A DNA stretch of 64,000 nucleotides from Myxococcaceae bacterium. GTDB lineage: Bacteria > Myxococcota > Myxococcia > Myxococcales > Myxococcaceae. The position numbers were made by a program, and so were the translations under genes. Under the pieces are notes generated by a model. The model worked only from the letters and a program-made list of their open reading frames with translations, was not told where the DNA came from and did not search any database. The stretch spans positions 248,001-312,000 of the forward strand of contig JAEUJQ010000032.1 in the NCBI GenBank assembly GCA_016793095.1, written 5' to 3'. Of this stretch, positions 1 to 64,000 are shown piece after piece; position 1 is the first letter of the stretch; each line of letters opens with the position of its first letter.

Positions 1-556
1 CCTGGGCGCGGCGCTCGCGTCGATGGTGGCGACGCTCACCCACGGCAAGGAAGGCACCGAGGCCCGCGACGCCGAGCTGGCGCGCGTCGCCGCTGCGTCC
101 CAGCGGGTGAAGGACGGGCTGCTGGCGCTGGTGGACGAAGACACCAACGCCTTCAACGGCTTCATGGAGGCGCGCCGGCTGCCGCAGGGCACCGCCGAGG
201 AGAAGGCGCTGCGGAAGCAGAAGATGCAGGAGGGTTTGAAGGCGGCCATCGACGTGCCGTGGCGCACCGCCGAGCTGTCCTTCGAGGCGCTGCAGCTCGC
301 GAAGGACGTGAGCGTCGTGGGGAACCCGAACTCCCTGACTGACGCGGCCGTCGGCGCGCAGATGGCGTTCGCGGGCGTGCGCGGCGCGCTGTGGAACGTC
401 GTCATCAACCTGAAGGACCTCGCCGATCCGCCCTACGTCGAGGCGATGCAGCGCAAGAGCGCCGAGCTGCACGCGAAGGCCCGCGCCCTGGCCGACGAGT
501 CCGGCGCGGCGGTGGACGCGAGGCTGCAGGAGATGATCGCGAAGAAGAAGGCGTGA
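1..556 (+). CDS. Cyclodeaminase/cyclohydrolase (FTCD_C) family protein, 5' end outside the window
   Basis: The reading frame is open to the left edge, so the N-terminus is missing; the first visible residues are LGAALASMVATLTHGK. That stretch and the C-terminal KDLADPPYVEAM region match the all-helical formiminotetrahydrofolate cyclodeaminase domain. In this family the domain releases ammonia from 5-formimino-THF to give 5,10-methenyl-THF in histidine-linked one-carbon metabolism. About 184 residues are visible, close to a complete stand-alone domain (around 200), so I cannot tell whether a formiminotransferase domain is fused upstream. It ends 4 bases before the stop of the convergent lipoprotein gene. 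The family is clear; the exact substrate is inferred. Confidence 0.85.
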   Translation, partial: LGAALASMVATLTHGKEGTEARDAELARVAAASQRVKDGLLALVDEDTNAFNGFMEARRLPQGTAEEKALRKQKMQEGLKAAIDVPWRTAELSFEALQLAKDVSVVGNPNSLTDAAVGAQMAFAGVRGALWNVVINLKDLADPPYVEAMQRKSAELHAKARALADESGAAVDARLQEMIAKKKA

Positions 557-560
557 GCGG

Positions 561-1817
561 TCAGAACGCGGGGCGCATCCACACGAGGCGGGCGAGGGGC
601 AGCGTCTTCTCGCCCACCGTCTGCCAGCCGGCCATCACCGCGACCGCCTCGACCCGGGCGCCGTTCAAGAAGTCGCCACCCCACGCTCGCTTCGGCGGGA
701 TGAAGACGAACACCTCGCGCTCGCCGAGCTGCAGCACGCCGATGTTCTCGGCGAGGCCGCCGCTCACGATGCCTTGCATGAAGACCGCCTGCCCGTTGAG
801 CGCGTCTGGCGCGTCGAGCCGCGCGAGGTCCGCCGAGCCGGCCTTGAAGGTGAGCCGCGGCGCGTAGGCCGAGACGGCGTCTTCGAAGCTCGCGACCTTC
901 GGGCCGGGAGCGAAGGCGCCTGGCGCGCCCGTCTCTCGTCGGCGTGAGGCCTCGGCCTCGGCGGCCGCGAGCTGCTCGTCCAGCATGGTGGGCCGCACCT
1001 GCCGACACGCGCGCAGCCGCTCGATGCGGGAGAGCAGCGCGCCTTCGCCGAGCGACTCCGGGGCGCGCGCACCCTCTGCTTCGAGCACGAGACAGGCCGA
1101 GAACGCGGCGACGGTGAGCATCGCGCTCTCGTCGAGCTGCACCGGGCGATCGCCCAGCATCAGCTCGTCGAAGGGGCCCTTGAGGGCGGCCCCCTCGACG
1201 CTCGCCGCGCCCGCGAGGAGGATGACGTTCCCCACCTCGCCGCGCGAGCCCACGAGCCGCACCACGCCGGCCGCCGCGCGCCCGTTGCACTCGGCGTCCT
1301 TCTGGCCGGTCTCCTGCTCCACCTTGCGCTGCTCGATGTCCTCGCCGGTGCGCAGCATCGCGATGCCGCCGACCGCGAGGGCGGGCAGGCCCAGGCCCAG
1401 CGCCAGCAGCGACCAGCCCTGCATCACCGTGCGCGGCGCGGGCCCGAAGCGACCGGCGGTGTCGATGACGGTGGTGTCGGGCGCGGCGCTGAGGAGGAAG
1501 GAGACGCCCAGCAACACGCCGGCGGCCAGCGTGGTGGCGATGCCGGTGGAGAAGGCAGGACCCGCGGCGGGGGCGCTGCGCTCGGTGATGCGCTCCTCGG
1601 CGTACTCGTCGATGGCGAGCTCGCGACAGACGTCGTGCTCGGTGACCTGCACCTCGAGGCGGGGCCAGGCGACCTGCACCTTCCCGCGCAGCCCGCCCTC
1701 CACCACCTGCTGCCGGGTGAAGGAGCGCAGCAGCGGCCCGCGCTCGGTGCGCACGGTGCGCTCGATGGGCGCGCAGGCGGTGAGGCCCGCGAGCAGCAGC
1801 GCGCCGACGCGGCTCAA
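561..1817 (-). CDS. Predicted lipoprotein with two membrane segments, unknown function
   Basis: A 418-residue protein starting at TTG 1815-1817. The TTG overlaps the TGA of the upstream lipoprotein gene (TTGA), and GGAGG lies about 6 bases before it, so the two genes are translationally coupled. The N-terminus is a lipoprotein signal, ALLLAGLTAC, with Cys15 as the predicted lipidation site. Two hydrophobic stretches follow near residues 95-120 and 140-165, so it may also span a membrane. The C-terminal half, with VFMQGIVSGGLAENIG and a REVFVFIPPKRAWGG segment, looks like a soluble beta-rich region. I recognise no family. A longer upstream reading is possible in this frame but lacks a start with a ribosome binding site. 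Confidence 0.72.
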   Translation of the reverse strand: MSRVGALLLAGLTACAPIERTVRTERGPLLRSFTRQQVVEGGLRGKVQVAWPRLEVQVTEHDVCRELAIDEYAEERITERSAPAAGPAFSTGIATTLAAGVLLGVSFLLSAAPDTTVIDTAGRFGPAPRTVMQGWSLLALGLGLPALAVGGIAMLRTGEDIEQRKVEQETGQKDAECNGRAAAGVVRLVGSRGEVGNVILLAGAASVEGAALKGPFDELMLGDRPVQLDESAMLTVAAFSACLVLEAEGARAPESLGEGALLSRIERLRACRQVRPTMLDEQLAAAEAEASRRRETGAPGAFAPGPKVASFEDAVSAYAPRLTFKAGSADLARLDAPDALNGQAVFMQGIVSGGLAENIGVLQLGEREVFVFIPPKRAWGGDFLNGARVEAVAVMAGWQTVGEKTLPLARLVWMRPAF

Positions 1818-2170
1818 GGGGTGCCTCCGAAGAAGCGGACGAGATCGGGGCAATCGGTGAAGACCTCGGCGACGTCGGCGCACGCCGGCTTCACCTTCTG
1901 CGAGGCGCCCTGACGCAGCAGCGGCACGCGACAATCGAGCACCTGCGCGCGCGTGGGCGTCGTGAACGAGAACGAGTCGGAGCCACACCCCGTGCGCATG
2001 AGCAGCGTCGCCTCACAGCTCATCGCCTCGACGCCCAGCTTCGTCGTGGTGGGCTCGCACAGCGGCCCGAGGCACAGCCGGGTGACGAGGTCACGGCACA
2101 CCGCCACGTCGGGCGCGTCGGGACCCGCGCAGGCGAGACAGCTCAGGAGCAGGACGGGCAGGACGCGCAC
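1814..2170 (-). CDS. Small predicted lipoprotein, unknown function
   Basis: A 118-residue protein whose start at GTG 2168-2170 gives a compact lipoprotein signal, MRVLPVLLLSCLAC, lipidated at Cys14. A TACAGT hexamer lies exactly 7 bases before this GTG, which would suit a leaderless transcript. A second in-frame GTG at 2177-2179 would add three residues. The mature part has several Cys (VCRDLVTRLCLGPLC and others), suggesting disulfides in the periplasm or at the surface. It is the first gene of a two-gene unit with the overlapping lipoprotein downstream. No domain is recognised. Confidence 0.7.
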   Translation of the reverse strand: MRVLPVLLLSCLACAGPDAPDVAVCRDLVTRLCLGPLCEPTTTKLGVEAMSCEATLLMRTGCGSDSFSFTTPTRAQVLDCRVPLLRQGASQKVKPACADVAEVFTDCPDLVRFFGGTP

Positions 2171-2177
2171 GCGGGCC

Positions 2178-2183
2178 ACTGTA
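2178..2183 (-). promoter_or_regulatory. Possible -10 element for a leaderless lipoprotein mRNA
   Basis: On the minus strand the hexamer TACAGT is followed by 7 bases and then GTG 2168-2170. Transcription normally starts 6-8 bases after a -10 box, so the mRNA would begin at or next to the start codon. No convincing -35 is visible. Confidence 0.35.
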
Positions 2184-2188
2184 CCCCA

Positions 2189-2204
2189 TCGGTCAGTTGA
2201 CCGA
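2189..2204. promoter_or_regulatory. Palindromic operator-like site between divergent genes
   Basis: TCGGTCA and TGACCGA form perfect 7-base arms around a 2-base centre in the 99-base region between the divergent lipoprotein and VWA genes. Symmetry and position suit a dimeric regulator such as a TetR-type repressor, but no regulator gene is adjacent and the assignment is inferred. Confidence 0.3.
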
Positions 2205-2269
2205 CCGACATCGGGAGGACCTCCCGTTGCCCGACAGACGAGTGGCCGCGCCGTCGCGACAATGCCCGC

Positions 2270-3901
2270 ATGAAAACGAACCAACCGTCGTGGACGAAGT
2301 GGGTGCTGGGCAGCTGGGTTCTCGTCGTCGCCGTCCTCGGGGGGCTGACCCTCTTCGGGGACGACCTCAGGGTGCTGTTCGGCCACAGCGCCGATGCGCT
2401 CGGCGGCGAGGAGTCCCTCGAGGCGCGGACGTTCGCGCGGTCGGGCGCAGACACGAAGAAGACGCTCAAGTCGTTCGGCGAGGCCTTCGGCTCCGACGGC
2501 TACGGGCCCGCGCTGGCGCCCGCCAGGGTGGAGCCAACCCAGGCGCCGAACCCGACGGTCTCGACGTACGAGGACGCGCTGTCCACCTTCGCCATCGACG
2601 TGGACACGGCGTCGTACACCTACGCACGCCGGCAGCTCGAGGCCGGCTTCCACGTCGAGCGCTCGACGGTGCGGGTGGAGGAGTGGGTGAACGCCTTCCG
2701 CTACCAGCTCGAGGCGCCGAAGGACGCACCCTGGGCCATCCACGTCGAAGGGGCGCCGTCACCCTTCACGCCCCGGCGGGTGCTGCTGAAGGTCGCCCTG
2801 CAGGGCCGCCGCTTCTCGAACTCCGAGCGCAAGCCGGCCAACCTCGTCCTGCTGGTGGACACCTCGGGGAGCATGTCGGGTGAAGACCGGCTCGAGCTGG
2901 CGAAGAAGTCGATGCACCTGCTCGTGGACGGGCTGGACGGGCGAGACACGGTGGCCATCGCCACCTACGCGGGCGGCTCTGCGCTCGTGCTGCCGGCGAC
3001 CTCCGCGGCCGAGAAGGCGATGATCCACCGGTCCATCTCCTCGCTCCGCTCGGGCGGCGGCACCGCGATGGAGAGCGGCATGGTGCTGGCCTACCGCGAG
3101 GCCGTGAAGGGCGTGCGCGAGGGCGTCTCGTCGCGGGTGCTCGTCTTCACCGACGGCGACGCCAACATCGGCGCGACCGGACCTGCCGACATGCTCGCGG
3201 CGGTCGAGCGCTACGTGCGCGACGGCGTCACCCTCACCACCGTCGGCTACGGCCTGGGCAACACGCGCAGCAACGCCCTCGAGCAGCTCGCCGACAAGGG
3301 CAACGGGCAGAGCCTGTACATCGACCGCGAGGCCGAGCTCGAGCGCGTCTTCAGCCAGTCGAACCTGCCGGGGCTGCTGCAGGTCATCTCGAAGGACGTG
3401 AAGGTGCAGGTGGCCTTCGAGCCGTCGGTGGTGCGCCACTACCGGCTGCTCGGCTATGAGAACCGCGAGGTGCGCGACGAGGACTTCCGCAATGACGCGG
3501 TGGACGGCGGCGAGCTGCACGCGGGCCACACGGTGACGGCGCTCTACGAGCTCGAGCTGACGGGGGTCGAGGGCACGCTCGGCCAGGTGGCGGTGCGCGG
3601 GCTCTCTCCAGCGAACGGCAAGGCCTTCGAGGTGGCGCGGGCCATCGGGCCGGGCGCGCTGGTGTCGAACGTGAACGCCGCGTCGGCTGACTTCCGCTTC
3701 GCGACGGCGGTGGCGATGGCCGCCGACGTGCTGCGTGGGAACCCGGCTGCGGGCGTGACGCTGCGCGAGGCGAAGGCGCTGGCCGAGACGGCCGCGGCGG
3801 ACTGGCCAGAGCGCCGCGAGTTCATCGCGCTGCTGGGGCGGGCGCTCGAGGGCGAGGGCTCGGGCGCGCGTGCGGCGAACGCCTGGCGGTACCGGTATTG
3901 A
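2270..3901 (+). CDS. VWA-domain protein of the YfbK type
   Basis: A 543-residue protein with an N-terminal hydrophobic anchor (WVLGSWVLVVAVLGGLTLF), a pre-VWA domain containing STFAIDVDTASYTYARR and VEEWVNAFRY, a von Willebrand A domain, and a C-terminal DUF3520-like region. The metal-ion site is intact: DTSGS begins at Asp197, and GGGTAMESG and FTDGDANIG supply the other ligands. The order matches the YfbK family, membrane-attached proteins thought to make metal-dependent protein contacts. There is no ribosome binding site, but GACAAT sits 6 bases before the ATG. A VWA-less paralogue follows 7 bases downstream, so the two are probably co-transcribed. No MoxR ATPase is nearby. Confidence 0.9.
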   Translation: MKTNQPSWTKWVLGSWVLVVAVLGGLTLFGDDLRVLFGHSADALGGEESLEARTFARSGADTKKTLKSFGEAFGSDGYGPALAPARVEPTQAPNPTVSTYEDALSTFAIDVDTASYTYARRQLEAGFHVERSTVRVEEWVNAFRYQLEAPKDAPWAIHVEGAPSPFTPRRVLLKVALQGRRFSNSERKPANLVLLVDTSGSMSGEDRLELAKKSMHLLVDGLDGRDTVAIATYAGGSALVLPATSAAEKAMIHRSISSLRSGGGTAMESGMVLAYREAVKGVREGVSSRVLVFTDGDANIGATGPADMLAAVERYVRDGVTLTTVGYGLGNTRSNALEQLADKGNGQSLYIDREAELERVFSQSNLPGLLQVISKDVKVQVAFEPSVVRHYRLLGYENREVRDEDFRNDAVDGGELHAGHTVTALYELELTGVEGTLGQVAVRGLSPANGKAFEVARAIGPGALVSNVNAASADFRFATAVAMAADVLRGNPAAGVTLREAKALAETAAADWPERREFIALLGRALEGEGSGARAANAWRYRY

Positions 3902-3908
3902 GGATCCC

Positions 3909-4730
3909 ATGACGCGTCCGGTGACGATGGCGCTGCTCCTCACCAACGTGGCGCTCGCCGTCGTCCACTCGCGCAACGAGACGCCTGCGCGGCCGCTCCG
4001 CGCCTCGACGGAGCCCGTCCTGCTGCACCTCCCCGACGGCCGCGACGCGTGGAAGGCCGCGCTCGCCCGGCAGCCCGATCGCCCACGACCGTCCGCGGTG
4101 GCGTGGACGAACGCCTTCCGCTCAGCGGTCGCCGGGCCGACGCCGGGAGCGCCGGCGGGGCTTCACGTGGAAGCGGCGCCCTCTCCCCTGCACCCTGGCG
4201 CCACCCTGCTCCGCGTCGTCGTGCAGGCCGACCACCGCCAGGAGCCGGACCCCTCGGACCTGCGCCTGCGGCTCGACTTCTTCCCGCTCGAGGTGGTGGC
4301 CTGGCGCGCACCGGAGCAGCCGACGTGGGAGTCGCCGCAGACGCCCCTGCTGGTGACGCTCGCGCCACTCGAGGCAGGGACGAGCCGCGTGCTGTTCGTC
4401 GAGGTGGACACCCGCCTGCGCTTCGGCGCTGCGCTGGGGGTGGTGACGCTCACTGCCGGGCCGGCAGGACGTCTGGCCGCGCCGCTCGACCGGGGACCCG
4501 CGAGCCTCGACGACGCCTCGCTCGACTTCCGCTTCTTCGCCGCTGTCTTCGCCACGGCCGAGAGCTCGGTGGTGCGGGTCGACGCCGAGGGCGTGCTCAG
4601 CCTCCTCGCTGACTCCGCTGCCGGCCAGGCTGAGCGCGAGGCCTTCGAAGACCTGGCCCTTCGCACCCTCAACCTCACCTTCGACCAACTGCGGGCTCGA
4701 GATGTTGGCTGGGAGCGGCTGGGGTACTGA
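3909..4730 (+). CDS. VWA-less paralogue of the upstream YfbK-type protein
   Basis: A 273-residue protein starting 7 bases after the VWA gene stop. It begins with a hydrophobic segment, VTMALLLTNVALAVV. WTNAFRSAVAG and LHVEAAPSPLHPG align with WVNAFRYQLEA and IHVEGAPSPFTPR of the upstream protein, and LDFRFFAAVFATAESS aligns with ADFRFATAVAMAADVL near its end. The whole metal-binding VWA core that lies between these blocks upstream is missing here. This looks like a tandem duplicate that lost its ligand-binding domain but kept both flanking regions. It may form a heteromer with its neighbour; that is inference. The frame is intact, so it is not an obvious pseudogene. Confidence 0.8.
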   Translation: MTRPVTMALLLTNVALAVVHSRNETPARPLRASTEPVLLHLPDGRDAWKAALARQPDRPRPSAVAWTNAFRSAVAGPTPGAPAGLHVEAAPSPLHPGATLLRVVVQADHRQEPDPSDLRLRLDFFPLEVVAWRAPEQPTWESPQTPLLVTLAPLEAGTSRVLFVEVDTRLRFGAALGVVTLTAGPAGRLAAPLDRGPASLDDASLDFRFFAAVFATAESSVVRVDAEGVLSLLADSAAGQAEREAFEDLALRTLNLTFDQLRARDVGWERLGY

Positions 4731-4779
4731 TGCTGTGCGAGTCACTCGACCGCCGGACTGCGACGTGTAGAAGGTCCTC

Positions 4780-5649
4780 ATGTCCTGGCTGTCCGTCACC
4801 GTCGACGTCCCCGAGGCCGAGTCGGAGTGGGTGCAGACGCTGCTCACCGAAGGAGGCGCCGCCGGCCTCGAGGTGCGTGACGCCGCCAACCCGTCCCTGC
4901 CGGGCGTTCGCGCGCCGAAGCAGGGCGAGGCCATCGTCATCGCGTACTTCGAAGAGCGCGCCGACGCCGACGCCGCGGTGCAGGCGGTGAAGGCCCACGT
5001 GCCCGGTGCACCCGTCAGCGTCGAGGCCGTCGTCGAGAAGGACTGGAGCGTCGCCTGGCGCGAGCTGATCAAGTCGGTGCAGGTCGGCCGGCTCTGGGTG
5101 GGCCCGCCCTGGGAGAAGCCGAACGCGCCCGCCGACAAGGTGTGCCTCTTCATCGAGCCGAAGATGGCCTTCGGCACCGGCGACCACCCCACCACCTCGC
5201 TCTGCCTCGCCGCGGTGGACGAGTACCTGCAGGCGCACCCGGGCTGCTCGGTGCTCGACGTCGGCACCGGCACCGGCGTGCTCGCCTTCGCGGCGAAGAA
5301 GCTGGGCAGCGGTCTCACCGTGGGCGTGGACAACGACCCCGTCTCGGTGGACCTCGCGAAGGAGTGCGCCGCCGAGAACGGCCTCGAGGGCGTCGAGCTG
5401 TCAGGCAAGACGCTCGAGCAGCTCTCCGGAACGTTCGATCTCGTGCTCGCCAACATCCTCGCGAACACGCTCATCACGCTCGCACCCCTCATCGCGCCGA
5501 AGGTGAAGGACCGGCTGGTGATGGCGGGCGTGCTGGTGCACCAGGCCGAGGAGGTGAAGCAGGCGTACCTCAAGCGCGGCCTCGTCAGCGCCGGCGACAC
5601 CGTGCAGGGCGAGTGGGTTCGCATCGACCTGGTGCGCGCGAAGGCATGA
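4780..5649 (+). CDS. prmA: Ribosomal protein L11 methyltransferase
   Basis: A 289-residue cytoplasmic enzyme of normal length for PrmA, which trimethylates ribosomal protein L11 using S-adenosylmethionine. The N-terminal substrate domain starts SWLSVTVDVPEAESEW. The catalytic domain has FGTGDHPTT near residue 130, the AdoMet loop VLDVGTGTG near 158, the acidic ribose-binding position in VDNDP, and the family motif VLANILANTLI. GAAGG lies 5 bases before the ATG. Its stop overlaps the next start (ATGA), making a coupled pair with rsmE, a common pairing in bacteria. Confidence 0.96.
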   Translation: MSWLSVTVDVPEAESEWVQTLLTEGGAAGLEVRDAANPSLPGVRAPKQGEAIVIAYFEERADADAAVQAVKAHVPGAPVSVEAVVEKDWSVAWRELIKSVQVGRLWVGPPWEKPNAPADKVCLFIEPKMAFGTGDHPTTSLCLAAVDEYLQAHPGCSVLDVGTGTGVLAFAAKKLGSGLTVGVDNDPVSVDLAKECAAENGLEGVELSGKTLEQLSGTFDLVLANILANTLITLAPLIAPKVKDRLVMAGVLVHQAEEVKQAYLKRGLVSAGDTVQGEWVRIDLVRAKA

Positions 5650-6362
5650 AGCGCGTCTTCGTCCCTGGCGCGACGGCGGGCTCCTCGCGCCTCACCGGCC
5701 CGGCGTTCCACCACCTCGCCGTCGTGCTGCGCGTGAAGGCTGGCGAGGCGCTCGAGGTCTTCGACGGGCGTGGCCATGCGTTCGACGCCACCATCACGCA
5801 GGTTGACGACGACGCCCTCACCCTCGCCTTAGGACCGGCCCGCGCGATGCCCCCGCCCAGGCGCGTGACGCTGGTGCAGGGCCTGGTGCGCGTCGAGAAG
5901 CTCGAGCTGGTGCTGCAGAAGGGGACCGAGCTGGGCGCGAGCGCGTTCCTGCCTGCGAGCGCGCGGCGCAGCGTGGTGAAGCTCGAGGGCAAGGAGCCGA
6001 AGAAGCTCGAGCGCTGGCGCCGCATCGTCGAGGAGGCCGCCCGCCAGTGCGGCCGCGCCGACGTCCCCGACGTGCTGCCCGTCGTCGCCCTCGACGCCGT
6101 GGCCCTGCCCGACACCACCGTGCTGGTGCTGGACGAAGAGGAGCGCACCGTGTCGCTCTCGCAGGCCGTGCGCGCGCTCGACACAGCTCGCCCCCTCGCG
6201 CTGGTCGTCGGACCGGAAGGTGGGCTCGATCGCGCCGAGGTGACTGCGCTCGTCGCTCGCGGCGCCCAACCAGTGACGCTCGGGGGAAACGTGCTGCGCA
6301 CCGAGACCGCTGGCCTCGCCGCGCTCGCCGTCATCCGCCACCTCGACGGCCTGCTCGGTTGA
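5646..6362 (+). CDS. rsmE: 16S rRNA (uracil-1498-N3)-methyltransferase
   Basis: A 238-residue SPOUT-class methyltransferase that makes m3U1498 in 16S rRNA. The N-terminal PUA-like domain carries FHHLAVVLRVKAGEALEVFDG. The C-terminal knot has the diagnostic VVGPEGGLDRAEV and VTLGGNVLRTETAGLAA, which bind AdoMet. The ATG overlaps the prmA stop by 4 bases, so it is translationally coupled. Length and all core motifs are as expected for the family. Confidence 0.96.
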   Translation: MKRVFVPGATAGSSRLTGPAFHHLAVVLRVKAGEALEVFDGRGHAFDATITQVDDDALTLALGPARAMPPPRRVTLVQGLVRVEKLELVLQKGTELGASAFLPASARRSVVKLEGKEPKKLERWRRIVEEAARQCGRADVPDVLPVVALDAVALPDTTVLVLDEEERTVSLSQAVRALDTARPLALVVGPEGGLDRAEVTALVARGAQPVTLGGNVLRTETAGLAALAVIRHLDGLLG

Positions 6363-6440
6363 TCAGTCCCGCTGATCAGCTGGTGTAGGCGGCTGTAGGT
6401 TTTCTTGCTCGAACCCCGGACTCGTCGTCTCATCGGGTCC

Positions 6441-8066
6441 GTGAGCAACGACCCGAAGAAGCCGCTCGACCCTGTGCCTGCCGAGACGCCGGATCTCCTG
6501 CAGCGCGATCTGAACCTCGATCGCCGCGCGCGACGGGTGCCGTCCTTCGAGGAGCTGAAGACGGCGCGGCCGGGAGCGATGACGGAGCCGGGCATTCCGG
6601 GCCCCTTCGCCCAGCCGCGTGCGCAGCCGCAGCCGCAGGCGCCACGCCCGGCGCCCGCCATCCAACCGGGAGCGCCGGGCCGGCCACCGACGCACTTCGA
6701 GCTCGCCGCGACGGCGCAGACGCCCCAGCACCTCAACGCGGCAAGACCGGTGGTGACCGCGCAGCCTGCTCCGCCGCCTCCACAGCAGCAGCCCACCCGT
6801 GCCCCCATCGCGCAGGCGCCGCCGGGGCTGCAGCCGCGAGCGCACGCCGCGCCGACCCAACCCCACGGAGCGCCGCTTCCCCGCGCCCAGCCGCCTCCCG
6901 CGCAGCCGCACACGCCTCAGCCACAGGCGCCCCGGCCAGGCGGACCCACCACGCCCCTGCACGCGAACCCCCGCGCTCAGCAGCCGCCGACCGCGCCTGT
7001 GCGCACGGCCGCGGTGCAGGCACCGCTTCCAGCCCGCCCGCCTCCCGAGGCGACGCGCGCGAACGTCGCGCCCCGGCAGGCGCCGCCGTCGCCGGTGGAC
7101 TGGGCGTCCCGCAGCGTCCCCATGCCCGAAGCGGCGGACGCGCCGACCATGCCCGTCCCGGTGGCGCCGAGGCTGACCGCCGCGAAGCCGATGGAGGGCG
7201 CCACCGTTCCTTCCGGTCAGAACACGCCCGTCTCCTACGCGCCGGCGCACGTGCCGGTCGCGCAGGCCCGCGACGAGTCGATGATGACGACCGACGAGAT
7301 CCCCACGGCGCCCAACCGCCCGGTGGTGCAGCGAGCCGCTCCGCTCAAGCCGTCGTTCAGCAACCTGCCCCAGCAGATGCCCAGCCACCTGCTGATGACG
7401 CAGCCGGGCATTCCCGGGCCCTATGCCGCGAAGCAGGAACCCCCGGTGGCGGTGGCCCGCGACGCCGACGGCCCCGCGCCCCCTGCCGGTCCGACGCGCG
7501 TGCTCGAGCCGCATGGGAAGCAGCCGGCGCCCGCGCAGCCCTCGACGCCCGACTTCGGCGAGCTCCCCAGCTTCGAGAGAGAGGCGCCACCCGAGCCCGT
7601 CGAGTCGGTGGAGGAGGCGACGGACGGAGACGTGGTAGCCGCGCCCGCGTCCCTCTGGCGGCGGCTGCTCGCGTGGGTCTTCGACCTCTCGCTCATCGCC
7701 CTGGTGGTGGGGGGCTTCTTCGCCGGTGCGCTCGTCGTCATCGGCAGGCCCAGCCTCTCGCTGCTCGCCTCGGTCGCGCTCCCGGCGCTCGGCGTCGTGG
7801 GCTTCGTCGCCTTCGTCTACACGACGCTCTTCGCCTTCCTCTGGAGCGGGCGGACGCCCGGGCGCCGGCTGTTCGGCATTCACCTGGTGGACGCCACCGG
7901 CCACGCGCCGAGGGTGGGCCGCGCGCTGATCCGCGCCGCGCTGTCCCTCGCCAGCTTCGGGTTGTTCCTCTCAGGCTTCTGGCTGGCGCTCTTCGACCGG
8001 CGCGGGCAGACCCTGCACGACAAGCTCACCTCGACCTTCGTGGTGCGATTGAAGCCCGCACTTTGA
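6441..8066 (+). CDS. RDD-family membrane protein with long Pro/Ala/Gln-rich N-terminus
   Basis: A 541-residue protein. Roughly the first 390 residues are low-complexity and rich in Pro, Ala and Gln, probably disordered and cytoplasmic. The last 150 form an RDD domain: WRRLLAWVFDLSLIALVV, a second membrane segment, then FLWSGRTPGRRLFGIHLVD and LFDRRGQTLHDKL, which carry the conserved Arg and Asp. RDD domains occur in small transport-related or accessory membrane proteins. A short motif, MTEPGIPGPFA / MTQPGIPGPYA, occurs twice and may be a docking motif. The GTG at 6441 begins MSNDPKKPLD; a TTG at 6405 is the alternative. Confidence 0.8.
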   Translation: MSNDPKKPLDPVPAETPDLLQRDLNLDRRARRVPSFEELKTARPGAMTEPGIPGPFAQPRAQPQPQAPRPAPAIQPGAPGRPPTHFELAATAQTPQHLNAARPVVTAQPAPPPPQQQPTRAPIAQAPPGLQPRAHAAPTQPHGAPLPRAQPPPAQPHTPQPQAPRPGGPTTPLHANPRAQQPPTAPVRTAAVQAPLPARPPPEATRANVAPRQAPPSPVDWASRSVPMPEAADAPTMPVPVAPRLTAAKPMEGATVPSGQNTPVSYAPAHVPVAQARDESMMTTDEIPTAPNRPVVQRAAPLKPSFSNLPQQMPSHLLMTQPGIPGPYAAKQEPPVAVARDADGPAPPAGPTRVLEPHGKQPAPAQPSTPDFGELPSFEREAPPEPVESVEEATDGDVVAAPASLWRRLLAWVFDLSLIALVVGGFFAGALVVIGRPSLSLLASVALPALGVVGFVAFVYTTLFAFLWSGRTPGRRLFGIHLVDATGHAPRVGRALIRAALSLASFGLFLSGFWLALFDRRGQTLHDKLTSTFVVRLKPAL

Positions 8067-8095
8067 GCGGCCCGGAGTAGAACGAGGCCTCCTCC

Positions 8096-11053
8096 ATGGC
8101 CCAGCGTCTGGCCCAGCACCTGTTGGCGAAGGGCCTCGTCTCGGCGCGGCTCGTCGATGAGGCGCTCAAACGAGCCGAGCGCTCGAAGACCGGCCTCGAC
8201 ACGGCGCTGCTGGCCCTCAACGCCATCTCCGAGGCAGGCGTGCTGCAGGCCATCAGCGACGTCAGCGGCATTCGCCTGGTGAACCTGTCGGACTTCGAGC
8301 CGAACGCCGAGGCCGGGCCGTTGATGCCCTACAAGATGTCGAAGCAGCTCGGGGTGGTGCCGCTGTCGCTCGACGGCCAGACGCTGCACGTCGCCTGCGC
8401 CTACCCGGTGCCCACCTCCCAACTGAAGGACGTCGGCTTTCTGCTCGGCCGCAAGCTCGAGCTGTGGGTCGCGCTCGAAGCGCGGGTACGCGACTGGCAG
8501 TCCGTCATCTACGGCCAGCCGCTCGAGCCGGCGGTCGCGGCGGTGCTGAAGCAGCTCGACCCGTCTCGGCCCGCGCCGAGGGTCGCCCCGCCCGAGGACG
8601 AGCGCCCGCCGATTCACGACAACCCGCCCCTGCCCGAGAAGCCGCTCCTCGGGAGCGAGACCGACTCCCTGTCCATCGAGGTGGTGGAGCGCGAGCTCGA
8701 CGGGCTGTCGGAGAAGCCGCTGCTGCTGACGACGCCCAAGAAGAAGAAGAAGCGCATCGAGGTGGTGGACGAGCCGAGCGTGGTGGTGACGGCCGACGCG
8801 GTGCCGCTGGGCGAAGGCGAGGAGCACCACACCACGGTGCTCGACCCGACCGCGTACTCGCGGTTCGCGCGGGGCGGCGACGACTCGGGCGCGCAGCCGG
8901 TGCCGCTCGACGAGCATGACAGCACGCGGGTGCTCGATCTGAAGGGCTACGCGAACTTCGCGAAGCAGCTCTCGACGACCGAGGGCCAGGCCGCGAACGC
9001 GCTGGTGTTCCCCGGCGGGGTGCTGCCGCCGCGCACCTCGGCGCCGCCCCCACCGCCTCCCGTGATGCCGCCCGTCGCGTTCCTGCAGCCCGCGTCGCCC
9101 GCGCGCCCGCCGCCCGAGAAGGTGGAGCTCAAGGCCGACGCGAAGGCCCAGCCGCAGGCCAGGCAGAAGCCGGCGAAGGCGCCGCTGCCGCCGCCGCCGC
9201 ACGCGCACCCCACGCCGCCAGAGCCGAGGCCGCTGGGCGCGACGTCAGCGAGGGTGGACGAGACGGACTTCTCTGACGTGAACGCCGAGGTGCTGCACGC
9301 GACGAAGAGCCCGGGGCCGCAGGTACCACCCGAGCCACCGCCGGTGCTGCCGAGTCCCTCGAGGCCGCAGCCCTCGTTCACCGGTGCGACGGCGGTGCCC
9401 TCTGCGCCCCTGCCTGCGGCGCGCCACGTCGTGCCCCTCACCGGGCCCTACAGCCAGGTGGAGCCTGAGCCGACGCCGCACGCGCCCCTGCCGCCCCCAC
9501 CCGTGGAGGCCCCTGCCCAGGAAGCGTGGTCGGTGCCGCCTCCCGGAGCCTCGCCCGTGTGGCAGTCCTCGGCGGCGCTGGCGGCGTCGCAGCCCGTCTA
9601 CCCGGCCCCGCCCGGGCTCGCGCCGTCGTCGGCGATGGAGTGGACGCTGGCGCAGGCCCGCCAGTCGCTGAAGGACTACACCCACGACCGCGACGCGCTC
9701 ATCAACGTGGTGCTCGAGTATGGGCGCCGGGCGTTCGACTTCGTCGCGGCCTTCGCGGTGGTGCGGGGCGCGGCGGTGGGCTGGGACTCACGCGGCGACG
9801 GCGACAACGCGGCGGTGCGCAGGTTCGCGGTGCCGCTCGACACCGCCAGCGTCTTCCGCACGGTGGCGCTCACGCGAGGCAGCTACGTCGGGCCGCTGCC
9901 ACCTGACGCGCTCACGCAGCACTACCTGGCGATCCTCGGCCGTGCCCCCCGCACCGTCTTCCTCTGGCCCATCGAGGTGCAGTCGAAGCTGGTGGCGATG
10001 CTGTACGGCGACTGCGGCTCGAACCCGGTGTCGCAGCGCCGCCTGTCGGACTTCATCCTCTTCTGCCGCGATCTGCCGACCTCGTTCCACGACCTCATCC
10101 TCTTCCGGAAGCAGAACCCGCGCGCGCCGCAGGCCTTCGCCGAGCGACAGGAGCCAGCGCACGAGCCCATCGCGCCCGGCATCAGCGACGTGCCGACGGA
10201 CGCCGAGTGGTTCAACGGCCTCATCGCGCTGCTGACCGGACCGGATCCGTCGGAGCGCTCGATGGCGATGCTCGAGCTGATGAAGACGCCAGAGGCCTCG
10301 GCGGCGGCGTTGGCGCACGCGTTCCCGGGGCCCTCCGCGTGGTCGCGGTTGCCGGTGGTGGAGCTGCCCGAGCCGGACGAGCTGGGGCCCATTCCCGGAG
10401 CGCTGACGCGGCTGGGGCACCCGGCCGCCACCGCCATCGCGCCGCTGCTCGACTCGTCGGACTCCGACGCGCGGTACCTGGCGCTGCTCACGGCGGGGAG
10501 CCTGCGCTACCCCGAGGTCATCGACGGGGTGCTGAGGGGGCTGTTCGACCTCGAGCCCGACATCTCGTCGGCGGCGCGGGCGGCGGCGACCTCGCTGCGC
10601 TACCTGCCGACGTTCCAGGCGCGGCTGCACGAGCTGCGGCGAGAGCTGGCATCGACGGACCCGCTGCGGCGGTCGTTGGCGGCGCGGGCGCTCGGCGTGC
10701 TGCACGATCGGGAAGCCATCGACGGGCTGATCAACCTGACCGGCAGCGAGGACGAGCTTGTGGCGACGTCGGCCGCCGAGGCGCTGAAGGAGATCACCCG
10801 CGCCAACCACGGCCCGAACCCGCGGGGGTGGACGGCCTGGTACGCGCGGGCGCGCTCGCTGCGACGCCTCGAGTGGTTGCTCGACGCGCTGGCGAGCGAC
10901 GAGTTCGACCTGAGGCTCTCGGCCATCGAGGAGCTGTCACGCGTCTTCGGCGACAACTACGGCTTCTTCGCCGATGGGCCACCGGCTGAGCGGCTCGCCG
11001 CGCTGGAGCAGTGGCAGGCGGTCGTCGCGTCGCGGCCCGATCTCGACATCTGA
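8096..11053 (+). CDS. GspE/PilB N-terminal-domain protein with HEAT repeats, no ATPase domain
   Basis: A 985-residue protein. Residues 1-150 match the MshEN/GspE N-terminal domain of type II secretion and type IV pilus ATPases (LAQHLLAKGLVSARLVDEAL, YKMSKQLGVVPLSLDGQTL). These domains can bind cyclic-di-GMP or partner proteins. Residues 150-520 are Pro-rich linker with a KKKKKR cluster. A globular middle region follows at about 525-700, and the C-terminus is HEAT-like helical repeats (SDARYLALLTAGSLRYPEVI, RRSLAARALGVLHDREAIDG). There is no Walker motif. It could be a regulatory scaffold that senses through the N-domain. An ATPase lacking this N-domain is encoded at 52914. Confidence 0.85.
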   Translation: MAQRLAQHLLAKGLVSARLVDEALKRAERSKTGLDTALLALNAISEAGVLQAISDVSGIRLVNLSDFEPNAEAGPLMPYKMSKQLGVVPLSLDGQTLHVACAYPVPTSQLKDVGFLLGRKLELWVALEARVRDWQSVIYGQPLEPAVAAVLKQLDPSRPAPRVAPPEDERPPIHDNPPLPEKPLLGSETDSLSIEVVERELDGLSEKPLLLTTPKKKKKRIEVVDEPSVVVTADAVPLGEGEEHHTTVLDPTAYSRFARGGDDSGAQPVPLDEHDSTRVLDLKGYANFAKQLSTTEGQAANALVFPGGVLPPRTSAPPPPPPVMPPVAFLQPASPARPPPEKVELKADAKAQPQARQKPAKAPLPPPPHAHPTPPEPRPLGATSARVDETDFSDVNAEVLHATKSPGPQVPPEPPPVLPSPSRPQPSFTGATAVPSAPLPAARHVVPLTGPYSQVEPEPTPHAPLPPPPVEAPAQEAWSVPPPGASPVWQSSAALAASQPVYPAPPGLAPSSAMEWTLAQARQSLKDYTHDRDALINVVLEYGRRAFDFVAAFAVVRGAAVGWDSRGDGDNAAVRRFAVPLDTASVFRTVALTRGSYVGPLPPDALTQHYLAILGRAPRTVFLWPIEVQSKLVAMLYGDCGSNPVSQRRLSDFILFCRDLPTSFHDLILFRKQNPRAPQAFAERQEPAHEPIAPGISDVPTDAEWFNGLIALLTGPDPSERSMAMLELMKTPEASAAALAHAFPGPSAWSRLPVVELPEPDELGPIPGALTRLGHPAATAIAPLLDSSDSDARYLALLTAGSLRYPEVIDGVLRGLFDLEPDISSAARAAATSLRYLPTFQARLHELRRELASTDPLRRSLAARALGVLHDREAIDGLINLTGSEDELVATSAAEALKEITRANHGPNPRGWTAWYARARSLRRLEWLLDALASDEFDLRLSAIEELSRVFGDNYGFFADGPPAERLAALEQWQAVVASRPDLDI

Positions 11054-11070
11054 AAGACACGCCGGCTGCG

Positions 11071-12003
11071 CTACTTCGTCGGCGCGCCCGCTCGCGGAAG
11101 CTGGGCCTTGACCAGCGGCAGCTCGTGGCGCTTGCCCTCGACCGTCACCAGGACGACCGCCTCGCCGTCGTCGCGATACGTCGGACCGTCACCGCTCACC
11201 TCCGAGTGCCCTCGCAGCCAGCCGCGGCTCCGCTTCATGAGCGCGCCATCGGAGACGAGCGTGACGGCGGCCACCTCGTACTCGAGCTTCGAGCGCGTGA
11301 AGACTCGGGCGATCGGCAGGGTCTGCCAGAGGTTGGCGTTGATGGGGGCGGGGTCGATGGTCACGATCCGCTCGCAGTCTTCCGAGACGAAGCGGAGGTG
11401 CTCCTTCGGCATCTGGCAGGGCGCGGTCTCGGACCAGAGCACGCTGCCGTCCTTCTTCTCGCAGCGCACCTCGCAGCCCTTCGACACCTCCGTCGAGTGG
11501 AGCACCACCGCGCCGCTGTGGCTCGGCGTCGCCCAGCTCGACTCCTTGAGCATGAACTGTCGGGGGCCCCGCTGGCCTGGCAGCAGCGGGCCGAGGTCGA
11601 GCGGCTCGGCGTGCTCGGGCCAATGGGAGGCGTCGTGAGGGACGGGGCGCTGCAGGTCCGCGCTCATGGCCAGGGACACGGTGACGGGCCGCTGCGAAAG
11701 GCCGAAGAGGACGTCCACCGCGCCGTCGAAGTGGACCGCGACCGACCGCCGCAAGGTCTCTTCGCCGGGTGTCACGCGCACGGACGACGACATGGTGACG
11801 ATCCACCTGCCGCTCAGGCCGCGGGCGCTCACGAGGCGGGAGCCAGCCATGGCGAAGTCCCTCGCCTCGACGAGCGTCTCGTCGGCGGCGAGCTGTCGGA
11901 TGCTCGATTCGACCACGCGAGGGGCCGCGACGACTGCCAGCACCTGCCAGGCGCCCAGCAGGCCGAGGCCACCGAAGACGAGGGCAGTCGACAGACGGCG
12001 CAT
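11071..12003 (-). CDS. Secreted or membrane-anchored protein, unknown function
   Basis: A 310-residue protein with a single N-terminal hydrophobic segment (ALVFGGLGLLGAWQVLAVVAA) and no lipobox, so a signal peptide or membrane anchor. The rest is predicted extracytoplasmic, with Cys pairs around VSKGCEVRCEKKDG and VSEDCERIV that could form disulfides. I recognise no domain. It converges on the HEAT gene with only 17 bases between the stops. TACCGT sits 11 bases before the ATG as a weak -10 candidate. Confidence 0.72.
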   Translation of the reverse strand: MRRLSTALVFGGLGLLGAWQVLAVVAAPRVVESSIRQLAADETLVEARDFAMAGSRLVSARGLSGRWIVTMSSSVRVTPGEETLRRSVAVHFDGAVDVLFGLSQRPVTVSLAMSADLQRPVPHDASHWPEHAEPLDLGPLLPGQRGPRQFMLKESSWATPSHSGAVVLHSTEVSKGCEVRCEKKDGSVLWSETAPCQMPKEHLRFVSEDCERIVTIDPAPINANLWQTLPIARVFTRSKLEYEVAAVTLVSDGALMKRSRGWLRGHSEVSGDGPTYRDDGEAVVLVTVEGKRHELPLVKAQLPRAGAPTK

Positions 12004-12069
12004 GCGCGAAGGGAACGGTAACGCATTCGCCCGGTCGTCGTGCCATGAGTTGCGGGCGTCAGTCGCGAC

Positions 12070-15000
12070 TCACCCTTCCCAGTGCTCCAGCGCCCCACGC
12101 ACCCGCTTGTACCGCTCGAGCAGCTCGGCCTTCTTCGTCGTCACCACCACCATGAAGCCGACGATGGCGAGGCCGAGGGCCGAGAGGAACAAGGCTCCCA
12201 GCCGCGGCTCGCGCACGCCCCACCGCACCAGCGTCGCCACCACCGTGGTGACCAGGAACACCGAGCCGAGCGTCACGAAGCTGCGAATGCGCAGCGCGAT
12301 GCCCGCCGCCACGCCCGCCACGCACAGCGCGACGCACAGGAAGAAGGCCCCCGGCGCGTCGATGGCCAGCGGACGGAACGCGGCCGCCGCGTAGACGAGC
12401 CCCACTGACACCGCGCGCAGCCGCGCCGCCCACACCTCCCCCAGCTCCGACGAGAACAGGTGCACCAGCACCAGGCCCGACAGCCCCGCCGGCACCAGCA
12501 CGTACTGCGCCTCGCCCCACCCCAAGCCGAACCACAGCGTCACCACCGCCGTGTTGAAGGCCACCGCCGACGCGATGGACGCCAGCTTCGACGTGCCCGC
12601 CTGCGCCAGCAGCGCGTAGTGCACCGCGATGGCCACCAGCAGCGCCGCCATCGGCACCGGCGCTCCCCACGGAGCCAGCACCAGGCCCACCACCGGCCAC
12701 GCCATGGCCACCTGCCGCAGCGCCGCCGCCACGTCCGGCGTCGCCTCCGCGCTCCGCTGCCCGAGCACACCCGCCACGCCCGCCACCACCAACGCCGCGA
12801 CGGACTCCGGCAACCCGAGCGGACCGCCGAACAGCCCCCGCGTGAGCAGGAAGCCCGCTGAGAGCGCGAGCACGCCCAGCCACACGCCCGACGCCTCGTC
12901 CTCCTTCGCGTCACGCCACGCGAGCCACAGCGACAGGCCGACCGCGAGCACCACCGCCACCGCCTCCCGCCCATGGCCGCCCGGGCACAGCGCCGCGCCG
13001 GCCGCGAGCTCGACGATGGCCACTGCGCGCAGCGTCAGGCCAACGCCAGCGTGCTGCCGGACCCACGGCGACAGCGACGGCCGCAGCGCCACCAGCACCG
13101 AGGCCAGCGCGAACCACGGGAGGATGAGCGCCTTCGGCGCCCCCGACGACAGCGTCACGCCAGCCCACGCGAGCACGGCGTGCGAGGCCGCCCAGACCGC
13201 CGCCCAGCCCACCCACCGCAACGACGGCTTCGCGCGAACCACCGCCCACGCGGTGAGCGCCGCGAGGCTCCAACACACGGGCAACTGCCAGGCGTGCAGC
13301 GCCGCGCTCGGCACCAGCGACACCGCCACCAGCGCCCAGCCGGTGTGCAGCCGCGCCGGTGACGCGTCGCCTTCGCGCAGCGCCCCGAACCACGCCAGCC
13401 CAGCTCCGAACAGCGCCAACGTCACCGACGCGTCGAGCGGCTCCAACCGCAACCACAGCGTCAGCGCCACCAGCAGCGCCGCCACCACCGACTCCACCAC
13501 CCGCGGCGTCACCAGCAGCGCCAGCGCCGGCGCGAGCCACACCAGCGAGGGCTGCGGCGAGGCGAGCAGCACCATCACCGCGGCGCTGCTCCAGAGCGCG
13601 ACGTCCAGGTGCTTGCCCGGCGCTCCCAGGCGCTCCCACCCGTCCTCCACCGCCTCGAGCACGAAGCCCCGGCGCAGCGCGACCGCGCCCAGCGCCGCCG
13701 CCAGCGCCAGCCCCACCGTCCACGGCGCGAGCGTGAGGTCGCCGCGGGTGACGAGGAGCGGTAGATCGACCACCGCGGCGAGCAGGACCACCGGCACCAG
13801 CACCGCCAGGCCGAGCAACAGTACGACGCCCACCAGCGAGCCCACGAGCACCGCCTGCGTCGCCACGCCCGGGTGCAGCAGGAACCCGACGCTCGCGAGG
13901 CCCAGCGCCGACAGCGCCGCCGCCGGCTGAGAGAACTCCAACGACCGCGCCCCGAGCAGCGCCGAGGTCCTCTGCGGCAGGTGCCGGATGGCGAAGCCCA
14001 CCGCGAGCAGCGCGCCCACTGAGACGGCGCCGAGCAGCGGCGACGGAGCGAACGCCATCACGCACGCGACGAGCACCAGCCGCACCGCGAGCGCGCCCAC
14101 CGGCAGCACCAGGAGCGCGACCGCCCACGCGACGAAGACGACGGGCGAGAGCGGGAGGCTCACTGCCGCGAGCGTGGACAGGAGCGCCGAGAGCGCCGTC
14201 ACCGAAACGGTGAGCCGGTCCCGCACCAGCTCGCGCGCGCCGCTCCGCAGAGAGAACGCGACCGCCAGCGCGACCGCCGGCGCCGCCACCAGCCACGCGC
14301 CACCCACCCAGAACGCCGCCGCCGAGACGAGCGCCGTCGCGAACAGCCGCGCCGCCGGACGACGGAGCGCGACCGACCACACCACCGGCGCCGCCGCGGC
14401 CACCACCATCGGCAGCCACCGGATCGACGGCTCCAGCGTGAGGGCGGGACCGAGGAAGAGACCGCTCATCACCACCGCCGGCCACCCGAGGCGCTGACCG
14501 GCGAGCACCTTCGTCGTCAGGGACACCCGGTCGAGCAGCGCCAGGGCCGCGAGCCCCACCGCCAGCGCCGAGAAGGCCACGGGCAGGTGTGCCTCCGGCA
14601 GGTGCAGCGTCAGCTCGAGGCCGATCAGGAGCGACGCCAGCGGCACGGTCACCGCGGCGAGGAGCGCGGGGGTCGCGAGCACGGCGACGGCCGCCGCGAG
14701 CAGGAGGGACGGCGTGTCGAGGTCGAGGCAGCCCGTCAGCGCGAAGAGGACGCCCAGCGAAGCCAGCCACGTCGTGCGCCAGGTGCGCCCAGCCCGCACC
14801 GCCTGCACCGACGCCGACAGCACGACGATGCCGGCCAGCGCCTGCGGGACCAGCGGCGTCGGCCACGGGAAGGGCCCCTCGGGCAGGAGTGAGGACAGCG
14901 CCAGCGCCCAGCCGCACGCCTCGAGCACCACCGCCGCGGCGCGCTCGGAGCTGCGCGCGCAGAGGAAGAAGGCGGCCGCCGAGACGAGCAGGACGACGCC

Positions 15001-17394
15001 TGGCCACACCGGCCCGATGACGAGCACGCTCCACGCCACCGCCGACAACGCGCCCACGACCGCCATCAGCCGGCCGCTCCGCCACCGCCCGCCGAGGAGC
15101 GTCAGGCCCGCCGCGCCCACCGACGCGAGGGCGAGCGTGAGCGGCGCGAAGTCGGGGCTCAGCCAGCGCGCCGCCGTCACCACCGTGAGGAGCGGCGCGA
15201 ACCAGGCGACGTCGAGCAGCTCCACCGACTCCAGCTCGCGAGCCACCACCACGAGCGCCGCCGCAGACAGGCCCACCGAGAGCGTCACCAGGAACGACGG
15301 CGCCGCGAGCAGGCCCGCGCCGACACCCCACAGCCCGAGCACGCCGGCTCCGACGGACAACGCCAGGCGGTGGTGGGTCGTCTTCAGCACCGGCAACGCC
15401 AGCGCGAGCGCGATGACACCCACCGCGACCGGCGCCTGCAGGCCGATGGACAACGCCGCCGCCGCGCAGCCCGCGCCCAGCACGCCGGCGATGGTCAACG
15501 GCAGGCGACCCGAGCGCAGCGCGAGCAGCAGCGTCATCACCGCCAGCACCGGCGTCGCGATGACCGCGGGCCGCGCGTCCGTGCCCAGCGACACCACCGC
15601 CAGCAGCGACGACAACGCCGAAGCGACCGCGGTGGTGTCGAGCAGCACACGGCCCTCGCGCCGCGTCAGCGGGTCCGCCGAGCGCGCCCACCGCTCCGCG
15701 AGCACGCCCATGCCGACGACGAAGAGGACCGCGTACACCGAGCCGTAGCTCGCCGGCAGCGGCGCCGTGGAGTAGCCGAGCTGCGCCTTGAGCGCCGTGT
15801 ACGCGTCGCGCACCACCTGCGGGACGAGCTGATCGATGCGCTGGTAGGCCAGGTACGCGAACGCGTAGGCGACCGGCAGCCAGCGGGCGGAGTTGAGCGA
15901 GACGCGCTCGCGGGCGAACGACCAGGCAGTGGCGGCTCCCAGCAACGCCGTCACCACGAAGGCCGGCTTCGGCGTGAAGACGTCGATGGAGGCGAACAGC
16001 AGCCCGACCTGCGCCACCACCACCAGCACCGAGAGCGCATCGGCCGCGCGCGTCGGCGGCTTCGCGAGCCACCGCGCCGAAGCCACGCCCGCCGCCAGCG
16101 TCGGCGCCAGCAGCGTCAGCGTGAGCGGCAGCCCGGCCATCACCAGCGCCACCTCGAGCCGCGCCGCGAAGAGGGTCACCGTCCAGGCGAAGGCCGCCAC
16201 CAGGAAACGCGCCGCGCCGGCCTGTTCTCTCGGCCCCGACGCGAAGGCCCACGCCGCGAGCCCGACCGGCACTGCCACCAGCCACGTCGCGTGCACGCCC
16301 AGCCCGGTGACGAGCGGCGCCACGCCCATCATCGCGGCCGCCAGCCCCGCTGAGAGCCCCACTGCCTTCGCGCCCCTCGCGTCGACGCGCGCGGTCGTGC
16401 GGTGCGCCAGCCACCCCGACACCCCCGCCCAGCCCACCACGAGCGGCCAGAAGAGGAGCGGCGTGTCCGACACGAGGCCCTGGCCGGCCGGCGTTCCAGC
16501 GCCCACGGCCACCGTCGCCAGCGGCGCCATCGCGGCCGACAGGCGCTCGAGCATGCGCCCGGCCGGCGCCGTCACCTCGCGCCGAAGCAGGAACTTCGCC
16601 CACGCGAAGAAGGCCAGCGTCCACCCCGCCGCGAGGCCGAAGACGGTGACCGCGCGGAGCAGCGTCGTCATCTCGCTCCACGCGTCCGCCACGAGCCAGT
16701 ACACGCCTGCGAGGATGAGGAAGCCGCCGACGAACCAGCCCACCGAGTCGGTGAGGAACGGCTTCCACACCCGCGACCAGGAGGAAGCGGCCTCGACCAC
16801 GCGCGACTCCGCCGAGGCTGGCGCCATGGCCTCGAGCGGATGAACGACCGGGACCCCAGCGGCCTCGGCAGCGCTCGTCTCGTCGGGCGGCGCAGCCTGG
16901 CGCGACAGCCCGGGCTGCTCGTGAACCGTGTCGCTCGCCGCGGACACGGAGTCCGCGTGCGCCACGCTGGCCATGTCAGCTGGAGCGCCCTCCACCTGCC
17001 CCGCGCCGCTCGCCACCGACACGGAGTCCGCGTGCGCCACGCTGGCCATGTCAGCTGGAGCGCCCTCCACCTGCCCCGACGCGAGCGCGTCGGCCAGCAC
17101 GGTAGACTTCGCGGTGGGCAGCCCCTCGTTCGCGATCGCGCCGCCGCTCACCGGGACCGGCTCCAGCTCGGCCCGCATCCAGGCTGCTTCGCGTGCGTAG
17201 AACTCGCGCAACCGCTGCGCATCGCCCCGACCCACCAGGGTCACGTCCCACCGCGGAATCTCGCCGAGCAACCAGTCGACCTTCGAGAGTTCCTCGTGAA
17301 TTCGATCGGCGTCCCGCCGTTGGAGCCGTGTGCCACACAGCACGCAGAAGGTGGTCGAAGGTGGTCGCTGACGACTGCACGTGTCGCAGTACAT
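12070..17394 (-). CDS. Giant polytopic membrane protein with N-terminal zinc ribbon
   Basis: A 1774-residue protein. It starts MYCDTCSRQ with a two-knuckle zinc ribbon, CDTC...CVLC, in the first 25 residues. A charged cytoplasmic region follows, then a linker with a 25-residue unit repeated in tandem (QVEGAPADMASVAHADS). From about residue 235 nearly the whole chain is dozens of hydrophobic helices rich in Ala, Leu, Val and Gly with short loops. There are no transporter or glycosyltransferase motifs that I can name; related proteins are annotated as uncharacterised DUF2157-like or integral membrane proteins. An upstream in-frame start would run into the divergent response-regulator promoter, so ATG 17394 is preferred. 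Function unknown. Confidence 0.8.
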   Translation of the reverse strand: MYCDTCSRQRPPSTTFCVLCGTRLQRRDADRIHEELSKVDWLLGEIPRWDVTLVGRGDAQRLREFYAREAAWMRAELEPVPVSGGAIANEGLPTAKSTVLADALASGQVEGAPADMASVAHADSVSVASGAGQVEGAPADMASVAHADSVSAASDTVHEQPGLSRQAAPPDETSAAEAAGVPVVHPLEAMAPASAESRVVEAASSWSRVWKPFLTDSVGWFVGGFLILAGVYWLVADAWSEMTTLLRAVTVFGLAAGWTLAFFAWAKFLLRREVTAPAGRMLERLSAAMAPLATVAVGAGTPAGQGLVSDTPLLFWPLVVGWAGVSGWLAHRTTARVDARGAKAVGLSAGLAAAMMGVAPLVTGLGVHATWLVAVPVGLAAWAFASGPREQAGAARFLVAAFAWTVTLFAARLEVALVMAGLPLTLTLLAPTLAAGVASARWLAKPPTRAADALSVLVVVAQVGLLFASIDVFTPKPAFVVTALLGAATAWSFARERVSLNSARWLPVAYAFAYLAYQRIDQLVPQVVRDAYTALKAQLGYSTAPLPASYGSVYAVLFVVGMGVLAERWARSADPLTRREGRVLLDTTAVASALSSLLAVVSLGTDARPAVIATPVLAVMTLLLALRSGRLPLTIAGVLGAGCAAAALSIGLQAPVAVGVIALALALPVLKTTHHRLALSVGAGVLGLWGVGAGLLAAPSFLVTLSVGLSAAALVVVARELESVELLDVAWFAPLLTVVTAARWLSPDFAPLTLALASVGAAGLTLLGGRWRSGRLMAVVGALSAVAWSVLVIGPVWPGVVLLVSAAAFFLCARSSERAAAVVLEACGWALALSSLLPEGPFPWPTPLVPQALAGIVVLSASVQAVRAGRTWRTTWLASLGVLFALTGCLDLDTPSLLLAAAVAVLATPALLAAVTVPLASLLIGLELTLHLPEAHLPVAFSALAVGLAALALLDRVSLTTKVLAGQRLGWPAVVMSGLFLGPALTLEPSIRWLPMVVAAAAPVVWSVALRRPAARLFATALVSAAAFWVGGAWLVAAPAVALAVAFSLRSGARELVRDRLTVSVTALSALLSTLAAVSLPLSPVVFVAWAVALLVLPVGALAVRLVLVACVMAFAPSPLLGAVSVGALLAVGFAIRHLPQRTSALLGARSLEFSQPAAALSALGLASVGFLLHPGVATQAVLVGSLVGVVLLLGLAVLVPVVLLAAVVDLPLLVTRGDLTLAPWTVGLALAAALGAVALRRGFVLEAVEDGWERLGAPGKHLDVALWSSAAVMVLLASPQPSLVWLAPALALLVTPRVVESVVAALLVALTLWLRLEPLDASVTLALFGAGLAWFGALREGDASPARLHTGWALVAVSLVPSAALHAWQLPVCWSLAALTAWAVVRAKPSLRWVGWAAVWAASHAVLAWAGVTLSSGAPKALILPWFALASVLVALRPSLSPWVRQHAGVGLTLRAVAIVELAAGAALCPGGHGREAVAVVLAVGLSLWLAWRDAKEDEASGVWLGVLALSAGFLLTRGLFGGPLGLPESVAALVVAGVAGVLGQRSAEATPDVAAALRQVAMAWPVVGLVLAPWGAPVPMAALLVAIAVHYALLAQAGTSKLASIASAVAFNTAVVTLWFGLGWGEAQYVLVPAGLSGLVLVHLFSSELGEVWAARLRAVSVGLVYAAAAFRPLAIDAPGAFFLCVALCVAGVAAGIALRIRSFVTLGSVFLVTTVVATLVRWGVREPRLGALFLSALGLAIVGFMVVVTTKKAELLERYKRVRGALEHWEG
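16943..17078 (-). repeat. Tandem 61-bp repeat within the giant membrane protein gene
   Basis: Bases 16943-17003 and 17018-17078 are identical. The spacing of 75 bases keeps the frame and encodes two copies of a 25-residue linker unit containing EGAPADMASV. Perfect identity implies a recent duplication. Confidence 0.92.
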
Positions 17395-17492
17395 GCCTTC
17401 GGGGAGTTCATTCCTGTGGCCACCGCCAAGCTGGCGCGACAGAAATAGAGGAGCAGGTCCGCTGCGCAGGGACTTGCGCAAGCAGGGCAAGG

Positions 17493-17498
17493 TAGAGT
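17493..17498 (+). promoter_or_regulatory. Possible -10 element of the response-regulator gene
   Basis: TAGAGT lies 7 bases before an in-frame GTG at 17506. Transcription from here would either be leaderless at GTG 17506 or leave a 15-base leader carrying GGTGAG before ATG 17521. No clear -35 is visible. Confidence 0.35.
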
Positions 17499-17520
17499 CA
17501 CCATCGTGGGTGAGCCATCC

Positions 17521-18156
17521 ATGGCAGAGTCGACGGCCGTTCGGAGAATCGAAGAGGCACGCACCCGGGTGCTCGTCGCCGAAGACGAGGCCGTCACGCG
17601 CCACCTGCTCTCCTCGACGCTGACGCGCTTCGGGTACGACGTCATCGCCGTCTCCGACGGTGACCAGGCGTGGACCGTACTCTCCGGGCCGACGCCGCCG
17701 CTGCTCGCGCTGCTCGACTGGCAGATGCCCGGCCTCGACGGCCCGCAGATCTGTCAGAAGGTGCGCGACCGCACGGGCGGCTCCTACGCCTACCTGCTGC
17801 TCGTCACCTCACGCTCGTCGAAGGCAGACGTGGTCGAAGGGCTCTCGGCGGGCGCCGACGACTTCATCACCAAGCCCGTGGACACCGAGGAACTGCGCGC
17901 GCGCCTGCGCGTCGGCGAGCGGGTGTTGAAGCTCGAGCAGAGCCTCGCCGATCAGATCGTCCGCCTGCAGGAAGAGAAAGCGCACGTGCAGGAGCTGCAG
18001 GGCATGATCCCCATCTGCATGCACTGCAAACGCGTGCGCAACACCGAGCAGATCTGGGAGCGCGTCGAGACGTACATCGAGGCGCACTCGATGGCGAAGT
18101 TCAGCCACGCCCTCTGCCAGAACTGCCTCGACGAGTACTACCCCGAAGAGGAGTGA
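17521..18156 (+). CDS. Orphan response regulator with coiled coil and C-terminal Cys knuckles
   Basis: A 211-residue protein. Residues 18-140 are a receiver domain: acidic pocket VLVAEDEAVT, phospho-acceptor Asp66 in LLDWQMPG, and Lys in DFITKPVD. A coiled coil follows (QSLADQIVRLQEEKAHVQEL), then a conserved tail, GMIPICMHCKRVRNTEQIW ending FSHALCQNCLDEYYPE, with two CxxC pairs that probably bind a metal. This tail is widespread after receiver or PAS domains and is not DNA-binding, so output is likely by protein contact. No histidine kinase is nearby. ATG 17521 has GGTGAG 6 bases upstream; GTG 17506 would add five residues. Confidence 0.9.
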   Translation: MAESTAVRRIEEARTRVLVAEDEAVTRHLLSSTLTRFGYDVIAVSDGDQAWTVLSGPTPPLLALLDWQMPGLDGPQICQKVRDRTGGSYAYLLLVTSRSSKADVVEGLSAGADDFITKPVDTEELRARLRVGERVLKLEQSLADQIVRLQEEKAHVQELQGMIPICMHCKRVRNTEQIWERVETYIEAHSMAKFSHALCQNCLDEYYPEEE

Positions 18157-18165
18157 GGCCGCTCG

Positions 18166-18723
18166 TCAGGTGATGGTGGCGCGCAGGGTCTTCGCCCGCT
18201 GCTGCACGTCGGGATCCATCGACGTCATCTCGAGGGTGCGCAGGCGTTGCGGCAGGCTCCTCGGCGCCTTCTCGCGCGGCAGGCGCCCGTCCCGCTGCAG
18301 CGCCTCGAGCTTCCCCAGGGCCTTGTCCACGATGCGGTCCTTCGGGTGGTCGAGCAGCGAGTCGAGGAAGTAGGCGTCTTCGGGCATCTCGGGGTACTGC
18401 TCGAAGAAGCTCGTCACCCGCTCGACCCAGGCCTTGCGATCGGGGGCCTCGCTCACCTTCTGCATGGCCTCCTTCTGGGCCTTGCGCTTGCCCTCGGGGT
18501 CGAAGGTCTCGGCGAGGCCCTTCGGCAGCTCTCCTCCAGCGAAGAGCTGGTCGGCGGCCTTCTTGTACTTCTCGTAGCTCGCGGAGCGCTCGATGCGCTG
18601 CTGCTGCGGGTCATCCTGGCGGGAGTGGTACTTCGACTTGCCCCGCTGCGCGTCCAGCTCTCGCCAGCTCTTCTTCCGCTTTCCGCTGATGCCTGTGTCT
18701 TCGTCGCGGTCTTTGCCCGCCAT
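18166..18723 (-). CDS. Small charged cytoplasmic protein, unknown function
   Basis: A 185-residue, highly charged, mostly helical protein without signal or membrane segments. The N-terminus, MAGKDRDEDTGISGKRKKSW, is basic and probably disordered. A central segment is rich in Glu and Lys, and the C-terminus, LDSLLDHPKDRIVDKALGKL, suggests helical repeats. GGAG sits 10 bases before ATG 18723; a longer reading upstream lacks such a site. It converges on the response-regulator gene, with 9 bases between the stops, and lies 101 bases downstream of the gene ending at 18825. No family recognised. Confidence 0.75.
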   Translation of the reverse strand: MAGKDRDEDTGISGKRKKSWRELDAQRGKSKYHSRQDDPQQQRIERSASYEKYKKAADQLFAGGELPKGLAETFDPEGKRKAQKEAMQKVSEAPDRKAWVERVTSFFEQYPEMPEDAYFLDSLLDHPKDRIVDKALGKLEALQRDGRLPREKAPRSLPQRLRTLEMTSMDPDVQQRAKTLRATIT

Positions 18724-18824
18724 GCGGTGGTGACTCCTGGTTGGGCGCAGCAGGTCGGAGCCAGCCACCGACGCAGCGCGCCTGAGGGGCCGTATGGTCG
18801 TTCACCCCGGGGACGACCGTCAAG

Positions 18825-19643
18825 TCAGGCGGGCTGAGACGCCCTCCAGAGGGCCTCCACCACCCGCAGCGTGAGGTCGCGCACGTCGGGCTGCTCCGCC
18901 TCGGGGAGCGGCTGCTCGTCGGCCGCCTCGGCCTCCACCAGCCCATCATCCACCCAGCGCACGAAGGCCTCCGGCAGCTCGTCGGCCGGCTGCTCGGGCA
19001 CGTCGCCCTCGTGCACGGTGCCCACGCGGCGGCCGCCCACCTCGAGCAGCGAGAACACCTCGAAGGCGACCTCACGCGCGAAGGCGAAGCCGGCGTCTGA
19101 CAGGCCCGAGGCGTCGAGGACGCTCACCAACGGGTCCTGCCGGTTGTCGAAGGCGTGGCCCAGGCGCTCCCGCTCACGCGGGGCGTCCTCGAGGTAACGC
19201 CACGCGCCCTCGAGCCAGTCGTCGTCTGGTGCGCCGGACAGCAGCGGCGGCGCGGGCGCGCGCTCCTTCTTCGTGCGCTCGACCTTCGCGGCGGCGCCGA
19301 GGTCGAAGGGCTGACCCGAGGCGACGAGCTCGTAGAGGCCGAGCAGGTTCGAGAAGAGCGCCTCCGCGTCGGCGGGCGAGGTGAAGCGCGGCTCGTCTTC
19401 CCACAGCGCGAGGATGACTGGCTGCGGCGGCACGCCCTTCGCCACCGCGTCACGGAAGGCCTGCACCACGTCGTCGACGTCGCCGAGCGCGCCCGACTTC
19501 GCCAGCAGTCCGTCGAGGGTGGCGCGGCCGTCGAAGCGGCGCGGCAGGGCGTCCTCCCGCTGCTGCTGCTTCGGCGCCCTGGAGGAGGGCCGCGTTGGCT
19601 TCGCGCCCTTCCCTCGCCTGGCGTCCCCAGTCCTCTTCTTCAC
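18825..19643 (-). CDS. Cytoplasmic protein of unknown function, coupled to a methyltransferase gene
   Basis: A 272-residue soluble protein starting at GTG 19641-19643, which overlaps the TGA of the upstream methyltransferase gene (GTGA). Another in-frame GTG lies at 19655. The basic N-terminus, VKKRTGDARRGKGAK, is probably disordered. The helical middle contains LDGLLAKSGALGDVDDVVQ, and the acidic C-terminus has a run of Glu and Asp. No motif is recognised. Translational coupling points to a shared role or shared dosage with the membrane methyltransferase. Confidence 0.75.
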   Translation of the reverse strand: MKKRTGDARRGKGAKPTRPSSRAPKQQQREDALPRRFDGRATLDGLLAKSGALGDVDDVVQAFRDAVAKGVPPQPVILALWEDEPRFTSPADAEALFSNLLGLYELVASGQPFDLGAAAKVERTKKERAPAPPLLSGAPDDDWLEGAWRYLEDAPRERERLGHAFDNRQDPLVSVLDASGLSDAGFAFAREVAFEVFSLLEVGGRRVGTVHEGDVPEQPADELPEAFVRWVDDGLVEAEAADEQPLPEAEQPDVRDLTLRVVEALWRASQPA

Positions 19644-20389
19644 GAGAACAGCCACCCCTTCTTCCAGGCCTTGGTGACGAGGAGGGAGACCAGCACCATG
19701 GCAGCGAGGGAGACGAGCGCCCCGAGCAGCTCGGGAGGCAGTCCCCCGCGCGCGTGCTGCTGCCACCCGAACAGCAGGAGCGCGCCCACCGTCCACGCCG
19801 AGAACGGGTTGATCTCCTTCTTGAGGGCGCGCCGCCAGTCGAAGCCGCCCTCGCGCAGGGCACCACGCTTCGCCGGCGTGAGCCGCGGCACCCACCGCGG
19901 CACCGTGCGCACGAACTCGTCGAAGGCCTCGCCGAACTTCGACCTCAGGAAGGCCTCCTCGGCGCGGATGATGAAGTGGTACTCGCCGAAGAAGAAGCCC
20001 AGCACCACCGGGTAGATGAGCGGCACGTGCGCCATCAGGCACAGGCCCAGCACGATGCCGAGGTTGCCGACGTAGAGCGGGTTGCGCACGTGCGCGTAGG
20101 GGCCCGTGGTGTTGAGGGTCGAAGCCTGGATCGACAGGTTCTGTCCGCTCGTGCCCTCGGGAACCCAGCCGAGCACGAAGAAGCGCAGCACCTGGCCGGC
20201 GACGGCGAGCGCGAGGCCCACCACGTCGAGCGCGAGATCGACCGTCGCTCCGCCGGGGCCGGGCTGGCCCTTCGCGCTCCACAGCAGCCACCCGCACACC
20301 GCGATGACGGGGACGGGCGTGAGGCTGCGCAGGCGGAAGAGCTTCTGTCCGACGGCGAGGGTTGAAGACGTCACGGCGGGCGTGCGCAT
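19640..20389 (-). CDS. Isoprenylcysteine carboxyl methyltransferase (ICMT)-like membrane protein
   Basis: A 249-residue polytopic membrane protein. Its central segment, TTGPYAHVRNPLYVGNLGI, then FIIRAEEAFLRSKFGEAF, carries the His-Arg-Asn-Pro and Glu pattern that binds AdoMet in the ICMT/phospholipid methyltransferase fold. These enzymes methylate lipids or lipid-linked carboxylates at the membrane. Two further membrane segments follow at the C-terminus (AWTVGALLLFGWQQHA and LLGALVSLAAMVLVSLLV), beyond the core fold. The start is ATG 20389; the preceding open frame is not codon-typical. It is the first gene of a coupled pair. Substrate unknown. Confidence 0.85.
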   Translation of the reverse strand: MRTPAVTSSTLAVGQKLFRLRSLTPVPVIAVCGWLLWSAKGQPGPGGATVDLALDVVGLALAVAGQVLRFFVLGWVPEGTSGQNLSIQASTLNTTGPYAHVRNPLYVGNLGIVLGLCLMAHVPLIYPVVLGFFFGEYHFIIRAEEAFLRSKFGEAFDEFVRTVPRWVPRLTPAKRGALREGGFDWRRALKKEINPFSAWTVGALLLFGWQQHARGGLPPELLGALVSLAAMVLVSLLVTKAWKKGWLFS

Positions 20390-20524
20390 GGCAGAGCCGG
20401 ACCACCGATGCAACCGCGGGCGCGCCCACCCGTACGCGAAAGGGGCGCAATGAGGGCGCTTTCCGCGGACGCACGCAACGCGCGGCCGATGAATGCGCAC
20501 CGGGGCGCCGGGCACCCAACCGAC

Positions 20525-21148
20525 ATGCTGTGGCTGGACAGTCAGGGGACCGTGGCAGTACAGGCGCCCCGGATGCGGGAAGCGATGGGCGCGAGCGTCG
20601 TCGAGCGTGCGAAGGCCGGCGACGTCACGGCGTTCCGCGAACTGTACGCGCAGCACCATCGCCAGGTCTCACGCCAGCTCGCCTTCCTGGTGCTGCGCGC
20701 CGATCTCGAAGACGTGCTGCAGGACGTCTTCATCGAGGTGTTCCGCAGCATCAAGCGGTTCGAGGGCAAGAGCGCCTTCACGACGTGGCTGTACCGGGTG
20801 ACGGTGCACGTGGCGATGAAGTCCCGCCGCAAGCACACGCGGAGCCGCCTCGACATCGTCGATGACGTGCCCGAGCAGGTGGACGAGCGCCCGCGGCCCG
20901 AAGACGTGTCGTTGTCGGCCGAGCGCCAGGCCCGGGTGGAGGCGCTGCTCGAGAAGTTGTCCGAGAAGAAGCGCGCCGTGCTGGTGATGCACGACCTGCA
21001 GGGCGTGGACGCGCACGTCATCGCCGAGGTGCTCGACACCAACGTCCTCACCGTGCGCACGCGGCTCTTCTACGCGCGGCGTGAGCTCGAGGCGCTCGCG
21101 AAGGACGACCCGGCCCTCGCGGAGTTCTTCCAGGGAGGTGCGTCATGA
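20525..21148 (+). CDS. ECF-type RNA polymerase sigma factor
   Basis: A 207-residue sigma-70 family protein with region 2 (VERAKAGDVTAFRELY, LRADLEDVLQDVFIEVFRSI, FTTWLYRVTVHVAMKSRR) and region 4 (LSEKKRAVLVMHDLQGVDA, LDTNVLTVRTRLFYARREL), the two parts that define ECF sigma factors. The start is uncertain. ATG 20525 is a compromise; ATG 20450 has AGGGG 4 bases before it, and ATG 20573 gives a more typical ECF length. The last 4 bases overlap the anti-sigma gene (ATGA), the usual arrangement for co-translation of a sigma factor and its inhibitor. It probably activates its own operon and surface genes. Confidence 0.92.
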   Translation: MLWLDSQGTVAVQAPRMREAMGASVVERAKAGDVTAFRELYAQHHRQVSRQLAFLVLRADLEDVLQDVFIEVFRSIKRFEGKSAFTTWLYRVTVHVAMKSRRKHTRSRLDIVDDVPEQVDERPRPEDVSLSAERQARVEALLEKLSEKKRAVLVMHDLQGVDAHVIAEVLDTNVLTVRTRLFYARRELEALAKDDPALAEFFQGGAS

Positions 21149-22512
21149 GCGTCCACCTCACCGACGAGCAGCGCGACCTCGTCGCGAGCGGGCGGAGCGA
21201 ACCGTCGCTCGACGCGCACGTCGCCTCGTGCGGCGAGTGCCAGAAGAGCGTCAGGGACGCGAAGGCCCGGCAGCGGCTGCTCACGGGGCTGACGCCCTAC
21301 ACCCTGTCGGACATGGCGTTCCGTCGCGTCGAGGCGCGGCTGATGGAGCAGGTGGAGGACGGCCTGCCCACGCCGTGGCCCGCGTGGCTCAAGCTGGCCG
21401 TCCCCGTGTTGCTCGCCGCCGTCGCGCTCTTCGTCGTGGTCCCGTGGCGCTCCGAGACGACGGTGCAGCCTTCGCCGGTGGCGCAGCGGGTGACGCCGAA
21501 GACCTTCCCCACCATGGTGGCGACGTTCGCCTCGGCGGACGCGAAGCTGCGGCACGGTGACGGGGCGTGGCAGCCGCTGGTGGCGAGCGACGAGGTGTCG
21601 AGTGGCGCGGCGGTGTCGGCCTCGCGGCTCGTGCTGGCGACGCTGACCGGCCCCCGGCTGGTGCTCGAGGGCGAGGGCGCGTTCGTGGTGGGCGGGCAGG
21701 CGATGGTGGTGCTGGGCGCAGGCGCGGTCGGGGCGGTGGGTGACGCCGAGGTGCTGGCCGGCGCGCGGCGGCTGACGAGCGTGGACGCGGCGTTCCACGT
21801 CGAGCGCACGGCCGCCGAGGTGGTGCTCGACGTGGCGACCGGCGCGGTGACGGTGTTCGACGAGGGTGGCGTCGCGAAGCGGGTGGTGCAGGGCCCGGCG
21901 CGCGTGCGGTGGGCCGACGGCACGGCGCTCGACCAGGGTGTGCTCGAGCCGCAGAGCGCGTGGCTGCCTCCACTGGCGCCGAGAGCGCCGGCCTCGAAGC
22001 TCGACCTGAGCGGGCTGCCCGACGGCACGCTGCTCTCGGTGGACGGGCACTCGTACGGGGCGACGCCGTTCTCCTTCATGCTCGACGCGGGCCGCCACGC
22101 GGTGCTGGTGACGCCGCCCGGCCAGCCGACACAGGAGCGCTTCGTCGACCTCGTCGGCGGCCAGCCCTTCGTCTTCGCCCTGTCGCCGACCGCGGAGCGA
22201 GAGGCCGAGGCTCCCGAGCCCGACGCTCGCGCGCTCGCCCGGGTGATGGAAGACCTTCGGCGCCAGACGCCGAAGCTGCGCGCCTGCTACGAGAAGTGGC
22301 TCAAGGCGAACCCCCACGCGTCGGGCACGGTGGACCTCGTGCTGGTGGTGAACGCAAAGGGAGCCGTGAAGAAGGCCGACGTGAAGGGCGACCCCATCTC
22401 GGCTGAGTCGGTGGCGTGCCTGAAGACGACGGCGAAGTCGCTGGTGCTGTCACCGCTGGGCAGCGAGCAGGAGCTCGAGGTGCCGCTGGTGCTGACGCCC
22501 GGGAAGAAGTGA
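21145..22512 (+). CDS. Membrane anti-sigma factor with FecR-, PEGA- and AgmX-like regions
   Basis: A 455-residue protein coupled to the ECF sigma gene. The N-terminal HVASCGECQ gives the His-x3-Cys-x2-Cys zinc pattern of anti-sigma domains, followed by one membrane segment near residues 76-96 (LAVPVLLAAVALFVVVP). The periplasmic part has a FecR-like beta domain (HVERTAAEVVLDVATGAVTV), a PEGA-like segment (LPDGTLLSVDGHSYGATPF), and a C-terminal region like the AgmX/PglI domain (RACYEKWLKANPHASGTVDL). It should hold the sigma factor at the membrane and release it when the periplasmic part senses a signal. The signal is unknown. Confidence 0.88.
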   Translation: MSVHLTDEQRDLVASGRSEPSLDAHVASCGECQKSVRDAKARQRLLTGLTPYTLSDMAFRRVEARLMEQVEDGLPTPWPAWLKLAVPVLLAAVALFVVVPWRSETTVQPSPVAQRVTPKTFPTMVATFASADAKLRHGDGAWQPLVASDEVSSGAAVSASRLVLATLTGPRLVLEGEGAFVVGGQAMVVLGAGAVGAVGDAEVLAGARRLTSVDAAFHVERTAAEVVLDVATGAVTVFDEGGVAKRVVQGPARVRWADGTALDQGVLEPQSAWLPPLAPRAPASKLDLSGLPDGTLLSVDGHSYGATPFSFMLDAGRHAVLVTPPGQPTQERFVDLVGGQPFVFALSPTAEREAEAPEPDARALARVMEDLRRQTPKLRACYEKWLKANPHASGTVDLVLVVNAKGAVKKADVKGDPISAESVACLKTTAKSLVLSPLGSEQELEVPLVLTPGKK

Positions 22513-22528
22513 GGCGCGCGCCTTCTGG

Positions 22529-22534
22529 TAGGCT
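22529..22534 (+). promoter_or_regulatory. Possible -10 element for the frameshifted small gene
   Basis: TAGGCT lies 7 bases before GTG 22542, the same spacing seen at several other starts in the window, consistent with a leaderless mRNA. Confidence 0.28.
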
Positions 22535-22541
22535 GCGCGGC

Positions 22542-22842
22542 GTGGCGCTGCCCCGGCACCTTCGACCGCTCCTGTGGGACACGACGCCCGCCCGGGTCGA
22601 CCCCCGGCGCGACGCCGTTCCTCCTGGCGCGGGTGCTCGAGTACGGCACGCTGCGCGACGTGCACTGGCTCATCGATTTCTACGGCAAGGCGCGCATTCA
22701 CGGCTTCCTTCGCGACTCCGGTCACCCGGAGCTGTCGAAGCGGACGATTGCGTTCTGGCGCAACTACTTCAACGCGGAGCACGAGACGTGGCGAGAGCCG
22801 CCGGCCTTTCGGCGAAGCAAGTCGAGCTTCTGGGTCGCCTGA
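22542..22842 (+). pseudogene. Frameshifted DUF6922-like small protein gene
   Basis: Two reading frames together give one familiar protein. From GTG 22542 the frame encodes VALPRHLRPLLWDTTPARVD and then diverges. From about base 22618 the +1 frame encodes FLLARVLEYGTLRDVHWLI through to the stop at 22842. Together they resemble DUF6922-type proteins, which have a WD-x-D/P start and a conserved RVLEYG-x-W core. One extra G near 22617 (or two lost bases) explains the break. It is either a true inactivation, a programmed frameshift or an assembly error. Relatives sit beside nucleotidyltransferase toxin-like genes; none is present here. Confidence 0.65.
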
Positions 22843-22849
22843 GGTGCCC

Positions 22850-23131
22850 ATGGGCCTGCGCAGACCGAACGAGTTCAGCCCGGTGGAGAGGAAGCTCCGC
22901 TACCTGTTGCGAGACCTCTGCGTCGAGTGGGGCCACTGCATCCCACCCGACGACCTCGAGCGCATCGCGAGCTCTCCGTGCATCACGGCAGAGCAGTTCG
23001 CCGAGGAAGTGCTCCGGGCGGAAGGCCAACCGCCGGGAGCACACAGTGACCTCGTCCAACGCATCTCGGAGTTCTTCGTGTCCCGCGTCGGGGCGCGAAC
23101 GCTTCCTGCAGAGTCACCCGAGGACGAGTAG
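22850..23131 (+). CDS. Small hypothetical protein
   Basis: A 93-residue soluble, probably helical protein starting at ATG 22850, with GAGGTG 3 bases upstream. The core reads SPVERKLRYLLRDLCVEWGH followed by an acidic C-terminus. It begins 7 bases after the frameshifted gene's stop and is probably co-transcribed with it. I do not recognise the family; the pair could be the remains of a small two-gene module. Confidence 0.6.
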   Translation: MGLRRPNEFSPVERKLRYLLRDLCVEWGHCIPPDDLERIASSPCITAEQFAEEVLRAEGQPPGAHSDLVQRISEFFVSRVGARTLPAESPEDE

Positions 23132-23190
23132 CTGAACCCTCGGCTCGCGCGTGTCGTCAGCTCGTCAGACCAGCCGGCGAGGTGTCTGCC

Positions 23191-23196
23191 TAGAAT
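23191..23196 (+). promoter_or_regulatory. Probable -10 element for a leaderless mRNA
   Basis: TAGAAT is a near-consensus -10 hexamer, exactly 6 bases before ATG 23203. There is no Shine-Dalgarno sequence in between, so this is the best leaderless candidate in the window. No clear -35 is seen. Confidence 0.45.
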
Positions 23197-23202
23197 GCGC
23201 CG

Positions 23203-23823
23203 ATGCGCGACTGGCTCCCGGTGGCACTCCTCGCAGGCGTGGGGGCGTTCACGGCCGCGGCCTGGGCGCTCGGCCGGCGCGCCCGCGAGAAGAAGTACGT
23301 CGCCCTCGAGCAGCTCGGCGCGGCGCTGAGCCTCGAGCCGCTCGGGCCCCGCTCGTTCGCGCCCACGGTGGCTGGCACGAGAGACGGGCTGGGGGTGCTC
23401 GTGCAGCGGGTCGAGCGCCGCGACCTCTTCCTGCCGGCCCGCGTCGACGTGCTGCTGCAATCGAGGCTCACGCTGGTGCCCGCTGGCGGCGTGCTGGTGA
23501 GGCCCGGCGCACCGCCCCACCTCGAAGGCACCGCGGAGCAGCGCGCCGCGCTCGAGGCCGTGCTGACGCCGGCCGTGCAGGAGGCCGCCGCGAGCCTCGG
23601 CGGCCGCTTCGGCTTCCGCTCGATGGACGGCCTGCTCTCGGGCAGCCCCTTCGACGTGCTGGTGCGGCTCAGGTGGCCGGAGGGATGGCGGAACATGCTT
23701 CTGCGTACGTGGCTGCCCCTCGACGCGGGCGCCGACGACGTGCGGCAGGCCATCGCCGGCCTCCTCGCCGTGCGTGCGGCCCTCGCCTCGGCGCCGGGAG
23801 TGACGGACCTGCGCCGCGGGTGA
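23203..23823 (+). CDS. Membrane-anchored protein, unknown function
   Basis: A 206-residue protein with one N-terminal membrane segment (WLPVALLAGVGAFTAAAWAL) followed by basic residues (GRRAREKK). The soluble domain should therefore lie on the cytoplasmic side. That domain contains LEQLGAALSLEPLGPRSFAP, GRFGFRSMDGLLSGSPFDV and a C-terminal helical stretch. No family recognised. TAGAAT 6 bases before the ATG suggests its own leaderless transcript. Confidence 0.75.
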   Translation: MRDWLPVALLAGVGAFTAAAWALGRRAREKKYVALEQLGAALSLEPLGPRSFAPTVAGTRDGLGVLVQRVERRDLFLPARVDVLLQSRLTLVPAGGVLVRPGAPPHLEGTAEQRAALEAVLTPAVQEAAASLGGRFGFRSMDGLLSGSPFDVLVRLRWPEGWRNMLLRTWLPLDAGADDVRQAIAGLLAVRAALASAPGVTDLRRG

Positions 23824-23868
23824 CGTGCCGCGACGGACAGTGCGGCCGCGGGGTGCCACACTCCGTTC

Positions 23869-26046
23869 ATGCGCACCCGCCTCGCCGTCGCCCTCGCCGC
23901 GATCACCCTCTCGTGCTCTCCGGCAGTCTCGCCGGAAGACGGCGGCAGCGTCGGCGGTGGCTCGAGCGGCGTCGCCGGGGGAACGGCCTCGGCGGGAGGG
24001 TCTGCCTCGGCGGGCGGCGCTGGTGGAGGTGGCGCCGGTGGTGCGAGCGCAGGAGGCTCGGCGGGAGGCGCTCCCGGTGGCGGCACGTCCGGTGGTGGCT
24101 CAGCGGGCGGTGACGCGGGTGGCACGGCTGGCGGCGACGCTGGCGGAAGTGCGGGTGGCACGTCCGGTGGTGGCACGTCCGGTGGCGCGTCCGGTGGTGG
24201 CTCAGCGGGCGGCAGTGCAGCGGGCGGCCGTGCAGCGGGCGGCTGTGCAGCGGGCGGCAGTGCAGCGGGCGGCAGTGCAGCGGGCGGCAGTGCAGTGGGT
24301 GGCGGTGCAGCGGGCGGTGGCGGCACGTCCGGTGGCGCGTCCGGTGGTGGCTCAGTGGGTGGTGGCTCAGTGGGCGGTGGCTCAGTGGGCGGTGGCTCAG
24401 TGGGCGGTGCTGCAGCGGGCGGTGGTGCAGCGGGCGGCGGAGCAGCGGGCGGCGGAGCAGCGGGCGGCGGAGCAGCGGGCGGCGGTGCAGCGGGCGGTGG
24501 CGCAGCGGGCGGTAGCGCAGCTGGTGGCACGTCGGGCGGCGGCACAGCGGGCGGCGCTGGGGGCGGCATGTGCGGTCCGGGCACGAACTTCTGCTCCGGC
24601 AACTGCGTGCCCAACAGCATCGCGAGCTGCGGGCCGTCGTGCTCCATCTGCTTCCCGCCGACCAACGGCTCGTCGAGCTGCGACGCAGGGGCGTGCAACT
24701 ACGCCTGCAACACCGGCTTCCACCGCTGCGGCACGTCCTGCGCGTCGAACAACAGCATCAACTCGTGCGGCACCTCGTGCAGCCCGTGTACGCCCCCGTT
24801 CGCTTCGACCGCGACCTGCAACGGCACGAGCTGCGACTTCGTCTGCATGACCGGGTACCACCGGTGCGGCAGCGGCGGGCCGGGCGACACCTGTGCGTTG
24901 AACACCAGCCTGAGCTCGTGCGGCACCTCGTGCACGCCCTGCCCCGTCCCGACGAACGGGAGCGCCACCTGCAACGGCGTGAGCTGCGGCATCCTCTGCA
25001 ACACCGGCTTCCACGCGTGCGGCACGACGTGCGCGTCGAACACCAGCCCCCAGTCCTGCGGCGCCACCTCGTGCACGCCGTGCCCGCAGCCGATGAACGC
25101 CACCGCGACCTGCACCGCGGGCGCCTGCGGCTTCACCTGCAACCTCGGCTACCGCCTCGTCAGCGGCCAGTGCCTGCCCATCGTGCCCGCGTGGACGCTG
25201 CGCACGCCGCTGTCCTCGCCGCAGCCCCGCAAGGAGCACGGCATGGCGTACAGCCCGGGCCTGCGCCGCATCATCCTCTTCGGCGGCGTCAATGCCTTCG
25301 GCACCGCGCTCAACGACACGTGGATGTGGACGGGCACGAACTGGCAGCTCGTGTCGACGACGAACGCTCCCACCGCGCGCTCCCGCCACGCGATGACGAC
25401 GGAGGGCCCCTTCGTGTACGTCTCGGGCGGCCTGCTGGGGACGGGCTTCGCCGACAATGACGTCTGGCGCTTCAGCAGCACCTGGACGCTCAGCACCGGC
25501 AGCTCGGCCACCCCGCCGTCACCGCGCCTCGACCATGGCCTCGCGCCGCAGGTGGGGTCCGGCCTGCTCCTTCACGGTGGGCAGACGGCGGCGGGGCTGA
25601 GCGGCGAGACCTTCACCGGAAGCTCGCTGCAGGGCTCCTCGACGCCGGTGCGCGGCCACACCCTCGTGTTCGACCCGACGGGCAACCGCGTCTTGCGCTT
25701 CGGCGGCGAGACGGACGCTGGCGTGTCGTCGACGCTCGAGCGATGGAACGGCTTCTCGTGGAGCACGCTCTCGAACGGCGTGGTGCCGCCCCGCACGCAG
25801 CACACGATGGTGCATGACCCGACGCGCGGCGTGTGCGTCGTCTTTGGCGGCCAGGGCGCGACGTACTTCGGCGACACCTGGGAGGTGGCGGGCTCGACGT
25901 GGACCGCACCGACCCTGATGGCGGCCCCGTCTCCGCGCGCCGCGCACGCGATGGCCTTCGACCCCGACGCCGGGTACGCGGTGCTGTTCGGCGGCGAGGC
26001 GCCCGACGGCGGGGTGCTCGGCGACACCTGGGTCTACGGCGGCTGA
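23869..26046 (+). CDS. Stalked lipoprotein with Cys-rich repeats and a Kelch-type propeller
   Basis: A 725-residue surface lipoprotein. The signal, [16 protein letters not shown], is lipidated at Cys16. Residues 24-235 are a Gly/Ser/Ala/Val low-complexity stalk. Residues 237-435 contain four Cys-rich units of about 46 residues ([39 protein letters not shown]). The rest, from about residue 443, is a Kelch-like beta-propeller with repeated motifs such as [40 protein letters not shown] and [12 protein letters not shown]. Propellers of this kind bind other proteins or sugars. The stalk presumably holds the propeller away from the outer membrane. CACACT sits 6 bases before the ATG. Confidence 0.85.
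23940..24566 (+). repeat. Degenerate 12-15-bp repeats encoding the Gly-rich stalk
   Basis: Runs of ggcggt/ggtggc joined to gcagcg, tcagtg or acgtcc units. The units are 9-15 bases, all multiples of three, so copy changes keep the frame. Sub-blocks such as ggtggctcagtgggc and ggcggagcagcgggc are repeated almost perfectly, implying local slippage or unequal exchange. Confidence 0.85.
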
Positions 26047-26139
26047 CGCCATCAGGCGCTCGCGGGCGAACCGTCGCCCCGGGTTCGGAAGTGGCCCGGT
26101 TCCGCAGCGGCCACCCGGGTCCGGGCCGCCAGGCGACGG

Positions 26140-26667
26140 CTACTTCGCGTCGAGCCCGAGCCCGTCGATGACGGCGATGGGCCCGTCGCACGTCTGCTCG
26201 TGACACGCGCGGCAGGCAGCGACGACGCCCGTGTACGCAGCCTTCACGTCGGCCGGCTTCGCGTCGAGCTCGCCCACCTTCACGAGGTACGCCTGCGCCA
26301 TCGCGTCGAAGGCCGGCGTGCGGTCGCTCAACGACGTCGGCCACGCGCAGCGCAGCTTCCGGTGCCTCGCCTTCAGCGCCGGCACAGGCTGGCCCGCGAG
26401 CACCTTCGTCCGCGCGTCCTTGAGGTCGTCCACCATCAGCCTCATGTGAGCGGCGAGCTCGCTGTCGCCGTTCGGGTTCCGCTCCGAGGGAATCAGGTGG
26501 CCGGGGCTCCCGGGGACACCGGGCACCAGCTTCGTGTCGAAGGTGCAGTCGTCTTCGATGGCCTGGGCCACGGGCTTCGGCGGCTCGGCGGGCGGCTGCG
26601 GGTCCTTCTTCGGGCAGCCGCAGACGAAGACGAGGAGGAGGGACGAGGCGAAGAGCTGACGCACCAT
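26140..26667 (-). CDS. Cytochrome c'-like lipoprotein with one haem motif
   Basis: A 175-residue protein with a lipoprotein signal (LLLVFVCGC, probable lipidation at Cys18) and a Pro-rich linker. A mainly helical domain ends in CRACH, a covalent c-type haem site with His as axial ligand. The position of CxxCH near the C-terminus and the helical character suit the cytochrome c' fold, as in small periplasmic haem proteins. The AHMRLMVDDLKDARTKVLAG helix would lie against the haem. No oxidoreductase partner is adjacent. It converges on the Kelch lipoprotein gene. Confidence 0.82.
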   Translation of the reverse strand: MVRQLFASSLLLVFVCGCPKKDPQPPAEPPKPVAQAIEDDCTFDTKLVPGVPGSPGHLIPSERNPNGDSELAAHMRLMVDDLKDARTKVLAGQPVPALKARHRKLRCAWPTSLSDRTPAFDAMAQAYLVKVGELDAKPADVKAAYTGVVAACRACHEQTCDGPIAVIDGLGLDAK

Positions 26668-26734
26668 GACGGCGGCTGTTACCGAAGTTGGCGCGCTCCC
26701 GGTAGTCCGCCGTTCAGGTCTGACGGCCGCAGGC

Positions 26735-28729
26735 CTACCGCTGAACGGTGACGCAGCCCGTGTTGCTCCACAACACCGCGTCGCGCACGCGATAGCAGTA
26801 GGTGCCGTTGGGCCGGCTCACGAACGACTGGGTCGTGCCCGTCACCGGAATCGACGTCGGCGCGCTGAACGCCGGGCTGACGTCCTCCTGCAGCGTGTAC
26901 ATGGAGCCGCACGAGCCTGGCGGGCAGAACCACGACACCGTGTACGCGCCGGTGTTGTTCGTCGGCGGCACCGAGAGCGTGATGGGGCTGACCTGCACGT
27001 CGAAGGTGGCCGTCACGGTGGCGGGCGAGTTCATCACCACGGTGCAGGTGTTCCCCGCGACCGTCCCACAGCCGCTCCACGACGCGAACGTCGAGCCCGA
27101 CTGCGGGTTGGCCGAGAGCACCACTGTCGTCCCTTGCGGGTAGGCCTCGGTGCAGTCCGTGCCGCACGAGATGCCTACCGGAGCGCTCACGATGGTGCCG
27201 CTGCCCTGCCCCGCGGTCGCCGCCGTCAGCAGGTGTGAGGGAGGCAGGACGGTCACGACGACGGTGTTCGAGGGGGCCGACGAGCCGCCGTTGTTCGTCG
27301 CGCGCACGCGAAGGTAATGGGTGCCCTGCATGAGCGTCGTGAGGGTCGTCATGGTGGTGTTCGCCGGCAGCGTCGCGATCTCGACGAAGCCGGTGGACGC
27401 CATCGCGCTGCGATCGACGCGGAAGTCGAGCTCGATCGCCGAGGTGTCCGTCCACCGCAGCTCGACGGCCCCGCTCAGCGTGGTCATCGCGGTCAACATC
27501 GTCGGCGCCGAGGGCGAGGGGTTCGAGGTGAAGGTCGCCGTGACGGTGCGGCTGCTGGCCACCGAGACCACGCAGTCCTGCCCCGAGACCATGTCGCAGC
27601 CCGCCCACCCGCTGAACAGCGAGCCTGCCGCCGGCGTCGCCGTCACCGTCCGGCTCTGGCCCGCCGGCACCAGCTCGTTGCAGTCGGTGCCGCACATGAT
27701 GCCGGTGCCGGTCACCGTGCCGCTGCCGGTGCCGGCTTTCACCACGGTGAGCTGATAGGCCGAGGCGGCCGCTTCGAAGGTGGCCGTGACGGTGCGGTTC
27801 GCGGTGAGCGTGAGCGTGCACGTGTTGCTCGTCGTCGAGTCACAGCCCGCCCAGCCCGCGAAGACGGCGTTCATCGCGGGCGCCGCGGTCAGCACCACCT
27901 GACTACCAACGGACACTGACTCGGTGCAGTCGGCGCCGCACGCGATGCCCATGCCCATCACGGTGCCCGAGCCGGTGCCGTCCTTGTTCACCGTGAGCAC
28001 GACGACGCCGCCCATGGTGGTGTCGATGAAGTTCGCCGTGACGGTGCGGTTCGTCGCCATCGTCACGCCGCACACGGTGCTCGCGACGGAGTCACAGCCT
28101 GTCCACCCCCCGAGCGTCGAGCCGACCGCCGCCGTCGCGCTGAGCGAGACGGACCGGCCCACGGCGCCGGACTCCATGCAGTCTGCTCCACAGTCGATGC
28201 CCATGCCCGTCACCGTGCCACGGCCCGAGCCCGTCTTCGTCACGGTGAGCGCCGTCGAGGTGGGGGTGGTGCCGGTCCCCGCCAGGGAGATGGTGACCTC
28301 TCCGCCCGGGTTCCCCCGCACGACGATGCTGCCCACCGAGCTCACCACCGCGACCGGCGCGAACGCCACGCTGAGCCCACACGAGCCGCCGCCGAACAGC
28401 GAGTCGAGCGCGCAGGCGTTCGACACGAGGCGGAAGCGGTCACCCTCGAGCACCACCTCGAGCGGGCCGGTGTACTGCCCGCCGGTGTTGCTGATCTCGA
28501 TCGCGATCGGCGCCGAGACGTTCCCCGCCGGCACCTGGCCGAACGTCACCGACATGGGCGAGGCGCTCAGGCGCGCCGGGGCCGCGTTCCCTCCAGCCGC
28601 GCTGCCGCCAGCCCGCCCGCCGCCTGCGCTCCCACCCGCGGGCCCTCCAGCGTCTGGCTCGGTGGAGGCCGGAGAACACGCGACAGACAGCACGGCGAGC
28701 TGGACGGTCAGAAGGCAGAGGACGCGCAT
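26735..28729 (-). CDS. Lipoprotein with four ~82-residue beta repeats and an FN3 domain
   Basis: A 664-residue lipoprotein (MRVLCLLTVQLAVLSVAC, Cys18) with a short GGSAGG stalk. A choice-of-anchor-D/ASPM-like beta domain follows (VTFGQVPAGNVSAPIAIEI, LVSNACALDSLFGGGSC). Three tandem repeats each contain GSGxGTVTGMGI-CG-DC and GW-GCDS...TNRTVTATF, the bacterial repeat related to InlB B-repeats, with four Cys per unit. A fibronectin type III domain (LRWTDTSAIELDFRVDR) precedes a fourth repeat. The extreme C-terminus contains SWFCPPGSCGSMYTLQE. Such proteins usually act in adhesion or surface structure. The start is ATG 28729. Confidence 0.85.
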   Translation of the reverse strand: MRVLCLLTVQLAVLSVACSPASTEPDAGGPAGGSAGGGRAGGSAAGGNAAPARLSASPMSVTFGQVPAGNVSAPIAIEISNTGGQYTGPLEVVLEGDRFRLVSNACALDSLFGGGSCGLSVAFAPVAVVSSVGSIVVRGNPGGEVTISLAGTGTTPTSTALTVTKTGSGRGTVTGMGIDCGADCMESGAVGRSVSLSATAAVGSTLGGWTGCDSVASTVCGVTMATNRTVTANFIDTTMGGVVVLTVNKDGTGSGTVMGMGIACGADCTESVSVGSQVVLTAAPAMNAVFAGWAGCDSTTSNTCTLTLTANRTVTATFEAAASAYQLTVVKAGTGSGTVTGTGIMCGTDCNELVPAGQSRTVTATPAAGSLFSGWAGCDMVSGQDCVVSVASSRTVTATFTSNPSPSAPTMLTAMTTLSGAVELRWTDTSAIELDFRVDRSAMASTGFVEIATLPANTTMTTLTTLMQGTHYLRVRATNNGGSSAPSNTVVVTVLPPSHLLTAATAGQGSGTIVSAPVGISCGTDCTEAYPQGTTVVLSANPQSGSTFASWSGCGTVAGNTCTVVMNSPATVTATFDVQVSPITLSVPPTNNTGAYTVSWFCPPGSCGSMYTLQEDVSPAFSAPTSIPVTGTTQSFVSRPNGTYCYRVRDAVLWSNTGCVTVQR

Positions 28730-28831
28730 GCCCCAATGGATCCACCTTCGGCGGGCGAAGTGCAATGGGGCTGCAGCCGCGGTGCGCAATATCTGCTTGT
28801 GCCTGAGCGACGCGGGGCCACACTCGGCCGG

Positions 28832-31207
28832 ATGACAGAGCCGGTGACGCTCCTGAAGCAGGCCGCGAAGGCAACCAGCGCTGGTGACGCCCTGGAGAAG
28901 CTGCTGCTCGTCTGGCAGGGCAACCCCTCGCCAGAGCTGGAGGCGGCCATCCTCGCGCTCGACGACCGCCCCACGCCCTTCGAGGGTGACACCGCGGCCT
29001 TCCGGGCCGCCGTGAAGAAGGCGTCGGCGATGGACCGCGGCCCGCTGCTCGCCGCCGCGACGAAGGGCACGCTCGCCGATGTACGAGACCGCCTCTCGGC
29101 CCTGACAGCCTGGCCTCGCGACCCCCGCACGACCCGGATGCTCGTCGAGCTGCTCTCGAGCGTCCCCTGGTCGTCCGACTCGTCGAAGCCGGCGTGGACG
29201 GCGGCGTTCGAGCTGATGGTGAGGCAGAACGACGCGCGCTTCGTTGCCCTCTCGAAGTCCCTGCCCGCGAAGTGGAAGGTGCGCGCCTCGATGCAGGGCT
29301 GGCTCGAGCGGGCGTTCGCCGGGGCCGTGCAGCGCCTCTCACCTGCGTCAGGCGCCACCAGCGCCGACGAGAAGAAGGCCCTCGACGCGGTGGTGAAGGC
29401 GTTCGCCGCGAAGCCCGCGAGGCCGGGCGTCGGCACGAGAGACGTCGACGCGCTGCTGGCGGCCATCTACGCGGCGCCGGCTGATGACGCGCCCCGGCTC
29501 GTCCTCGCCGACGTGCTCCAGGAACGGAACGACCCACGCGGCGAGTTCATCACCCTGCAGGTGGCGGGCAACCCGAAGGCCAGGAAGCTGCTCGAGCCCA
29601 ACCTGAAGAAGTGGCTCGGCCCGCTCGCGCCGGTGCTCGCCGCCGACGTCGGGTTCCGTCGCGGCTTCCCTGCCGAGGGCAGGACGAAGTTCCGCCACCA
29701 GGCCGACGTCGAGACCTTCGGAGCGCTGCCCGCGTGGGCCACCTTCGAGCGGCTCGAGTGGGGAACACCCACGCCGATTCCGAAGGGCCAGGAGAACGCG
29801 GTGCGCTTCATCGGCCCCGCGTTCCGTCACCTGAAGCACGCCGACGGGCCGTCGCTCGAGCTGCTGCTCGCCGCGAAGCAGCCGTGGGCGCTCGAGTCGC
29901 TCGTCGTCGAGGTCGATCGCTCGAGCCAGCTCGAGGCCCTCGGCGCGAAGCTGCCCACCCTGTTCCCCGGACTGAAGCAGCTGGTCTGCGTCGGTCCCGA
30001 GGCCAGCTGGTTTCAGAAGGTGAAGCACCTGGGCCGCCTCGAGGCGCTCGGCCTCACGTGCAGGCCCGACTCCGCCGACTGGGACGCGCTGAACGCCCTC
30101 GACGTGCCGGCCTTGTGGCTTCGGGTGGCGCGCTCAGCGGGGGACAGCGTCTGGCGCTTCTCCCGCGGTGCAGCCGGGCGCTTCTCGAGCGTCGTCGTCA
30201 CCCTCGACGGCAAGGAACAGCCCGCGCGGCACGTCGAGCGGGCCGAAGCGCTGCCCGGGGGAATGCTCGAGACGTTCGAGGTGGTGGCGACGCGCCGCGC
30301 GCCGGCGGGCGCCGAGGCCCTCGTGAAGAAGGCGCTCCAGGCCGCGGTGACGCGCCGGGCGGCGGGCGGTGGGACGACGCCGAAAGCCGCGACGAGCGCC
30401 CTGCGCGAGCTGCGACGCGCGTTGCTCGCCGGCACCGTGAAAGGCGGCGACGCGCTCGTGGTGGATGTGGACGGCGCGCAGTTGGTGAAGAGGGGCTCGA
30501 GCGAGGTCGTCGGCAAGCTGGACTCGAAGGAAATGAGCTGCGCCGGCCTCGACGCCGACGGCACGCTGCTCGCCGTCGTCACGTGGAAGCAGGTGATGCT
30601 CTACTCGCTGCCGGATCTCGTCGAGCGCTGGAGTGTGCCGACTCCGTTCTTCGAGGCGCGAGCGCTCTGCTTCGTCGACGGCGCGCTGTGGCACCTCGCG
30701 CGCACCGGCTCCGAGCGGCTCGACCTGAAGACGGGCAAGCAGCTCGAGAAGGTGGGGCCGGGCGCACGCCTGCTCGAGGTGTCACGGGACGGGAGGTGGT
30801 GGCTCGGTTACGGCAAGTCGCCTGGCACGCTCAGCGTCGGGCCGGCGGGGGGCAAGAAGCGCTCCGAGTTCGCGGCCACCACCGCGACGTTCCTTCCCGA
30901 CGGGCGCGTGCTGGCCGCCGGAGGCTCGCGCACCGACGCACTGACGCTGAGCCTCGTCGACGCCGCCACAGGTGCAGTGACCGCGCAGGCGGCTGGGAAG
31001 GTCGTCGGCTTCCCCGAGCACCTCACCGCGTCCCCCGGCGGCCGGTTCGCCACCCTGCGGGGCGACGGCGCCATCGTCGTCATCGACACGAGCCCGCTCA
31101 CCATCACCCACGTCGAGAAGACGGCGAGCGCGCAGCTCGCCAACGTGACGCCGGACGGGAAGACGCTGCTGCTGGCCAGCTCGTCCTTCGAGAGCAAGGC
31201 CCTGTGA
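28832..31207 (+). CDS. TIGR02996-domain protein with leucine-rich-like and propeller-like regions
   Basis: A 791-residue soluble protein without signal. Around residues 205-235 is the TIGR02996 signature LLAAIYAAPADDAPRLVLAD followed by WLQER-type NDPRGEFITLQ, common in myxobacterial and planctomycete proteins. The region after it (AWATFERLEWGTP, LKHADGPSLELLL) resembles leucine-rich repeats typical of these proteins. The C-terminal 250 residues look like a beta-propeller (LDADGTLLAVVTWKQVMLYS, ASPGGRFATLRGDGAIVVID). CACACT lies 7 bases before the ATG. It is coupled to the S9 peptidase gene by a GTGA overlap. Function unknown. Confidence 0.82.
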   Translation: MTEPVTLLKQAAKATSAGDALEKLLLVWQGNPSPELEAAILALDDRPTPFEGDTAAFRAAVKKASAMDRGPLLAAATKGTLADVRDRLSALTAWPRDPRTTRMLVELLSSVPWSSDSSKPAWTAAFELMVRQNDARFVALSKSLPAKWKVRASMQGWLERAFAGAVQRLSPASGATSADEKKALDAVVKAFAAKPARPGVGTRDVDALLAAIYAAPADDAPRLVLADVLQERNDPRGEFITLQVAGNPKARKLLEPNLKKWLGPLAPVLAADVGFRRGFPAEGRTKFRHQADVETFGALPAWATFERLEWGTPTPIPKGQENAVRFIGPAFRHLKHADGPSLELLLAAKQPWALESLVVEVDRSSQLEALGAKLPTLFPGLKQLVCVGPEASWFQKVKHLGRLEALGLTCRPDSADWDALNALDVPALWLRVARSAGDSVWRFSRGAAGRFSSVVVTLDGKEQPARHVERAEALPGGMLETFEVVATRRAPAGAEALVKKALQAAVTRRAAGGGTTPKAATSALRELRRALLAGTVKGGDALVVDVDGAQLVKRGSSEVVGKLDSKEMSCAGLDADGTLLAVVTWKQVMLYSLPDLVERWSVPTPFFEARALCFVDGALWHLARTGSERLDLKTGKQLEKVGPGARLLEVSRDGRWWLGYGKSPGTLSVGPAGGKKRSEFAATTATFLPDGRVLAAGGSRTDALTLSLVDAATGAVTAQAAGKVVGFPEHLTASPGGRFATLRGDGAIVVIDTSPLTITHVEKTASAQLANVTPDGKTLLLASSSFESKAL

Positions 31208-33153
31208 CGTCGCTGCTCGTCCTCGCGCTGCTGAGGGCCTCGGACGCGGGCTCGACCCCTGACGCCGGCCCGGCGCCGCTCGTGCCCCGCGCGCTCCTGT
31301 TCGGGAACGCCGAGCTCGCCTCGCCGCAGCTGTCGCCCGACGGGCTCAAGGTGGCCTTCCTGAAGCCAGACCCGAACGACGTGGTCCAGCTCTGGGTGCG
31401 CACGGTGGGCGCAGCCGACGACGTGCAGCTCACCTCGGAGCCCTCGCGCAGCCTCCGCTCGTTCCGGTGGGCCGAGGACGCGTCGGCGCTGCTCTACCCG
31501 CAGGACCTGGGAGGCGACGAGCGCTTCCACCTCTTCGTCGTCGAGCTCGCGACGAAGGCCACGCGCGACCTCACGCCCTGGCCCGGCTCACGCAACGAGC
31601 TGCTCGAGACGAGCCCGAAGGCGCCGGACTTCGCCCTCGTCACCTCGAACCGCCGTGACGCCCGCGCCGCCGACGTGCTGCGCCTCAACTGGAAGAGCGG
31701 CGCTGTCGAGCTCGACACCCGCAACCCGGGCGACGTCACCCAGTGGCTCGTGGACGCGGACTTCAAGGTGCGGGGCGCGAAGGCGGCGCTCGCCAACGGA
31801 GGCTCCGAGCTGCGCGTGCGCGACACGGTGAAGTCGCCCTGGCGCGCGCTCATCACCGCGAGCCTCGAGGAGAACCTGCGGCCCTGGGGCTTCACCCTCG
31901 ACGGCAAGAGCCTGTTGCTCGCCTCGACCATCTCGAGCGACACCGACCGCGTCATCGAGAAGTCGCTCAAGACGGGCACCGAGCGGCTGCTGGCGACGAA
32001 CGCGAAGAGCGACGTGGTGGACGTGTCGTGGAACCGCGCGACCTCGTCGCTGCGCGCGGTGGCCTTCGAGGTGAACGGGCGGCGCGAGTGGACCAGCCTC
32101 GACTGGCTCTTCCCCATCGAGGTGGACCAGCTCCGGGCGTTCGGCAGCGGAGAGCTCGACATCGTCTCCACCGACCGCCTCGACGTGAAGTGGGTCGTCT
32201 CGTTCTCCAGCGACACCCAGCCGCCGACGTACCTGGTGTGGGACCGCAAGGCGAAGCAGGCCACGCCCATCGGGAGCGCCTTCCCGAAGCTGGCGACCGC
32301 GGTCCTCTCGCCCGTGACACCGGTGACCATCCCGGCGAGAGACGGCCTGGGCCTGCAGGCGTTCCTCACCGTGCCGGCGGGGGCGAGCCCGGTGAAGCGA
32401 CCGCTGGTGGTGCTCGTTCACGGCGGGCCCTGGTGGCGCGACCGCCTCGGCTTCCACCCGAACGCGCAGTGGCTGGCGAACCGCGGCGCTGCGGTGCTGC
32501 AGGTGAACTACCGGGGCTCCACCGGGTACGGGAAGCGCTTCGTCACCGCGGGCAACCGGCAGTGGGGGCTCGCCATGCAGGACGATCTCTCGGACGCCGT
32601 CGCGTGGGCGGTGAAGGAAGGCGTCGCCGACCCCGCGCGCGTCGCCATCATGGGGCAGAGCTACGGCGGCTACGCGACGTTGATGGGCCTCGCGAAGACG
32701 CCCGAGCTGTACCGCTGCGGCGTCGACCTCGTCGGCCCCGCCAACCTGTTCACGCTGCTCGCGGCCGTGCCGCCGTGGTGGAAGGCCCAGGAAGCCACCT
32801 TCTTCCGCCGCGTCGGCAACCCGAACGACCCGAAGGACAAGGAGCTGCTGACCGCCGCCTCGCCGGCCTTCATCGCCGACCGCATCACCGCGCCGCTCCT
32901 CATCGGGCAGGGCGAGAACGACCCGCGCGTAAAGCCGTCGGAGTCGGAGCAGATCGTCTCGGCCATGCGCGCCGCGAGCCGGCAGGTGACGTACGTCGTG
33001 TATCCGGACGAGGGCCACGGGCTGACGCGGGCGGCGAACCGGCTCGACTTCGCGGCGCGCGCCGAGGCGTTCCTCGCGACGTGCCTGGGGCTGCGGAGCG
33101 AGCCGCTGCCGAAGGGCGGAAGCGTCGCCGGCTCCTCGGCCCAGCTCCGGTGA
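31204..33153 (+). CDS. S9-family peptidase (prolyl oligopeptidase / acylaminoacyl-peptidase type)
   Basis: A 649-residue serine peptidase with a short hydrophobic N-terminus (SLLVLALLRASDAG), likely exported. An N-terminal beta-propeller (residues 35-370; SPQLSPDGLKVAFLKPD) is followed by an alpha/beta-hydrolase domain. The catalytic triad is intact: Ser486 in GQSYGGY, Asp573 in GENDPRVK and His605 in DEGHGL. The oxyanion region is HGGPWWRD, and YRGSTGYGK is typical of the family. The GTG start overlaps the upstream stop, so expression is tied to the TIGR02996 gene. It probably trims peptides outside the cytoplasm. Confidence 0.92.
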   Translation: MTSLLVLALLRASDAGSTPDAGPAPLVPRALLFGNAELASPQLSPDGLKVAFLKPDPNDVVQLWVRTVGAADDVQLTSEPSRSLRSFRWAEDASALLYPQDLGGDERFHLFVVELATKATRDLTPWPGSRNELLETSPKAPDFALVTSNRRDARAADVLRLNWKSGAVELDTRNPGDVTQWLVDADFKVRGAKAALANGGSELRVRDTVKSPWRALITASLEENLRPWGFTLDGKSLLLASTISSDTDRVIEKSLKTGTERLLATNAKSDVVDVSWNRATSSLRAVAFEVNGRREWTSLDWLFPIEVDQLRAFGSGELDIVSTDRLDVKWVVSFSSDTQPPTYLVWDRKAKQATPIGSAFPKLATAVLSPVTPVTIPARDGLGLQAFLTVPAGASPVKRPLVVLVHGGPWWRDRLGFHPNAQWLANRGAAVLQVNYRGSTGYGKRFVTAGNRQWGLAMQDDLSDAVAWAVKEGVADPARVAIMGQSYGGYATLMGLAKTPELYRCGVDLVGPANLFTLLAAVPPWWKAQEATFFRRVGNPNDPKDKELLTAASPAFIADRITAPLLIGQGENDPRVKPSESEQIVSAMRAASRQVTYVVYPDEGHGLTRAANRLDFAARAEAFLATCLGLRSEPLPKGGSVAGSSAQLR

Positions 33154-33162
33154 CCCGGACCT

Positions 33163-33183
33163 CGACCACCCCGGCGGTGGTCG
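33163..33183 (+). terminator. Hairpin after the S9 peptidase gene
   Basis: CGACCACC and GGTGGTCG form a perfect 8-bp stem with a 5-base loop, 10 bases after the stop. No T-run follows, so a rho-independent terminator is not certain; it may instead be a REP-like element or an mRNA-stabilising hairpin. Confidence 0.35.
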
Positions 33184-33360
33184 GAGTCGCGCGAGTCGAG
33201 GCGGGACGTGAGACCTGAACGGCGCTCCTCCGTCTGCTCATGAAGGCCGCCCAACGCTGGCCGGAACCCCTCGATTTCATGAACCCGGGAGTGTCAGACA
33301 ATGTGGACAGCGCTGAGCTGCACCATCGACGTGTGCCAGGGGTCGACGCGCCGACCTGCC

Positions 33361-35973
33361 ATGCGCTCACTCACCACCGCCCTCGCCCTGTCCGTCGTCG
33401 TCCTCTTCGCGGGCTGTGGCGCCGTCCGCCAGCCTGACCGCTGTGGCCCGGCGAGCTGCGCGGGCTGCTGCGACGCGAGCGGGCAGTGCGTTGCCGGCGT
33501 GCTCCCCGAGGCGTGCGGCTTCGCTGGCGCGGCGTGCGTGCGGTGCGAGCTCGTCAGCACCTGCGTCGCCGGGGCCTGTCGCGCCTCGATCGGCTGCACG
33601 GGCTGCATGGCGAACGGCACGTGCGTGGGCGGCGCTGACGACGGTGCGTGTGGACGTGGCGGAGTCGCGTGTGACGTCTGCGGCGCGGGTGAGCGCTGCC
33701 TCGACGGCGCGTGCGGGATGGCGAGCGCAGGCGGGGCCGGTGGTGGTGCGGTCCAGGGCGGAGGCGCGGGAGGCGGCTTCGTGACCGGCGGAGGTGACGC
33801 GGGCGGCCCGACCGGCGGAGGTTTCGTCGCGGGCGGAGGCTTCGTCGCGGGCGGAGGCTTCGTCACGGGCGGCGGGAGCGCGGGCGGCTTCGTCACGGGC
33901 GGAGGCGTCGTCGCGGGCGGCGGGAGCGCGGGCGGCGGGAGCGCGGGCGGCGTCGTCGCGGGCGGCGGGAGCGCGGGCGGCTCGGTCGGCGGCGGCGGCT
34001 TCGTGGCGGGTGGTGGCGCTGGTGGCGGTCTCTCGACGGGAGGAGGCGGCGGCTCCAGCACCGTCTGCGCCTCTGGCGATTCGTGCACGGCGTCTGCAGC
34101 GAACGGCGGGTGCTGTGGGGCCTATCCGTACTGCCGTGGGTCGCCCGGCGCGCCTGCGACGAAGTGCCGCACCTCATGTGGCGTGGATCAGATCGCCTGC
34201 ACGTCATCAGCGGACTGCTGCGCGGGGCTGTCGTGTCTGTCAGGCCTCTGCACGACGGGTGGGACCGGCGGCGGCGCAGGTGGAGGCAGCGCCGACCCGT
34301 GCGCAGCGAACACCACCTGCTCGACCTGCACGGCGGCGAACACCTGCGGCTGGTGCAACGGCTCGTGTCGCACCGGCACGCAGTCGGGGTCGGCTGACGG
34401 CGCGTGCACCGCGACGGCCGGCACCTGGGCGTGGGTCTCGTCGGCGTGTGGCGGAACGGGCGGCGGCGCGGGCGGCGGCTCCGCGTCGTGCACCGGCCAG
34501 CCCTGCACCTCGTACACGCAGTGCTGCTCGAGCTCGAACTACTGCCGGGGCTCGACGGTCGGGGCGGCGCCCTCGTGTCAGGCCACCCCGGGGCCCGCGG
34601 GTGTCCGCTGCACCAGCACCGGCGAGTGCGCAAGCCCGCTGTCCTGCATCAACGGCGTCTGCGGGAGCGGCTCCGCCTGCACGCCCACCAACGGCACCTG
34701 CTCGCAGCACTCGGACTGCTGCTCGGGCAACCTCTGCTCGCTGGGCCGCTGCATGGCGGGTACCTGCGGGGCGGCGGGCACAGGCTGCATCTTTGGAGAC
34801 GAGTGCTGCAGCGGCCTCATCTGCAACGCGAACGGGCTGTGCCAGACGCAGCAGACCGGCTGCGGCCAGCTCTACGCGTCGTGCTCGACGAACTCCGACT
34901 GCTGCACCTCGGCCGGCCTGTCGTGCGTGAACTTCCAGTGCCGCTACGCGACCTCGTGCCGGCCTCTCGGAGACACCTGCTCCTCGTCGACGCCGTGCTG
35001 CTCGGGCCTCACCTGCTCCGGCGGCGTCTGCTCGTCCGGGCCGACGTGCGGGCTCTCGGGCCAGTCGTGCTCCTCGGCGTACCCGTGCTGCTCGGGCCTC
35101 ACCTGCTCGGGCGGGTTCTGCACATCGGGGCCGACGTGCCGCGCCTCGGGCCAGTCGTGCTCGTCGACCTCGCCGTGCTGCTCGGGCCTGACGTGCTCCG
35201 CCGGCGTCTGCTCGTCCGGGCCGACGTGCGGGCTCTCGGGCCAGTCGTGCTCCTCGGCGTACCCGTGCTGCTCGGGCCTCACCTGCTCGAGCGGGTTCTG
35301 CACATCGGGGCCGACGTGCCGCGCCTCGGGCCAGTCGTGCTCGTCGACCTCGCCGTGCTGCTCGGGCCTCACCTGCTCGAGCGGGTTCTGCACATCGGGG
35401 CCGACGTGCGGGCTCTCGGGTGACGGCTGCTCCTCGACCTCTCCCTGCTGCTCCGGCCTGACCTGCAACCTGGGCGTGTGCGGCGCCGCGCCGACGTGTC
35501 TCGCCTCGGGCTCCGCGTGCGGCTCGGCGACGAGCCCGTGCTGCTCGAGCGCGCCGTACTGCGTCGGCTCCACGTCGTCGTCGACGCTCGCGTGCCGTTC
35601 GACCTGCGCGAGCAACGGCGTGGCCGCCCGGAGCGCGTCGGAGTGCTGCGCCGGCCTCGTGCGCAACAGCGCTGGCATCTGCGTTCAGCCCTGCGTCGGC
35701 ACCGGCGGCGCGTGTGGCGCGGGCGCGAGCTGCTGCTCGGGCCTCACCTGCACGTCAGGCGTGTGCAGGGCGCCGCCAGCGTGCAAGCCCTTCGGCGAGC
35801 TGTGCAGCAGCCGCTCCGAGTGCTGCTCGAGCGCGCCGGTCTGTGGCTCCGACGCCACCAACCAGTTCCAGCGCTGCCGGACCACCTGCGTGCCTCACCT
35901 CGGGGCGGCGTCCTCCACCGCCGACTGCTGCCCGGGCCTTTACCGGAACAGCCTCGGCTGGTGCGCGATGTGA
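33361..35973 (+). CDS. Stalked lipoprotein with an array of about twelve knottin-like modules
   Basis: An 870-residue lipoprotein (MRSLTTALALSVVVLFAGC, Cys19). A Cys-rich head precedes a Gly-rich stalk at about residues 122-232. Then comes a long array of modules of about 25-30 residues with the spacing C-x6-C-x5-CC-x4-C-x4-C, for example CGLSGQSCSSAYPCC and CTPTNGTCSQHSDCC. This is the cysteine pattern of inhibitor-cystine-knot (knottin) folds such as conotoxins. Six consecutive modules (34957-35496) are near-identical. The array also includes looser Cys-rich units. Secretion and disulfide pairing are implied. Function could be adhesion, protease inhibition or a structural surface spike; the sequence does not decide. 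Confidence 0.83.
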   Translation: MRSLTTALALSVVVLFAGCGAVRQPDRCGPASCAGCCDASGQCVAGVLPEACGFAGAACVRCELVSTCVAGACRASIGCTGCMANGTCVGGADDGACGRGGVACDVCGAGERCLDGACGMASAGGAGGGAVQGGGAGGGFVTGGGDAGGPTGGGFVAGGGFVAGGGFVTGGGSAGGFVTGGGVVAGGGSAGGGSAGGVVAGGGSAGGSVGGGGFVAGGGAGGGLSTGGGGGSSTVCASGDSCTASAANGGCCGAYPYCRGSPGAPATKCRTSCGVDQIACTSSADCCAGLSCLSGLCTTGGTGGGAGGGSADPCAANTTCSTCTAANTCGWCNGSCRTGTQSGSADGACTATAGTWAWVSSACGGTGGGAGGGSASCTGQPCTSYTQCCSSSNYCRGSTVGAAPSCQATPGPAGVRCTSTGECASPLSCINGVCGSGSACTPTNGTCSQHSDCCSGNLCSLGRCMAGTCGAAGTGCIFGDECCSGLICNANGLCQTQQTGCGQLYASCSTNSDCCTSAGLSCVNFQCRYATSCRPLGDTCSSSTPCCSGLTCSGGVCSSGPTCGLSGQSCSSAYPCCSGLTCSGGFCTSGPTCRASGQSCSSTSPCCSGLTCSAGVCSSGPTCGLSGQSCSSAYPCCSGLTCSSGFCTSGPTCRASGQSCSSTSPCCSGLTCSSGFCTSGPTCGLSGDGCSSTSPCCSGLTCNLGVCGAAPTCLASGSACGSATSPCCSSAPYCVGSTSSSTLACRSTCASNGVAARSASECCAGLVRNSAGICVQPCVGTGGACGAGASCCSGLTCTSGVCRAPPACKPFGELCSSRSECCSSAPVCGSDATNQFQRCRTTCVPHLGAASSTADCCPGLYRNSLGWCAM
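33724..34053 (+). repeat. Gly-rich stalk repeats of the knottin-like lipoprotein
   Basis: Alternating 12-24-base units such as ggcggaggcttcgtc and gcgggcggcgggagc, all multiples of three, encoding GGGFVAGG and GGGSAGG runs. Confidence 0.82.
34957..35496 (+). repeat. Six 90-bp tandem repeats encoding knottin-like modules, with a 180-bp higher-order duplication
   Basis: The unit is 90 bases (30 residues) and six fit end to end. Bases 35041-35160 and 35221-35340 differ at a single position, so pairs of units (180 bp) were duplicated together recently. Confidence 0.9.
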
Positions 35974-35998
35974 CGTGACGCTGGCGAACGCGGCACGG

Positions 35999-36511
35999 CT
36001 ACTCGGCCTGCGCCCCCACGAAGAACGGGTGGCCGATGAAGAGCTCGTAGGCCTTCCCTTCCTTGTCCTTCACCAGCGACGACACGATGGTGCCTTTGGG
36101 CTTGCCACCACGCCAGACGAGCGCCGAGTTGCCCGTGCCCGACAGGCCCACCTTGTTCCACGCGTCCTCGGCCTTCTGATCGCGCTTCACCTCGAGCTCC
36201 TTCTCGACGCTGGCGATGAAGCCCTTCGTCTCGACCGCCTCCTCGCCGAAGACGATGGAGCACGAGCCGCGGTTGGAGTCCGAGTGAAGCTTCAGCGTGC
36301 GCTGCGCAGAGATCTCGAAGTCCTCGGACCAGTTCCCTGACGCGAGCGCCGCCGCGTCGGCCGTCTTGCGCTGCTTCCACCCCGACTTCTTCGCGAAGGC
36401 GCGGGCGGCGGCGAGGTCGGGGAAGGTCTTGAAGCAGGCGTCCTTGAACTGCGCGATGGGCGAGACGGCGGGAGCCTGGGACAGCACCACGGCGGTGACG
36501 AACACGAGCAT
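35999..36511 (-). CDS. Secreted protein of unknown function
   Basis: A 170-residue protein with a cleavable-type signal (MLVFVTAVVLSQAPAVS). The mature protein contains ACFKTFPDLAAARAFAKKSG and RTLKLHSDSNRGSCSIVFG, a mixed alpha/beta region with two Cys. Start ATG 36511 has GAGG 6 bases upstream. It converges on the knottin-like gene with 25 bases between stops. No domain recognised. Confidence 0.75.
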   Translation of the reverse strand: MLVFVTAVVLSQAPAVSPIAQFKDACFKTFPDLAAARAFAKKSGWKQRKTADAAALASGNWSEDFEISAQRTLKLHSDSNRGSCSIVFGEEAVETKGFIASVEKELEVKRDQKAEDAWNKVGLSGTGNSALVWRGGKPKGTIVSSLVKDKEGKAYELFIGHPFFVGAQAE

Positions 36512-36564
36512 CGGGGACCTCGGAGTGGGAGGAAGCAGCGGGCGCATCCTGCCTCGCTCGCGAG

Positions 36565-36623
36565 CGGTGGTCGATGACGTGCGCGCGCCGACGCGCTGGT
36601 CCAGTGACGTACGCGCGCCGACC
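36565..36623. repeat. Imperfect 29-30-bp direct repeat in an intergenic gap
   Basis: Two adjacent units each contain a G-G/C-TGGTC core, TGACGT, and CGCGCGCCGAC. They fill most of the gap between the secreted protein gene and the GGSTA lipoprotein gene. Purpose unknown. Confidence 0.6.
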
Positions 36624-36630
36624 GGACCGC

Positions 36631-38004
36631 TCAGTACGACGAGTAGGTGGGCAGCTGCGCGGCGTCAGACGCGATGGCGAGGTCCTTCAGGTAGATCCAC
36701 GAGTCGCCCCACGGCGCCGAGGTGCTCCCCACCGTCGTCGGAATCCGCAGCATCTTCGCGCCCTGGTTGTCGAGGAGGCGGTTGTAGAAGCTGAAGGACG
36801 GAGAGGCGGGCGCCGGCTGGCCGCCGAGGAACTCGCACTTCTTGACCAGCCCGCCGGCCTGCGCGCCCTTCTCGCGCCACCACACCTCGTAGACGCTGGT
36901 GTTCGAGTTCGGGGCGCCGCTGGTGTCGATGTGGAAGCGCACGAGGTACCACCGGTTCGGCAGGAGGAAGCGGTCGCCGTCGGTCGGCACGTTGACGTTC
37001 GGGTACAGGTAGTCCTCGAGGCCTGAGCCCTGGAGGTGGGGGTGAGACGCGCGGGCTCCGGCCGCGCCCGCCGAGAGGCCACGGTTCTCGAACACGAGCG
37101 CAGCCGGCGAGGGCTGGGCGACGCTGCGCCCCTGCGTCAGATCGGCGGCCGTGGGCCGGAAGCCCAGGAGCCACGCCGTGTCCTCGGTCGCGCTCGGGTA
37201 GCCCGGCCGCGACCCGAGCAGCGGGTAGATGAACTTGTTGCGACCGACAATCACCGAACGCTTGCTGCTCGCGGCGTCGTCCTGAACGTACATCCACAGC
37301 TGGATCCACAGGTTGGGCGGGAACGCGCCCGGCATGCCGTCGCCGAGCTGCACGTAGTAGTCGGGCTGCGCCTGCTGCGTGTTCGCTCGCGTCTCGAGCA
37401 CGAGCGCCCGGCCACCGCCTGGAATACCGCTCGTGTCGCCTTCGATGGTCGACACCGTGTAGAGGTAGCCAGCCGCGCCACCCGGGTTCGTCTGCTCATC
37501 CTTGATGCCGGTGTAGCCCGCGTCCAGGGCCGTTGCCCGCTTCGCCGCCGCGCTGTCCAGTCGCCCCAGCGAGTAGCTGACGCCGTCGAAGAAGAGGAGA
37601 CGCGCGCTCGTGCCCCCGCCTGCCCCGCCAGCGGTGGAGCCGCCCGCGGTGGAGCCGCCCGCCGTGGAGCCGCCCGCCGTGGAGCCGCCCGCCGTGGAGC
37701 CGCCCGCCGTGGAGCCACCCGCCGTGGAGCCACCCGCCGTGGAGCCGCCCGCCGTGGAGCCGCCAGCGGTGGAGCCGCCAGCCGTGGAGCCGCCAGCCGT
37801 GGAGCCGCCAGCGGTGGAGCCGCCAGCCGTGGAGCCGCCAGCCGTGGAGCCGCCAGCCGTGGAGCCGCCAGCCGTGGAGCCGCCAGCCGTCCCTCCGCCT
37901 GTCGCTCCCCCTCCCGCGCCACCGTCGACGCCGGGTCCAGCGCCAGCGCAGCCAGCCAGAACGGACAGCCACAGCACGCCGCATCGGAGAGAGCGAGGGG
38001 TCAT
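36631..38004 (-). CDS. GGSTA-stalk lipoprotein with a beta-rich ectodomain
   Basis: A 457-residue lipoprotein (LWLSVLAGC, Cys19) with 17 tandem GGSTA pentapeptides at about residues 39-123. The 330-residue C-terminal domain has FFDGVSYSLGRLDSAAAKR, GGRALVLETRANTQQAQPD, PNLWIQLWMYVQ, RWYLVRFHIDTSG and SWIYLKDLAIASD. The order of strands resembles a concanavalin-like jelly roll, as in LamG or polysaccharide lyase proteins, but I see no catalytic signature. It may bind surface polysaccharide; that is inference. TACGAC lies 6 bases before the ATG. Confidence 0.82.
   Translation of the reverse strand: MTPRSLRCGVLWLSVLAGCAGAGPGVDGGAGGGATGGGTAGGSTAGGSTAGGSTAGGSTAGGSTAGGSTAGGSTAGGSTAGGSTAGGSTAGGSTAGGSTAGGSTAGGSTAGGSTAGGSTAGGSTAGGAGGGTSARLLFFDGVSYSLGRLDSAAAKRATALDAGYTGIKDEQTNPGGAAGYLYTVSTIEGDTSGIPGGGRALVLETRANTQQAQPDYYVQLGDGMPGAFPPNLWIQLWMYVQDDAASSKRSVIVGRNKFIYPLLGSRPGYPSATEDTAWLLGFRPTAADLTQGRSVAQPSPAALVFENRGLSAGAAGARASHPHLQGSGLEDYLYPNVNVPTDGDRFLLPNRWYLVRFHIDTSGAPNSNTSVYEVWWREKGAQAGGLVKKCEFLGGQPAPASPSFSFYNRLLDNQGAKMLRIPTTVGSTSAPWGDSWIYLKDLAIASDAAQLPTYSSY
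37634..37888 (-). repeat. 17 tandem 15-bp units encoding GGSTA
   Basis: On the plus strand the unit is gtggagccgcccgcc with variants in the codons for Gly and Thr. Seventeen copies are uninterrupted. The period of five codons means gains and losses never shift frame. Confidence 0.95.
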
Positions 38005-38104
38005 CCCCCGGTCGTAGACCAGCCCGCGGAGCCGACGCCACCGCGGTGGTCAAAGTCGCTCGAGTACGTCACCTCGCCAGAGCCGTGGGCTATGTCACGG
38101 CCCC

Positions 38105-40855
38105 ATGCGCGTACTCCTGCCCCCGCTCGTCCTCGTCGCTTCCCTCGCGTTCGCCGGCCCGCCCGCGAAGACCTCGCTCGCGTCCACCATCGACCTGAAG
38201 GCCGAGCGCTTCGTCCTCGACAACGGCCTCACCCTCATCGTGCACGAGGACCACAAGGCGCCCATCGTCGCGGTCAACGTCTGGTACCACGTCGGCGCGA
38301 AGGACGAGGCGCCGGGCCGCAGCGGCTTCGCGCACCTGTTCGAGCACCTCATGTTCAACGGGTCCGAGAACTTCAACACCGACTACTTCAAGGCGCTCGG
38401 CGCCATGGGCGCGACGGACCTCAACGGCACCACCAACCGCGACCGCACGAACTACTTCCAGAACGTGCCGGTGAGCGGCCTCGACAAGCTGCTCTTCCTC
38501 GAGAGCGACCGCATGGGCCACCTGCTCGGCGTGGTGGACAAGGCGCGCCTCGACGAGCAGCGCGGCGTCGTGCAGAACGAGAAGCGGCAGAGCGAGAACC
38601 AGCCCTACGGCCAGGTCTTCAACGAGGCCAACAAGGTGCTCTTCCCGCCGCACCACCCCTACGCGTACCCGCGCGGCACCGTGCTCGGCAGCATGGAGGA
38701 CCTCGACGCCGCCTCGCTCAAGGACGTGCAGGACTGGTTCAAGGCCTGGTACGGGCCGAACAACGCCACCCTCGTCATCGCCGGTGACATCGACGCGAAG
38801 ACGGCGCTCGAGAAAGTGAAGCAGTACTTCGGCCACATCCCCGCGGGGCCGCCCGTCATCAAGCGTGGGCCCTGGGCCGAGAAGCTGGCCGTCACCGTGC
38901 GCAAGGAGCTCGAGGACCGCGTGCCGCAGACGCGCCTCTACCGCTTCTGGGTGACGCCCGCCGTCACCGACCCCGCCAACGACCACCTGCAGATGGCCAC
39001 CGCCGTGCTCGCCGGCGGCAAGACGAGCCGGCTCTTCAAGCGCCTCGTCTACACGGACCAGATCGCCACCGACGTGAGCGCCGGCGTCTGGGAAGGCGAG
39101 CTCGCGGGCCAGGGCATCCTCATGGCGTCGGTGAAGCCGGGCGTCGAGCTCGCGAAGGTCGAGCGCGCCATCGACGAGGAGCTCGCGAAGTTCTTGAAGG
39201 ACGGCCCCACGCCCGACGAGCTGGCGCGGCTGCGCACGCAGTTCGTGGCGGGCTTCATCCGCGGGCTCGAGCGCATCGGCGGCTTCGGCGGCAAGAGCGA
39301 CGTGCTGGCCGAGAGCACCGTCTTCCTGGGCTCCCCCGACGCGTGGAAAGACTCGCTCGCCCGCCTCGAGCAGGCCACCCCGAAGGACGTGCTGGCCGCG
39401 TCGAAGGAGTGGCTGGGCGCGCCGCGGCTCGACCTCGTGGTGAAGCCCTTCGGCACCTTCACGAACGCCACGCCCGACGTCGACCGCAAGAAGCTGCCTG
39501 CGCTGGGGCCACCGCCGGCCATCACCTTCCCGGCCCTGCAGCGCGCGACGCTGAAGAACGGCCTCAAGGTGGTGCTCGCCGAGCGGCGCGGCGTGCCCGT
39601 CGTCGACCTGCGCCTGCGCATCGACGTCGGCACCAGCTCGGACAGCTCAGCGACCGCTGGGCTCGGCAGCCTCGCCATGGACCTGCTCGACGAGGGCGCG
39701 GGCAAGCGGTCGGCCATCGAGATCGGCGAGGAGCTGCAGCGGCTCGGCGCCACCCTGGGCACCGGCGCGGGCCTCGACGTCTCGAGCGTGTCGATGACGG
39801 CGCTGAAGGTGAACCTCGAGCCGTCGCTCAAGCTGCTGTCCGAGGTGGTGCTGCAGCCGACCTTCCCCGCGAACGACTTCGAGCGCCTCAAGAACCAGCG
39901 CCTCGCCGGCATCAAGCAGGAGAAGAACAGCCCCTCGGGCGTCGCCCAGCGCCTCGCGCCGAAGCTCTTCTTCGGAGACGGCCACCCGTACGCGCTGCCG
40001 CTGTCCGGCTCGGGCTTCGAGGCCACCGTGGCGAAGCTGACCCGCGACGACGCAGTGGCGTGGGCGAAGGCGGCGCTCAAGCCCGGCTCCTCGACGCTCG
40101 GCGTGGTGGGCGACATCTCGATGGCTGAGCTGCTGCCGAAGCTCGAGCAGGCGTTCGGCGGCTGGGCGGCCGGCGAGGCGAAGCGGGCGACGGTGGCCGA
40201 GGTGCCGCTGCGGGCGAAGCCAGTGGTGTGGCTCGTCGACCGCCCCGGCAGCCAGCAGTCCGTCATCCTCGTGGGGCACCCGGCGCCGCCGACGAACAAC
40301 CCCGACGAGGTCGCCATCGAGGGCTTCAACGTGGTGCTGGGCGGCGACTTCAACTCGCGCCTCAACATGAACCTGCGCGAGGACAAGCACTGGAGCTACG
40401 GCGTGCGCACCTTCTTCGAGGCTGCGCGCGGCCAGCGGCTCTTCGCGGTGCACGCGCCGGTGCAGACGGACAAGACGAAGGAGAGCCTCTTCGAGATCCG
40501 CAAGGAGGTCGCCGAGTTGCTCGGCAAGCGCCCCACCACGCCCGAGGAGTACGAGCGCATTCAGGCCGACCGCGTGCTGAAGCTGCCCGGCCGCTGGGAG
40601 ACGATGGCGGCGGTGCAGGGCGCCCTCGGGCAGGTCGTCGTCTACGGGCTCGCCGACGACTACTTCCAGACGTACCCGGACAAGGTGCGCGCGCTGAAGC
40701 GCGAGCAGTACGACGAGGCGGCGAAGAAGGTGCTCAAGCCGCAGGCCCTCGTGTGGGTCATCGTGGGCGACCGCTCGAAGATCGAGAAGGGCGTGCGCGA
40801 GCTCGACCTGGGCGAGGTGACGGTGGTGGACACCGACGGGAATGCGGTGAAGTGA
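38105..40855 (+). CDS. M16-family zinc metalloprotease (insulinase/PqqL type), two-domain
   Basis: A 916-residue periplasmic protease with a signal peptide (MRVLLPPLVLVASLAFAGPP). The N-terminal half has the inverted zinc motif HLFEH (His77, Glu80, His81) and the downstream Glu in VVQNEKR, so it should be catalytic. The C-terminal half, from about residue 470 (LKNGLKVVLAERRGVPVVDL), lacks a zinc motif but has the Arg/Tyr pair in NLREDKHWSYGVR that grips substrate. This fits the two-domain secreted M16 proteins that degrade small proteins and peptides in a closed chamber. Confidence 0.94.
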   Translation: MRVLLPPLVLVASLAFAGPPAKTSLASTIDLKAERFVLDNGLTLIVHEDHKAPIVAVNVWYHVGAKDEAPGRSGFAHLFEHLMFNGSENFNTDYFKALGAMGATDLNGTTNRDRTNYFQNVPVSGLDKLLFLESDRMGHLLGVVDKARLDEQRGVVQNEKRQSENQPYGQVFNEANKVLFPPHHPYAYPRGTVLGSMEDLDAASLKDVQDWFKAWYGPNNATLVIAGDIDAKTALEKVKQYFGHIPAGPPVIKRGPWAEKLAVTVRKELEDRVPQTRLYRFWVTPAVTDPANDHLQMATAVLAGGKTSRLFKRLVYTDQIATDVSAGVWEGELAGQGILMASVKPGVELAKVERAIDEELAKFLKDGPTPDELARLRTQFVAGFIRGLERIGGFGGKSDVLAESTVFLGSPDAWKDSLARLEQATPKDVLAASKEWLGAPRLDLVVKPFGTFTNATPDVDRKKLPALGPPPAITFPALQRATLKNGLKVVLAERRGVPVVDLRLRIDVGTSSDSSATAGLGSLAMDLLDEGAGKRSAIEIGEELQRLGATLGTGAGLDVSSVSMTALKVNLEPSLKLLSEVVLQPTFPANDFERLKNQRLAGIKQEKNSPSGVAQRLAPKLFFGDGHPYALPLSGSGFEATVAKLTRDDAVAWAKAALKPGSSTLGVVGDISMAELLPKLEQAFGGWAAGEAKRATVAEVPLRAKPVVWLVDRPGSQQSVILVGHPAPPTNNPDEVAIEGFNVVLGGDFNSRLNMNLREDKHWSYGVRTFFEAARGQRLFAVHAPVQTDKTKESLFEIRKEVAELLGKRPTTPEEYERIQADRVLKLPGRWETMAAVQGALGQVVVYGLADDYFQTYPDKVRALKREQYDEAAKKVLKPQALVWVIVGDRSKIEKGVRELDLGEVTVVDTDGNAVK

Positions 40856-40859
40856 GGCC

Positions 40860-41954
40860 GTGCGCGCGAGCCCGCTGAGCGAGAAGCACCTCACCGAGCT
40901 GGGCCAGGCCGTCGACCGCGCCCTCGCGCAGTGGCTCACCGAAGGGGGCGGCGGCGAGCCGGTCGAGGTGGTGCGGGCCCTCGAGCGGGTGCTGCTCTTC
41001 CTCAAGCAGAACGGAGACGCCTCGGCGCAGGCGCGGCAGGTGTCGTCGCTGGCCTTCGCGTTCGGCCAGCAGCTCGTGCGGCGCGGCGGGTGGACCTGGC
41101 ACAGCGTATCGGAGGACGGCAGCGTCAACCCGTCGGTGGTGCACGAAGACGGGCGCGCCTGCCTCGTGGTGGACACCGTGACGTCGATGGTGACGAAGAC
41201 CTGCGCGCTGGGGCTCGTCGAGCTGTTCCGCGGCCTGGCCGACGCCGCGCAGCTCGAGGCGCCAGGGGTGGTGCGGCTCACGGTGACGCCGCCGCTGGAC
41301 ACGCTGGACCGCTTCGAGCGCGACGTGCTGGCGCGCCTGCATCACGTGCGGAAGTCCCTGCGCATGTGGGGCAGCCCCGAGGAGCTCGAGGCGGTGGCCG
41401 AGCACTTCACGCACGTGCTGCTCACCTCGCGCACGCCAGGGTGGACGTTCGAAGAGACCCACGCGCTGTGGGTGAAGCACGGCGCGCCCTTCGCCGGCGA
41501 CGCTGACGAGCACGCGGCGATGCGCTCCCGGCTGTGGACCGAGCACGTCGAGACCGCGCGCACCCAGGTGACGCACGGCTACGCGTCGGTGTGGGCCGCG
41601 CTCGACCGCGACCCCGAGCGCGAGGCGCTGCTCACGCCGTGGATCGAGCAGCTGCTCGACGCGCCGAAGCTCGCCGGCACGCCCGACCGGCTCAACGCGG
41701 TGCTGTTCGCCCTCATCGGCTTCGTCGCGAAGGACCCGCAGGCCTACGTCACCCACCTGGGGCTCACGCGCGAGCACACCGGCGGCCACGCGCTGCGGCC
41801 GCTCCACGTCGTCGGCGCGCCCGGGCCCAGCGAGGCGGCGCTCCCCTACACGAGGAAGTTCACCACGTGGGACGCGGTGTCGAACGGCATCGCGAGGGTC
41901 ATCGAGGCGCTGCCCTCGGCCGGCGCCGAGCCCGAGGACGACGAGCCGTCCTGA
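40860..41954 (+). CDS. Cytoplasmic protein of unknown function
   Basis: A 364-residue soluble protein starting at GTG 40860, four bases after the protease stop, so probably co-transcribed. The N-terminal helical part contains TELGQAVDRALAQWLTEGG and VVRALERVLLFLKQNG. A middle domain has VDTVTSMVTKTCALGLVELF, and the C-terminus is acidic. No signal or membrane segment. I recognise no family. Confidence 0.72.
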   Translation: MRASPLSEKHLTELGQAVDRALAQWLTEGGGGEPVEVVRALERVLLFLKQNGDASAQARQVSSLAFAFGQQLVRRGGWTWHSVSEDGSVNPSVVHEDGRACLVVDTVTSMVTKTCALGLVELFRGLADAAQLEAPGVVRLTVTPPLDTLDRFERDVLARLHHVRKSLRMWGSPEELEAVAEHFTHVLLTSRTPGWTFEETHALWVKHGAPFAGDADEHAAMRSRLWTEHVETARTQVTHGYASVWAALDRDPEREALLTPWIEQLLDAPKLAGTPDRLNAVLFALIGFVAKDPQAYVTHLGLTREHTGGHALRPLHVVGAPGPSEAALPYTRKFTTWDAVSNGIARVIEALPSAGAEPEDDEPS

Positions 41955-42014
41955 CCTGGGCGATGGCGCGACCTCGAGCTGTGCGCGACCTTCGACGAGC
42001 GCCTCGTCAGAGCT

Positions 42015-43052
42015 TCACAGCTTCGCGAACTCGACGGTCGCGAACGAGGTGAGGAACTGCTCGAGCGGCATGGTGAAGATGCCGTCATCGCGGCCGTCAC
42101 GCCCGGGCTCGCGCTCGCCCCAGGGGTTGCGCAGGGTGACGAACTGCTTCCCCGCCTTCTCCTCGACGCCCAGCAGGGTGTACGCGTGGTCCGAGACGAT
42201 GCCCTGCTCGCTCGGGTCCCACGGCTTCGACAGCGCCACCACCGCCGCGCCCGAGGCGCACACCGCCTTCAGCTTCTTGAAGATGTCGGCGCTGCCGAAC
42301 GCGTCGTCCACCGGGAACCAGTCGGGCTTCTTGCCGGTCAGCGCCTCGAGCGCGGTGGCTGACATGCCGCCTTCGATGGCGTCGAAGCCGCCCTTCCACG
42401 AGGCGTAGGCCTTCTCGAAGATGAGCGGCCACAGCTCCTTCGTCGAGCGCGCCGCGCCGTACTCCAGCGTGCTGCCTCGGGTGGCGAACGTGCCGTCCAC
42501 CGTCACCTGCACCGGCGCCGGCTTCCCCGTCTTCGTCTTCCGCTCGTAGAACGTCACCGTGTACGTGCCGTCGTCGTTCGCCTTGATGGCCTTCGCCAGC
42601 AGCTCGGGCTTCGACTTCGCCACCGCGGCGAGCGCGGCGATGAGGTAGCAGTCGCCCACCTGGCCCTGCAGCGCGTCGTCCATGCCGAACCCGTCGACCG
42701 TCAGCTGGCCTGCGCGCGCTTCCCACGTGACGCGCCCGCTCTTCTCCGAGTCAGGCGTCAGCGCCGGCTGCTTGCGCGGCTTCGGCAGGCCGGTGTCGCC
42801 GGCGATCTCGGCGAAGGCCACCATCTCGGTCTTCACGAAGGCCAGCAGCTTCGCGTGCGCCTCGGGGTCGAACTTCTTCGCGTTGAGGCCCACGAAGCCC
42901 GACAGGTAGTGCGCCTCGACCTGGCGGAAGGTGCCGTCCTTCGCGTCGCGCAGAATGGCGGCCGCTTCCTGCTTCGTCACCTTGCCGTCGGCGAGCGTCT
43001 TCTCGAGCTTCGCCTTGTAGCGGTCTCCCTGCCGGAGGATCTTCGAGCCCAT
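42015..43052 (-). CDS. Bacterial calpain-type (C2) cysteine protease
   Basis: A 345-residue protein. After a helical N-terminal region of about 100 residues (YKAKLEKTLADGKVTKQEA) comes a calpain protease core with the complete triad: Cys135 in GQVGDCYLIAALA, His289 in SDHAYTLLGV and Asn309 in LRNPWGERE. Calpains are better known from eukaryotes; bacterial members are scattered. There is no C2L, PEF or EF-hand domain to give calcium control. No signal peptide is seen, so it acts inside the cell or leaves by another route. The ATG at 43052 has AGAAGG 8 bases upstream; a GTG nine bases earlier has none. Confidence 0.9.
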   Translation of the reverse strand: MGSKILRQGDRYKAKLEKTLADGKVTKQEAAAILRDAKDGTFRQVEAHYLSGFVGLNAKKFDPEAHAKLLAFVKTEMVAFAEIAGDTGLPKPRKQPALTPDSEKSGRVTWEARAGQLTVDGFGMDDALQGQVGDCYLIAALAAVAKSKPELLAKAIKANDDGTYTVTFYERKTKTGKPAPVQVTVDGTFATRGSTLEYGAARSTKELWPLIFEKAYASWKGGFDAIEGGMSATALEALTGKKPDWFPVDDAFGSADIFKKLKAVCASGAAVVALSKPWDPSEQGIVSDHAYTLLGVEEKAGKQFVTLRNPWGEREPGRDGRDDGIFTMPLEQFLTSFATVEFAKL

Positions 43053-43106
43053 GCGCCGCACCTTCTCACGAGGGAGGGCCGGCTGCCAAAGCCGACGTCC
43101 GGGCGG

Positions 43107-44465
43107 TCAATGGGGTTCGATGAGCTCCATCGTGCGCCACTTGCCCGAGCGGAACCGCACGAAGAGCACGAGCGCCAGCAGCCCGATGTAGGCGACGAGC
43201 CAGGCCATGGCGCCGATGTCTCCGCCGCCGAAGTGACGCACGGTGAACCACGCGCCCGGCACGAAGACGACCCACGCGATGACGAGGCGCACCACCAGCG
43301 GGTACAGGGTGTCGCCGGCCGCGCGCAGGCACTCGGCGAGCGTCGTCGCCGAGGCGTCGAAGAGCTGCCAGGCCGCGCTCACCATCAACATGCGCACGCC
43401 GAAGCGCAGCACCTCGGGGCCGCCCTCGCCGCGCGCGAAGGGGATGAGCAACACCTCGGGGATGAGCAGGTAGAGGAGCCCGGCGAGCGTCATCCACACC
43501 GCGGCGGTGCCGGCTGAGAGCTTCACCACATGGCCGACGTCGTCCTTGTGGCCGGCGCCGATGGCTTGGCCCACCAGCACCGCGCCCGCGCTCGCGACGC
43601 CGAAGGACGGCATGAAGGACACGGAGTTGAGCGCGATGACGCTGTTGAGCGCCGCGACGGCGGGCGTGCCCAGGCCCGCCACCACGACGTTGACGAAGAA
43701 GATGAAGGCGAGGAACTCGAAGAACCAGTTGAAGCCCGACGGCACGCCGAAGCGCAGCATGCGGAGGAGCTCGGCCCGGGACAGCCGAGGTGGGGGCAGG
43801 CCCTTCCCCTCTCTGAGGAAGAAGACGAAGAAGCCCAGGAAGGCGACGATGGTCGAGATGGTGCTCGCGAGCGCCGCGCCGACGACGCCGAGCTGTGGGA
43901 GAGGCCCCGCGCCGTTGATGAGCACGAAGTTGAGCGCGACGTTGAGCCCCATGGCGACGAGGTTCACCACCATGCCGGGCACCGTTCGCCCGAGCCCACC
44001 GTAGTAGTTGGCGAGCGCCTCGATGCCGATGGCCGCGCCGCCCGAGATGATCCGAACGCCCAGGTACGCCGTCATCAACCGCTGCACGTCCGCCTCGTAG
44101 GGCAAGAGCCCGACCGCGGGCCCGAAGAGGGGAATCGACGCGAAGCACAGCACCTGGGTGAAGCCGGCGACGACGAGGCCGTACCAGCCGTAGCGACGCG
44201 CGCTCACGAGGTCTCCGCGACCGAACAGCTGCGACGCGAAGCTCGAGACGATGAAGGTGATGCCCATCGGGAAGATGAGCAGCGAGAAGGCGTTGGTCGC
44301 GCCGGTCGAGGTGGCCGCCAGCGCCGAGGCCCCGAGGTGGGCCACCATGATGGCGTCCGACAGGCCCACCACCGTCTGGCTCGCGCGCGACAGGACGATG
44401 GGCGTCGCGAGCCTGAGCAGCGTCTTGAGCGTCGCGCGTTGAGCTGGGGCAGAGCCGTCTGTCAT
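43107..44465 (-). CDS. MATE-family efflux transporter
   Basis: A 452-residue inner-membrane protein with twelve predicted helices in two six-helix halves. Family features include the start LLRLATPIVLSRASQTVVGL, then SFASQLFGRGDLVSARR and, in the second half, VLVGQAIGAGHKDDVG. MATE proteins export cationic compounds or lipid-linked substrates using proton or sodium gradients. No regulator or biosynthetic genes adjoin it, so the substrate is unknown. ATG 44465 starts a typical short N-terminus; the longer open frame upstream lacks hydrophobic or conserved sequence. Confidence 0.93.
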   Translation of the reverse strand: MTDGSAPAQRATLKTLLRLATPIVLSRASQTVVGLSDAIMVAHLGASALAATSTGATNAFSLLIFPMGITFIVSSFASQLFGRGDLVSARRYGWYGLVVAGFTQVLCFASIPLFGPAVGLLPYEADVQRLMTAYLGVRIISGGAAIGIEALANYYGGLGRTVPGMVVNLVAMGLNVALNFVLINGAGPLPQLGVVGAALASTISTIVAFLGFFVFFLREGKGLPPPRLSRAELLRMLRFGVPSGFNWFFEFLAFIFFVNVVVAGLGTPAVAALNSVIALNSVSFMPSFGVASAGAVLVGQAIGAGHKDDVGHVVKLSAGTAAVWMTLAGLLYLLIPEVLLIPFARGEGGPEVLRFGVRMLMVSAAWQLFDASATTLAECLRAAGDTLYPLVVRLVIAWVVFVPGAWFTVRHFGGGDIGAMAWLVAYIGLLALVLFVRFRSGKWRTMELIEPH

Positions 44466-44609
44466 GGACCGTTCGGGGTGCGTCGGCTTACGCCGCCCGA
44501 CGAGGGACGTCACCCGTCCTGACGCCGGAGCCTGAAGTCGGCTCGCGGTGCGCGTCGCGTCCAACGTCGCTTTGGCGTCACCACCAGCCAGTGCCGGTGA
44601 CCTGCTCGT

Positions 44610-45358
44610 TCATCGCTCGAACGTCACCAGCCGGTAGTGCACCGTCACCCGGCGGAGCTCACGCGTCACCGTGACCTCGGCGCCGTCCACCACGCCCACC
44701 AACTTCACGGTGAACTGCTCGGGCACCTCGCCGTAGCCGCCGTCGCCCGGGTTCGGCTGCCAGCCCTCGGGCACTGCGGTCACCAGCTTCCACTGCAGGT
44801 TCGTCTGCATCAGCTCGACGAGCTGCCGCGTGATGAACGAGGCGCGCCGCTCGGTCGTGGTGACGTACTCGAGGTGGAAGTCGAAGACGTCGCGCGCGAT
44901 GCTGACGTTCTCGCGCGGCAGGAAGAGGCCGAGCTGCAGCGTCGAGAGGGAGTTCGGGTTCGTGTACAGCTTGCCCAGCGTCTCGCCGTCCACGGGCAGC
45001 TCGATGGTGGCCGTGGCGCCGGCGGCCGACGGCTCGACGCGCAGGTGGAAGAGGTCGAACGTCCCCTCGACGCCGGCGTCGGCGGGCACCTCGGTCACCT
45101 TGTTCTTCGCGAACAACTCCCGGGCGCGCGCGGGCCAGTCAGCCGCTCCCTCGAGCGAGCGGGTGAGCTTGACCGAGGCGACCTTCACGTCGGTGCCGCG
45201 GTACTCGGGGTAGACGGTGAGCAGCACGGTGCGCAGGTCCGTGCTGAAGCGCTTCGCGGGCGTCGCAGCCGCCACCGCCGCCGCGCCTGCGTCTGCCACA
45301 CGGGCGCCGGCGCACCTCGAACACCCGCCCAGCACGAGCAGGGCCAGCCAGAGCCACC

Positions 45359-45362
<4 letters not shown>
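44610..45362 (-). CDS. Lipoprotein of unknown function coupled to glpK
   Basis: A 250-residue lipoprotein (MRWLWLALLVLGGC, Cys14) whose ATG overlaps the glpK stop. After an Ala-rich linker the mature domain contains DLRTVLLTVYPEYRGTDVK, LFLPRENVSIARDVFDFHLE and VTVTRELRRVTVHYRLV, a probable mixed alpha/beta fold. I recognise no family. Coupling to glycerol kinase could be incidental, since the two products act in different compartments. Confidence 0.78.
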
Positions 45363-46840
<1,478 letters not shown>

Positions 46841-46925
46841 GGTGAAGTGCGTCGTAGCAGACCCGTTGCGCGCAGGTGATGGCCTGTTTCTCCGCTACAG
46901 TGCGCCCACTGCCCGGGAGGCCTCC

Positions 46926-48563
46926 ATGAAGTACGCCCTGCTCGTTGCCCTTCTCGTGTCCGGTCTGTCGTGTGGAAGCCCACCTTCGTCGATGGACGCC
47001 GGGTCAGCCGGTGGAAGCGCGGGTGGAAGCGCGGGTGGAAGCGCGGGTGGAAGCGCGGGTGGGAGCGCGGCCGGTGGGAGCGCAGCCGGTGGGAGCGCGG
47101 CCGGTGGGAGCGCAGCCGGTGGGAGCGCAGCCGGTGGGAGCGCGGCCGGTGGGAGCGCGGCCGGTGGGAGCGCGGCCGGTGGGAGCGCGGCCGGTGGGAG
47201 CGCGGCCGGTGGGAGCGCGGCCGGTGGAAGCGCAGCCGGTGGAAGCGCAGCCGGTGGGAGCGCGGCCGGTGGAAGCGCGGCCGGTGGGAGCGCGGCCGGT
47301 GGGAGCCCAGCCTGCGCGCAGGTGCCTCAACCCTTCGACGTCGGCTTCACGTGGACCCGCACCCTGCACGTGGCGCCGACCGGCACCGCCTCCGGCGACG
47401 GCTCGATGGGGAACCCCTTCGACACCATCACGCGCGCGGCGCAGGCGGCGACTCCGGGCACGCGGGTCCTCGTCGCGCCGGGCTCCTACCCGCCGGTGAC
47501 GCTCGGCGCGCTCGCTGGCCAGCAGGGAATGCCCATCGGCATCATCGCGAACGGCGCCGTCACCATCAACGCGGCGCCGGGCGTCGGCATCGCGATGAGC
47601 GACGGCCAGTGGGTCGTCATCGAGGGCTTCACCATCGCAGGCGCGACGGTGCACGGCATGAACCTGGACGACGGGAGCACCCTGAACACGCCGTCGCACC
47701 ACGTGGTGCTGCGCAACATCACCATCAACGGCGCTGGCTCGGGAGGCAACAACGACTGCATCAAGCTGTCTGGCCTCGACGACTTCTGGGTGTTGCGCTC
47801 GCGGCTGTCGGGGTGCAACCGCGGCGAGCTCATCGACATGGTGGGCTGCCACCGCGGCGTCATTCACGGCAACCACTTCGAGGCGCCCATCGCGAACGGC
47901 GTGCAGGCCAAAGGCGGGAGCGAAGACATCCTCATCCATGGCAACCGCTTCGAGCGCGTGCCCGAGCGCGCGGTCAACGCCGGCGGCTCGACGGGGCTCA
48001 GCTTCTTCCGCCCGCAGAACGCCGACGCCGAGGCGCGCAACATCCGCGTGCTCTCGAACGTCATCGTGCGCTCGGGCGCGACGAGCGGCTCGCCCATCGC
48101 CTTCGTCGGCTGCGACGGCTGCCTCGCGGCGCACAACACCATCATCGAGCCCGGTCGATGGGTGGTCCGCATCCTCCAGGAGACGACGGACCCGCGCTTC
48201 GTGCCTTCCCGCAACGGCCAGTTCGTCAACAACCTCGTCGTGCTCAACGCCGCCGAGCTCTCGACGGTGGTGAACGTGGGCGCCAACACCGCGCCGATGA
48301 CGTTCACCTTCGGCAACAACCTGTGGTTCGCGGCCGACCGGGGGCCGACGTGGACGCCGCCCATCTCGGGCGTGCCCGCCGAGACCGGCAGCGTGGTGCA
48401 GCAGGACCCACGGCTGGTGAACCGCGCCGGGGGAGACTTCCACCTCCAGGCCGGCAGCCCGGCGGCGACGGCTGCGCGTGCCCTCTCGACTCCGCGCCTG
48501 CCCGACTTCGACGGGCGCTGCTTCGGCACGCCGGCGAGCATCGGCGCGTTCGCGGCGCCTTGA
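46926..48563 (+). CDS. GGSAA-stalk lipoprotein with right-handed beta-helix domain
   Basis: A 545-residue lipoprotein (MKYALLVALLVSGLSC, Cys16) with GGGAGGtype stalk at residues 26-128: five GGSAG-like units followed by 16 GGSAA units. The ectodomain begins TRTLHVAPTGTASGDGSMG with NPFDTITRAAQAATPGTRVL, the start of DUF1565/pectate-lyase-like parallel beta-helix proteins. Repeated coils follow (VVIEGFTIAGATVHGMNLDD, VLRNITINGAGSGG, LIHGNRFERVPERAVNAGGS). Such proteins bind or cleave polysaccharides. GGGAGG lies 6 bases before the ATG and TACAGT about 21 bases before that. Confidence 0.87.
   Translation: MKYALLVALLVSGLSCGSPPSSMDAGSAGGSAGGSAGGSAGGSAGGSAAGGSAAGGSAAGGSAAGGSAAGGSAAGGSAAGGSAAGGSAAGGSAAGGSAAGGSAAGGSAAGGSAAGGSAAGGSAAGGSPACAQVPQPFDVGFTWTRTLHVAPTGTASGDGSMGNPFDTITRAAQAATPGTRVLVAPGSYPPVTLGALAGQQGMPIGIIANGAVTINAAPGVGIAMSDGQWVVIEGFTIAGATVHGMNLDDGSTLNTPSHHVVLRNITINGAGSGGNNDCIKLSGLDDFWVLRSRLSGCNRGELIDMVGCHRGVIHGNHFEAPIANGVQAKGGSEDILIHGNRFERVPERAVNAGGSTGLSFFRPQNADAEARNIRVLSNVIVRSGATSGSPIAFVGCDGCLAAHNTIIEPGRWVVRILQETTDPRFVPSRNGQFVNNLVVLNAAELSTVVNVGANTAPMTFTFGNNLWFAADRGPTWTPPISGVPAETGSVVQQDPRLVNRAGGDFHLQAGSPAATAARALSTPRLPDFDGRCFGTPASIGAFAAP
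47010..47305 (+). repeat. 12-bp and 15-bp tandem repeats encoding the GGSAG / GGSAA stalk
   Basis: Four to five 12-base ggtggaagcgcg units run into sixteen 15-base ggtgggagcgcggcc units with rare silent changes. All frames stay open across it, which produces spurious long ORFs. Confidence 0.95.
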
Positions 48564-48565
48564 GC

Positions 48566-49336
48566 ATGCGGCTCGTCCTGCTCTGCGCGCTCTTCGCGAC
48601 GGCCTGCACGCCCCGGCTCGCCGTGACCGTCCGCCAGCCCGCGCGCGTGCAACTGGGCCCGGTGAAGACGCTCGCCGTGCTGACGCACCCGTCACGCCTC
48701 GGCGTGGTGATGCGCGAGCGGGTTCGGCACGACCTCGCCCGCGACGCCCACTTCACCCTGGTGGCGATGTGCGGCGACCGCAGCTGCGAGCCCGTCGACG
48801 CCTTCCTGCGCCTCTACGAACGTGACGCGCGGCTGGTGCCCACGCAGGCAGGACAGCAGATGGTCGTCGTGGTGGACACGGACCTCGTCGCGGCCGATGG
48901 GCGCCCGCTGGTCGCCAGGCGAGAGCGGACGCGCGCGGCGCTGGTCGGCGGCGAGGCTCCGCAGAAGGTGACGGAGCGGCTGGTGAACGAGGTCGCAGGA
49001 GAGTGCGCCCAGGAGCTCTTCCATCCACGCGCCACCGAGTGGCTCGTCTTCGACGACGGGGCGCCCTTCAAGCTGGGCATCACCCAGGCGCTCGACGGCC
49101 GGCTCCCCGACGCCCGCCGCACCTTCGAGTCGATGATCGAGAACAACCCGCAGACGGCCGGCGCGTACTTCAACCTCGCGCTGGTGCTCGAGGCTCAGGG
49201 CGAGCTCGAGCTCGCGCGGCGGAACTACGAGAAGGCCAACGCGCTCACCAGCAAGCCCGAGTACCAGGCGGGCCTCGCCGCCTTCGAGCGTCGCGTCGCT
49301 GCGCTCAAGGCCCTCAGCGCCCCGGCGCGGCAATGA
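48566..49336 (+). CDS. Lipoprotein with C-terminal tetratricopeptide repeats
   Basis: A 256-residue lipoprotein (MRLVLLCALFATAC, Cys14). The N-terminal domain (VKTLAVLTHPSRLGVVMRER, DLVAADGRPLVARRERTRAA) is an uncharacterised outer-membrane-type alpha/beta domain. The last 75 residues are two TPR units (GITQALDGRLPDARRTFESM, AYFNLALVLEAQGELELARR). A similar layout occurs in the lipoprotein at 54826, so the two may be distant paralogues. It starts 2 bases after the beta-helix gene stop and overlaps the next gene by 4 bases. Confidence 0.82.
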   Translation: MRLVLLCALFATACTPRLAVTVRQPARVQLGPVKTLAVLTHPSRLGVVMRERVRHDLARDAHFTLVAMCGDRSCEPVDAFLRLYERDARLVPTQAGQQMVVVVDTDLVAADGRPLVARRERTRAALVGGEAPQKVTERLVNEVAGECAQELFHPRATEWLVFDDGAPFKLGITQALDGRLPDARRTFESMIENNPQTAGAYFNLALVLEAQGELELARRNYEKANALTSKPEYQAGLAAFERRVAALKALSAPARQ

Positions 49337-49680
49337 GCAGGCACCCCGATTGCTGCGCGACGCCCCGGCTCGAGACCGACGCGCGCTTCAAGGCCACCTG
49401 GGGGCCGGTGGCGACCCGGGTCGCGCGCTGCGCCACGTGTAGCGCGCTCTGGCACGAGGAGTGGTCGTCGCGAGCACGCTTCGACGACGAGCCTGACGAC
49501 GACGTGTCGGTCTACCAGCGGCTCGGCGACGTGGTGGTGCGCTGCCCGAGGTGTCACTCCGTCAACGCCAGCAGCGTCGAGGCCCTCGTCGAGTTCGACC
49601 GCATGCGCTGCGCCGACTGTGGCTTCGAAGAGCTCGTCGATGCGCACCAGCTCAAGCTCGAGTGGAACGTGCGGGGCTGA
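49333..49680 (+). CDS. Small zinc-ribbon protein
   Basis: A 115-residue soluble protein whose ATG overlaps the upstream stop. It has three Cys pairs: CATC, CPRC and CADC, plus an N-terminal CC. CPRCHSVNASSVEALVEFD followed by CADCGFEELVDAHQ forms a classic zinc ribbon. It may bind nucleic acid or protein, but no specific family is recognised. It is the last gene of a three-gene unit that ends at a strong hairpin. Confidence 0.78.
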   Translation: MSRHPDCCATPRLETDARFKATWGPVATRVARCATCSALWHEEWSSRARFDDEPDDDVSVYQRLGDVVVRCPRCHSVNASSVEALVEFDRMRCADCGFEELVDAHQLKLEWNVRG

Positions 49681-49685
49681 CAGAC

Positions 49686-49716
49686 ATCGGGCCACCAGGT
49701 TTCCCTGGCGGCCCGA
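49686..49716 (+). terminator. Intrinsic-terminator-like hairpin
   Basis: ATCGGGCCACCAGG pairs with CCTGGCGGCCCGAT: a 14-bp stem with one A-C mismatch and a very short loop, 5 bases after the stop. The downstream tail is pyrimidine-rich (tcccttcttc) rather than pure T. It should close the 46926-49680 operon. Confidence 0.65.
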
Positions 49717-49873
49717 TTCCCTTCTTCGACTTCGCCTGCCGGCCCTTTTCATCGTCACGGACTCGCGGAAGTGGACTGCGCTTCCGGGTGCGTCGTGGTC
49801 AGGCACCCTGCATTCTGAGACACCACACTCAGTCGCTCAACTCCCTTTCTGTCGCATACCTTCCCCGACACCC

Positions 49874-50776
49874 ATGGAACGACGCATTTTCGGCCGGACT
49901 GGAATCGAGGTGAGCGCGCTGGGCTTCGGCGGCGCGGAGCTGGGCTTCGACGCGGGCGTCTCGGACGCGCGGGTCGCCGAGGTGCTGCTGCCGGCCCTCG
50001 ACGCAGGGCTCACCGTCGTCGATACGGCCTCGGCGTACCTCGCGAGCGAAGAGCTCATCGGGCGCGCCCTCGTGGGACGGCGACACCAGGTCCAGCTCTT
50101 CACCAAGTGCGGCGCCACCGACGGCTTCTCCCGCAGCGACTGGACCGCTGCCGGCCTCCGCGGTCAGCTCGAGCGCTCGCTGCGCGCCCTGAAGACGGAC
50201 CGGGTGGACCTGCTGCAACTGCACTCCTGCAGCGTCGGCGTGCTCGAGCGCGGCGAGGCCATCGAGACCCTCGAGGCCCTCAAGCGAGAGGGGAAGACCC
50301 GCTTCATCGGCTACTCCGGCGACGGCGAGGCGGCGGTGTGGGCCGTGAAGAGCGGCCGCTTCGACGCGCTGCAGACGAGCATCAACGTCGCCGACCAGCG
50401 CGTGCTCGACGAGGCGCTGCCGCTCGCTCACGCGGCCTCCATGGGCGTCATCGCCAAGCGGCCCATCGCCAACGTCGCGTGGCGACACGGCGACCACGGG
50501 CCCGCGGAGGCCTACCACTCCACGTACTGGCGACGCCTGAAGACGCTCGACTTCCCCTTCACGAGGCGACCGCTCGGCGAGGCGGTGGAGACGGCGCTGC
50601 GCTTCACCCTCTCGCAGCCTTGCGTCGCGACGGCCATCGTCGGCACCTCCTCGCCCGGGCGGTTCTCGCAGAACGCCGAGAGCGCGGCGAAGGGCCCGCT
50701 CCCGGCGGAGGAGGTTGACGCGATTCGGGCGCGCTGGCGGGAACGGAGCGGCCTCGACTGGGTGGGGCAGCAGTAG
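49874..50776 (+). CDS. Aldo/keto reductase
   Basis: A 300-residue NAD(P)H-dependent oxidoreductase of the AKR superfamily. It begins RRIFGRTGIEVSALGFGGAE. The catalytic tetrad is visible: Asp and Tyr in VVDTASAYLASEE, Lys in LFTKCGA and His in DLLQLHSC. VATAIVGTSSPGRF binds the cofactor phosphate. The physiological substrate is unknown. The gene stands alone after a 193-base gap that carries the upstream terminator. Confidence 0.93.
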   Translation: MERRIFGRTGIEVSALGFGGAELGFDAGVSDARVAEVLLPALDAGLTVVDTASAYLASEELIGRALVGRRHQVQLFTKCGATDGFSRSDWTAAGLRGQLERSLRALKTDRVDLLQLHSCSVGVLERGEAIETLEALKREGKTRFIGYSGDGEAAVWAVKSGRFDALQTSINVADQRVLDEALPLAHAASMGVIAKRPIANVAWRHGDHGPAEAYHSTYWRRLKTLDFPFTRRPLGEAVETALRFTLSQPCVATAIVGTSSPGRFSQNAESAAKGPLPAEEVDAIRARWRERSGLDWVGQQ

Positions 50777-50836
50777 CGGCACCGGCGAACGCGGCTGGTC
50801 CCCCGCGGACGACGCCGCGCCTGGCGGGAGCCAGTG

Positions 50837-50912
50837 CAGCCCGAGGGGCGACGCAGCTGGCGCTCTGGCAGATGCGGTCGCCCTTGCAGTCGGTGTCTTT
50901 TCGAGAACACAC
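50837..50912 (-). pseudogene. Fragment of a Cys-rich surface-protein gene
   Basis: On the minus strand, within the 177-base gap between convergent genes, bases encode CSRKDTDCKGDRICQSASC. This is the C-x5-DC-x2-DxxC pattern common in myxobacterial surface proteins. The frame then runs into non-coding-like sequence antisense to the reductase gene. It looks like the residue of a lost gene, but the match is short. Confidence 0.35.
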
Positions 50913-50953
50913 CCGTGGCGGAAGAGGGGCGCTTCACCGGAGCCGGCAGCGGT

Positions 50954-51595
50954 TCAACTGCGCTCCCGACGACGGCCGGGGCGCGTCGCCGACGTCGTGG
51001 GCGTCTGCTGACCAGGCCGGCGTGAGGCCGCGCACTCTCGCACGACAGCGGCCACCCGGCGGGAGCGCGTCTCGGGGCGCTTCGCCTCGGTCACCCAGTA
51101 CAGCCACTGCTTCCGGTGGCTCGGTGGGAGCGTCGCCCAGAACGTCGCAGCCCGCGGCCTCCCCTTCAGCGCCGCGACCAGGTCCGCCGGCGACTCGAGC
51201 GCGTCCCGACGCCGGGCGGCCGCCCACTCACCGTTCCGCTTCGCGAGCTCGACGAGCCGAAGCCCCGCGCTCGTCATGCGACCCTCACGCACCAGCCGCG
51301 CGACGTGCCCCTTGTTCAGCTCGCTCCAGATGCTGTCCTCGCGGCGCGGCGTGAAGCGAATGGCCCGCCAGTCGTCGTCGAAGCGCCGCACGAGGCCGTC
51401 AATCCACCCGAAGCAGAGCGCCTCGTCGAGCGCCTGCGGGTAGGAGAGCAGCGTGGGGCGCCGCTCGAGCAGGTGCTTCTTCGCGATGAGCAGGAAGACC
51501 CCACGGTGAGACGCGTGATGTCGGGCCAGCCAGGCACGCCATGCCTTCGCGTCCCTGGGCCTGAGCGTCGGCACCTCGAGGTTGCCGGCCCGCAC
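50954..51595 (-). CDS. YdeI/OmpD-associated-family protein
   Basis: A 213-residue soluble protein starting at GTG 51595, one base after the stop of the upstream lipoprotein gene. The family pattern is clear: WRAWLARHHASHRGVFLLI, YPQALDEALCFGWIDGLVRR, FTPRREDSIWSELNKGHVA and ALESPADLVAAL. Members of this family are often annotated as bacteriocin-protection or OmpD-associated, but the molecular role is not established. The C-terminus is basic (RPGRRRERS). Confidence 0.9.
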   Translation of the reverse strand: MRAGNLEVPTLRPRDAKAWRAWLARHHASHRGVFLLIAKKHLLERRPTLLSYPQALDEALCFGWIDGLVRRFDDDWRAIRFTPRREDSIWSELNKGHVARLVREGRMTSAGLRLVELAKRNGEWAAARRRDALESPADLVAALKGRPRAATFWATLPPSHRKQWLYWVTEAKRPETRSRRVAAVVRECAASRRPGQQTPTTSATRPGRRRERS

Positions 51596-51596
51596 G

Positions 51597-52601
51597 TCAG
51601 AAGCTGCCTTCGCCCTGCGAGCTCGTGCCCTCGGGAGGCTTGTCGGTCGGCGCTCGCTGGAACTGCTGCTGCTCGCGCTCGGCCTCTTCCTTCGACGCGC
51701 CGACGGCCTCGGCCGACGTCTTCGGCAGCACCAGCGGCCGGCCGCTCTCTCCCACCGCCGCGCCGGGCACCCCCCAGTCGAAGGCCTTCATCGGGTCCCC
51801 GACGGTGTCGGGCGTGGTGGCCCGCAGGTGCGCCCGCACGCGCGCGATGGCCGTCTGCACCACCTTCGGGTCCGGGTGCGTCTTGAGCGACTCGACCCAG
51901 TACTCGATGGCCCGCTCGCTCTCGCCTTGATCCACCTTGAGGCGGCCGAGCTCGACGAGCGCGTGCGGCTTGAGTGGCGAGTCGGGGAACCGATCGACCA
52001 GCTCCATGTACGAGCGCTGCGCCTCGGGCTTGCGGCCCTCCATCATCGAGAGCGCCTGGCCCTTCAGGTACAGCGCGTCATCGACCCACGCGCTCGCCTC
52101 GTACTTCCGCACGACGGAGTCCGCCTCGATGGTGACCTGCTGGTAGTCGCGCAGCTCGAAGTAGAGCGTCGCGACTTCGTAGGCGAGCTCGGCCGACTGC
52201 GGAGGGTTGCGGGCGAGGGCGGCGGTGAGCTCGGCGATGGCCGCGCGGATGTCGCGGAACTCGTGGCGGAGCAGCTCGGCGAGGTGCAGCCGACCCTCCA
52301 TCGTCTCGGGCGCCTCGGGGCAGGTGGTGATGAGCTCGCGGTACACCTCGACGGCGCGCTTCGGCTCGTGCAGCTGGAACGCGTAGATGTCGGCCGCCCC
52401 CCGCAGCGCCCGCGCCCGGTACAGCGTCACCTCGGGGCCCTGCTGCCGCTCCAGCGTGTCGAGGGCCAGCTTGAACTCGCTGAGCGCGACCTCGGGCTTC
52501 TGCGCGTAGAGCGCGGAGCGCGCAGCCTCGAGGTGCGTCGGGGCGTCGTTGCGCTTGCAGGCGCAGAGCACGAGCGCTGCCACGAGCGCGACGCGCGTCA
52601 T
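51597..52601 (-). CDS. Tetratricopeptide-repeat lipoprotein
   Basis: A 334-residue lipoprotein (MTRVALVAALVLCAC, Cys15) with several TPR-like helical pairs across residues 25-265, for example HLEAARSALYAQKPEVALSE, AAIAELTAALARN and YMELVDRFPDSPLKPHALVE. The C-terminus (KEEAEREQQQFQRAPTD) is low complexity. TPR lipoproteins usually serve as periplasmic assembly scaffolds. The ATG overlaps the stop of a tiny lipoprotein gene upstream, and the YdeI gene follows, so all three form one unit. Confidence 0.87.
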   Translation of the reverse strand: MTRVALVAALVLCACKRNDAPTHLEAARSALYAQKPEVALSEFKLALDTLERQQGPEVTLYRARALRGAADIYAFQLHEPKRAVEVYRELITTCPEAPETMEGRLHLAELLRHEFRDIRAAIAELTAALARNPPQSAELAYEVATLYFELRDYQQVTIEADSVVRKYEASAWVDDALYLKGQALSMMEGRKPEAQRSYMELVDRFPDSPLKPHALVELGRLKVDQGESERAIEYWVESLKTHPDPKVVQTAIARVRAHLRATTPDTVGDPMKAFDWGVPGAAVGESGRPLVLPKTSAEAVGASKEEAEREQQQFQRAPTDKPPEGTSSQGEGSF

Positions 52602-52828
52602 CGGCACGCTTCCGGCACGAAGCGCACACAGCGGTTGGCTTCGCACGCGATGCACTCGTAGAGCCGGTCTTGCGTCTGCGTGCAGACGAGCGTGCCGTTC
52701 TCGGTCGGGCAGTCCTGGTTGCGCGTGCAGGCGATGACGCCACCATCTGGGGCGGGCAGGACGCGGGGCTGCGGGCACGGGAAGCACCCGGCCAGCAACA
52801 GCACCACCGTGGAGACGCAGGCCCGCAT
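52598..52828 (-). CDS. Very small Cys-rich lipoprotein
   Basis: A 76-residue lipoprotein (MRACVSTVVLLLAGC, Cys15). The mature part has eight further Cys in FPCPQPRV, CTRNQDCP, VCTQTQ, CIACEANRC and EACR, so it is a compact disulfide-rich domain. GAGG lies 6 bases before ATG 52828, and TACGAG is also present there. It overlaps the downstream TPR lipoprotein (ATGA) and is divergent from the ATPase gene. No family recognised. Confidence 0.78.
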   Translation of the reverse strand: MRACVSTVVLLLAGCFPCPQPRVLPAPDGGVIACTRNQDCPTENGTLVCTQTQDRLYECIACEANRCVRFVPEACR

Positions 52829-52909
52829 CGCTGCCCTCGTAGCACGACCGGGCGCGCGCGCACCGTCCTGGCGCGGCTGCGAAAAGCCCCCACGCGGGAA
52901 CCGAGCCGC

Positions 52910-52915
52910 TACGAT
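52910..52915 (+). promoter_or_regulatory. Possible -10 element of the GspE-like ATPase operon
   Basis: TACGAT lies 7 bases before in-frame GTG 52923, with no ribosome binding site near either that GTG or ATG 52914. This favours a leaderless start at GTG 52923. Confidence 0.35.
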
Positions 52916-54410
52916 GCACCGCGTGGAGACGATCTCTCGCACGCTGCTCGCCGCGTCGCTGCTCTCGGTGGGGCTCATCGTGCTGGCGCTGGTGATGCCC
53001 GACGTCGGCGGCCTCGGAGCGCGCCCGACCCCCGACGCCGCGGTGTCCTCGGTGACGAGCGCGATCACCCAGCCGCTGGTGCTCATCGCGCTGGGACTCG
53101 CGGGCGTGCTGGCGCTGCTGAGCGGCGCGGCGGCAGGGTCGCGACCGCTGAGCTCGGCCGTCTCACCGAAGCTCCCGGCGCTGTCGAGCAACGCGAGCCT
53201 GCCGCAGCGCCTCGCCGCGACGCGCGCCGCCATCGCCGCGGCCCTGACTCCGTCCTCCTCGGGCGAGCAGGTGCTGGACGTGCTCCTCGAGGGCGCGGTG
53301 CGCTGCGAGACGAGCGACATTCACGTGCAGCCCACACCCGAGGGCGCCGAGGTCACCTTCCGGGTCGACGGCCAGCTCGAGCCCATCACCAGTCTCTCGG
53401 GCGCGTCGCTCACGTCGCTGACGAACCGCCTCAAGGTGGTGGCCAAGCTGGTGCACTACAAGAGTGACGCGCCGCAGGACGGCCAGTTCTCCCTGCCCGT
53501 GTCGGCAGGCACGGTCGACCTCCGCCTCTCGCTGTTGCCCACCCAGCACGGCGAGAAGGCGGTGCTGCGTCTGACGGGCCTTGGCCGTCGCGTGCCCACG
53601 CTCGACGACCTCGGCCTCTCGGCGCGAGACCGGGCGCTGATCGACCGCTTCCTGTCGAAGCCGCAGGGCATCCTGTACTTCACGGGCCCCGTGGGCAGCG
53701 GGAAGACGACGAGCATCTACGGGGCCCTGCAGCACCTGCGCACCTCGCGAGGCGGGAACGCGCAGATCGCCAGCATCGAAGACCCCATCGAGCTGACGCT
53801 GCCGCACGCCGCCCAGACCCAGGTCAACCGCGCCGCCGGGCTCGACTTCGCGTCAGGGCTGCGCGCCATTCTGCGGCAGGACCCGAACATCATCGTCGTG
53901 GGTGAAATCCGCGACGCCGAGACGGCGGGCATCGCCGTGCAGGCGGGCCTCACCGGCCACCTCATCCTCACCACGGTGCACGCGGACTCGTCGGCCGGCG
54001 TCTTCAACCGGCTGCTCGAGATGGGCATCGAGCCCTCCATTCTCTCGTCGGTCTCGCTCGCCAGCGTCTCGCAGCGCCTGGTGCGGCGCCTCTGCGCGGA
54101 CTGCCGCGCGCCCGCCGCGCCCACCGCCGACCAGGCTCGCCGCCTCGGCGCGACCGCCAGCAGCAAGACGTTCTACCGCGGCGTCGGCTGCGAGCGCTGC
54201 GGTGGCACGGGCTTCGTCGGCCGGGCCGCGGTCTTCGAGATCCTCGAGATGTCGCCCGCGCTCCGGGAGGCGCTGCGCACGGCCCCCAGCACCCAGGCAC
54301 TGCTCGACCTCGCGAAGAAGGAGGGCACCGTGCTGCTCTTCGACGCGGCGGTGGCGTGCGCGGCAGAGGGGCTCACCACGCTCGAGGAAGCGTTCCGGGT
54401 GGCGGGATGA
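52914..54410 (+). CDS. Membrane-anchored GspE/PilT-type secretion ATPase
   Basis: A 498-residue protein with two N-terminal membrane helices (LLAASLLSVGLIVLALVMP and PLVLIALGLAGVLALLSGA), then a GspE-type N2 and ATPase core. Motifs are complete: SDIHVQPTPEGAEVTFRVDG, Walker A GPVGSGKTT, Asp box IASIEDPIE, Walker B IIVVGEIRDAETA, His box TGHLILTTVHAD, and zinc pairs CADC and CERC. The usual N1E/MshEN domain is replaced by the helices, unusual because family members are normally soluble and recruited by GspL or PilM. The start may be GTG 52923. It heads an operon with a PEGA protein and a lipoprotein; no secretin or pseudopilin genes are near. Confidence 0.9.
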   Translation: MHRVETISRTLLAASLLSVGLIVLALVMPDVGGLGARPTPDAAVSSVTSAITQPLVLIALGLAGVLALLSGAAAGSRPLSSAVSPKLPALSSNASLPQRLAATRAAIAAALTPSSSGEQVLDVLLEGAVRCETSDIHVQPTPEGAEVTFRVDGQLEPITSLSGASLTSLTNRLKVVAKLVHYKSDAPQDGQFSLPVSAGTVDLRLSLLPTQHGEKAVLRLTGLGRRVPTLDDLGLSARDRALIDRFLSKPQGILYFTGPVGSGKTTSIYGALQHLRTSRGGNAQIASIEDPIELTLPHAAQTQVNRAAGLDFASGLRAILRQDPNIIVVGEIRDAETAGIAVQAGLTGHLILTTVHADSSAGVFNRLLEMGIEPSILSSVSLASVSQRLVRRLCADCRAPAAPTADQARRLGATASSKTFYRGVGCERCGGTGFVGRAAVFEILEMSPALREALRTAPSTQALLDLAKKEGTVLLFDAAVACAAEGLTTLEEAFRVAG

Positions 54411-54817
54411 GCGAGACCCCGACGTTCCGCCGAGACGTGCTGCGCCTGGCCGCCGCCGTGCTCGTGTTCGCCGCGACGCTGGCCATCGCCGTTCCCGTCG
54501 TCACCGCCCGCCTGGCCAGACCGAAGGCGACCGAGCCGACGCAGGTCATCCTCGCGCCGACCGGGTCCGACGGCATCACCGTCATCCCCGGGGCCGGGCG
54601 GGTGCTGTTCGTGGACTCCAACCCAGCGGGCGCGAAGGTGACGGTGAGCGGAAAGCCCGTTGGCGCCACGCCCTGGTCGTCCGACTGGAGCTGCGTGGAC
54701 GGCGAGGCGGTGCAGATCGTGGTGGAGCGCGCCGGCTCGCTCCCGCACACCACGGTGGTGGCGTGTCAGCAGGGCACGACGCGCATCGCCGTGACCCTCG
54801 AGGCCGCGAAGAGGTGA
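54407..54817 (+). CDS. Single-pass membrane protein with PEGA domain
   Basis: A 136-residue protein overlapping the ATPase gene by 4 bases. One membrane segment near residues 14-34 (AAAVLVFAATLAIAVPVVTA) precedes an extracytoplasmic PEGA domain, with RVLFVDSNPAGAKVTVSGKP and VGATPW. PEGA domains are small surface-layer-like beta domains. Co-translation with the ATPase suggests a shared membrane complex. Confidence 0.83.
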   Translation: MSETPTFRRDVLRLAAAVLVFAATLAIAVPVVTARLARPKATEPTQVILAPTGSDGITVIPGAGRVLFVDSNPAGAKVTVSGKPVGATPWSSDWSCVDGEAVQIVVERAGSLPHTTVVACQQGTTRIAVTLEAAKR

Positions 54818-54825
54818 GGCGCCCC

Positions 54826-55587
54826 ATGTCGAGAACGCTGCTGCCGCTCGTCGCGCTCGCGCTGGGCGCCGGGTGTCAGACGACGCTGCGCCAGACGCGC
54901 GACCTCCCGCCGCAGCTGGTGCTCCAGGGGCCGACCATCGGGCTCGACGTCACCGGGCCCTTTCGCGACGCGGCGCTGCAGCAGCTCGAGGTGGGGCTGG
55001 CCCAGCACGGCGCTCCCGTGCGCTGCGAGGGCGCCTGCGGAGGCCAGACGGTGGTGCGCGCGAGGGTGGTGGACACCTCGGTGAGCCCCAGGGTGGTGGC
55101 GCCAGACCTCATGCGCGCAATGACGGACGTGGTGGTGGCCGCGACGGTGGACATCGACGCCCTCGACGCCGCCGGGCAGGCGTTCTCGAGCAAGCGCTAC
55201 TTCGGCAGCATCACCGGCAACGTCCTGCGATCGCCGGTCGAGGCGCTCAAGGCCGAGGCAGTGCAGATCGCCACCCGGCGTTTTCTGCGCAAGCTGCTGC
55301 CGCGACGGCTCGACCTCGAGCTCGTGGTGGAGACCGGCGGCGACCTCGAACCGGGCGTCGAGCGGGCGCTCTCGGGCGATCTCGCCGGCGCCGGGGCGGA
55401 GTTCACGAGGCTGACGCAGGCGAGGCCAGACGACGCCGCGGCCTGGTACGACCTCGGCGTCATCCGCGAGCTCGAGGGCGACGACGACGCAGCCCTGCAG
55501 GCCTACCAGACGGCCGCGGGCCTCAAGGGCAGGTCCCTCTACCGCCAGGCCGTGCGCCACCTCGAGTCCCGCATGAACGCGAACTGA
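54826..55587 (+). CDS. Lipoprotein with C-terminal TPR
   Basis: A 253-residue lipoprotein (MSRTLLPLVALALGAGC, Cys17). The N-terminal domain (GLDVTGPFRDAALQQLEVGL, GGQTVVRARVVDT) is of the type found in assembly lipoproteins that bind outer-membrane or surface components. The C-terminus is a TPR pair (RALSGDLAGAGAEFTRL, WYDLGVIRELEGDDDAALQ). It follows the PEGA gene by 8 bases and continues the same operon. It shares layout with the lipoprotein at 48566. Confidence 0.82.
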   Translation: MSRTLLPLVALALGAGCQTTLRQTRDLPPQLVLQGPTIGLDVTGPFRDAALQQLEVGLAQHGAPVRCEGACGGQTVVRARVVDTSVSPRVVAPDLMRAMTDVVVAATVDIDALDAAGQAFSSKRYFGSITGNVLRSPVEALKAEAVQIATRRFLRKLLPRRLDLELVVETGGDLEPGVERALSGDLAGAGAEFTRLTQARPDDAAAWYDLGVIRELEGDDDAALQAYQTAAGLKGRSLYRQAVRHLESRMNAN

Positions 55588-55601
55588 GGTACGAGGGCGC
55601 C

Positions 55602-56450
55602 ATGGTGCCCATGCCCCCCGAGCTCGTCGAGCGGCTCATCGAGGAGCGCCGCAAACACCACGTGCCGACGCAGCTGCGACCGCTGGCCCAGCAGTTCGCG
55701 CAACAGTGCCTCGGCGTGCTGTTCCCGCACTTCGCGCCGATGGTGGTGTGCAGCGAAGACGCGGTGCACGAAGACCTCATCGAGCTCGAGGAGCTGCTGC
55801 GGCGGCTCGAGCGCAGCGTGGGCACCCTGCACGAGGCCATGCCGGAGCGCTTGTCCGAGCGCTTCTTCGCGTCGCTCGCCGAGGTGCACGCCCGGCTGGC
55901 GGACGACGCCCAGGCCATCTTCGAGGGCGACCCCGCCGCGAAGAGCGTCGACGAGGTGCTGCTCACCTACCCCGGCTTCTACGCCATCGCCGTCTTCCGG
56001 GTGGCGAACCTGCTGCAGCGAATCGGCATGCCGCTCCTGCCGCGCCTGCTGACGGAGTACGCGCACGAGAAGACGGGCATCGACATTCACCCGGGCGCCA
56101 CCATCGGCCGGCGCTTCTGCATCGACCACGGCACCGGCATCGTCATCGGCGAGACGACGCACATCGGCGACCACGTGAAGCTGTACCAGGGCGTGACGCT
56201 GGGGGCGCTCACCGTCGAGAAGGGCCTCGCGGACTCGAAGCGCCACCCCACCATCGGCAACGACGTCGTCATCTACGCCGGCGCCACCATTCTCGGGGGC
56301 CAGACGAACGTGGGGCACCACTCCATCATCGCGGGCAACGCGTTCGTCACCAGCTCGGTGCCTGCGAACTCGGTGGTGACGCGGAAGAACGACGTGCGGC
56401 CGCGCGACGCCGCGTCGACGATGTTCGACGACCTCGACTACGTCATCTGA
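55602..56450 (+). CDS. cysE: Serine O-acetyltransferase
   Basis: A 282-residue enzyme that acetylates serine with acetyl-CoA, the first step of cysteine synthesis. The helical N-terminal domain (LLRRLERSVGTLHEAMPERL) is followed by the left-handed beta-helix with hexapeptide repeats: GIDIHPGATIGRRFCIDHG, GIVIGETTHIGDHVKLYQGV, and PTIGNDVVIYAGATILGG. The catalytic Asp-His lie in CIDHGTG. The tail reads NSVVTRKNDVRPRDAAS. GAGGG lies before the ATG. It is 14 bases after the lipoprotein gene. Its last 94 bases occur again at 58865-58958. Confidence 0.96.
   Translation: MVPMPPELVERLIEERRKHHVPTQLRPLAQQFAQQCLGVLFPHFAPMVVCSEDAVHEDLIELEELLRRLERSVGTLHEAMPERLSERFFASLAEVHARLADDAQAIFEGDPAAKSVDEVLLTYPGFYAIAVFRVANLLQRIGMPLLPRLLTEYAHEKTGIDIHPGATIGRRFCIDHGTGIVIGETTHIGDHVKLYQGVTLGALTVEKGLADSKRHPTIGNDVVIYAGATILGGQTNVGHHSIIAGNAFVTSSVPANSVVTRKNDVRPRDAASTMFDDLDYVI
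56357..56450 (+). repeat. cysE 3' end, first copy of a 94-bp direct repeat
   Basis: Same length as the second copy at 58865-58958, with six mismatches (about 94% identity). This copy lies in frame in the intact cysE. Confidence 0.95.
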
Positions 56451-56540
56451 GCCGCTCCGCCGAAGAAGGACTGGGCCGCGCTGACGCCGCGGCATGCCGG
56501 CCCGGCCGCGCCCTGACGTCGTTCACGTCCGCTCCAGCCG

Positions 56541-58841
56541 TCAGAGCGGGCAGATGAGCGTCGACGAGGGGCACTGGCAGATGTCGATGGGCATCGCGTC
56601 CGGCACGCACATGCCGTTGTTGCAGACGCGCAGGAAGAGGTCGCCGCAGGCGTCGCCCGGCCCGGTGCAGTTGAGGCACACCGGCGAGGCGCACGACTGG
56701 CCCTGCGGGTTCCGCGTGCACGCCCGGCTCGTGCCCGACGGCGTTCCAGCGACGCAGCTGCCCGCCGCCGTACAGCTGCTGTTGGTGATGGTGCCGCTCT
56801 CGGTGCCGGTCAACGCGCAGAACGTGGAGCCCGAGCAGGTGCCGCTCCAGGTGGTGGTGCTGCCGCAGGGGATGCCGCTGGGGTTGAAGGTGCAGGCGCG
56901 CGAGGTGCCTGCGCTGCCTGTGACGTTGCAGGCTCCCGCGGCGTTGCAGGTGCTGGAGTTGATGGTGCCGGCCTCGGTGCCGCTCGTCGTGCAGGTGCCG
57001 CCCGTCGAGCTCTGCACGCACGTGCCGGTCCACACCGTGTTCGTCCCGCAGGGCGTGCCGTTCGGGTTGAAGGTGCACGCGCGTGACGTCGACATCGTGC
57101 CCGTCACCAGGCACTGCCCGCTCGCGTTGCAGGTGCTGGTGTTGATGGTGCCCGCCTCGGTGCCCGTGGTGGAGCAACCGCCGCCCGTCTGGACGCACGA
57201 GCCAGACCACACGGTGTTCGAGCCGCAGCCGGTGCCCGCCGGGTTGAAGGTGCAGGCCTGCGACGTCGGCATGCCGGCGCCAGTGACGCATTGGCCGGTC
57301 GCGTTGCAGGTCCTCGGGGTGGTGGTGCCGGCCTGGGTGCCCGTGGTGCTGCACCCGCTGCCCACCTGCGTGCAGTTTCCGAACGTCGTCGAGGTGCCGC
57401 AGTCGCGCGAGACGGGGTTGTAGGCGCAGCCACGGCTGGTGGCCTGGGGCCCGGCGACGACGCACGCGTTGTTCATGCAGGTCCGCGACGTCGACGAGCC
57501 AGCCTCGGTGCCAGTCGTGGGACACGCGCCGGGGCCGGGGGTGCAGATGCCGCTCCAACTCGAGGTGGACCCACAGTCGTTGCCGTTTCGCGCGGTGACG
57601 GCGTCGGCGGGACAGACCGGACTCGTGCCGTCGCACCGCTCGGGCGCATCGCAGGTGTTCGTCGATGGGCGACACTCGACGCTCGAGCCGAGAATGGAGC
57701 AGGTGCCGACGCTGCCCGTCCGGTTGCAGACCTGACAGTCGCCGCTCGCGCCACCACCACACGCGGTGTTGCAGCACACGCCGTCGACGCAGTTCCCGCT
57801 CACGCACTCGGCGCCCATGCCGCAGGTCGAGCCCTCGGGCTTCTTCGCCGCGCAGAGCGTTCCTGAGCAGTACGTGTTGGCGGGGCAGCCAGCCGTACAG
57901 GGAATCGGGCAGTCGACGTTGGTGCCGTTGCAGGTGACGGTGCCACCGCACACCGGCTCTCCAGGGTCACCGGAGGGAGAGGGCCGACAGGTGCCTGCGG
58001 GCATCAGGTCGCAGCGGTCACAGCTGCCGGTGCAGGGCGTCGAGCAGCAGACCCCGTTCGCGCACGAGCCCGACGTGCACTGGAAGTTCGCGGTGCAGAC
58101 CTGACCAGCGGCGCGGGTCGGCTGGCAGGTGCCCGAGTCGCAGAAGGAGCCGCTCGCACATTGCCGCGACGACGTGCACATCGTGGGGCAACCCGGCTGG
58201 CCGTCGCAGACGAAGGGCGCGCACGACGACGCGGTGCCTTCAGGCAGCACGGCGCACGACCCCTCGCGGCCCGCCTGGGCGCACGACTCGCAGGCGCCAC
58301 TGCAGGTGCGGTCGCAGCACCGGCCCTGGGCGCAGATTCCGCTCGCACACGGAACACCGGCGACGCACGGCTGGCCGGTCGCAATCGTCGCGGTGCCGCC
58401 GCCTGAGCCGCCGGCACTCCCCCCGCCTGATCCGCCCGCGTCACCGCCGCCTGCTCCGCCCGCGTCACCGCCGCTCGACCCGCCAGCGCTCCCCCCGCCT
58501 GCTCCGCCCGCGTCACCGCCCCCTGAACCGCCCGCGTCACCGCCCCCTGAACCGCCCGCGTCACCGCCGCCTTGTGCCGAGCCGCCCGCACGTCCGCCAC
58601 CCACTCCGCCCGCCGTCATCGACTGGCCCCCACCAGCACCTCCCCCCATCGAACCACCAGCGCCGCCGGCCCCGCCATCGCGCGTCTCACAGGACGCCAC
58701 ACACACGCCCTCGCAGCAGACGAGCGCACTGGAGCACCCCCCCTCGGGATCACAGCTGAACGACATCACGTCGGACGGGTCGACGCACACGCACCCGCCA
58801 ACCAGCGCCAGCGACAGGACGAGCAGAGGACGGAGGTGCAC
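56541..58841 (-). CDS. Stalked Cys-rich repeat lipoprotein, inserted next to cysE
   Basis: A 766-residue lipoprotein starting at GTG 58841 (LLVLSLALVGGC, Cys17). A Cys-rich head (SCDPEGGCSSALVCC) precedes a Gly-rich GGDAGGS stalk. A Cys-rich middle (GICAQGRCCDRTC, CSTPCTGSCDRCD) is followed by four to five tandem units of about 59-61 residues, recognised by RACTFNPxGxxCGxxTxWxG and GTEAGTINxSTCNAxGxC. The end is LNCTGPGDACGDLFLRVC. TAACCT lies 7 bases before the GTG. The whole gene lies between two cysE 3'-end copies, so it probably arrived as a unit. Confidence 0.85.
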   Translation of the reverse strand: MHLRPLLVLSLALVGGCVCVDPSDVMSFSCDPEGGCSSALVCCEGVCVASCETRDGGAGGAGGSMGGGAGGGQSMTAGGVGGGRAGGSAQGGGDAGGSGGGDAGGSGGGDAGGAGGGSAGGSSGGDAGGAGGGDAGGSGGGSAGGSGGGTATIATGQPCVAGVPCASGICAQGRCCDRTCSGACESCAQAGREGSCAVLPEGTASSCAPFVCDGQPGCPTMCTSSRQCASGSFCDSGTCQPTRAAGQVCTANFQCTSGSCANGVCCSTPCTGSCDRCDLMPAGTCRPSPSGDPGEPVCGGTVTCNGTNVDCPIPCTAGCPANTYCSGTLCAAKKPEGSTCGMGAECVSGNCVDGVCCNTACGGGASGDCQVCNRTGSVGTCSILGSSVECRPSTNTCDAPERCDGTSPVCPADAVTARNGNDCGSTSSWSGICTPGPGACPTTGTEAGSSTSRTCMNNACVVAGPQATSRGCAYNPVSRDCGTSTTFGNCTQVGSGCSTTGTQAGTTTPRTCNATGQCVTGAGMPTSQACTFNPAGTGCGSNTVWSGSCVQTGGGCSTTGTEAGTINTSTCNASGQCLVTGTMSTSRACTFNPNGTPCGTNTVWTGTCVQSSTGGTCTTSGTEAGTINSSTCNAAGACNVTGSAGTSRACTFNPSGIPCGSTTTWSGTCSGSTFCALTGTESGTITNSSCTAAGSCVAGTPSGTSRACTRNPQGQSCASPVCLNCTGPGDACGDLFLRVCNNGMCVPDAMPIDICQCPSSTLICPL
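56660..57440 (-). repeat. Tandem 177-183-bp repeats encoding ~60-residue Cys-rich units
   Basis: On the plus strand gggttgaaggtgca recurs at 56881, 57064 and 57241, marking successive units. Identity between units is moderate, so the array is older than the knottin-like one. Confidence 0.8.
58400..58670 (-). repeat. Gly-rich stalk repeats of the inserted lipoprotein
   Basis: Multiples of 12-18 bases encoding [14 protein letters not shown] and related runs, all in frame. Confidence 0.8.
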
Positions 58842-58848
58842 GGAGCCG

Positions 58849-58854
58849 AGGTTA
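58849..58854 (-). promoter_or_regulatory. Possible -10 element for the inserted lipoprotein gene
   Basis: On the minus strand TAACCT is followed by 7 bases and then GTG 58839-58841; no ribosome binding site is close enough. It lies inside the inserted segment, 11 bases from the second cysE fragment. Confidence 0.33.
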
Positions 58855-58864
58855 CCCTCAAAAC

Positions 58865-58958
58865 GGTGCCGGCGAACCCGGTGGTGACGCGGAAGAACGA
58901 CGTGCGGCCGCGGGACGCCGCGTCGACGATGTTCGACGACCTCGACGACGTCTGCTGA
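58865..58958 (+). pseudogene. Duplicated 3' fragment of cysE
   Basis: Encodes VPANPVVTRKNDVRPRDAAS and on to a stop, the last 30 codons of a serine acetyltransferase. It has no start and no upstream homology to cysE beyond base 58865. Compared with the intact gene it has six base changes, altering Ser to Pro, Tyr to Asp and Ile to Cys near the end. It stands as a remnant between the lipoprotein promoter and the next gene. Confidence 0.92.
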
Positions 58959-58969
58959 GGCCGAGCCCC

Positions 58970-60769
58970 TCACGGGAGCGGGACGCTGACCTCGTCCACC
59001 ACCTCGGGCGCGAGCATGCCCTCGACGAGGAGCGTGCGCAGCGCGGCGACCTCGGGCGAGTCTCGCTCGAGCTGCTCGTCGAGGTAACGGGGGTGGAACG
59101 TCTGGTACCGCAGGCGCGCGTCGACGCGGCCACCGACCGGGGGCGCAGGCAGCGACACCTGCACAGCGTCACTCCCCGACAGGAAGTCAGCGTCGGTGAC
59201 GCCCACCGGCGCGGTGGACAGCGGCCCCACGGTGGTGTCCTGGTGACCGCGCGGCAGCAGCCGGTTGTCCTTGAGGAACCCCTCCGCGCCGAGCAGCGCG
59301 AAGGAGGCGTGGCCGTGGCCGTCGCTCATCACCGCCTCCCACACCATCGGCTCCCTCGCAGACGTCACGCGCGAGCGGTGCGCGAACGTCGGTCCGTGGA
59401 CGCGCTCCTCGGGCAAGGGCTGGCCGTCGTCGCCGACGAGCCGGCCGGCCGCGTCGGTGAGGCCAGTCGCGCTCACCCGGCTCCCCGACGCGTCGAACAC
59501 CTGCACCTCGAGGAACAGCCGCCGGCTCGGGTAGCCGCTCGGCACCTTGTGGCCCGTGAGTGACTCGACGCGCACGGAGAGCTCGACCCGTGCGCCGACC
59601 CTCGCGACGTTCGAGAGGGTGAGCTTCGCGGTCTGCGTCCGGAGCAGCTCGCGGCTGCGCTGCTCCGCCTCGAGGAGGGCCGCGTCCGTCGCCTCAGGGG
59701 TGAGGAGCGCCCGGCCCTGCCGCAACAGCTTCGGCAGCAGGGTGTTGGCGCCGACGAAGGAGTGCCGTGAGAAGGGCCCGCGCGGTGACACCGGTGGGAA
59801 GTCTCCACCTTCGGGGCGTCGGGCGAGGCGCGTCGAGAGGGGCTGCCCGTTGGCCTGCCGATCCGGCATGTGGCAGTCCTGACAGCTCTGGGGCGTCGTT
59901 CCGCCCCCCTCGGTCGAGAAGGCCGAGCGCCGCCACTCGAGGTACGTCAGCTGCTCGCCCATGCGGTGCCCGGTGGCGACACCTTCGGGCGTGAGGGCCT
60001 CAGTCACCAGCGCGTGGCAGGTGCCGCACATCGCCGAGGACTGCACGTGCGCGCCCTGCACGGGCGTGAAGCCGGTGCGCCCCACCATCGGGTTCGCGAA
60101 CGGCCCGGGGAAGGGGCCGAAGATCTGCTTCGCGCCGGTGACGCGGAAACCAGCGCTGAAGCTCGCCTCGAGGCCGAGGTCCGTCGGCTGGATCTGATGG
60201 CAGAGCGTGCACGAGATGCCATCGCGCGCGAGCGCGCCCACTGGCCCGGCCGCGTAGACGGTGTTCGCGAGGGTCGCCGGCAGGCCGCCGGAGCGCTCGA
60301 GCGCGAGCTTCGCCATCGGCGTGTGGCACGTGAGGCACACCGTCGAGATGGCAGCGGCGGCGGCGGGCGCGCGCGCCTGTTCCGACGCGAGCACCGCGCG
60401 GAAGAGCGGGTCTCTCGCCGAGTTGCCCATGGCGGAAGCGCTCCACCACTCGAAGAGATCGACCGACCGGCCCTGCTCGTCGCGGTTGGCGGTCGAGGTG
60501 GCCGACGAGCTGTGGCACTCCCCGCAGACCCGGCCCGTCGCGAACACGTCATGCTGCACCGCGACCCCGGGCTCGAACGCCGGATGAAGCCCGGCATCAC
60601 CCGGCGCACCTCCACCCGCGCCCACACCTCCAGCAGTCCCGCCGGCCTGGGCTCCTGCTCCCCCGCCGCCTCCACCGCCAGAGGGCGTCGCGCTGCCCGC
60701 GTCGATGACGGCCGGCACCTGACACGCAGCGCCAACGACGGCGAGGAACAGCCAAACGGGTCGTCTCAT
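58970..60769 (-). CDS. Five-haem c-type cytochrome lipoprotein
   Basis: A 599-residue lipoprotein (MRRPVWLFLAVVGAAC, Cys16) with a short Gly-rich stalk. Five CxxCH sites are visible: CGECH, CLTCH, CTLCH, CGTCH and CQDCH, all in the first half of the mature protein, consistent with an octahaem/NapC-like or c554-type fold. The second half is a beta-rich domain (VELSVRVESLTGHKVPSGYP, RRLFLEVQVFDASG) found behind multihaem segments in related proteins. It probably carries electrons outside the cytoplasm. GGAGG lies 5 bases before ATG 60769, the best ribosome binding site in the window. Confidence 0.9.
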   Translation of the reverse strand: MRRPVWLFLAVVGAACQVPAVIDAGSATPSGGGGGGGAGAQAGGTAGGVGAGGGAPGDAGLHPAFEPGVAVQHDVFATGRVCGECHSSSATSTANRDEQGRSVDLFEWWSASAMGNSARDPLFRAVLASEQARAPAAAAAISTVCLTCHTPMAKLALERSGGLPATLANTVYAAGPVGALARDGISCTLCHQIQPTDLGLEASFSAGFRVTGAKQIFGPFPGPFANPMVGRTGFTPVQGAHVQSSAMCGTCHALVTEALTPEGVATGHRMGEQLTYLEWRRSAFSTEGGGTTPQSCQDCHMPDRQANGQPLSTRLARRPEGGDFPPVSPRGPFSRHSFVGANTLLPKLLRQGRALLTPEATDAALLEAEQRSRELLRTQTAKLTLSNVARVGARVELSVRVESLTGHKVPSGYPSRRLFLEVQVFDASGSRVSATGLTDAAGRLVGDDGQPLPEERVHGPTFAHRSRVTSAREPMVWEAVMSDGHGHASFALLGAEGFLKDNRLLPRGHQDTTVGPLSTAPVGVTDADFLSGSDAVQVSLPAPPVGGRVDARLRYQTFHPRYLDEQLERDSPEVAALRTLLVEGMLAPEVVDEVSVPLP

Positions 60770-60873
60770 GTCAACCTCCACCCGGCCACCGCCACGGGCT
60801 CAGAGCCCCGCCTGTGCGGATTCGGTTCGCGGCGAACCAACTTCCTGACAGGCTCGCGCTCACGGTCCCCTCG

Positions 60874-61749
60874 ATGAGCGACGCCGCCGATCCCCGCTCG
60901 AAGCTGCTCGCGAAGCATGGCCTCGCTTTCGGCCACAGCCACGCCCCGAACGATCGCGCCTCCTTCGCGAAGAACGTCGTCGTCGTCACCAGCGGCAAGG
61001 GCGGCGTGGGGAAGAGCACCGTCGCCGTCAACCTCGCGAGCGCCTTCGCACAGCGCGACTGGAAGGTGGGGGTGCTCGACGCGGACGTCTATGGGCCCTC
61101 GGTGCCGCGCCTCCTGTCGCTCGACGACGCGCGGCTCGAGTGGAACGACGCCGACCGCATCGTCTGCGCCGAGAACTTCGGCATCAAGGTCATGAGCGTG
61201 GGCATGACGACGCCCACTCCCGACACGCCGCTCATCTGGCGCTCGTCGGTCGCCACCAGCGCGATGGTGCAGTTGCTCGAAGACGTCGAGTGGGGCGAGC
61301 TCGACCTGCTGCTCATCGACATGCCGCCCGGCACCGGCGACACGCAGCTCACCATGGCCCAGGAGGTGCGGGTGACAGCCGCCGTCGTCGTGACGACCCC
61401 CCAGCTCGTGGCGACGGATGACGTGCGACGCGCCATTCGCATGCTCCAGGAGGTGAAGGTGCCGATCGCCGGCATCGTCGAGAACATGAGCCCCTTCACG
61501 GCGCCGGACACGGGCGTGAAGTACGCGCTCTTCGGCGAAGGTGGCGGGCGCTGGCTGGCCGAGCAGTACCATTTGCCGCTGCTGGCCGAGCTGCCCTTCA
61601 TGCTCGCCGCGCGCGAGGCTGGAGACGCAGGTGTTCCGCTCATGGTGTCGGGCGCCGCAGAGCAGAAGCGCCCCTGGGACGAGCTGGCGACGCGCCTGCT
61701 GCAGACGGGCCTGCTCATGGCACCGCGCCCGCAGGAAGAGGAGCGCTGA
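60874..61749 (+). CDS. Mrp/NBP35-type P-loop ATPase lacking the Cys pair
   Basis: A 291-residue cytoplasmic ATPase. Deviant Walker A GKGGVGKST begins near residue 41. DADVYGPSVPRLL, LIDMPPGTGDTQLT and IAGIVENMSPF are family motifs of Mrp/ApbC iron-sulfur carriers. The pair CPxC that normally follows NMS-x-F and binds a bridging [4Fe-4S] cluster is absent: here it reads FTAPDTGVKYALFG. The N-terminal MIP18-like domain of many Mrp proteins is also missing. ATG 60874 starts MSDAADPRSK; the longer frame adds an unconserved segment. Confidence 0.9.
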   Translation: MSDAADPRSKLLAKHGLAFGHSHAPNDRASFAKNVVVVTSGKGGVGKSTVAVNLASAFAQRDWKVGVLDADVYGPSVPRLLSLDDARLEWNDADRIVCAENFGIKVMSVGMTTPTPDTPLIWRSSVATSAMVQLLEDVEWGELDLLLIDMPPGTGDTQLTMAQEVRVTAAVVVTTPQLVATDDVRRAIRMLQEVKVPIAGIVENMSPFTAPDTGVKYALFGEGGGRWLAEQYHLPLLAELPFMLAAREAGDAGVPLMVSGAAEQKRPWDELATRLLQTGLLMAPRPQEEER

Positions 61750-61752
61750 CGG

Positions 61753-62151
61753 GTGACCTCAACATCGAACGGACACGTCGAGGTCACCTACGGGACCGTC
61801 GAGGACATGGCGCCCGCCCTTCAGCCCGCGCTCCTCGCCGAGCTCGAACGGGCCCTCGCCACCGGGCCGGTCAGTGTCCTCTTCCAGGTCCACACGCATG
61901 AGGTGCCTCGCACCGTGCCCGAGTTCTGGCTCCAGGTGACCCGTCGGTTTGCGCCGGGGCTGTGCGCCATCGCGGTCGTCTCAGAGAGCCTCGCGGTGAG
62001 AACGGCGGCGCGGGTCTTCGGCATCTCCAATGACCTGAAGGGCGTGCCCATCGCGGTCAAGGCCTTCGCGCCGACCGAGCTCGCCTCTGCCCGCGACTGG
62101 TGCCAGCGCGCACGGCTCACGCGGGCTTCTGGAGCAGCTCCTTCTCGATGA
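61753..62151 (+). CDS. Small protein, possibly STAS/SpoIIAA-like, unknown function
   Basis: A 132-residue soluble protein starting at GTG 61753, three bases after the ATPase stop. The pattern of strands and helices (PVSVLFQVHTHEVPRTVPEF, GLCAIAVVSESLAVRTAARV, GVPIAVKAFAPTELASARDW) suggests a SpoIIAA-like alpha/beta fold. I cannot name a family. Its 3' end overlaps the convergent thioredoxin gene by 35 bases, so the two could interfere in transcription. Confidence 0.7.
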   Translation: MTSTSNGHVEVTYGTVEDMAPALQPALLAELERALATGPVSVLFQVHTHEVPRTVPEFWLQVTRRFAPGLCAIAVVSESLAVRTAARVFGISNDLKGVPIAVKAFAPTELASARDWCQRARLTRASGAAPSR

Positions 62152-62494
62152 GCTCGCGGTGGTAGTGCCCGGCCCGGAAGCCCACCACCCGCTCGAACTC
62201 GCGGCCCTTGCGGAAGTAGAGCACCGTCGGAGTGCCGCTCACCTTCAGCTTCGAGGCGAGCTTCGGGGCGCGCGCGACGTCGAGCTCGCCGACCTTGAGG
62301 CGCCCCTTGAAGTCGCGAGACAGCTGCATCACCACGGGCTCGAGCAGCTTGCAGGGGCCACAGCCCTGGCTCCACACGTCGAGGAGCACGGGCGTGGGGC
62401 TGTCGAGCACCTCCTTGCGGAAGTTGTCCTCGGTGATGGTGACGACCTCGTGCGTCTCAGGCTCGAGGCCCAGCAGCTTCGTGAACCAACCCAT
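62117..62494 (-). CDS. Thioredoxin-family protein
   Basis: A 125-residue protein with the redox motif WSQGCGPCK (Cys45, Cys48) and the cis-Pro in SGTPTVLYF. The thioredoxin fold is otherwise standard (VLLDVWSQ, LKVGELDVARAPKLASKLKV). The active site normally begins WCGPC or WAxWCGPC; here Ser-Gln-Gly precedes the Cys. There is no signal peptide, so it is cytoplasmic. Partners are unknown. Confidence 0.92.
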   Translation of the reverse strand: MGWFTKLLGLEPETHEVVTITEDNFRKEVLDSPTPVLLDVWSQGCGPCKLLEPVVMQLSRDFKGRLKVGELDVARAPKLASKLKVSGTPTVLYFRKGREFERVVGFRAGHYHRELIEKELLQKPA

Positions 62495-62530
62495 GCGGCG
62501 TAGGAGCCCGCGGCCCCGCGAGAGGGTTCG

Positions 62531-62890
62531 TCAGAGGGCGATGTCGTGGCGGGTGTCGTCGAGCAGCACGAGCGTGCGGCGGGCCCGCTCGATCCACGGC
62601 CGCCACGCCGCCGCCGTCGAGGGGTACTCGCTGGCCAACGCCTCGTACTGCGCGAGCTGCGCGCGGGTGAAGTCGGCGAGGCGATCGACCATCGCGATGA
62701 GCTCATCGGCCGTCTGCGCCGACCGCAGGATGTCCACCAGCATGCGCGGCCGCTCGTTGACGCGCACGCTCGCCTCGGTGAGCCGCGCCAGCACCAGCAG
62801 CTCGTTGCGGGTGAGGTACACCCCGCTCTTCGCGGGCGTCATGAAGGTGCGCGCGAGCGCTTCGAAGGGGCCGGCGTCGCGGGTGGTCAT
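62531..62890 (-). CDS. Small helical protein, unknown function
   Basis: A 119-residue soluble, helical protein starting at ATG 62890, overlapping the upstream stop by 4 bases. It contains SGVYLTRNELLVLARLTEAS and MLVDILRSAQTADELIAMVD. No family recognised. Translation is coupled to the AroE-like gene upstream. Confidence 0.75.
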   Translation of the reverse strand: MTTRDAGPFEALARTFMTPAKSGVYLTRNELLVLARLTEASVRVNERPRMLVDILRSAQTADELIAMVDRLADFTRAQLAQYEALASEYPSTAAAWRPWIERARRTLVLLDDTRHDIAL

Positions 62891-63678
62891 GGCGCCACTC
62901 CGAGGTGCGGGTAGGCCCTGCGGAAGCCGTCGTCGGTGAGCTGACATGGGCGGAATGACGTCTGGGCGAGCGCCGCCTCGAGGTCGTTGGGCACGCGGGC
63001 GTCGACGCCCAGCTGCGCGGCGAGCTCGTCCCCGGCCCTGCGCACCCAGAGCGTGAACGGCGGGCCGAGCACCGTCTCGGGGGGCCAGGCGCGGCGGCGC
63101 GACGGCGCGAGCGCCCACGAGGTCGCGACCCAGACCTCCTTCGGCGAGCCGGTCACGCGGCGGAGCGGATCACCCTCGAACGACGTGTCGATGGCGAGAT
63201 CGGCCGCGACGCGATGGGCTGGCTCGGCCCGGGGCGCGGTGGTGACCGTGAGTTCGAGCTCACCGACGGGGAGCGCCGCGCCGAGGTCCGCGAAGAGCCC
63301 ATTGAGCGCTGCGGAGCGCGTCCCTTCAGGCCACCACTCGAGCAGCACGGCGCGCTGGGGCGCCGCGAACTCCACCAGCCGGCGCGCGTGCTCGAAGCGA
63401 GGGCCCGCGGCGTCCACCACGTCGACGAACGGCCCCTCCGCGTCGAGCGCCTTCGCGGCCTCGGCCCACAGCGACGGCGCGACGTGTACGTGGTGCGCGC
63501 GCTGCTGCTCGAGCAGGCCCTTCAGCACCGCGCCCACCTTCGGCGGCTGCACCACGAAGACGACGTACGCGGCGTCGAGGCCGTTGAAGCCGAAGAGCGC
63601 GTTGTAGAGCCGCGCCAGCCAGGCGTCGTCTTGGTTCGCGGTCACCAACCCGAAGACGCGCGTCGAGGGGCGGATCAT
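62887..63678 (-). CDS. Protein with a degenerate shikimate-dehydrogenase-like N-domain
   Basis: A 263-residue protein. RVFGLVTANQDDAWLARLYN with GFNGLDAAYVVFVVQ follows the pattern of the AroE substrate-binding domain (VFG, then HN-x-x-F and GLDAxYVxF). The catalytic Lys region is replaced (RAHHVHVAPSLWAEAAK) and no NADP-binding GxGG loop is seen, so it should not be an active dehydrogenase. The rest contains AVLLEWWPEGTRSAALNGLF and SPKEVWVATSWALAPS. Start ATG 63678 has CGGGAG upstream; a GTG at 63747 is an alternative. Function unknown. Confidence 0.7.
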   Translation of the reverse strand: MIRPSTRVFGLVTANQDDAWLARLYNALFGFNGLDAAYVVFVVQPPKVGAVLKGLLEQQRAHHVHVAPSLWAEAAKALDAEGPFVDVVDAAGPRFEHARRLVEFAAPQRAVLLEWWPEGTRSAALNGLFADLGAALPVGELELTVTTAPRAEPAHRVAADLAIDTSFEGDPLRRVTGSPKEVWVATSWALAPSRRRAWPPETVLGPPFTLWVRRAGDELAAQLGVDARVPNDLEAALAQTSFRPCQLTDDGFRRAYPHLGVAP

Positions 63679-63835
63679 GCGCTCGCTCCCGGCCGTGGCG
63701 GCAGGGCGTGCGCACGGCGCGCCTCGTCCTGGCGTGGGCTCGACCACCGGTGGCCGCGCGGCGAGGGGCCACTCATGCGCTGGCTCCCGGCGGACGTGGC
63801 GGCAGACCGTGTAGCGCCCGGGCCTCGTCGTCCTG
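63675..63835 (-). repeat. Duplicated gene tail: two copies of a 57-63-bp sequence
   Basis: Bases 63773-63835 (end of the zinc-ribbon gene) and 63675-63731 share their first 19 bases with one mismatch, an 11-base identical block and an 8-base block, with two 3-base gaps. In the same frame both end in ...PPRP-GASA followed by ATGA. The second copy ends where the AroE-like gene starts. Confidence 0.7.
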
Positions 63836-64000
63836 TCCGATGCAGCGTGGACAGAGCGCGTCTCCCCCGTCGTACTTGAAGCGCGCCCCGCACTCGCCGC
63901 AGTCCTTCACCTGGAAGCGCGCGAGGCTCACTGGCTGCGACTCCAGGAACCGCGCGGGCTCGAAGCGCTTCGCGACGGTGATGGAGCCGGGAGCGCAGGC
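63773..64000 (-). CDS. Zinc-ribbon protein, 5' end outside the window
   Basis: The visible 75 codons of a minus-strand gene whose start is beyond base 64000. They encode ACAPGSITVAKRFEPARFLE, then a zinc ribbon KDCGECGARFKYDGG with CPRC, and end PPRPPGASA. The stop is followed at once by ATGA and a duplicated tail. It appears to lead the operon with the AroE-like and helical genes. The class cannot be fixed from this fragment. Confidence 0.7.
   Translation of the reverse strand, partial: ACAPGSITVAKRFEPARFLESQPVSLARFQVKDCGECGARFKYDGGDALCPRCIGQDDEARALHGLPPRPPGASA

Follow-up and report, generated by a model that had tools for sequence, protein, structure and literature searches.

Apparent insertion of a lipoprotein gene between two copies of the resident cysE 3′ end in a Myxococcaceae genome, with similar repeat-flanked segments elsewhere in the genome

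The window (the whole stretch of 64,000 nucleotides that was analysed) contains cysE, a predicted lipoprotein gene and a multihaem cytochrome gene in succession (Table 1). The cysE product scores above the cut-off of the NCBIfam model for EpsC-type serine acetyltransferase and under that of TIGR01172 (cysE), and cysE identity to four congeners is 81–87%. A stretch of 96 nt at the 3′ end of cysE recurs as a direct repeat on the far side of the lipoprotein gene, with six mismatches (93.75% identity). The preliminary description had given this repeat as 94 bases with six mismatches; BLAST and alignment bear out the repeat itself, while its limits prove to have been one base short at each end. In a whole-genome BLAST search, in which 40 of 249 first-look candidates were scored, the 96-mer matched two places only at E ≤ 0.001, with E values of 3.5e-44 and 4.7e-36 that are far past chance. 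An assembly artefact is an unlikely source of the repeat, because six sites distinguish the copies and a single contig of 376,710 bases contains both.

Table 1. Features of the locus, repeat-flanked cases and end-joining genes of the genome
Feature	Position	Strand	Remark
cysE (serine O-acetyltransferase family), intact	55602..56450	+	Pfam Hexapep and SATase_N above cut-off
Target copy 1, live cysE 3′ end including stop	56356..56451	+	Repeat comparison
Inserted segment, 2412 bp	56452..58863		Missing from G001 junction
Cargo: Gly-rich-stalked, Cys-rich predicted lipoprotein gene	56541..58841	-	GTG start, 766 aa
Target copy 2, decaying duplicate of cysE 3′ end	58864..58959	+	Encodes ..PANP..DDLDDVC*
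Ancestral cysE/multihaem spacer	58960..58969		With multihaem stop, has GCCCCTCA in common with G001 empty site
Multihaem cytochrome gene, convergent with cysE	58970..60781	-	Pfam Cytochrome_C7 and Cytochrom_CIII above cut-off
Case cysE, repeat 96 nt			Lipoprotein gene cargo; empty site in G001
Case C29, repeat 61 nt, 100%			Vsr and C5-methyltransferase cassette; empty site in G001
Case C90, repeat 70 nt			Apparent insert
Case C65 (first), repeat 38 nt			Apparent insert
Case C65 (second), repeat 68 nt			Apparent insert
Ku, PF02735	C38:36245
LigD-pol, TIGR02778	C6:93185 and C31:48253

Exactly one complete gene, on the opposite strand, lies between the copies, as had been described, and it occupies 2301 of the 2412 bp of the insert. 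A lipobox-like LVGGC was spotted by eye, and the product has no Pfam, NCBIfam or PADLOC match. The same resources revealed no transposase, integrase, IS or other recombinase gene in the insert; the earlier remark that an integrase is missing thus holds, and there is no room for one beside the lipoprotein gene. The candidate promoter formerly ascribed to this gene was not recovered by a sigma-70 consensus scan of 56300–59300, a result that leaves room for promoters of other types. Within its own genome the insert has one full-length match, the 51 further listed matches being partial (40 of 489 candidates scored). The lipoprotein gene is found at other loci in two congeners (84% in G003 and 67% in G004), and DNA homology of the cargo region to G003 spans 56537–58862. 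Its dS to G003 is 0.38 versus 0.36 for cysE, in a comparison that leaves out the multihaem rows involving G003. No flanking repeat was detected at the sites of the gene in G003 and G004, the G004 site yielding just a 20-nt (E 0.95) and a 26-nt (E 0.27) match. When the neighbours of these two sites were located in the genome of the window and in congeners, no site was clearly the ancestral home of the gene.

The junction between cysE and the multihaem gene is empty in G001, where the two stop codons are 13 bp apart; in the window, 11 bp separate the stop of copy 2 from that of the multihaem gene, and comparison with G001 indicates that the sequence following copy 2 is the ancestral spacer. The multihaem gene is a neighbour of cysE in both G001 and G003. 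Set against the empty junction of one congener, G001, the alignments show an insertion at cysE, and the proposal that the cysE 3′ end had been the point of entry is upheld by this unduplicated allele. The preliminary description had also foreseen other genes at the same place with a repeated end. The former part was found, since G003 has a different gene (DUF2490) at the junction; the latter was not, since by eye this insert has no repeated cysE end, and the locus has no repeat above 50 bits. An arrangement common to all relatives, named at the outset as the finding that would speak against insertion, was not observed, given the empty site of G001 and the other gene of G003. Not every insertion leaves repeats, because neither the lipoprotein gene sites of G003 and G004 nor the DUF2490 insert of G003 is flanked by them.

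The two copies have RPRDAASTMFDDLD in common, together with residues missing in three congeners, and copy 2 is 94% identical to copy 1 versus 82–83% to the cysE ends of these three congeners. When the six differing sites are polarized by the same congeners, four are base changes on copy 2, one is a synonymous change on copy 1 and one is ambiguous. The four changes on copy 2 all hit conserved cysE residues (S to P, Y/F to D, I to C), and the decay of copy 2 is, at the level of sequence, shown by them. Because both copies share residues without counterpart in the three congeners and copy 2 is altered at conserved cysE residues, these comparisons show that the resident cysE end was duplicated and not imported. 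A single crossover with a foreign cysE was rejected on the identity values of copy 2.

Repeat-flanked segments also occur elsewhere in the genome. A scan covering 2,330,411 bases of the 8.81 Mb genome returned 14 direct pairs above threshold, six of them isolated, and no inverted pair, compared with one direct, no isolated and no inverted pair in a control set of 80 loci (875,622 bases; four myxobacterial, the rest from other groups). Five of the six isolated pairs flank apparent inserts; the sixth (C78:100777/101494) was left out as a coding module, and a 21-nt exact pair (C53:6403/7776) was also left out of the count. Among 207,931 bases from 15 loci of relatives, a single pair was seen, and it is weaker (40 nt at 90%, L092). 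The C29, C90 and C65 segments look like the cysE insert in their pattern. No called gene spans either copy in any of the five cases, a state shared by 17–21% of random segments. The targets of the siblings are ends of convergent genes or the region between divergent genes, and their cargo differs too. An empty site was seen in two of the five cases only, cysE and the R-M-like C29. For the first C65 case (case 4), the G001 locus holding gene B showed no gene A, the second (case 5) is without ortholog for such a comparison, and for C90 the loci of three congeners did not yield the M23 gene that neighbours DegV. The C29 case lies at a contig end, its right copy being 542 bases away, and the last 140 bases of C29 recur at the start of C69; the third gene of its cassette has no match to any nuclease family.

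The R-M cargo has 62% GC (0.5 percentile), and three of the five inserts have ordinary GC. Codon scores of the cargo are low, in percentiles that are biased because the gene caller selects on the same score; the lipoprotein gene and the R-M and C90 cargo escaped this caller. A unit formed by the lipoprotein gene with its own ends was dismissed, since the G003 and G004 sites are without repeats and no common insert ends are visible by eye among the five cases. Because repeat lengths, targets and cargo vary among cases, duplication of the target at insertion is favoured over an attachment site, and lengths of 38–96 nt argue against a fixed-offset transposase.

As a separate observation, 33 dispersed pairs (at least 40 nt and at least 90% identity) were found in the genome: nine gene/intergenic (two set aside, C69/C90 in a tandem repeat and C65/C76 in a lipoprotein gene missed by the caller), two gene/gene, one duplicated small gene and 21 intergenic on both sides. 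Short copies of gene fragments (42–122 nt) are present in intergenic DNA elsewhere in the genome.

It is quite probable that a fragment of ~2.4 kb was inserted into the cysE/multihaem junction with duplication of 96 bp of resident sequence, presumably through end-joining capture. Ancestrally, the multihaem gene would have stood next to cysE in convergent orientation, and a fragment consisting of nearly just one lipoprotein gene would have been joined into their junction. The 96 bp of resident DNA ending at the cysE stop codon would then have come to lie on both sides of the insert, keeping cysE whole on the left and leaving copy 2 on the right as a non-functional, drifting remnant. The fragment may have entered a break whose two ends were staggered by 40–100 nt; fill-in and sealing would then probably have been the work of the genome's Ku/LigD end-joining genes, and selection may retain only insertions that leave both neighbour genes whole. 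Ku and LigD-pol score above cut-off in six of the seven genomes of the genus, this one included; the profile search found neither in G002. The preferred, though unproven, mechanism is that a staggered break captured the fragment by end joining, and the five cases together point to repair-like gene acquisition without transposon or integrase.

The same geometry would be given by a circle or plasmid that carried the lipoprotein gene with a cysE 3′ end and, on integrating through site-specific or homologous recombination, regenerated cysE. A true integrase-type case does exist in the genome: tRNA-Val is occupied by a prophage that has an integrase gene and an end repeat of 81 nt. However, the cysE insert is too small for an integrase, the other cases have different targets of 38–70 nt (one between divergent genes), and both cysE copies are of the species' own sequence type, copy 2 being nearest to copy 1, which speaks against the circle bringing its own cysE end of the preliminary description. 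Viral or plasmid carriage was likewise rejected: an exact 33-mer of the repeat has no match in viral contigs, and the single plasmid match of the insert is partial (12% of it, a PE-family gene). An integrating circle is therefore unlikely. Replication with template switching is about as improbable. The nascent strand would have departed from cysE past its stop, used another template for the lipoprotein gene and re-entered 96 nt upstream, with an identical product, and the intergenic copies of gene fragments fit such a process; but a donor copy is required in the cell, only one full-length copy of the gene was found, and the R-M cargo looks imported. Far less probable still is tandem duplication of the cysE end followed by insertion of the lipoprotein gene between the copies. 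The genome has short dispersed duplications, yet each of the five cases would call for two independent events, and the insert would have had to land between the copies every time; the one isolated pair left over is a coding module.

The entry of single accessory genes into chromosomes without a mobile element is, to our knowledge, not well explained. Here, one genome appears to bear the traces of several events of a single kind, of different ages (repeat identity 86–100%) and with intact neighbours, and the presence of end-joining genes in the genome makes the route directly testable in a laboratory myxobacterium. It is conceivable, if somewhat doubtful, that myxobacteria bearing Ku/LigD routinely acquire foreign genes one at a time, capturing them by end joining at staggered breaks, target duplication serving as a built-in gene saver. 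If so, fragments could land in gene-dense DNA with both neighbours unbroken, five cases per 2.33 Mb would correspond to ~20 in the genome, and the same process would also have given rise to the short intergenic gene fragments, as small products.

Among known systems, integrative elements and prophages at tRNA sites likewise repeat a gene 3′ end on the far side of the insert. The C51 prophage at tRNA-Val is a true integrative example in the same genome, in contrast to the cysE insert, which has neither integrase nor shared border. No single attachment site for different inserts emerged, the G003 insert being without the cysE-end repeat and the siblings lying at other sequences. Transposed genes of Arabidopsis, as far as the accessible text goes, are also single ordinary genes flanked by direct repeats (>30 bp), and these repeats are often present at the orthologous site that lacks the gene; this case is eukaryotic and, unlike the cysE insert, put down to circles formed between the flanking repeats and reintegrated, with target-site duplication mentioned as an alternative (PMC2869330). 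Literature titles, with subscription papers mostly outside reach, revealed no myxobacterial case, which is not to say that none has been published. Insertion with long target duplication was reportedly recognized in Helicobacter pylori by Nobusato et al. in 2000 (Gene 259:99) and Furuta et al. in 2010 (NAR). The portions available of four papers describe it for R-M genes of this species (PMC3874152, PMC1643837, PMC4978471, PMC3154945), R-M cargo being often associated with it and not strictly defining (PMC1643837). The cysE insert and its siblings appear to match this kind of insertion, because the repeat length is variable and no recombinase is present. To judge from those portions, the likeness extends to a long variable repeat of the resident target (96 nt at cysE; 38, 61, 68 and 70 nt elsewhere), the lack of transposase, integrase or IS in the cysE insert, the empty unduplicated G001 allele at cysE and at C29, and the methyltransferase/Vsr cassette of the C29 sibling. 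By the same measure, the cysE insert differs from the H. pylori cases in that its cargo is a lone lipoprotein gene without R-M, its host has Ku and LigD-pol, and several cases of 38–96 nt occur in one genome, all at gene boundaries.

A 96-nt stretch at the 3′ end of cysE occurs twice as a direct repeat, and genome-wide this 96-mer matched these two places only at E<=0.001, both on the contig carrying the window (C76, 376,710 bases). Reading the enclosed segment bore out the preliminary description, which had reported a repeated cysE 3′ end bracketing exactly one complete lipoprotein gene on the opposite strand. The candidate promoter that it had ascribed to this gene was not recovered, neither a sigma-70-like promoter nor a terminator being detected in 56300-59300. 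The predicted product combines a glycine-rich stalk with Cys-rich repeats and a lipobox identified by eye, and has no family match in Pfam, NCBIfam or PADLOC.

Features of the cysE repeat, the comparable repeat-flanked cases and the dispersed gene fragments
Feature	Position	Repeat	Content or flanks
cysE repeat (case 1), copy 1	56356-56451	96 nt, six mismatches vs copy 2 (sequence comparison)	3′ end of the intact cysE
cysE repeat (case 1), copy 2	58864-58959	96 nt, six mismatches vs copy 1 (sequence comparison)	
Predicted lipoprotein gene	GTG at 58841 to 56541, minus strand		complete, sole gene between copies
Case 2	C29:195033/197809	61 nt, 100%	cassette C29:195033-197869 (L235:11034-13870)
Case 3	C90:15000/17105	70 nt, 89%	convergent DegV and M23 peptidase genes as flanks
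Case 4	C65:166475/168001	38 nt, 97%	TPR protein gene inside
Case 5	C65:72595/73211	68 nt, 86%	between divergent genes; 67-codon ORF inside
Dispersed fragment pair	C51:83432/C53:118164		
Dispersed fragment pair	C51:247821/C76:35011		
Dispersed fragment pair	C89:126309/C90:17834		
Dispersed fragment pair	C63:237108/C90:366734		
Dispersed fragment pair	C51:8457/C89:100742		
Dispersed fragment pair	C20:30744/C27:23949		
Dispersed fragment pair	C76:81004/C90:65387		

A cysE-type match was found in 54 of 60 genomes searched (own genome included), with 81-87% identity to four congeners. Against the neighbourhood of the window, the loci of eight relatives showed the neighbours of cysE kept in three congeners; cysE was the sole match in the congener G002 and four same-family genomes, which are thus uninformative on the insertion site. 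The empty site sought in relatives exists in congener G001, where cysE and the convergent multihaem gene have stop codons 13 bp apart. Copy 1 is the 3′ end of an intact cysE, while copy 2 runs on into the ancestral spacer and then the multihaem gene, the spacer end plus multihaem stop beside it (GCCCCTCA) being common to G001. Judged from these arrangements, the segment between the copies is an insertion at the cysE/multihaem junction. Another gene (DUF2490, L034:12387-13067, oriented like cysE) occupies this junction in G003, and no repeated cysE end was found at that locus. In G006, a thioredoxin gene lies directly 3′ of cysE.

Both copies encode RPRDAASTMFDDLD, where the three compared congeners differ, and copy 2 is 94% identical to copy 1 versus 82-83% to the congeners' cysE ends; on this comparison the duplicated end is resident sequence in both copies, which argues against a donor bringing the repeat along. 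Polarised by the congeners, the six differing sites divide into four that changed in copy 2, each altering a conserved residue, one that changed synonymously in copy 1, and one that is ambiguous. Copy 1 looks constrained and copy 2 unconstrained. Four changes in 96 nt, against a dS of 0.31 to G001, would roughly place the event well after the split from G001.

G003 (84%) and G004 (67%) carry the lipoprotein gene elsewhere in their genomes. DNA homology to G003 covers 56537-58862: it takes in a conserved TTTGAGGGTAAC immediately preceding the GTG and reaches slightly beyond the stop, so that its end adjoins the first base of copy 2. Since dS to G003 is 0.38 for this gene, near the 0.36 of cysE, whereas the thioredoxin gene has 0.52 and the TPR gene 0.93, the gene was either vertically inherited and then relocated, or acquired through exchange with a closely related lineage. 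In G003 it adjoins an apparent DUF1778/GNAT toxin-antitoxin pair (L091, about 11600-12395; GNAT from Pfam, DUF1778 by eye). In G004 a 40-nt direct repeat (L092:12744-12783 / 13363-13402, 90%) is possibly another footprint of a repeat-flanked insertion.

Recurrence was assessed in 2,330,411 of the 8,810,604 bases of the draft genome, about one quarter, for repeats of >=85% identity, >=60 bits and <=400 nt with copies separated by 400 bp to 12 kb. These limits were passed by 14 direct pairs and by none in inverted orientation. Six of the 14 counted as isolated, meaning that neither copy carried a further repeat and that no pair ran parallel to them; 80 control cysE loci (875,622 bases, four loci myxobacterial) gave one direct pair, not isolated. 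One isolated pair, on C78, was set aside as a shared coding module. The remaining five apparently flank inserts, with an empty site seen for two. No called gene spans either copy in any of the five, against 17-21% of random segments of matching lengths with neither copy spanned, as scored by a home-made gene caller that missed several cargo genes.

The C29 cassette, near a contig end, is R-M-like and carries genes for Vsr and a C5-methyltransferase, plus one more gene that matches no recognised nuclease family; each repeat copy holds one stop codon of two convergent genes, which are adjacent without the cassette in G001 (L238). In case 3, each copy likewise contains the stop codon of one flanking gene, and the insert holds two genes of no known family; an M23 neighbour beside DegV was not found in three congeners. 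In case 4 the two convergent genes both have their stop codons within the repeat; of this pair, the G001 locus yielded gene B but not gene A. No ortholog was found for an empty-site test of case 5. GC is 62% in the C29 cargo (0.5 percentile of 2-kb windows), 66.9% in the C90 cargo (6.5 percentile) and ordinary in the other three inserts. The cargo genes tested have codon scores at the bottom of the genome, in percentiles biased by a gene caller that selects on that score.

The variable repeat length argues against a transposase with a fixed offset. A staggered break filled in during end-joining would yield such repeat-flanked products, and probably produced these insertions. A duplication that spans a gene boundary keeps each neighbour intact, the left-hand gene on one side of the insert and the right-hand gene on the other, which accounts for the position of the surviving cases at gene boundaries. 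In this genome Ku has one match and LigD-polymerase two; both are present in six of seven genus genomes (G002 has neither) and, among 14 control genomes, matches occur in Bacillus subtilis only. Capture of stray fragments would also suit seven short pieces of genes (42-122 nt, 93-100%; contexts examined for three), each present once within a gene and once at a distant, entirely intergenic place. Two intergenic fragments, C51:247821 and C65:11717 (the latter 89%), match one and the same gene, C76:34439-35587. Separately, a small pilin-like gene (named by eye) and its downstream stretch occur in two copies (C51:32597-32930 / C90:252417-252750, 95%).

An ordinary integrase-borne case in the same genome provides a contrast: a prophage at tRNA-Val (C51:139724-176395) with integrase, terminase, portal and an 81-nt repeated tRNA 3′ part. 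The cysE case has the pattern of insertion with long target duplication, described for R-M genes of Helicobacter pylori, and is best classed within that known kind, with a non-R-M cargo and a host from another phylum. The points added here are recurrence within one Ku- and LigD-bearing genome and the gene-boundary rule.
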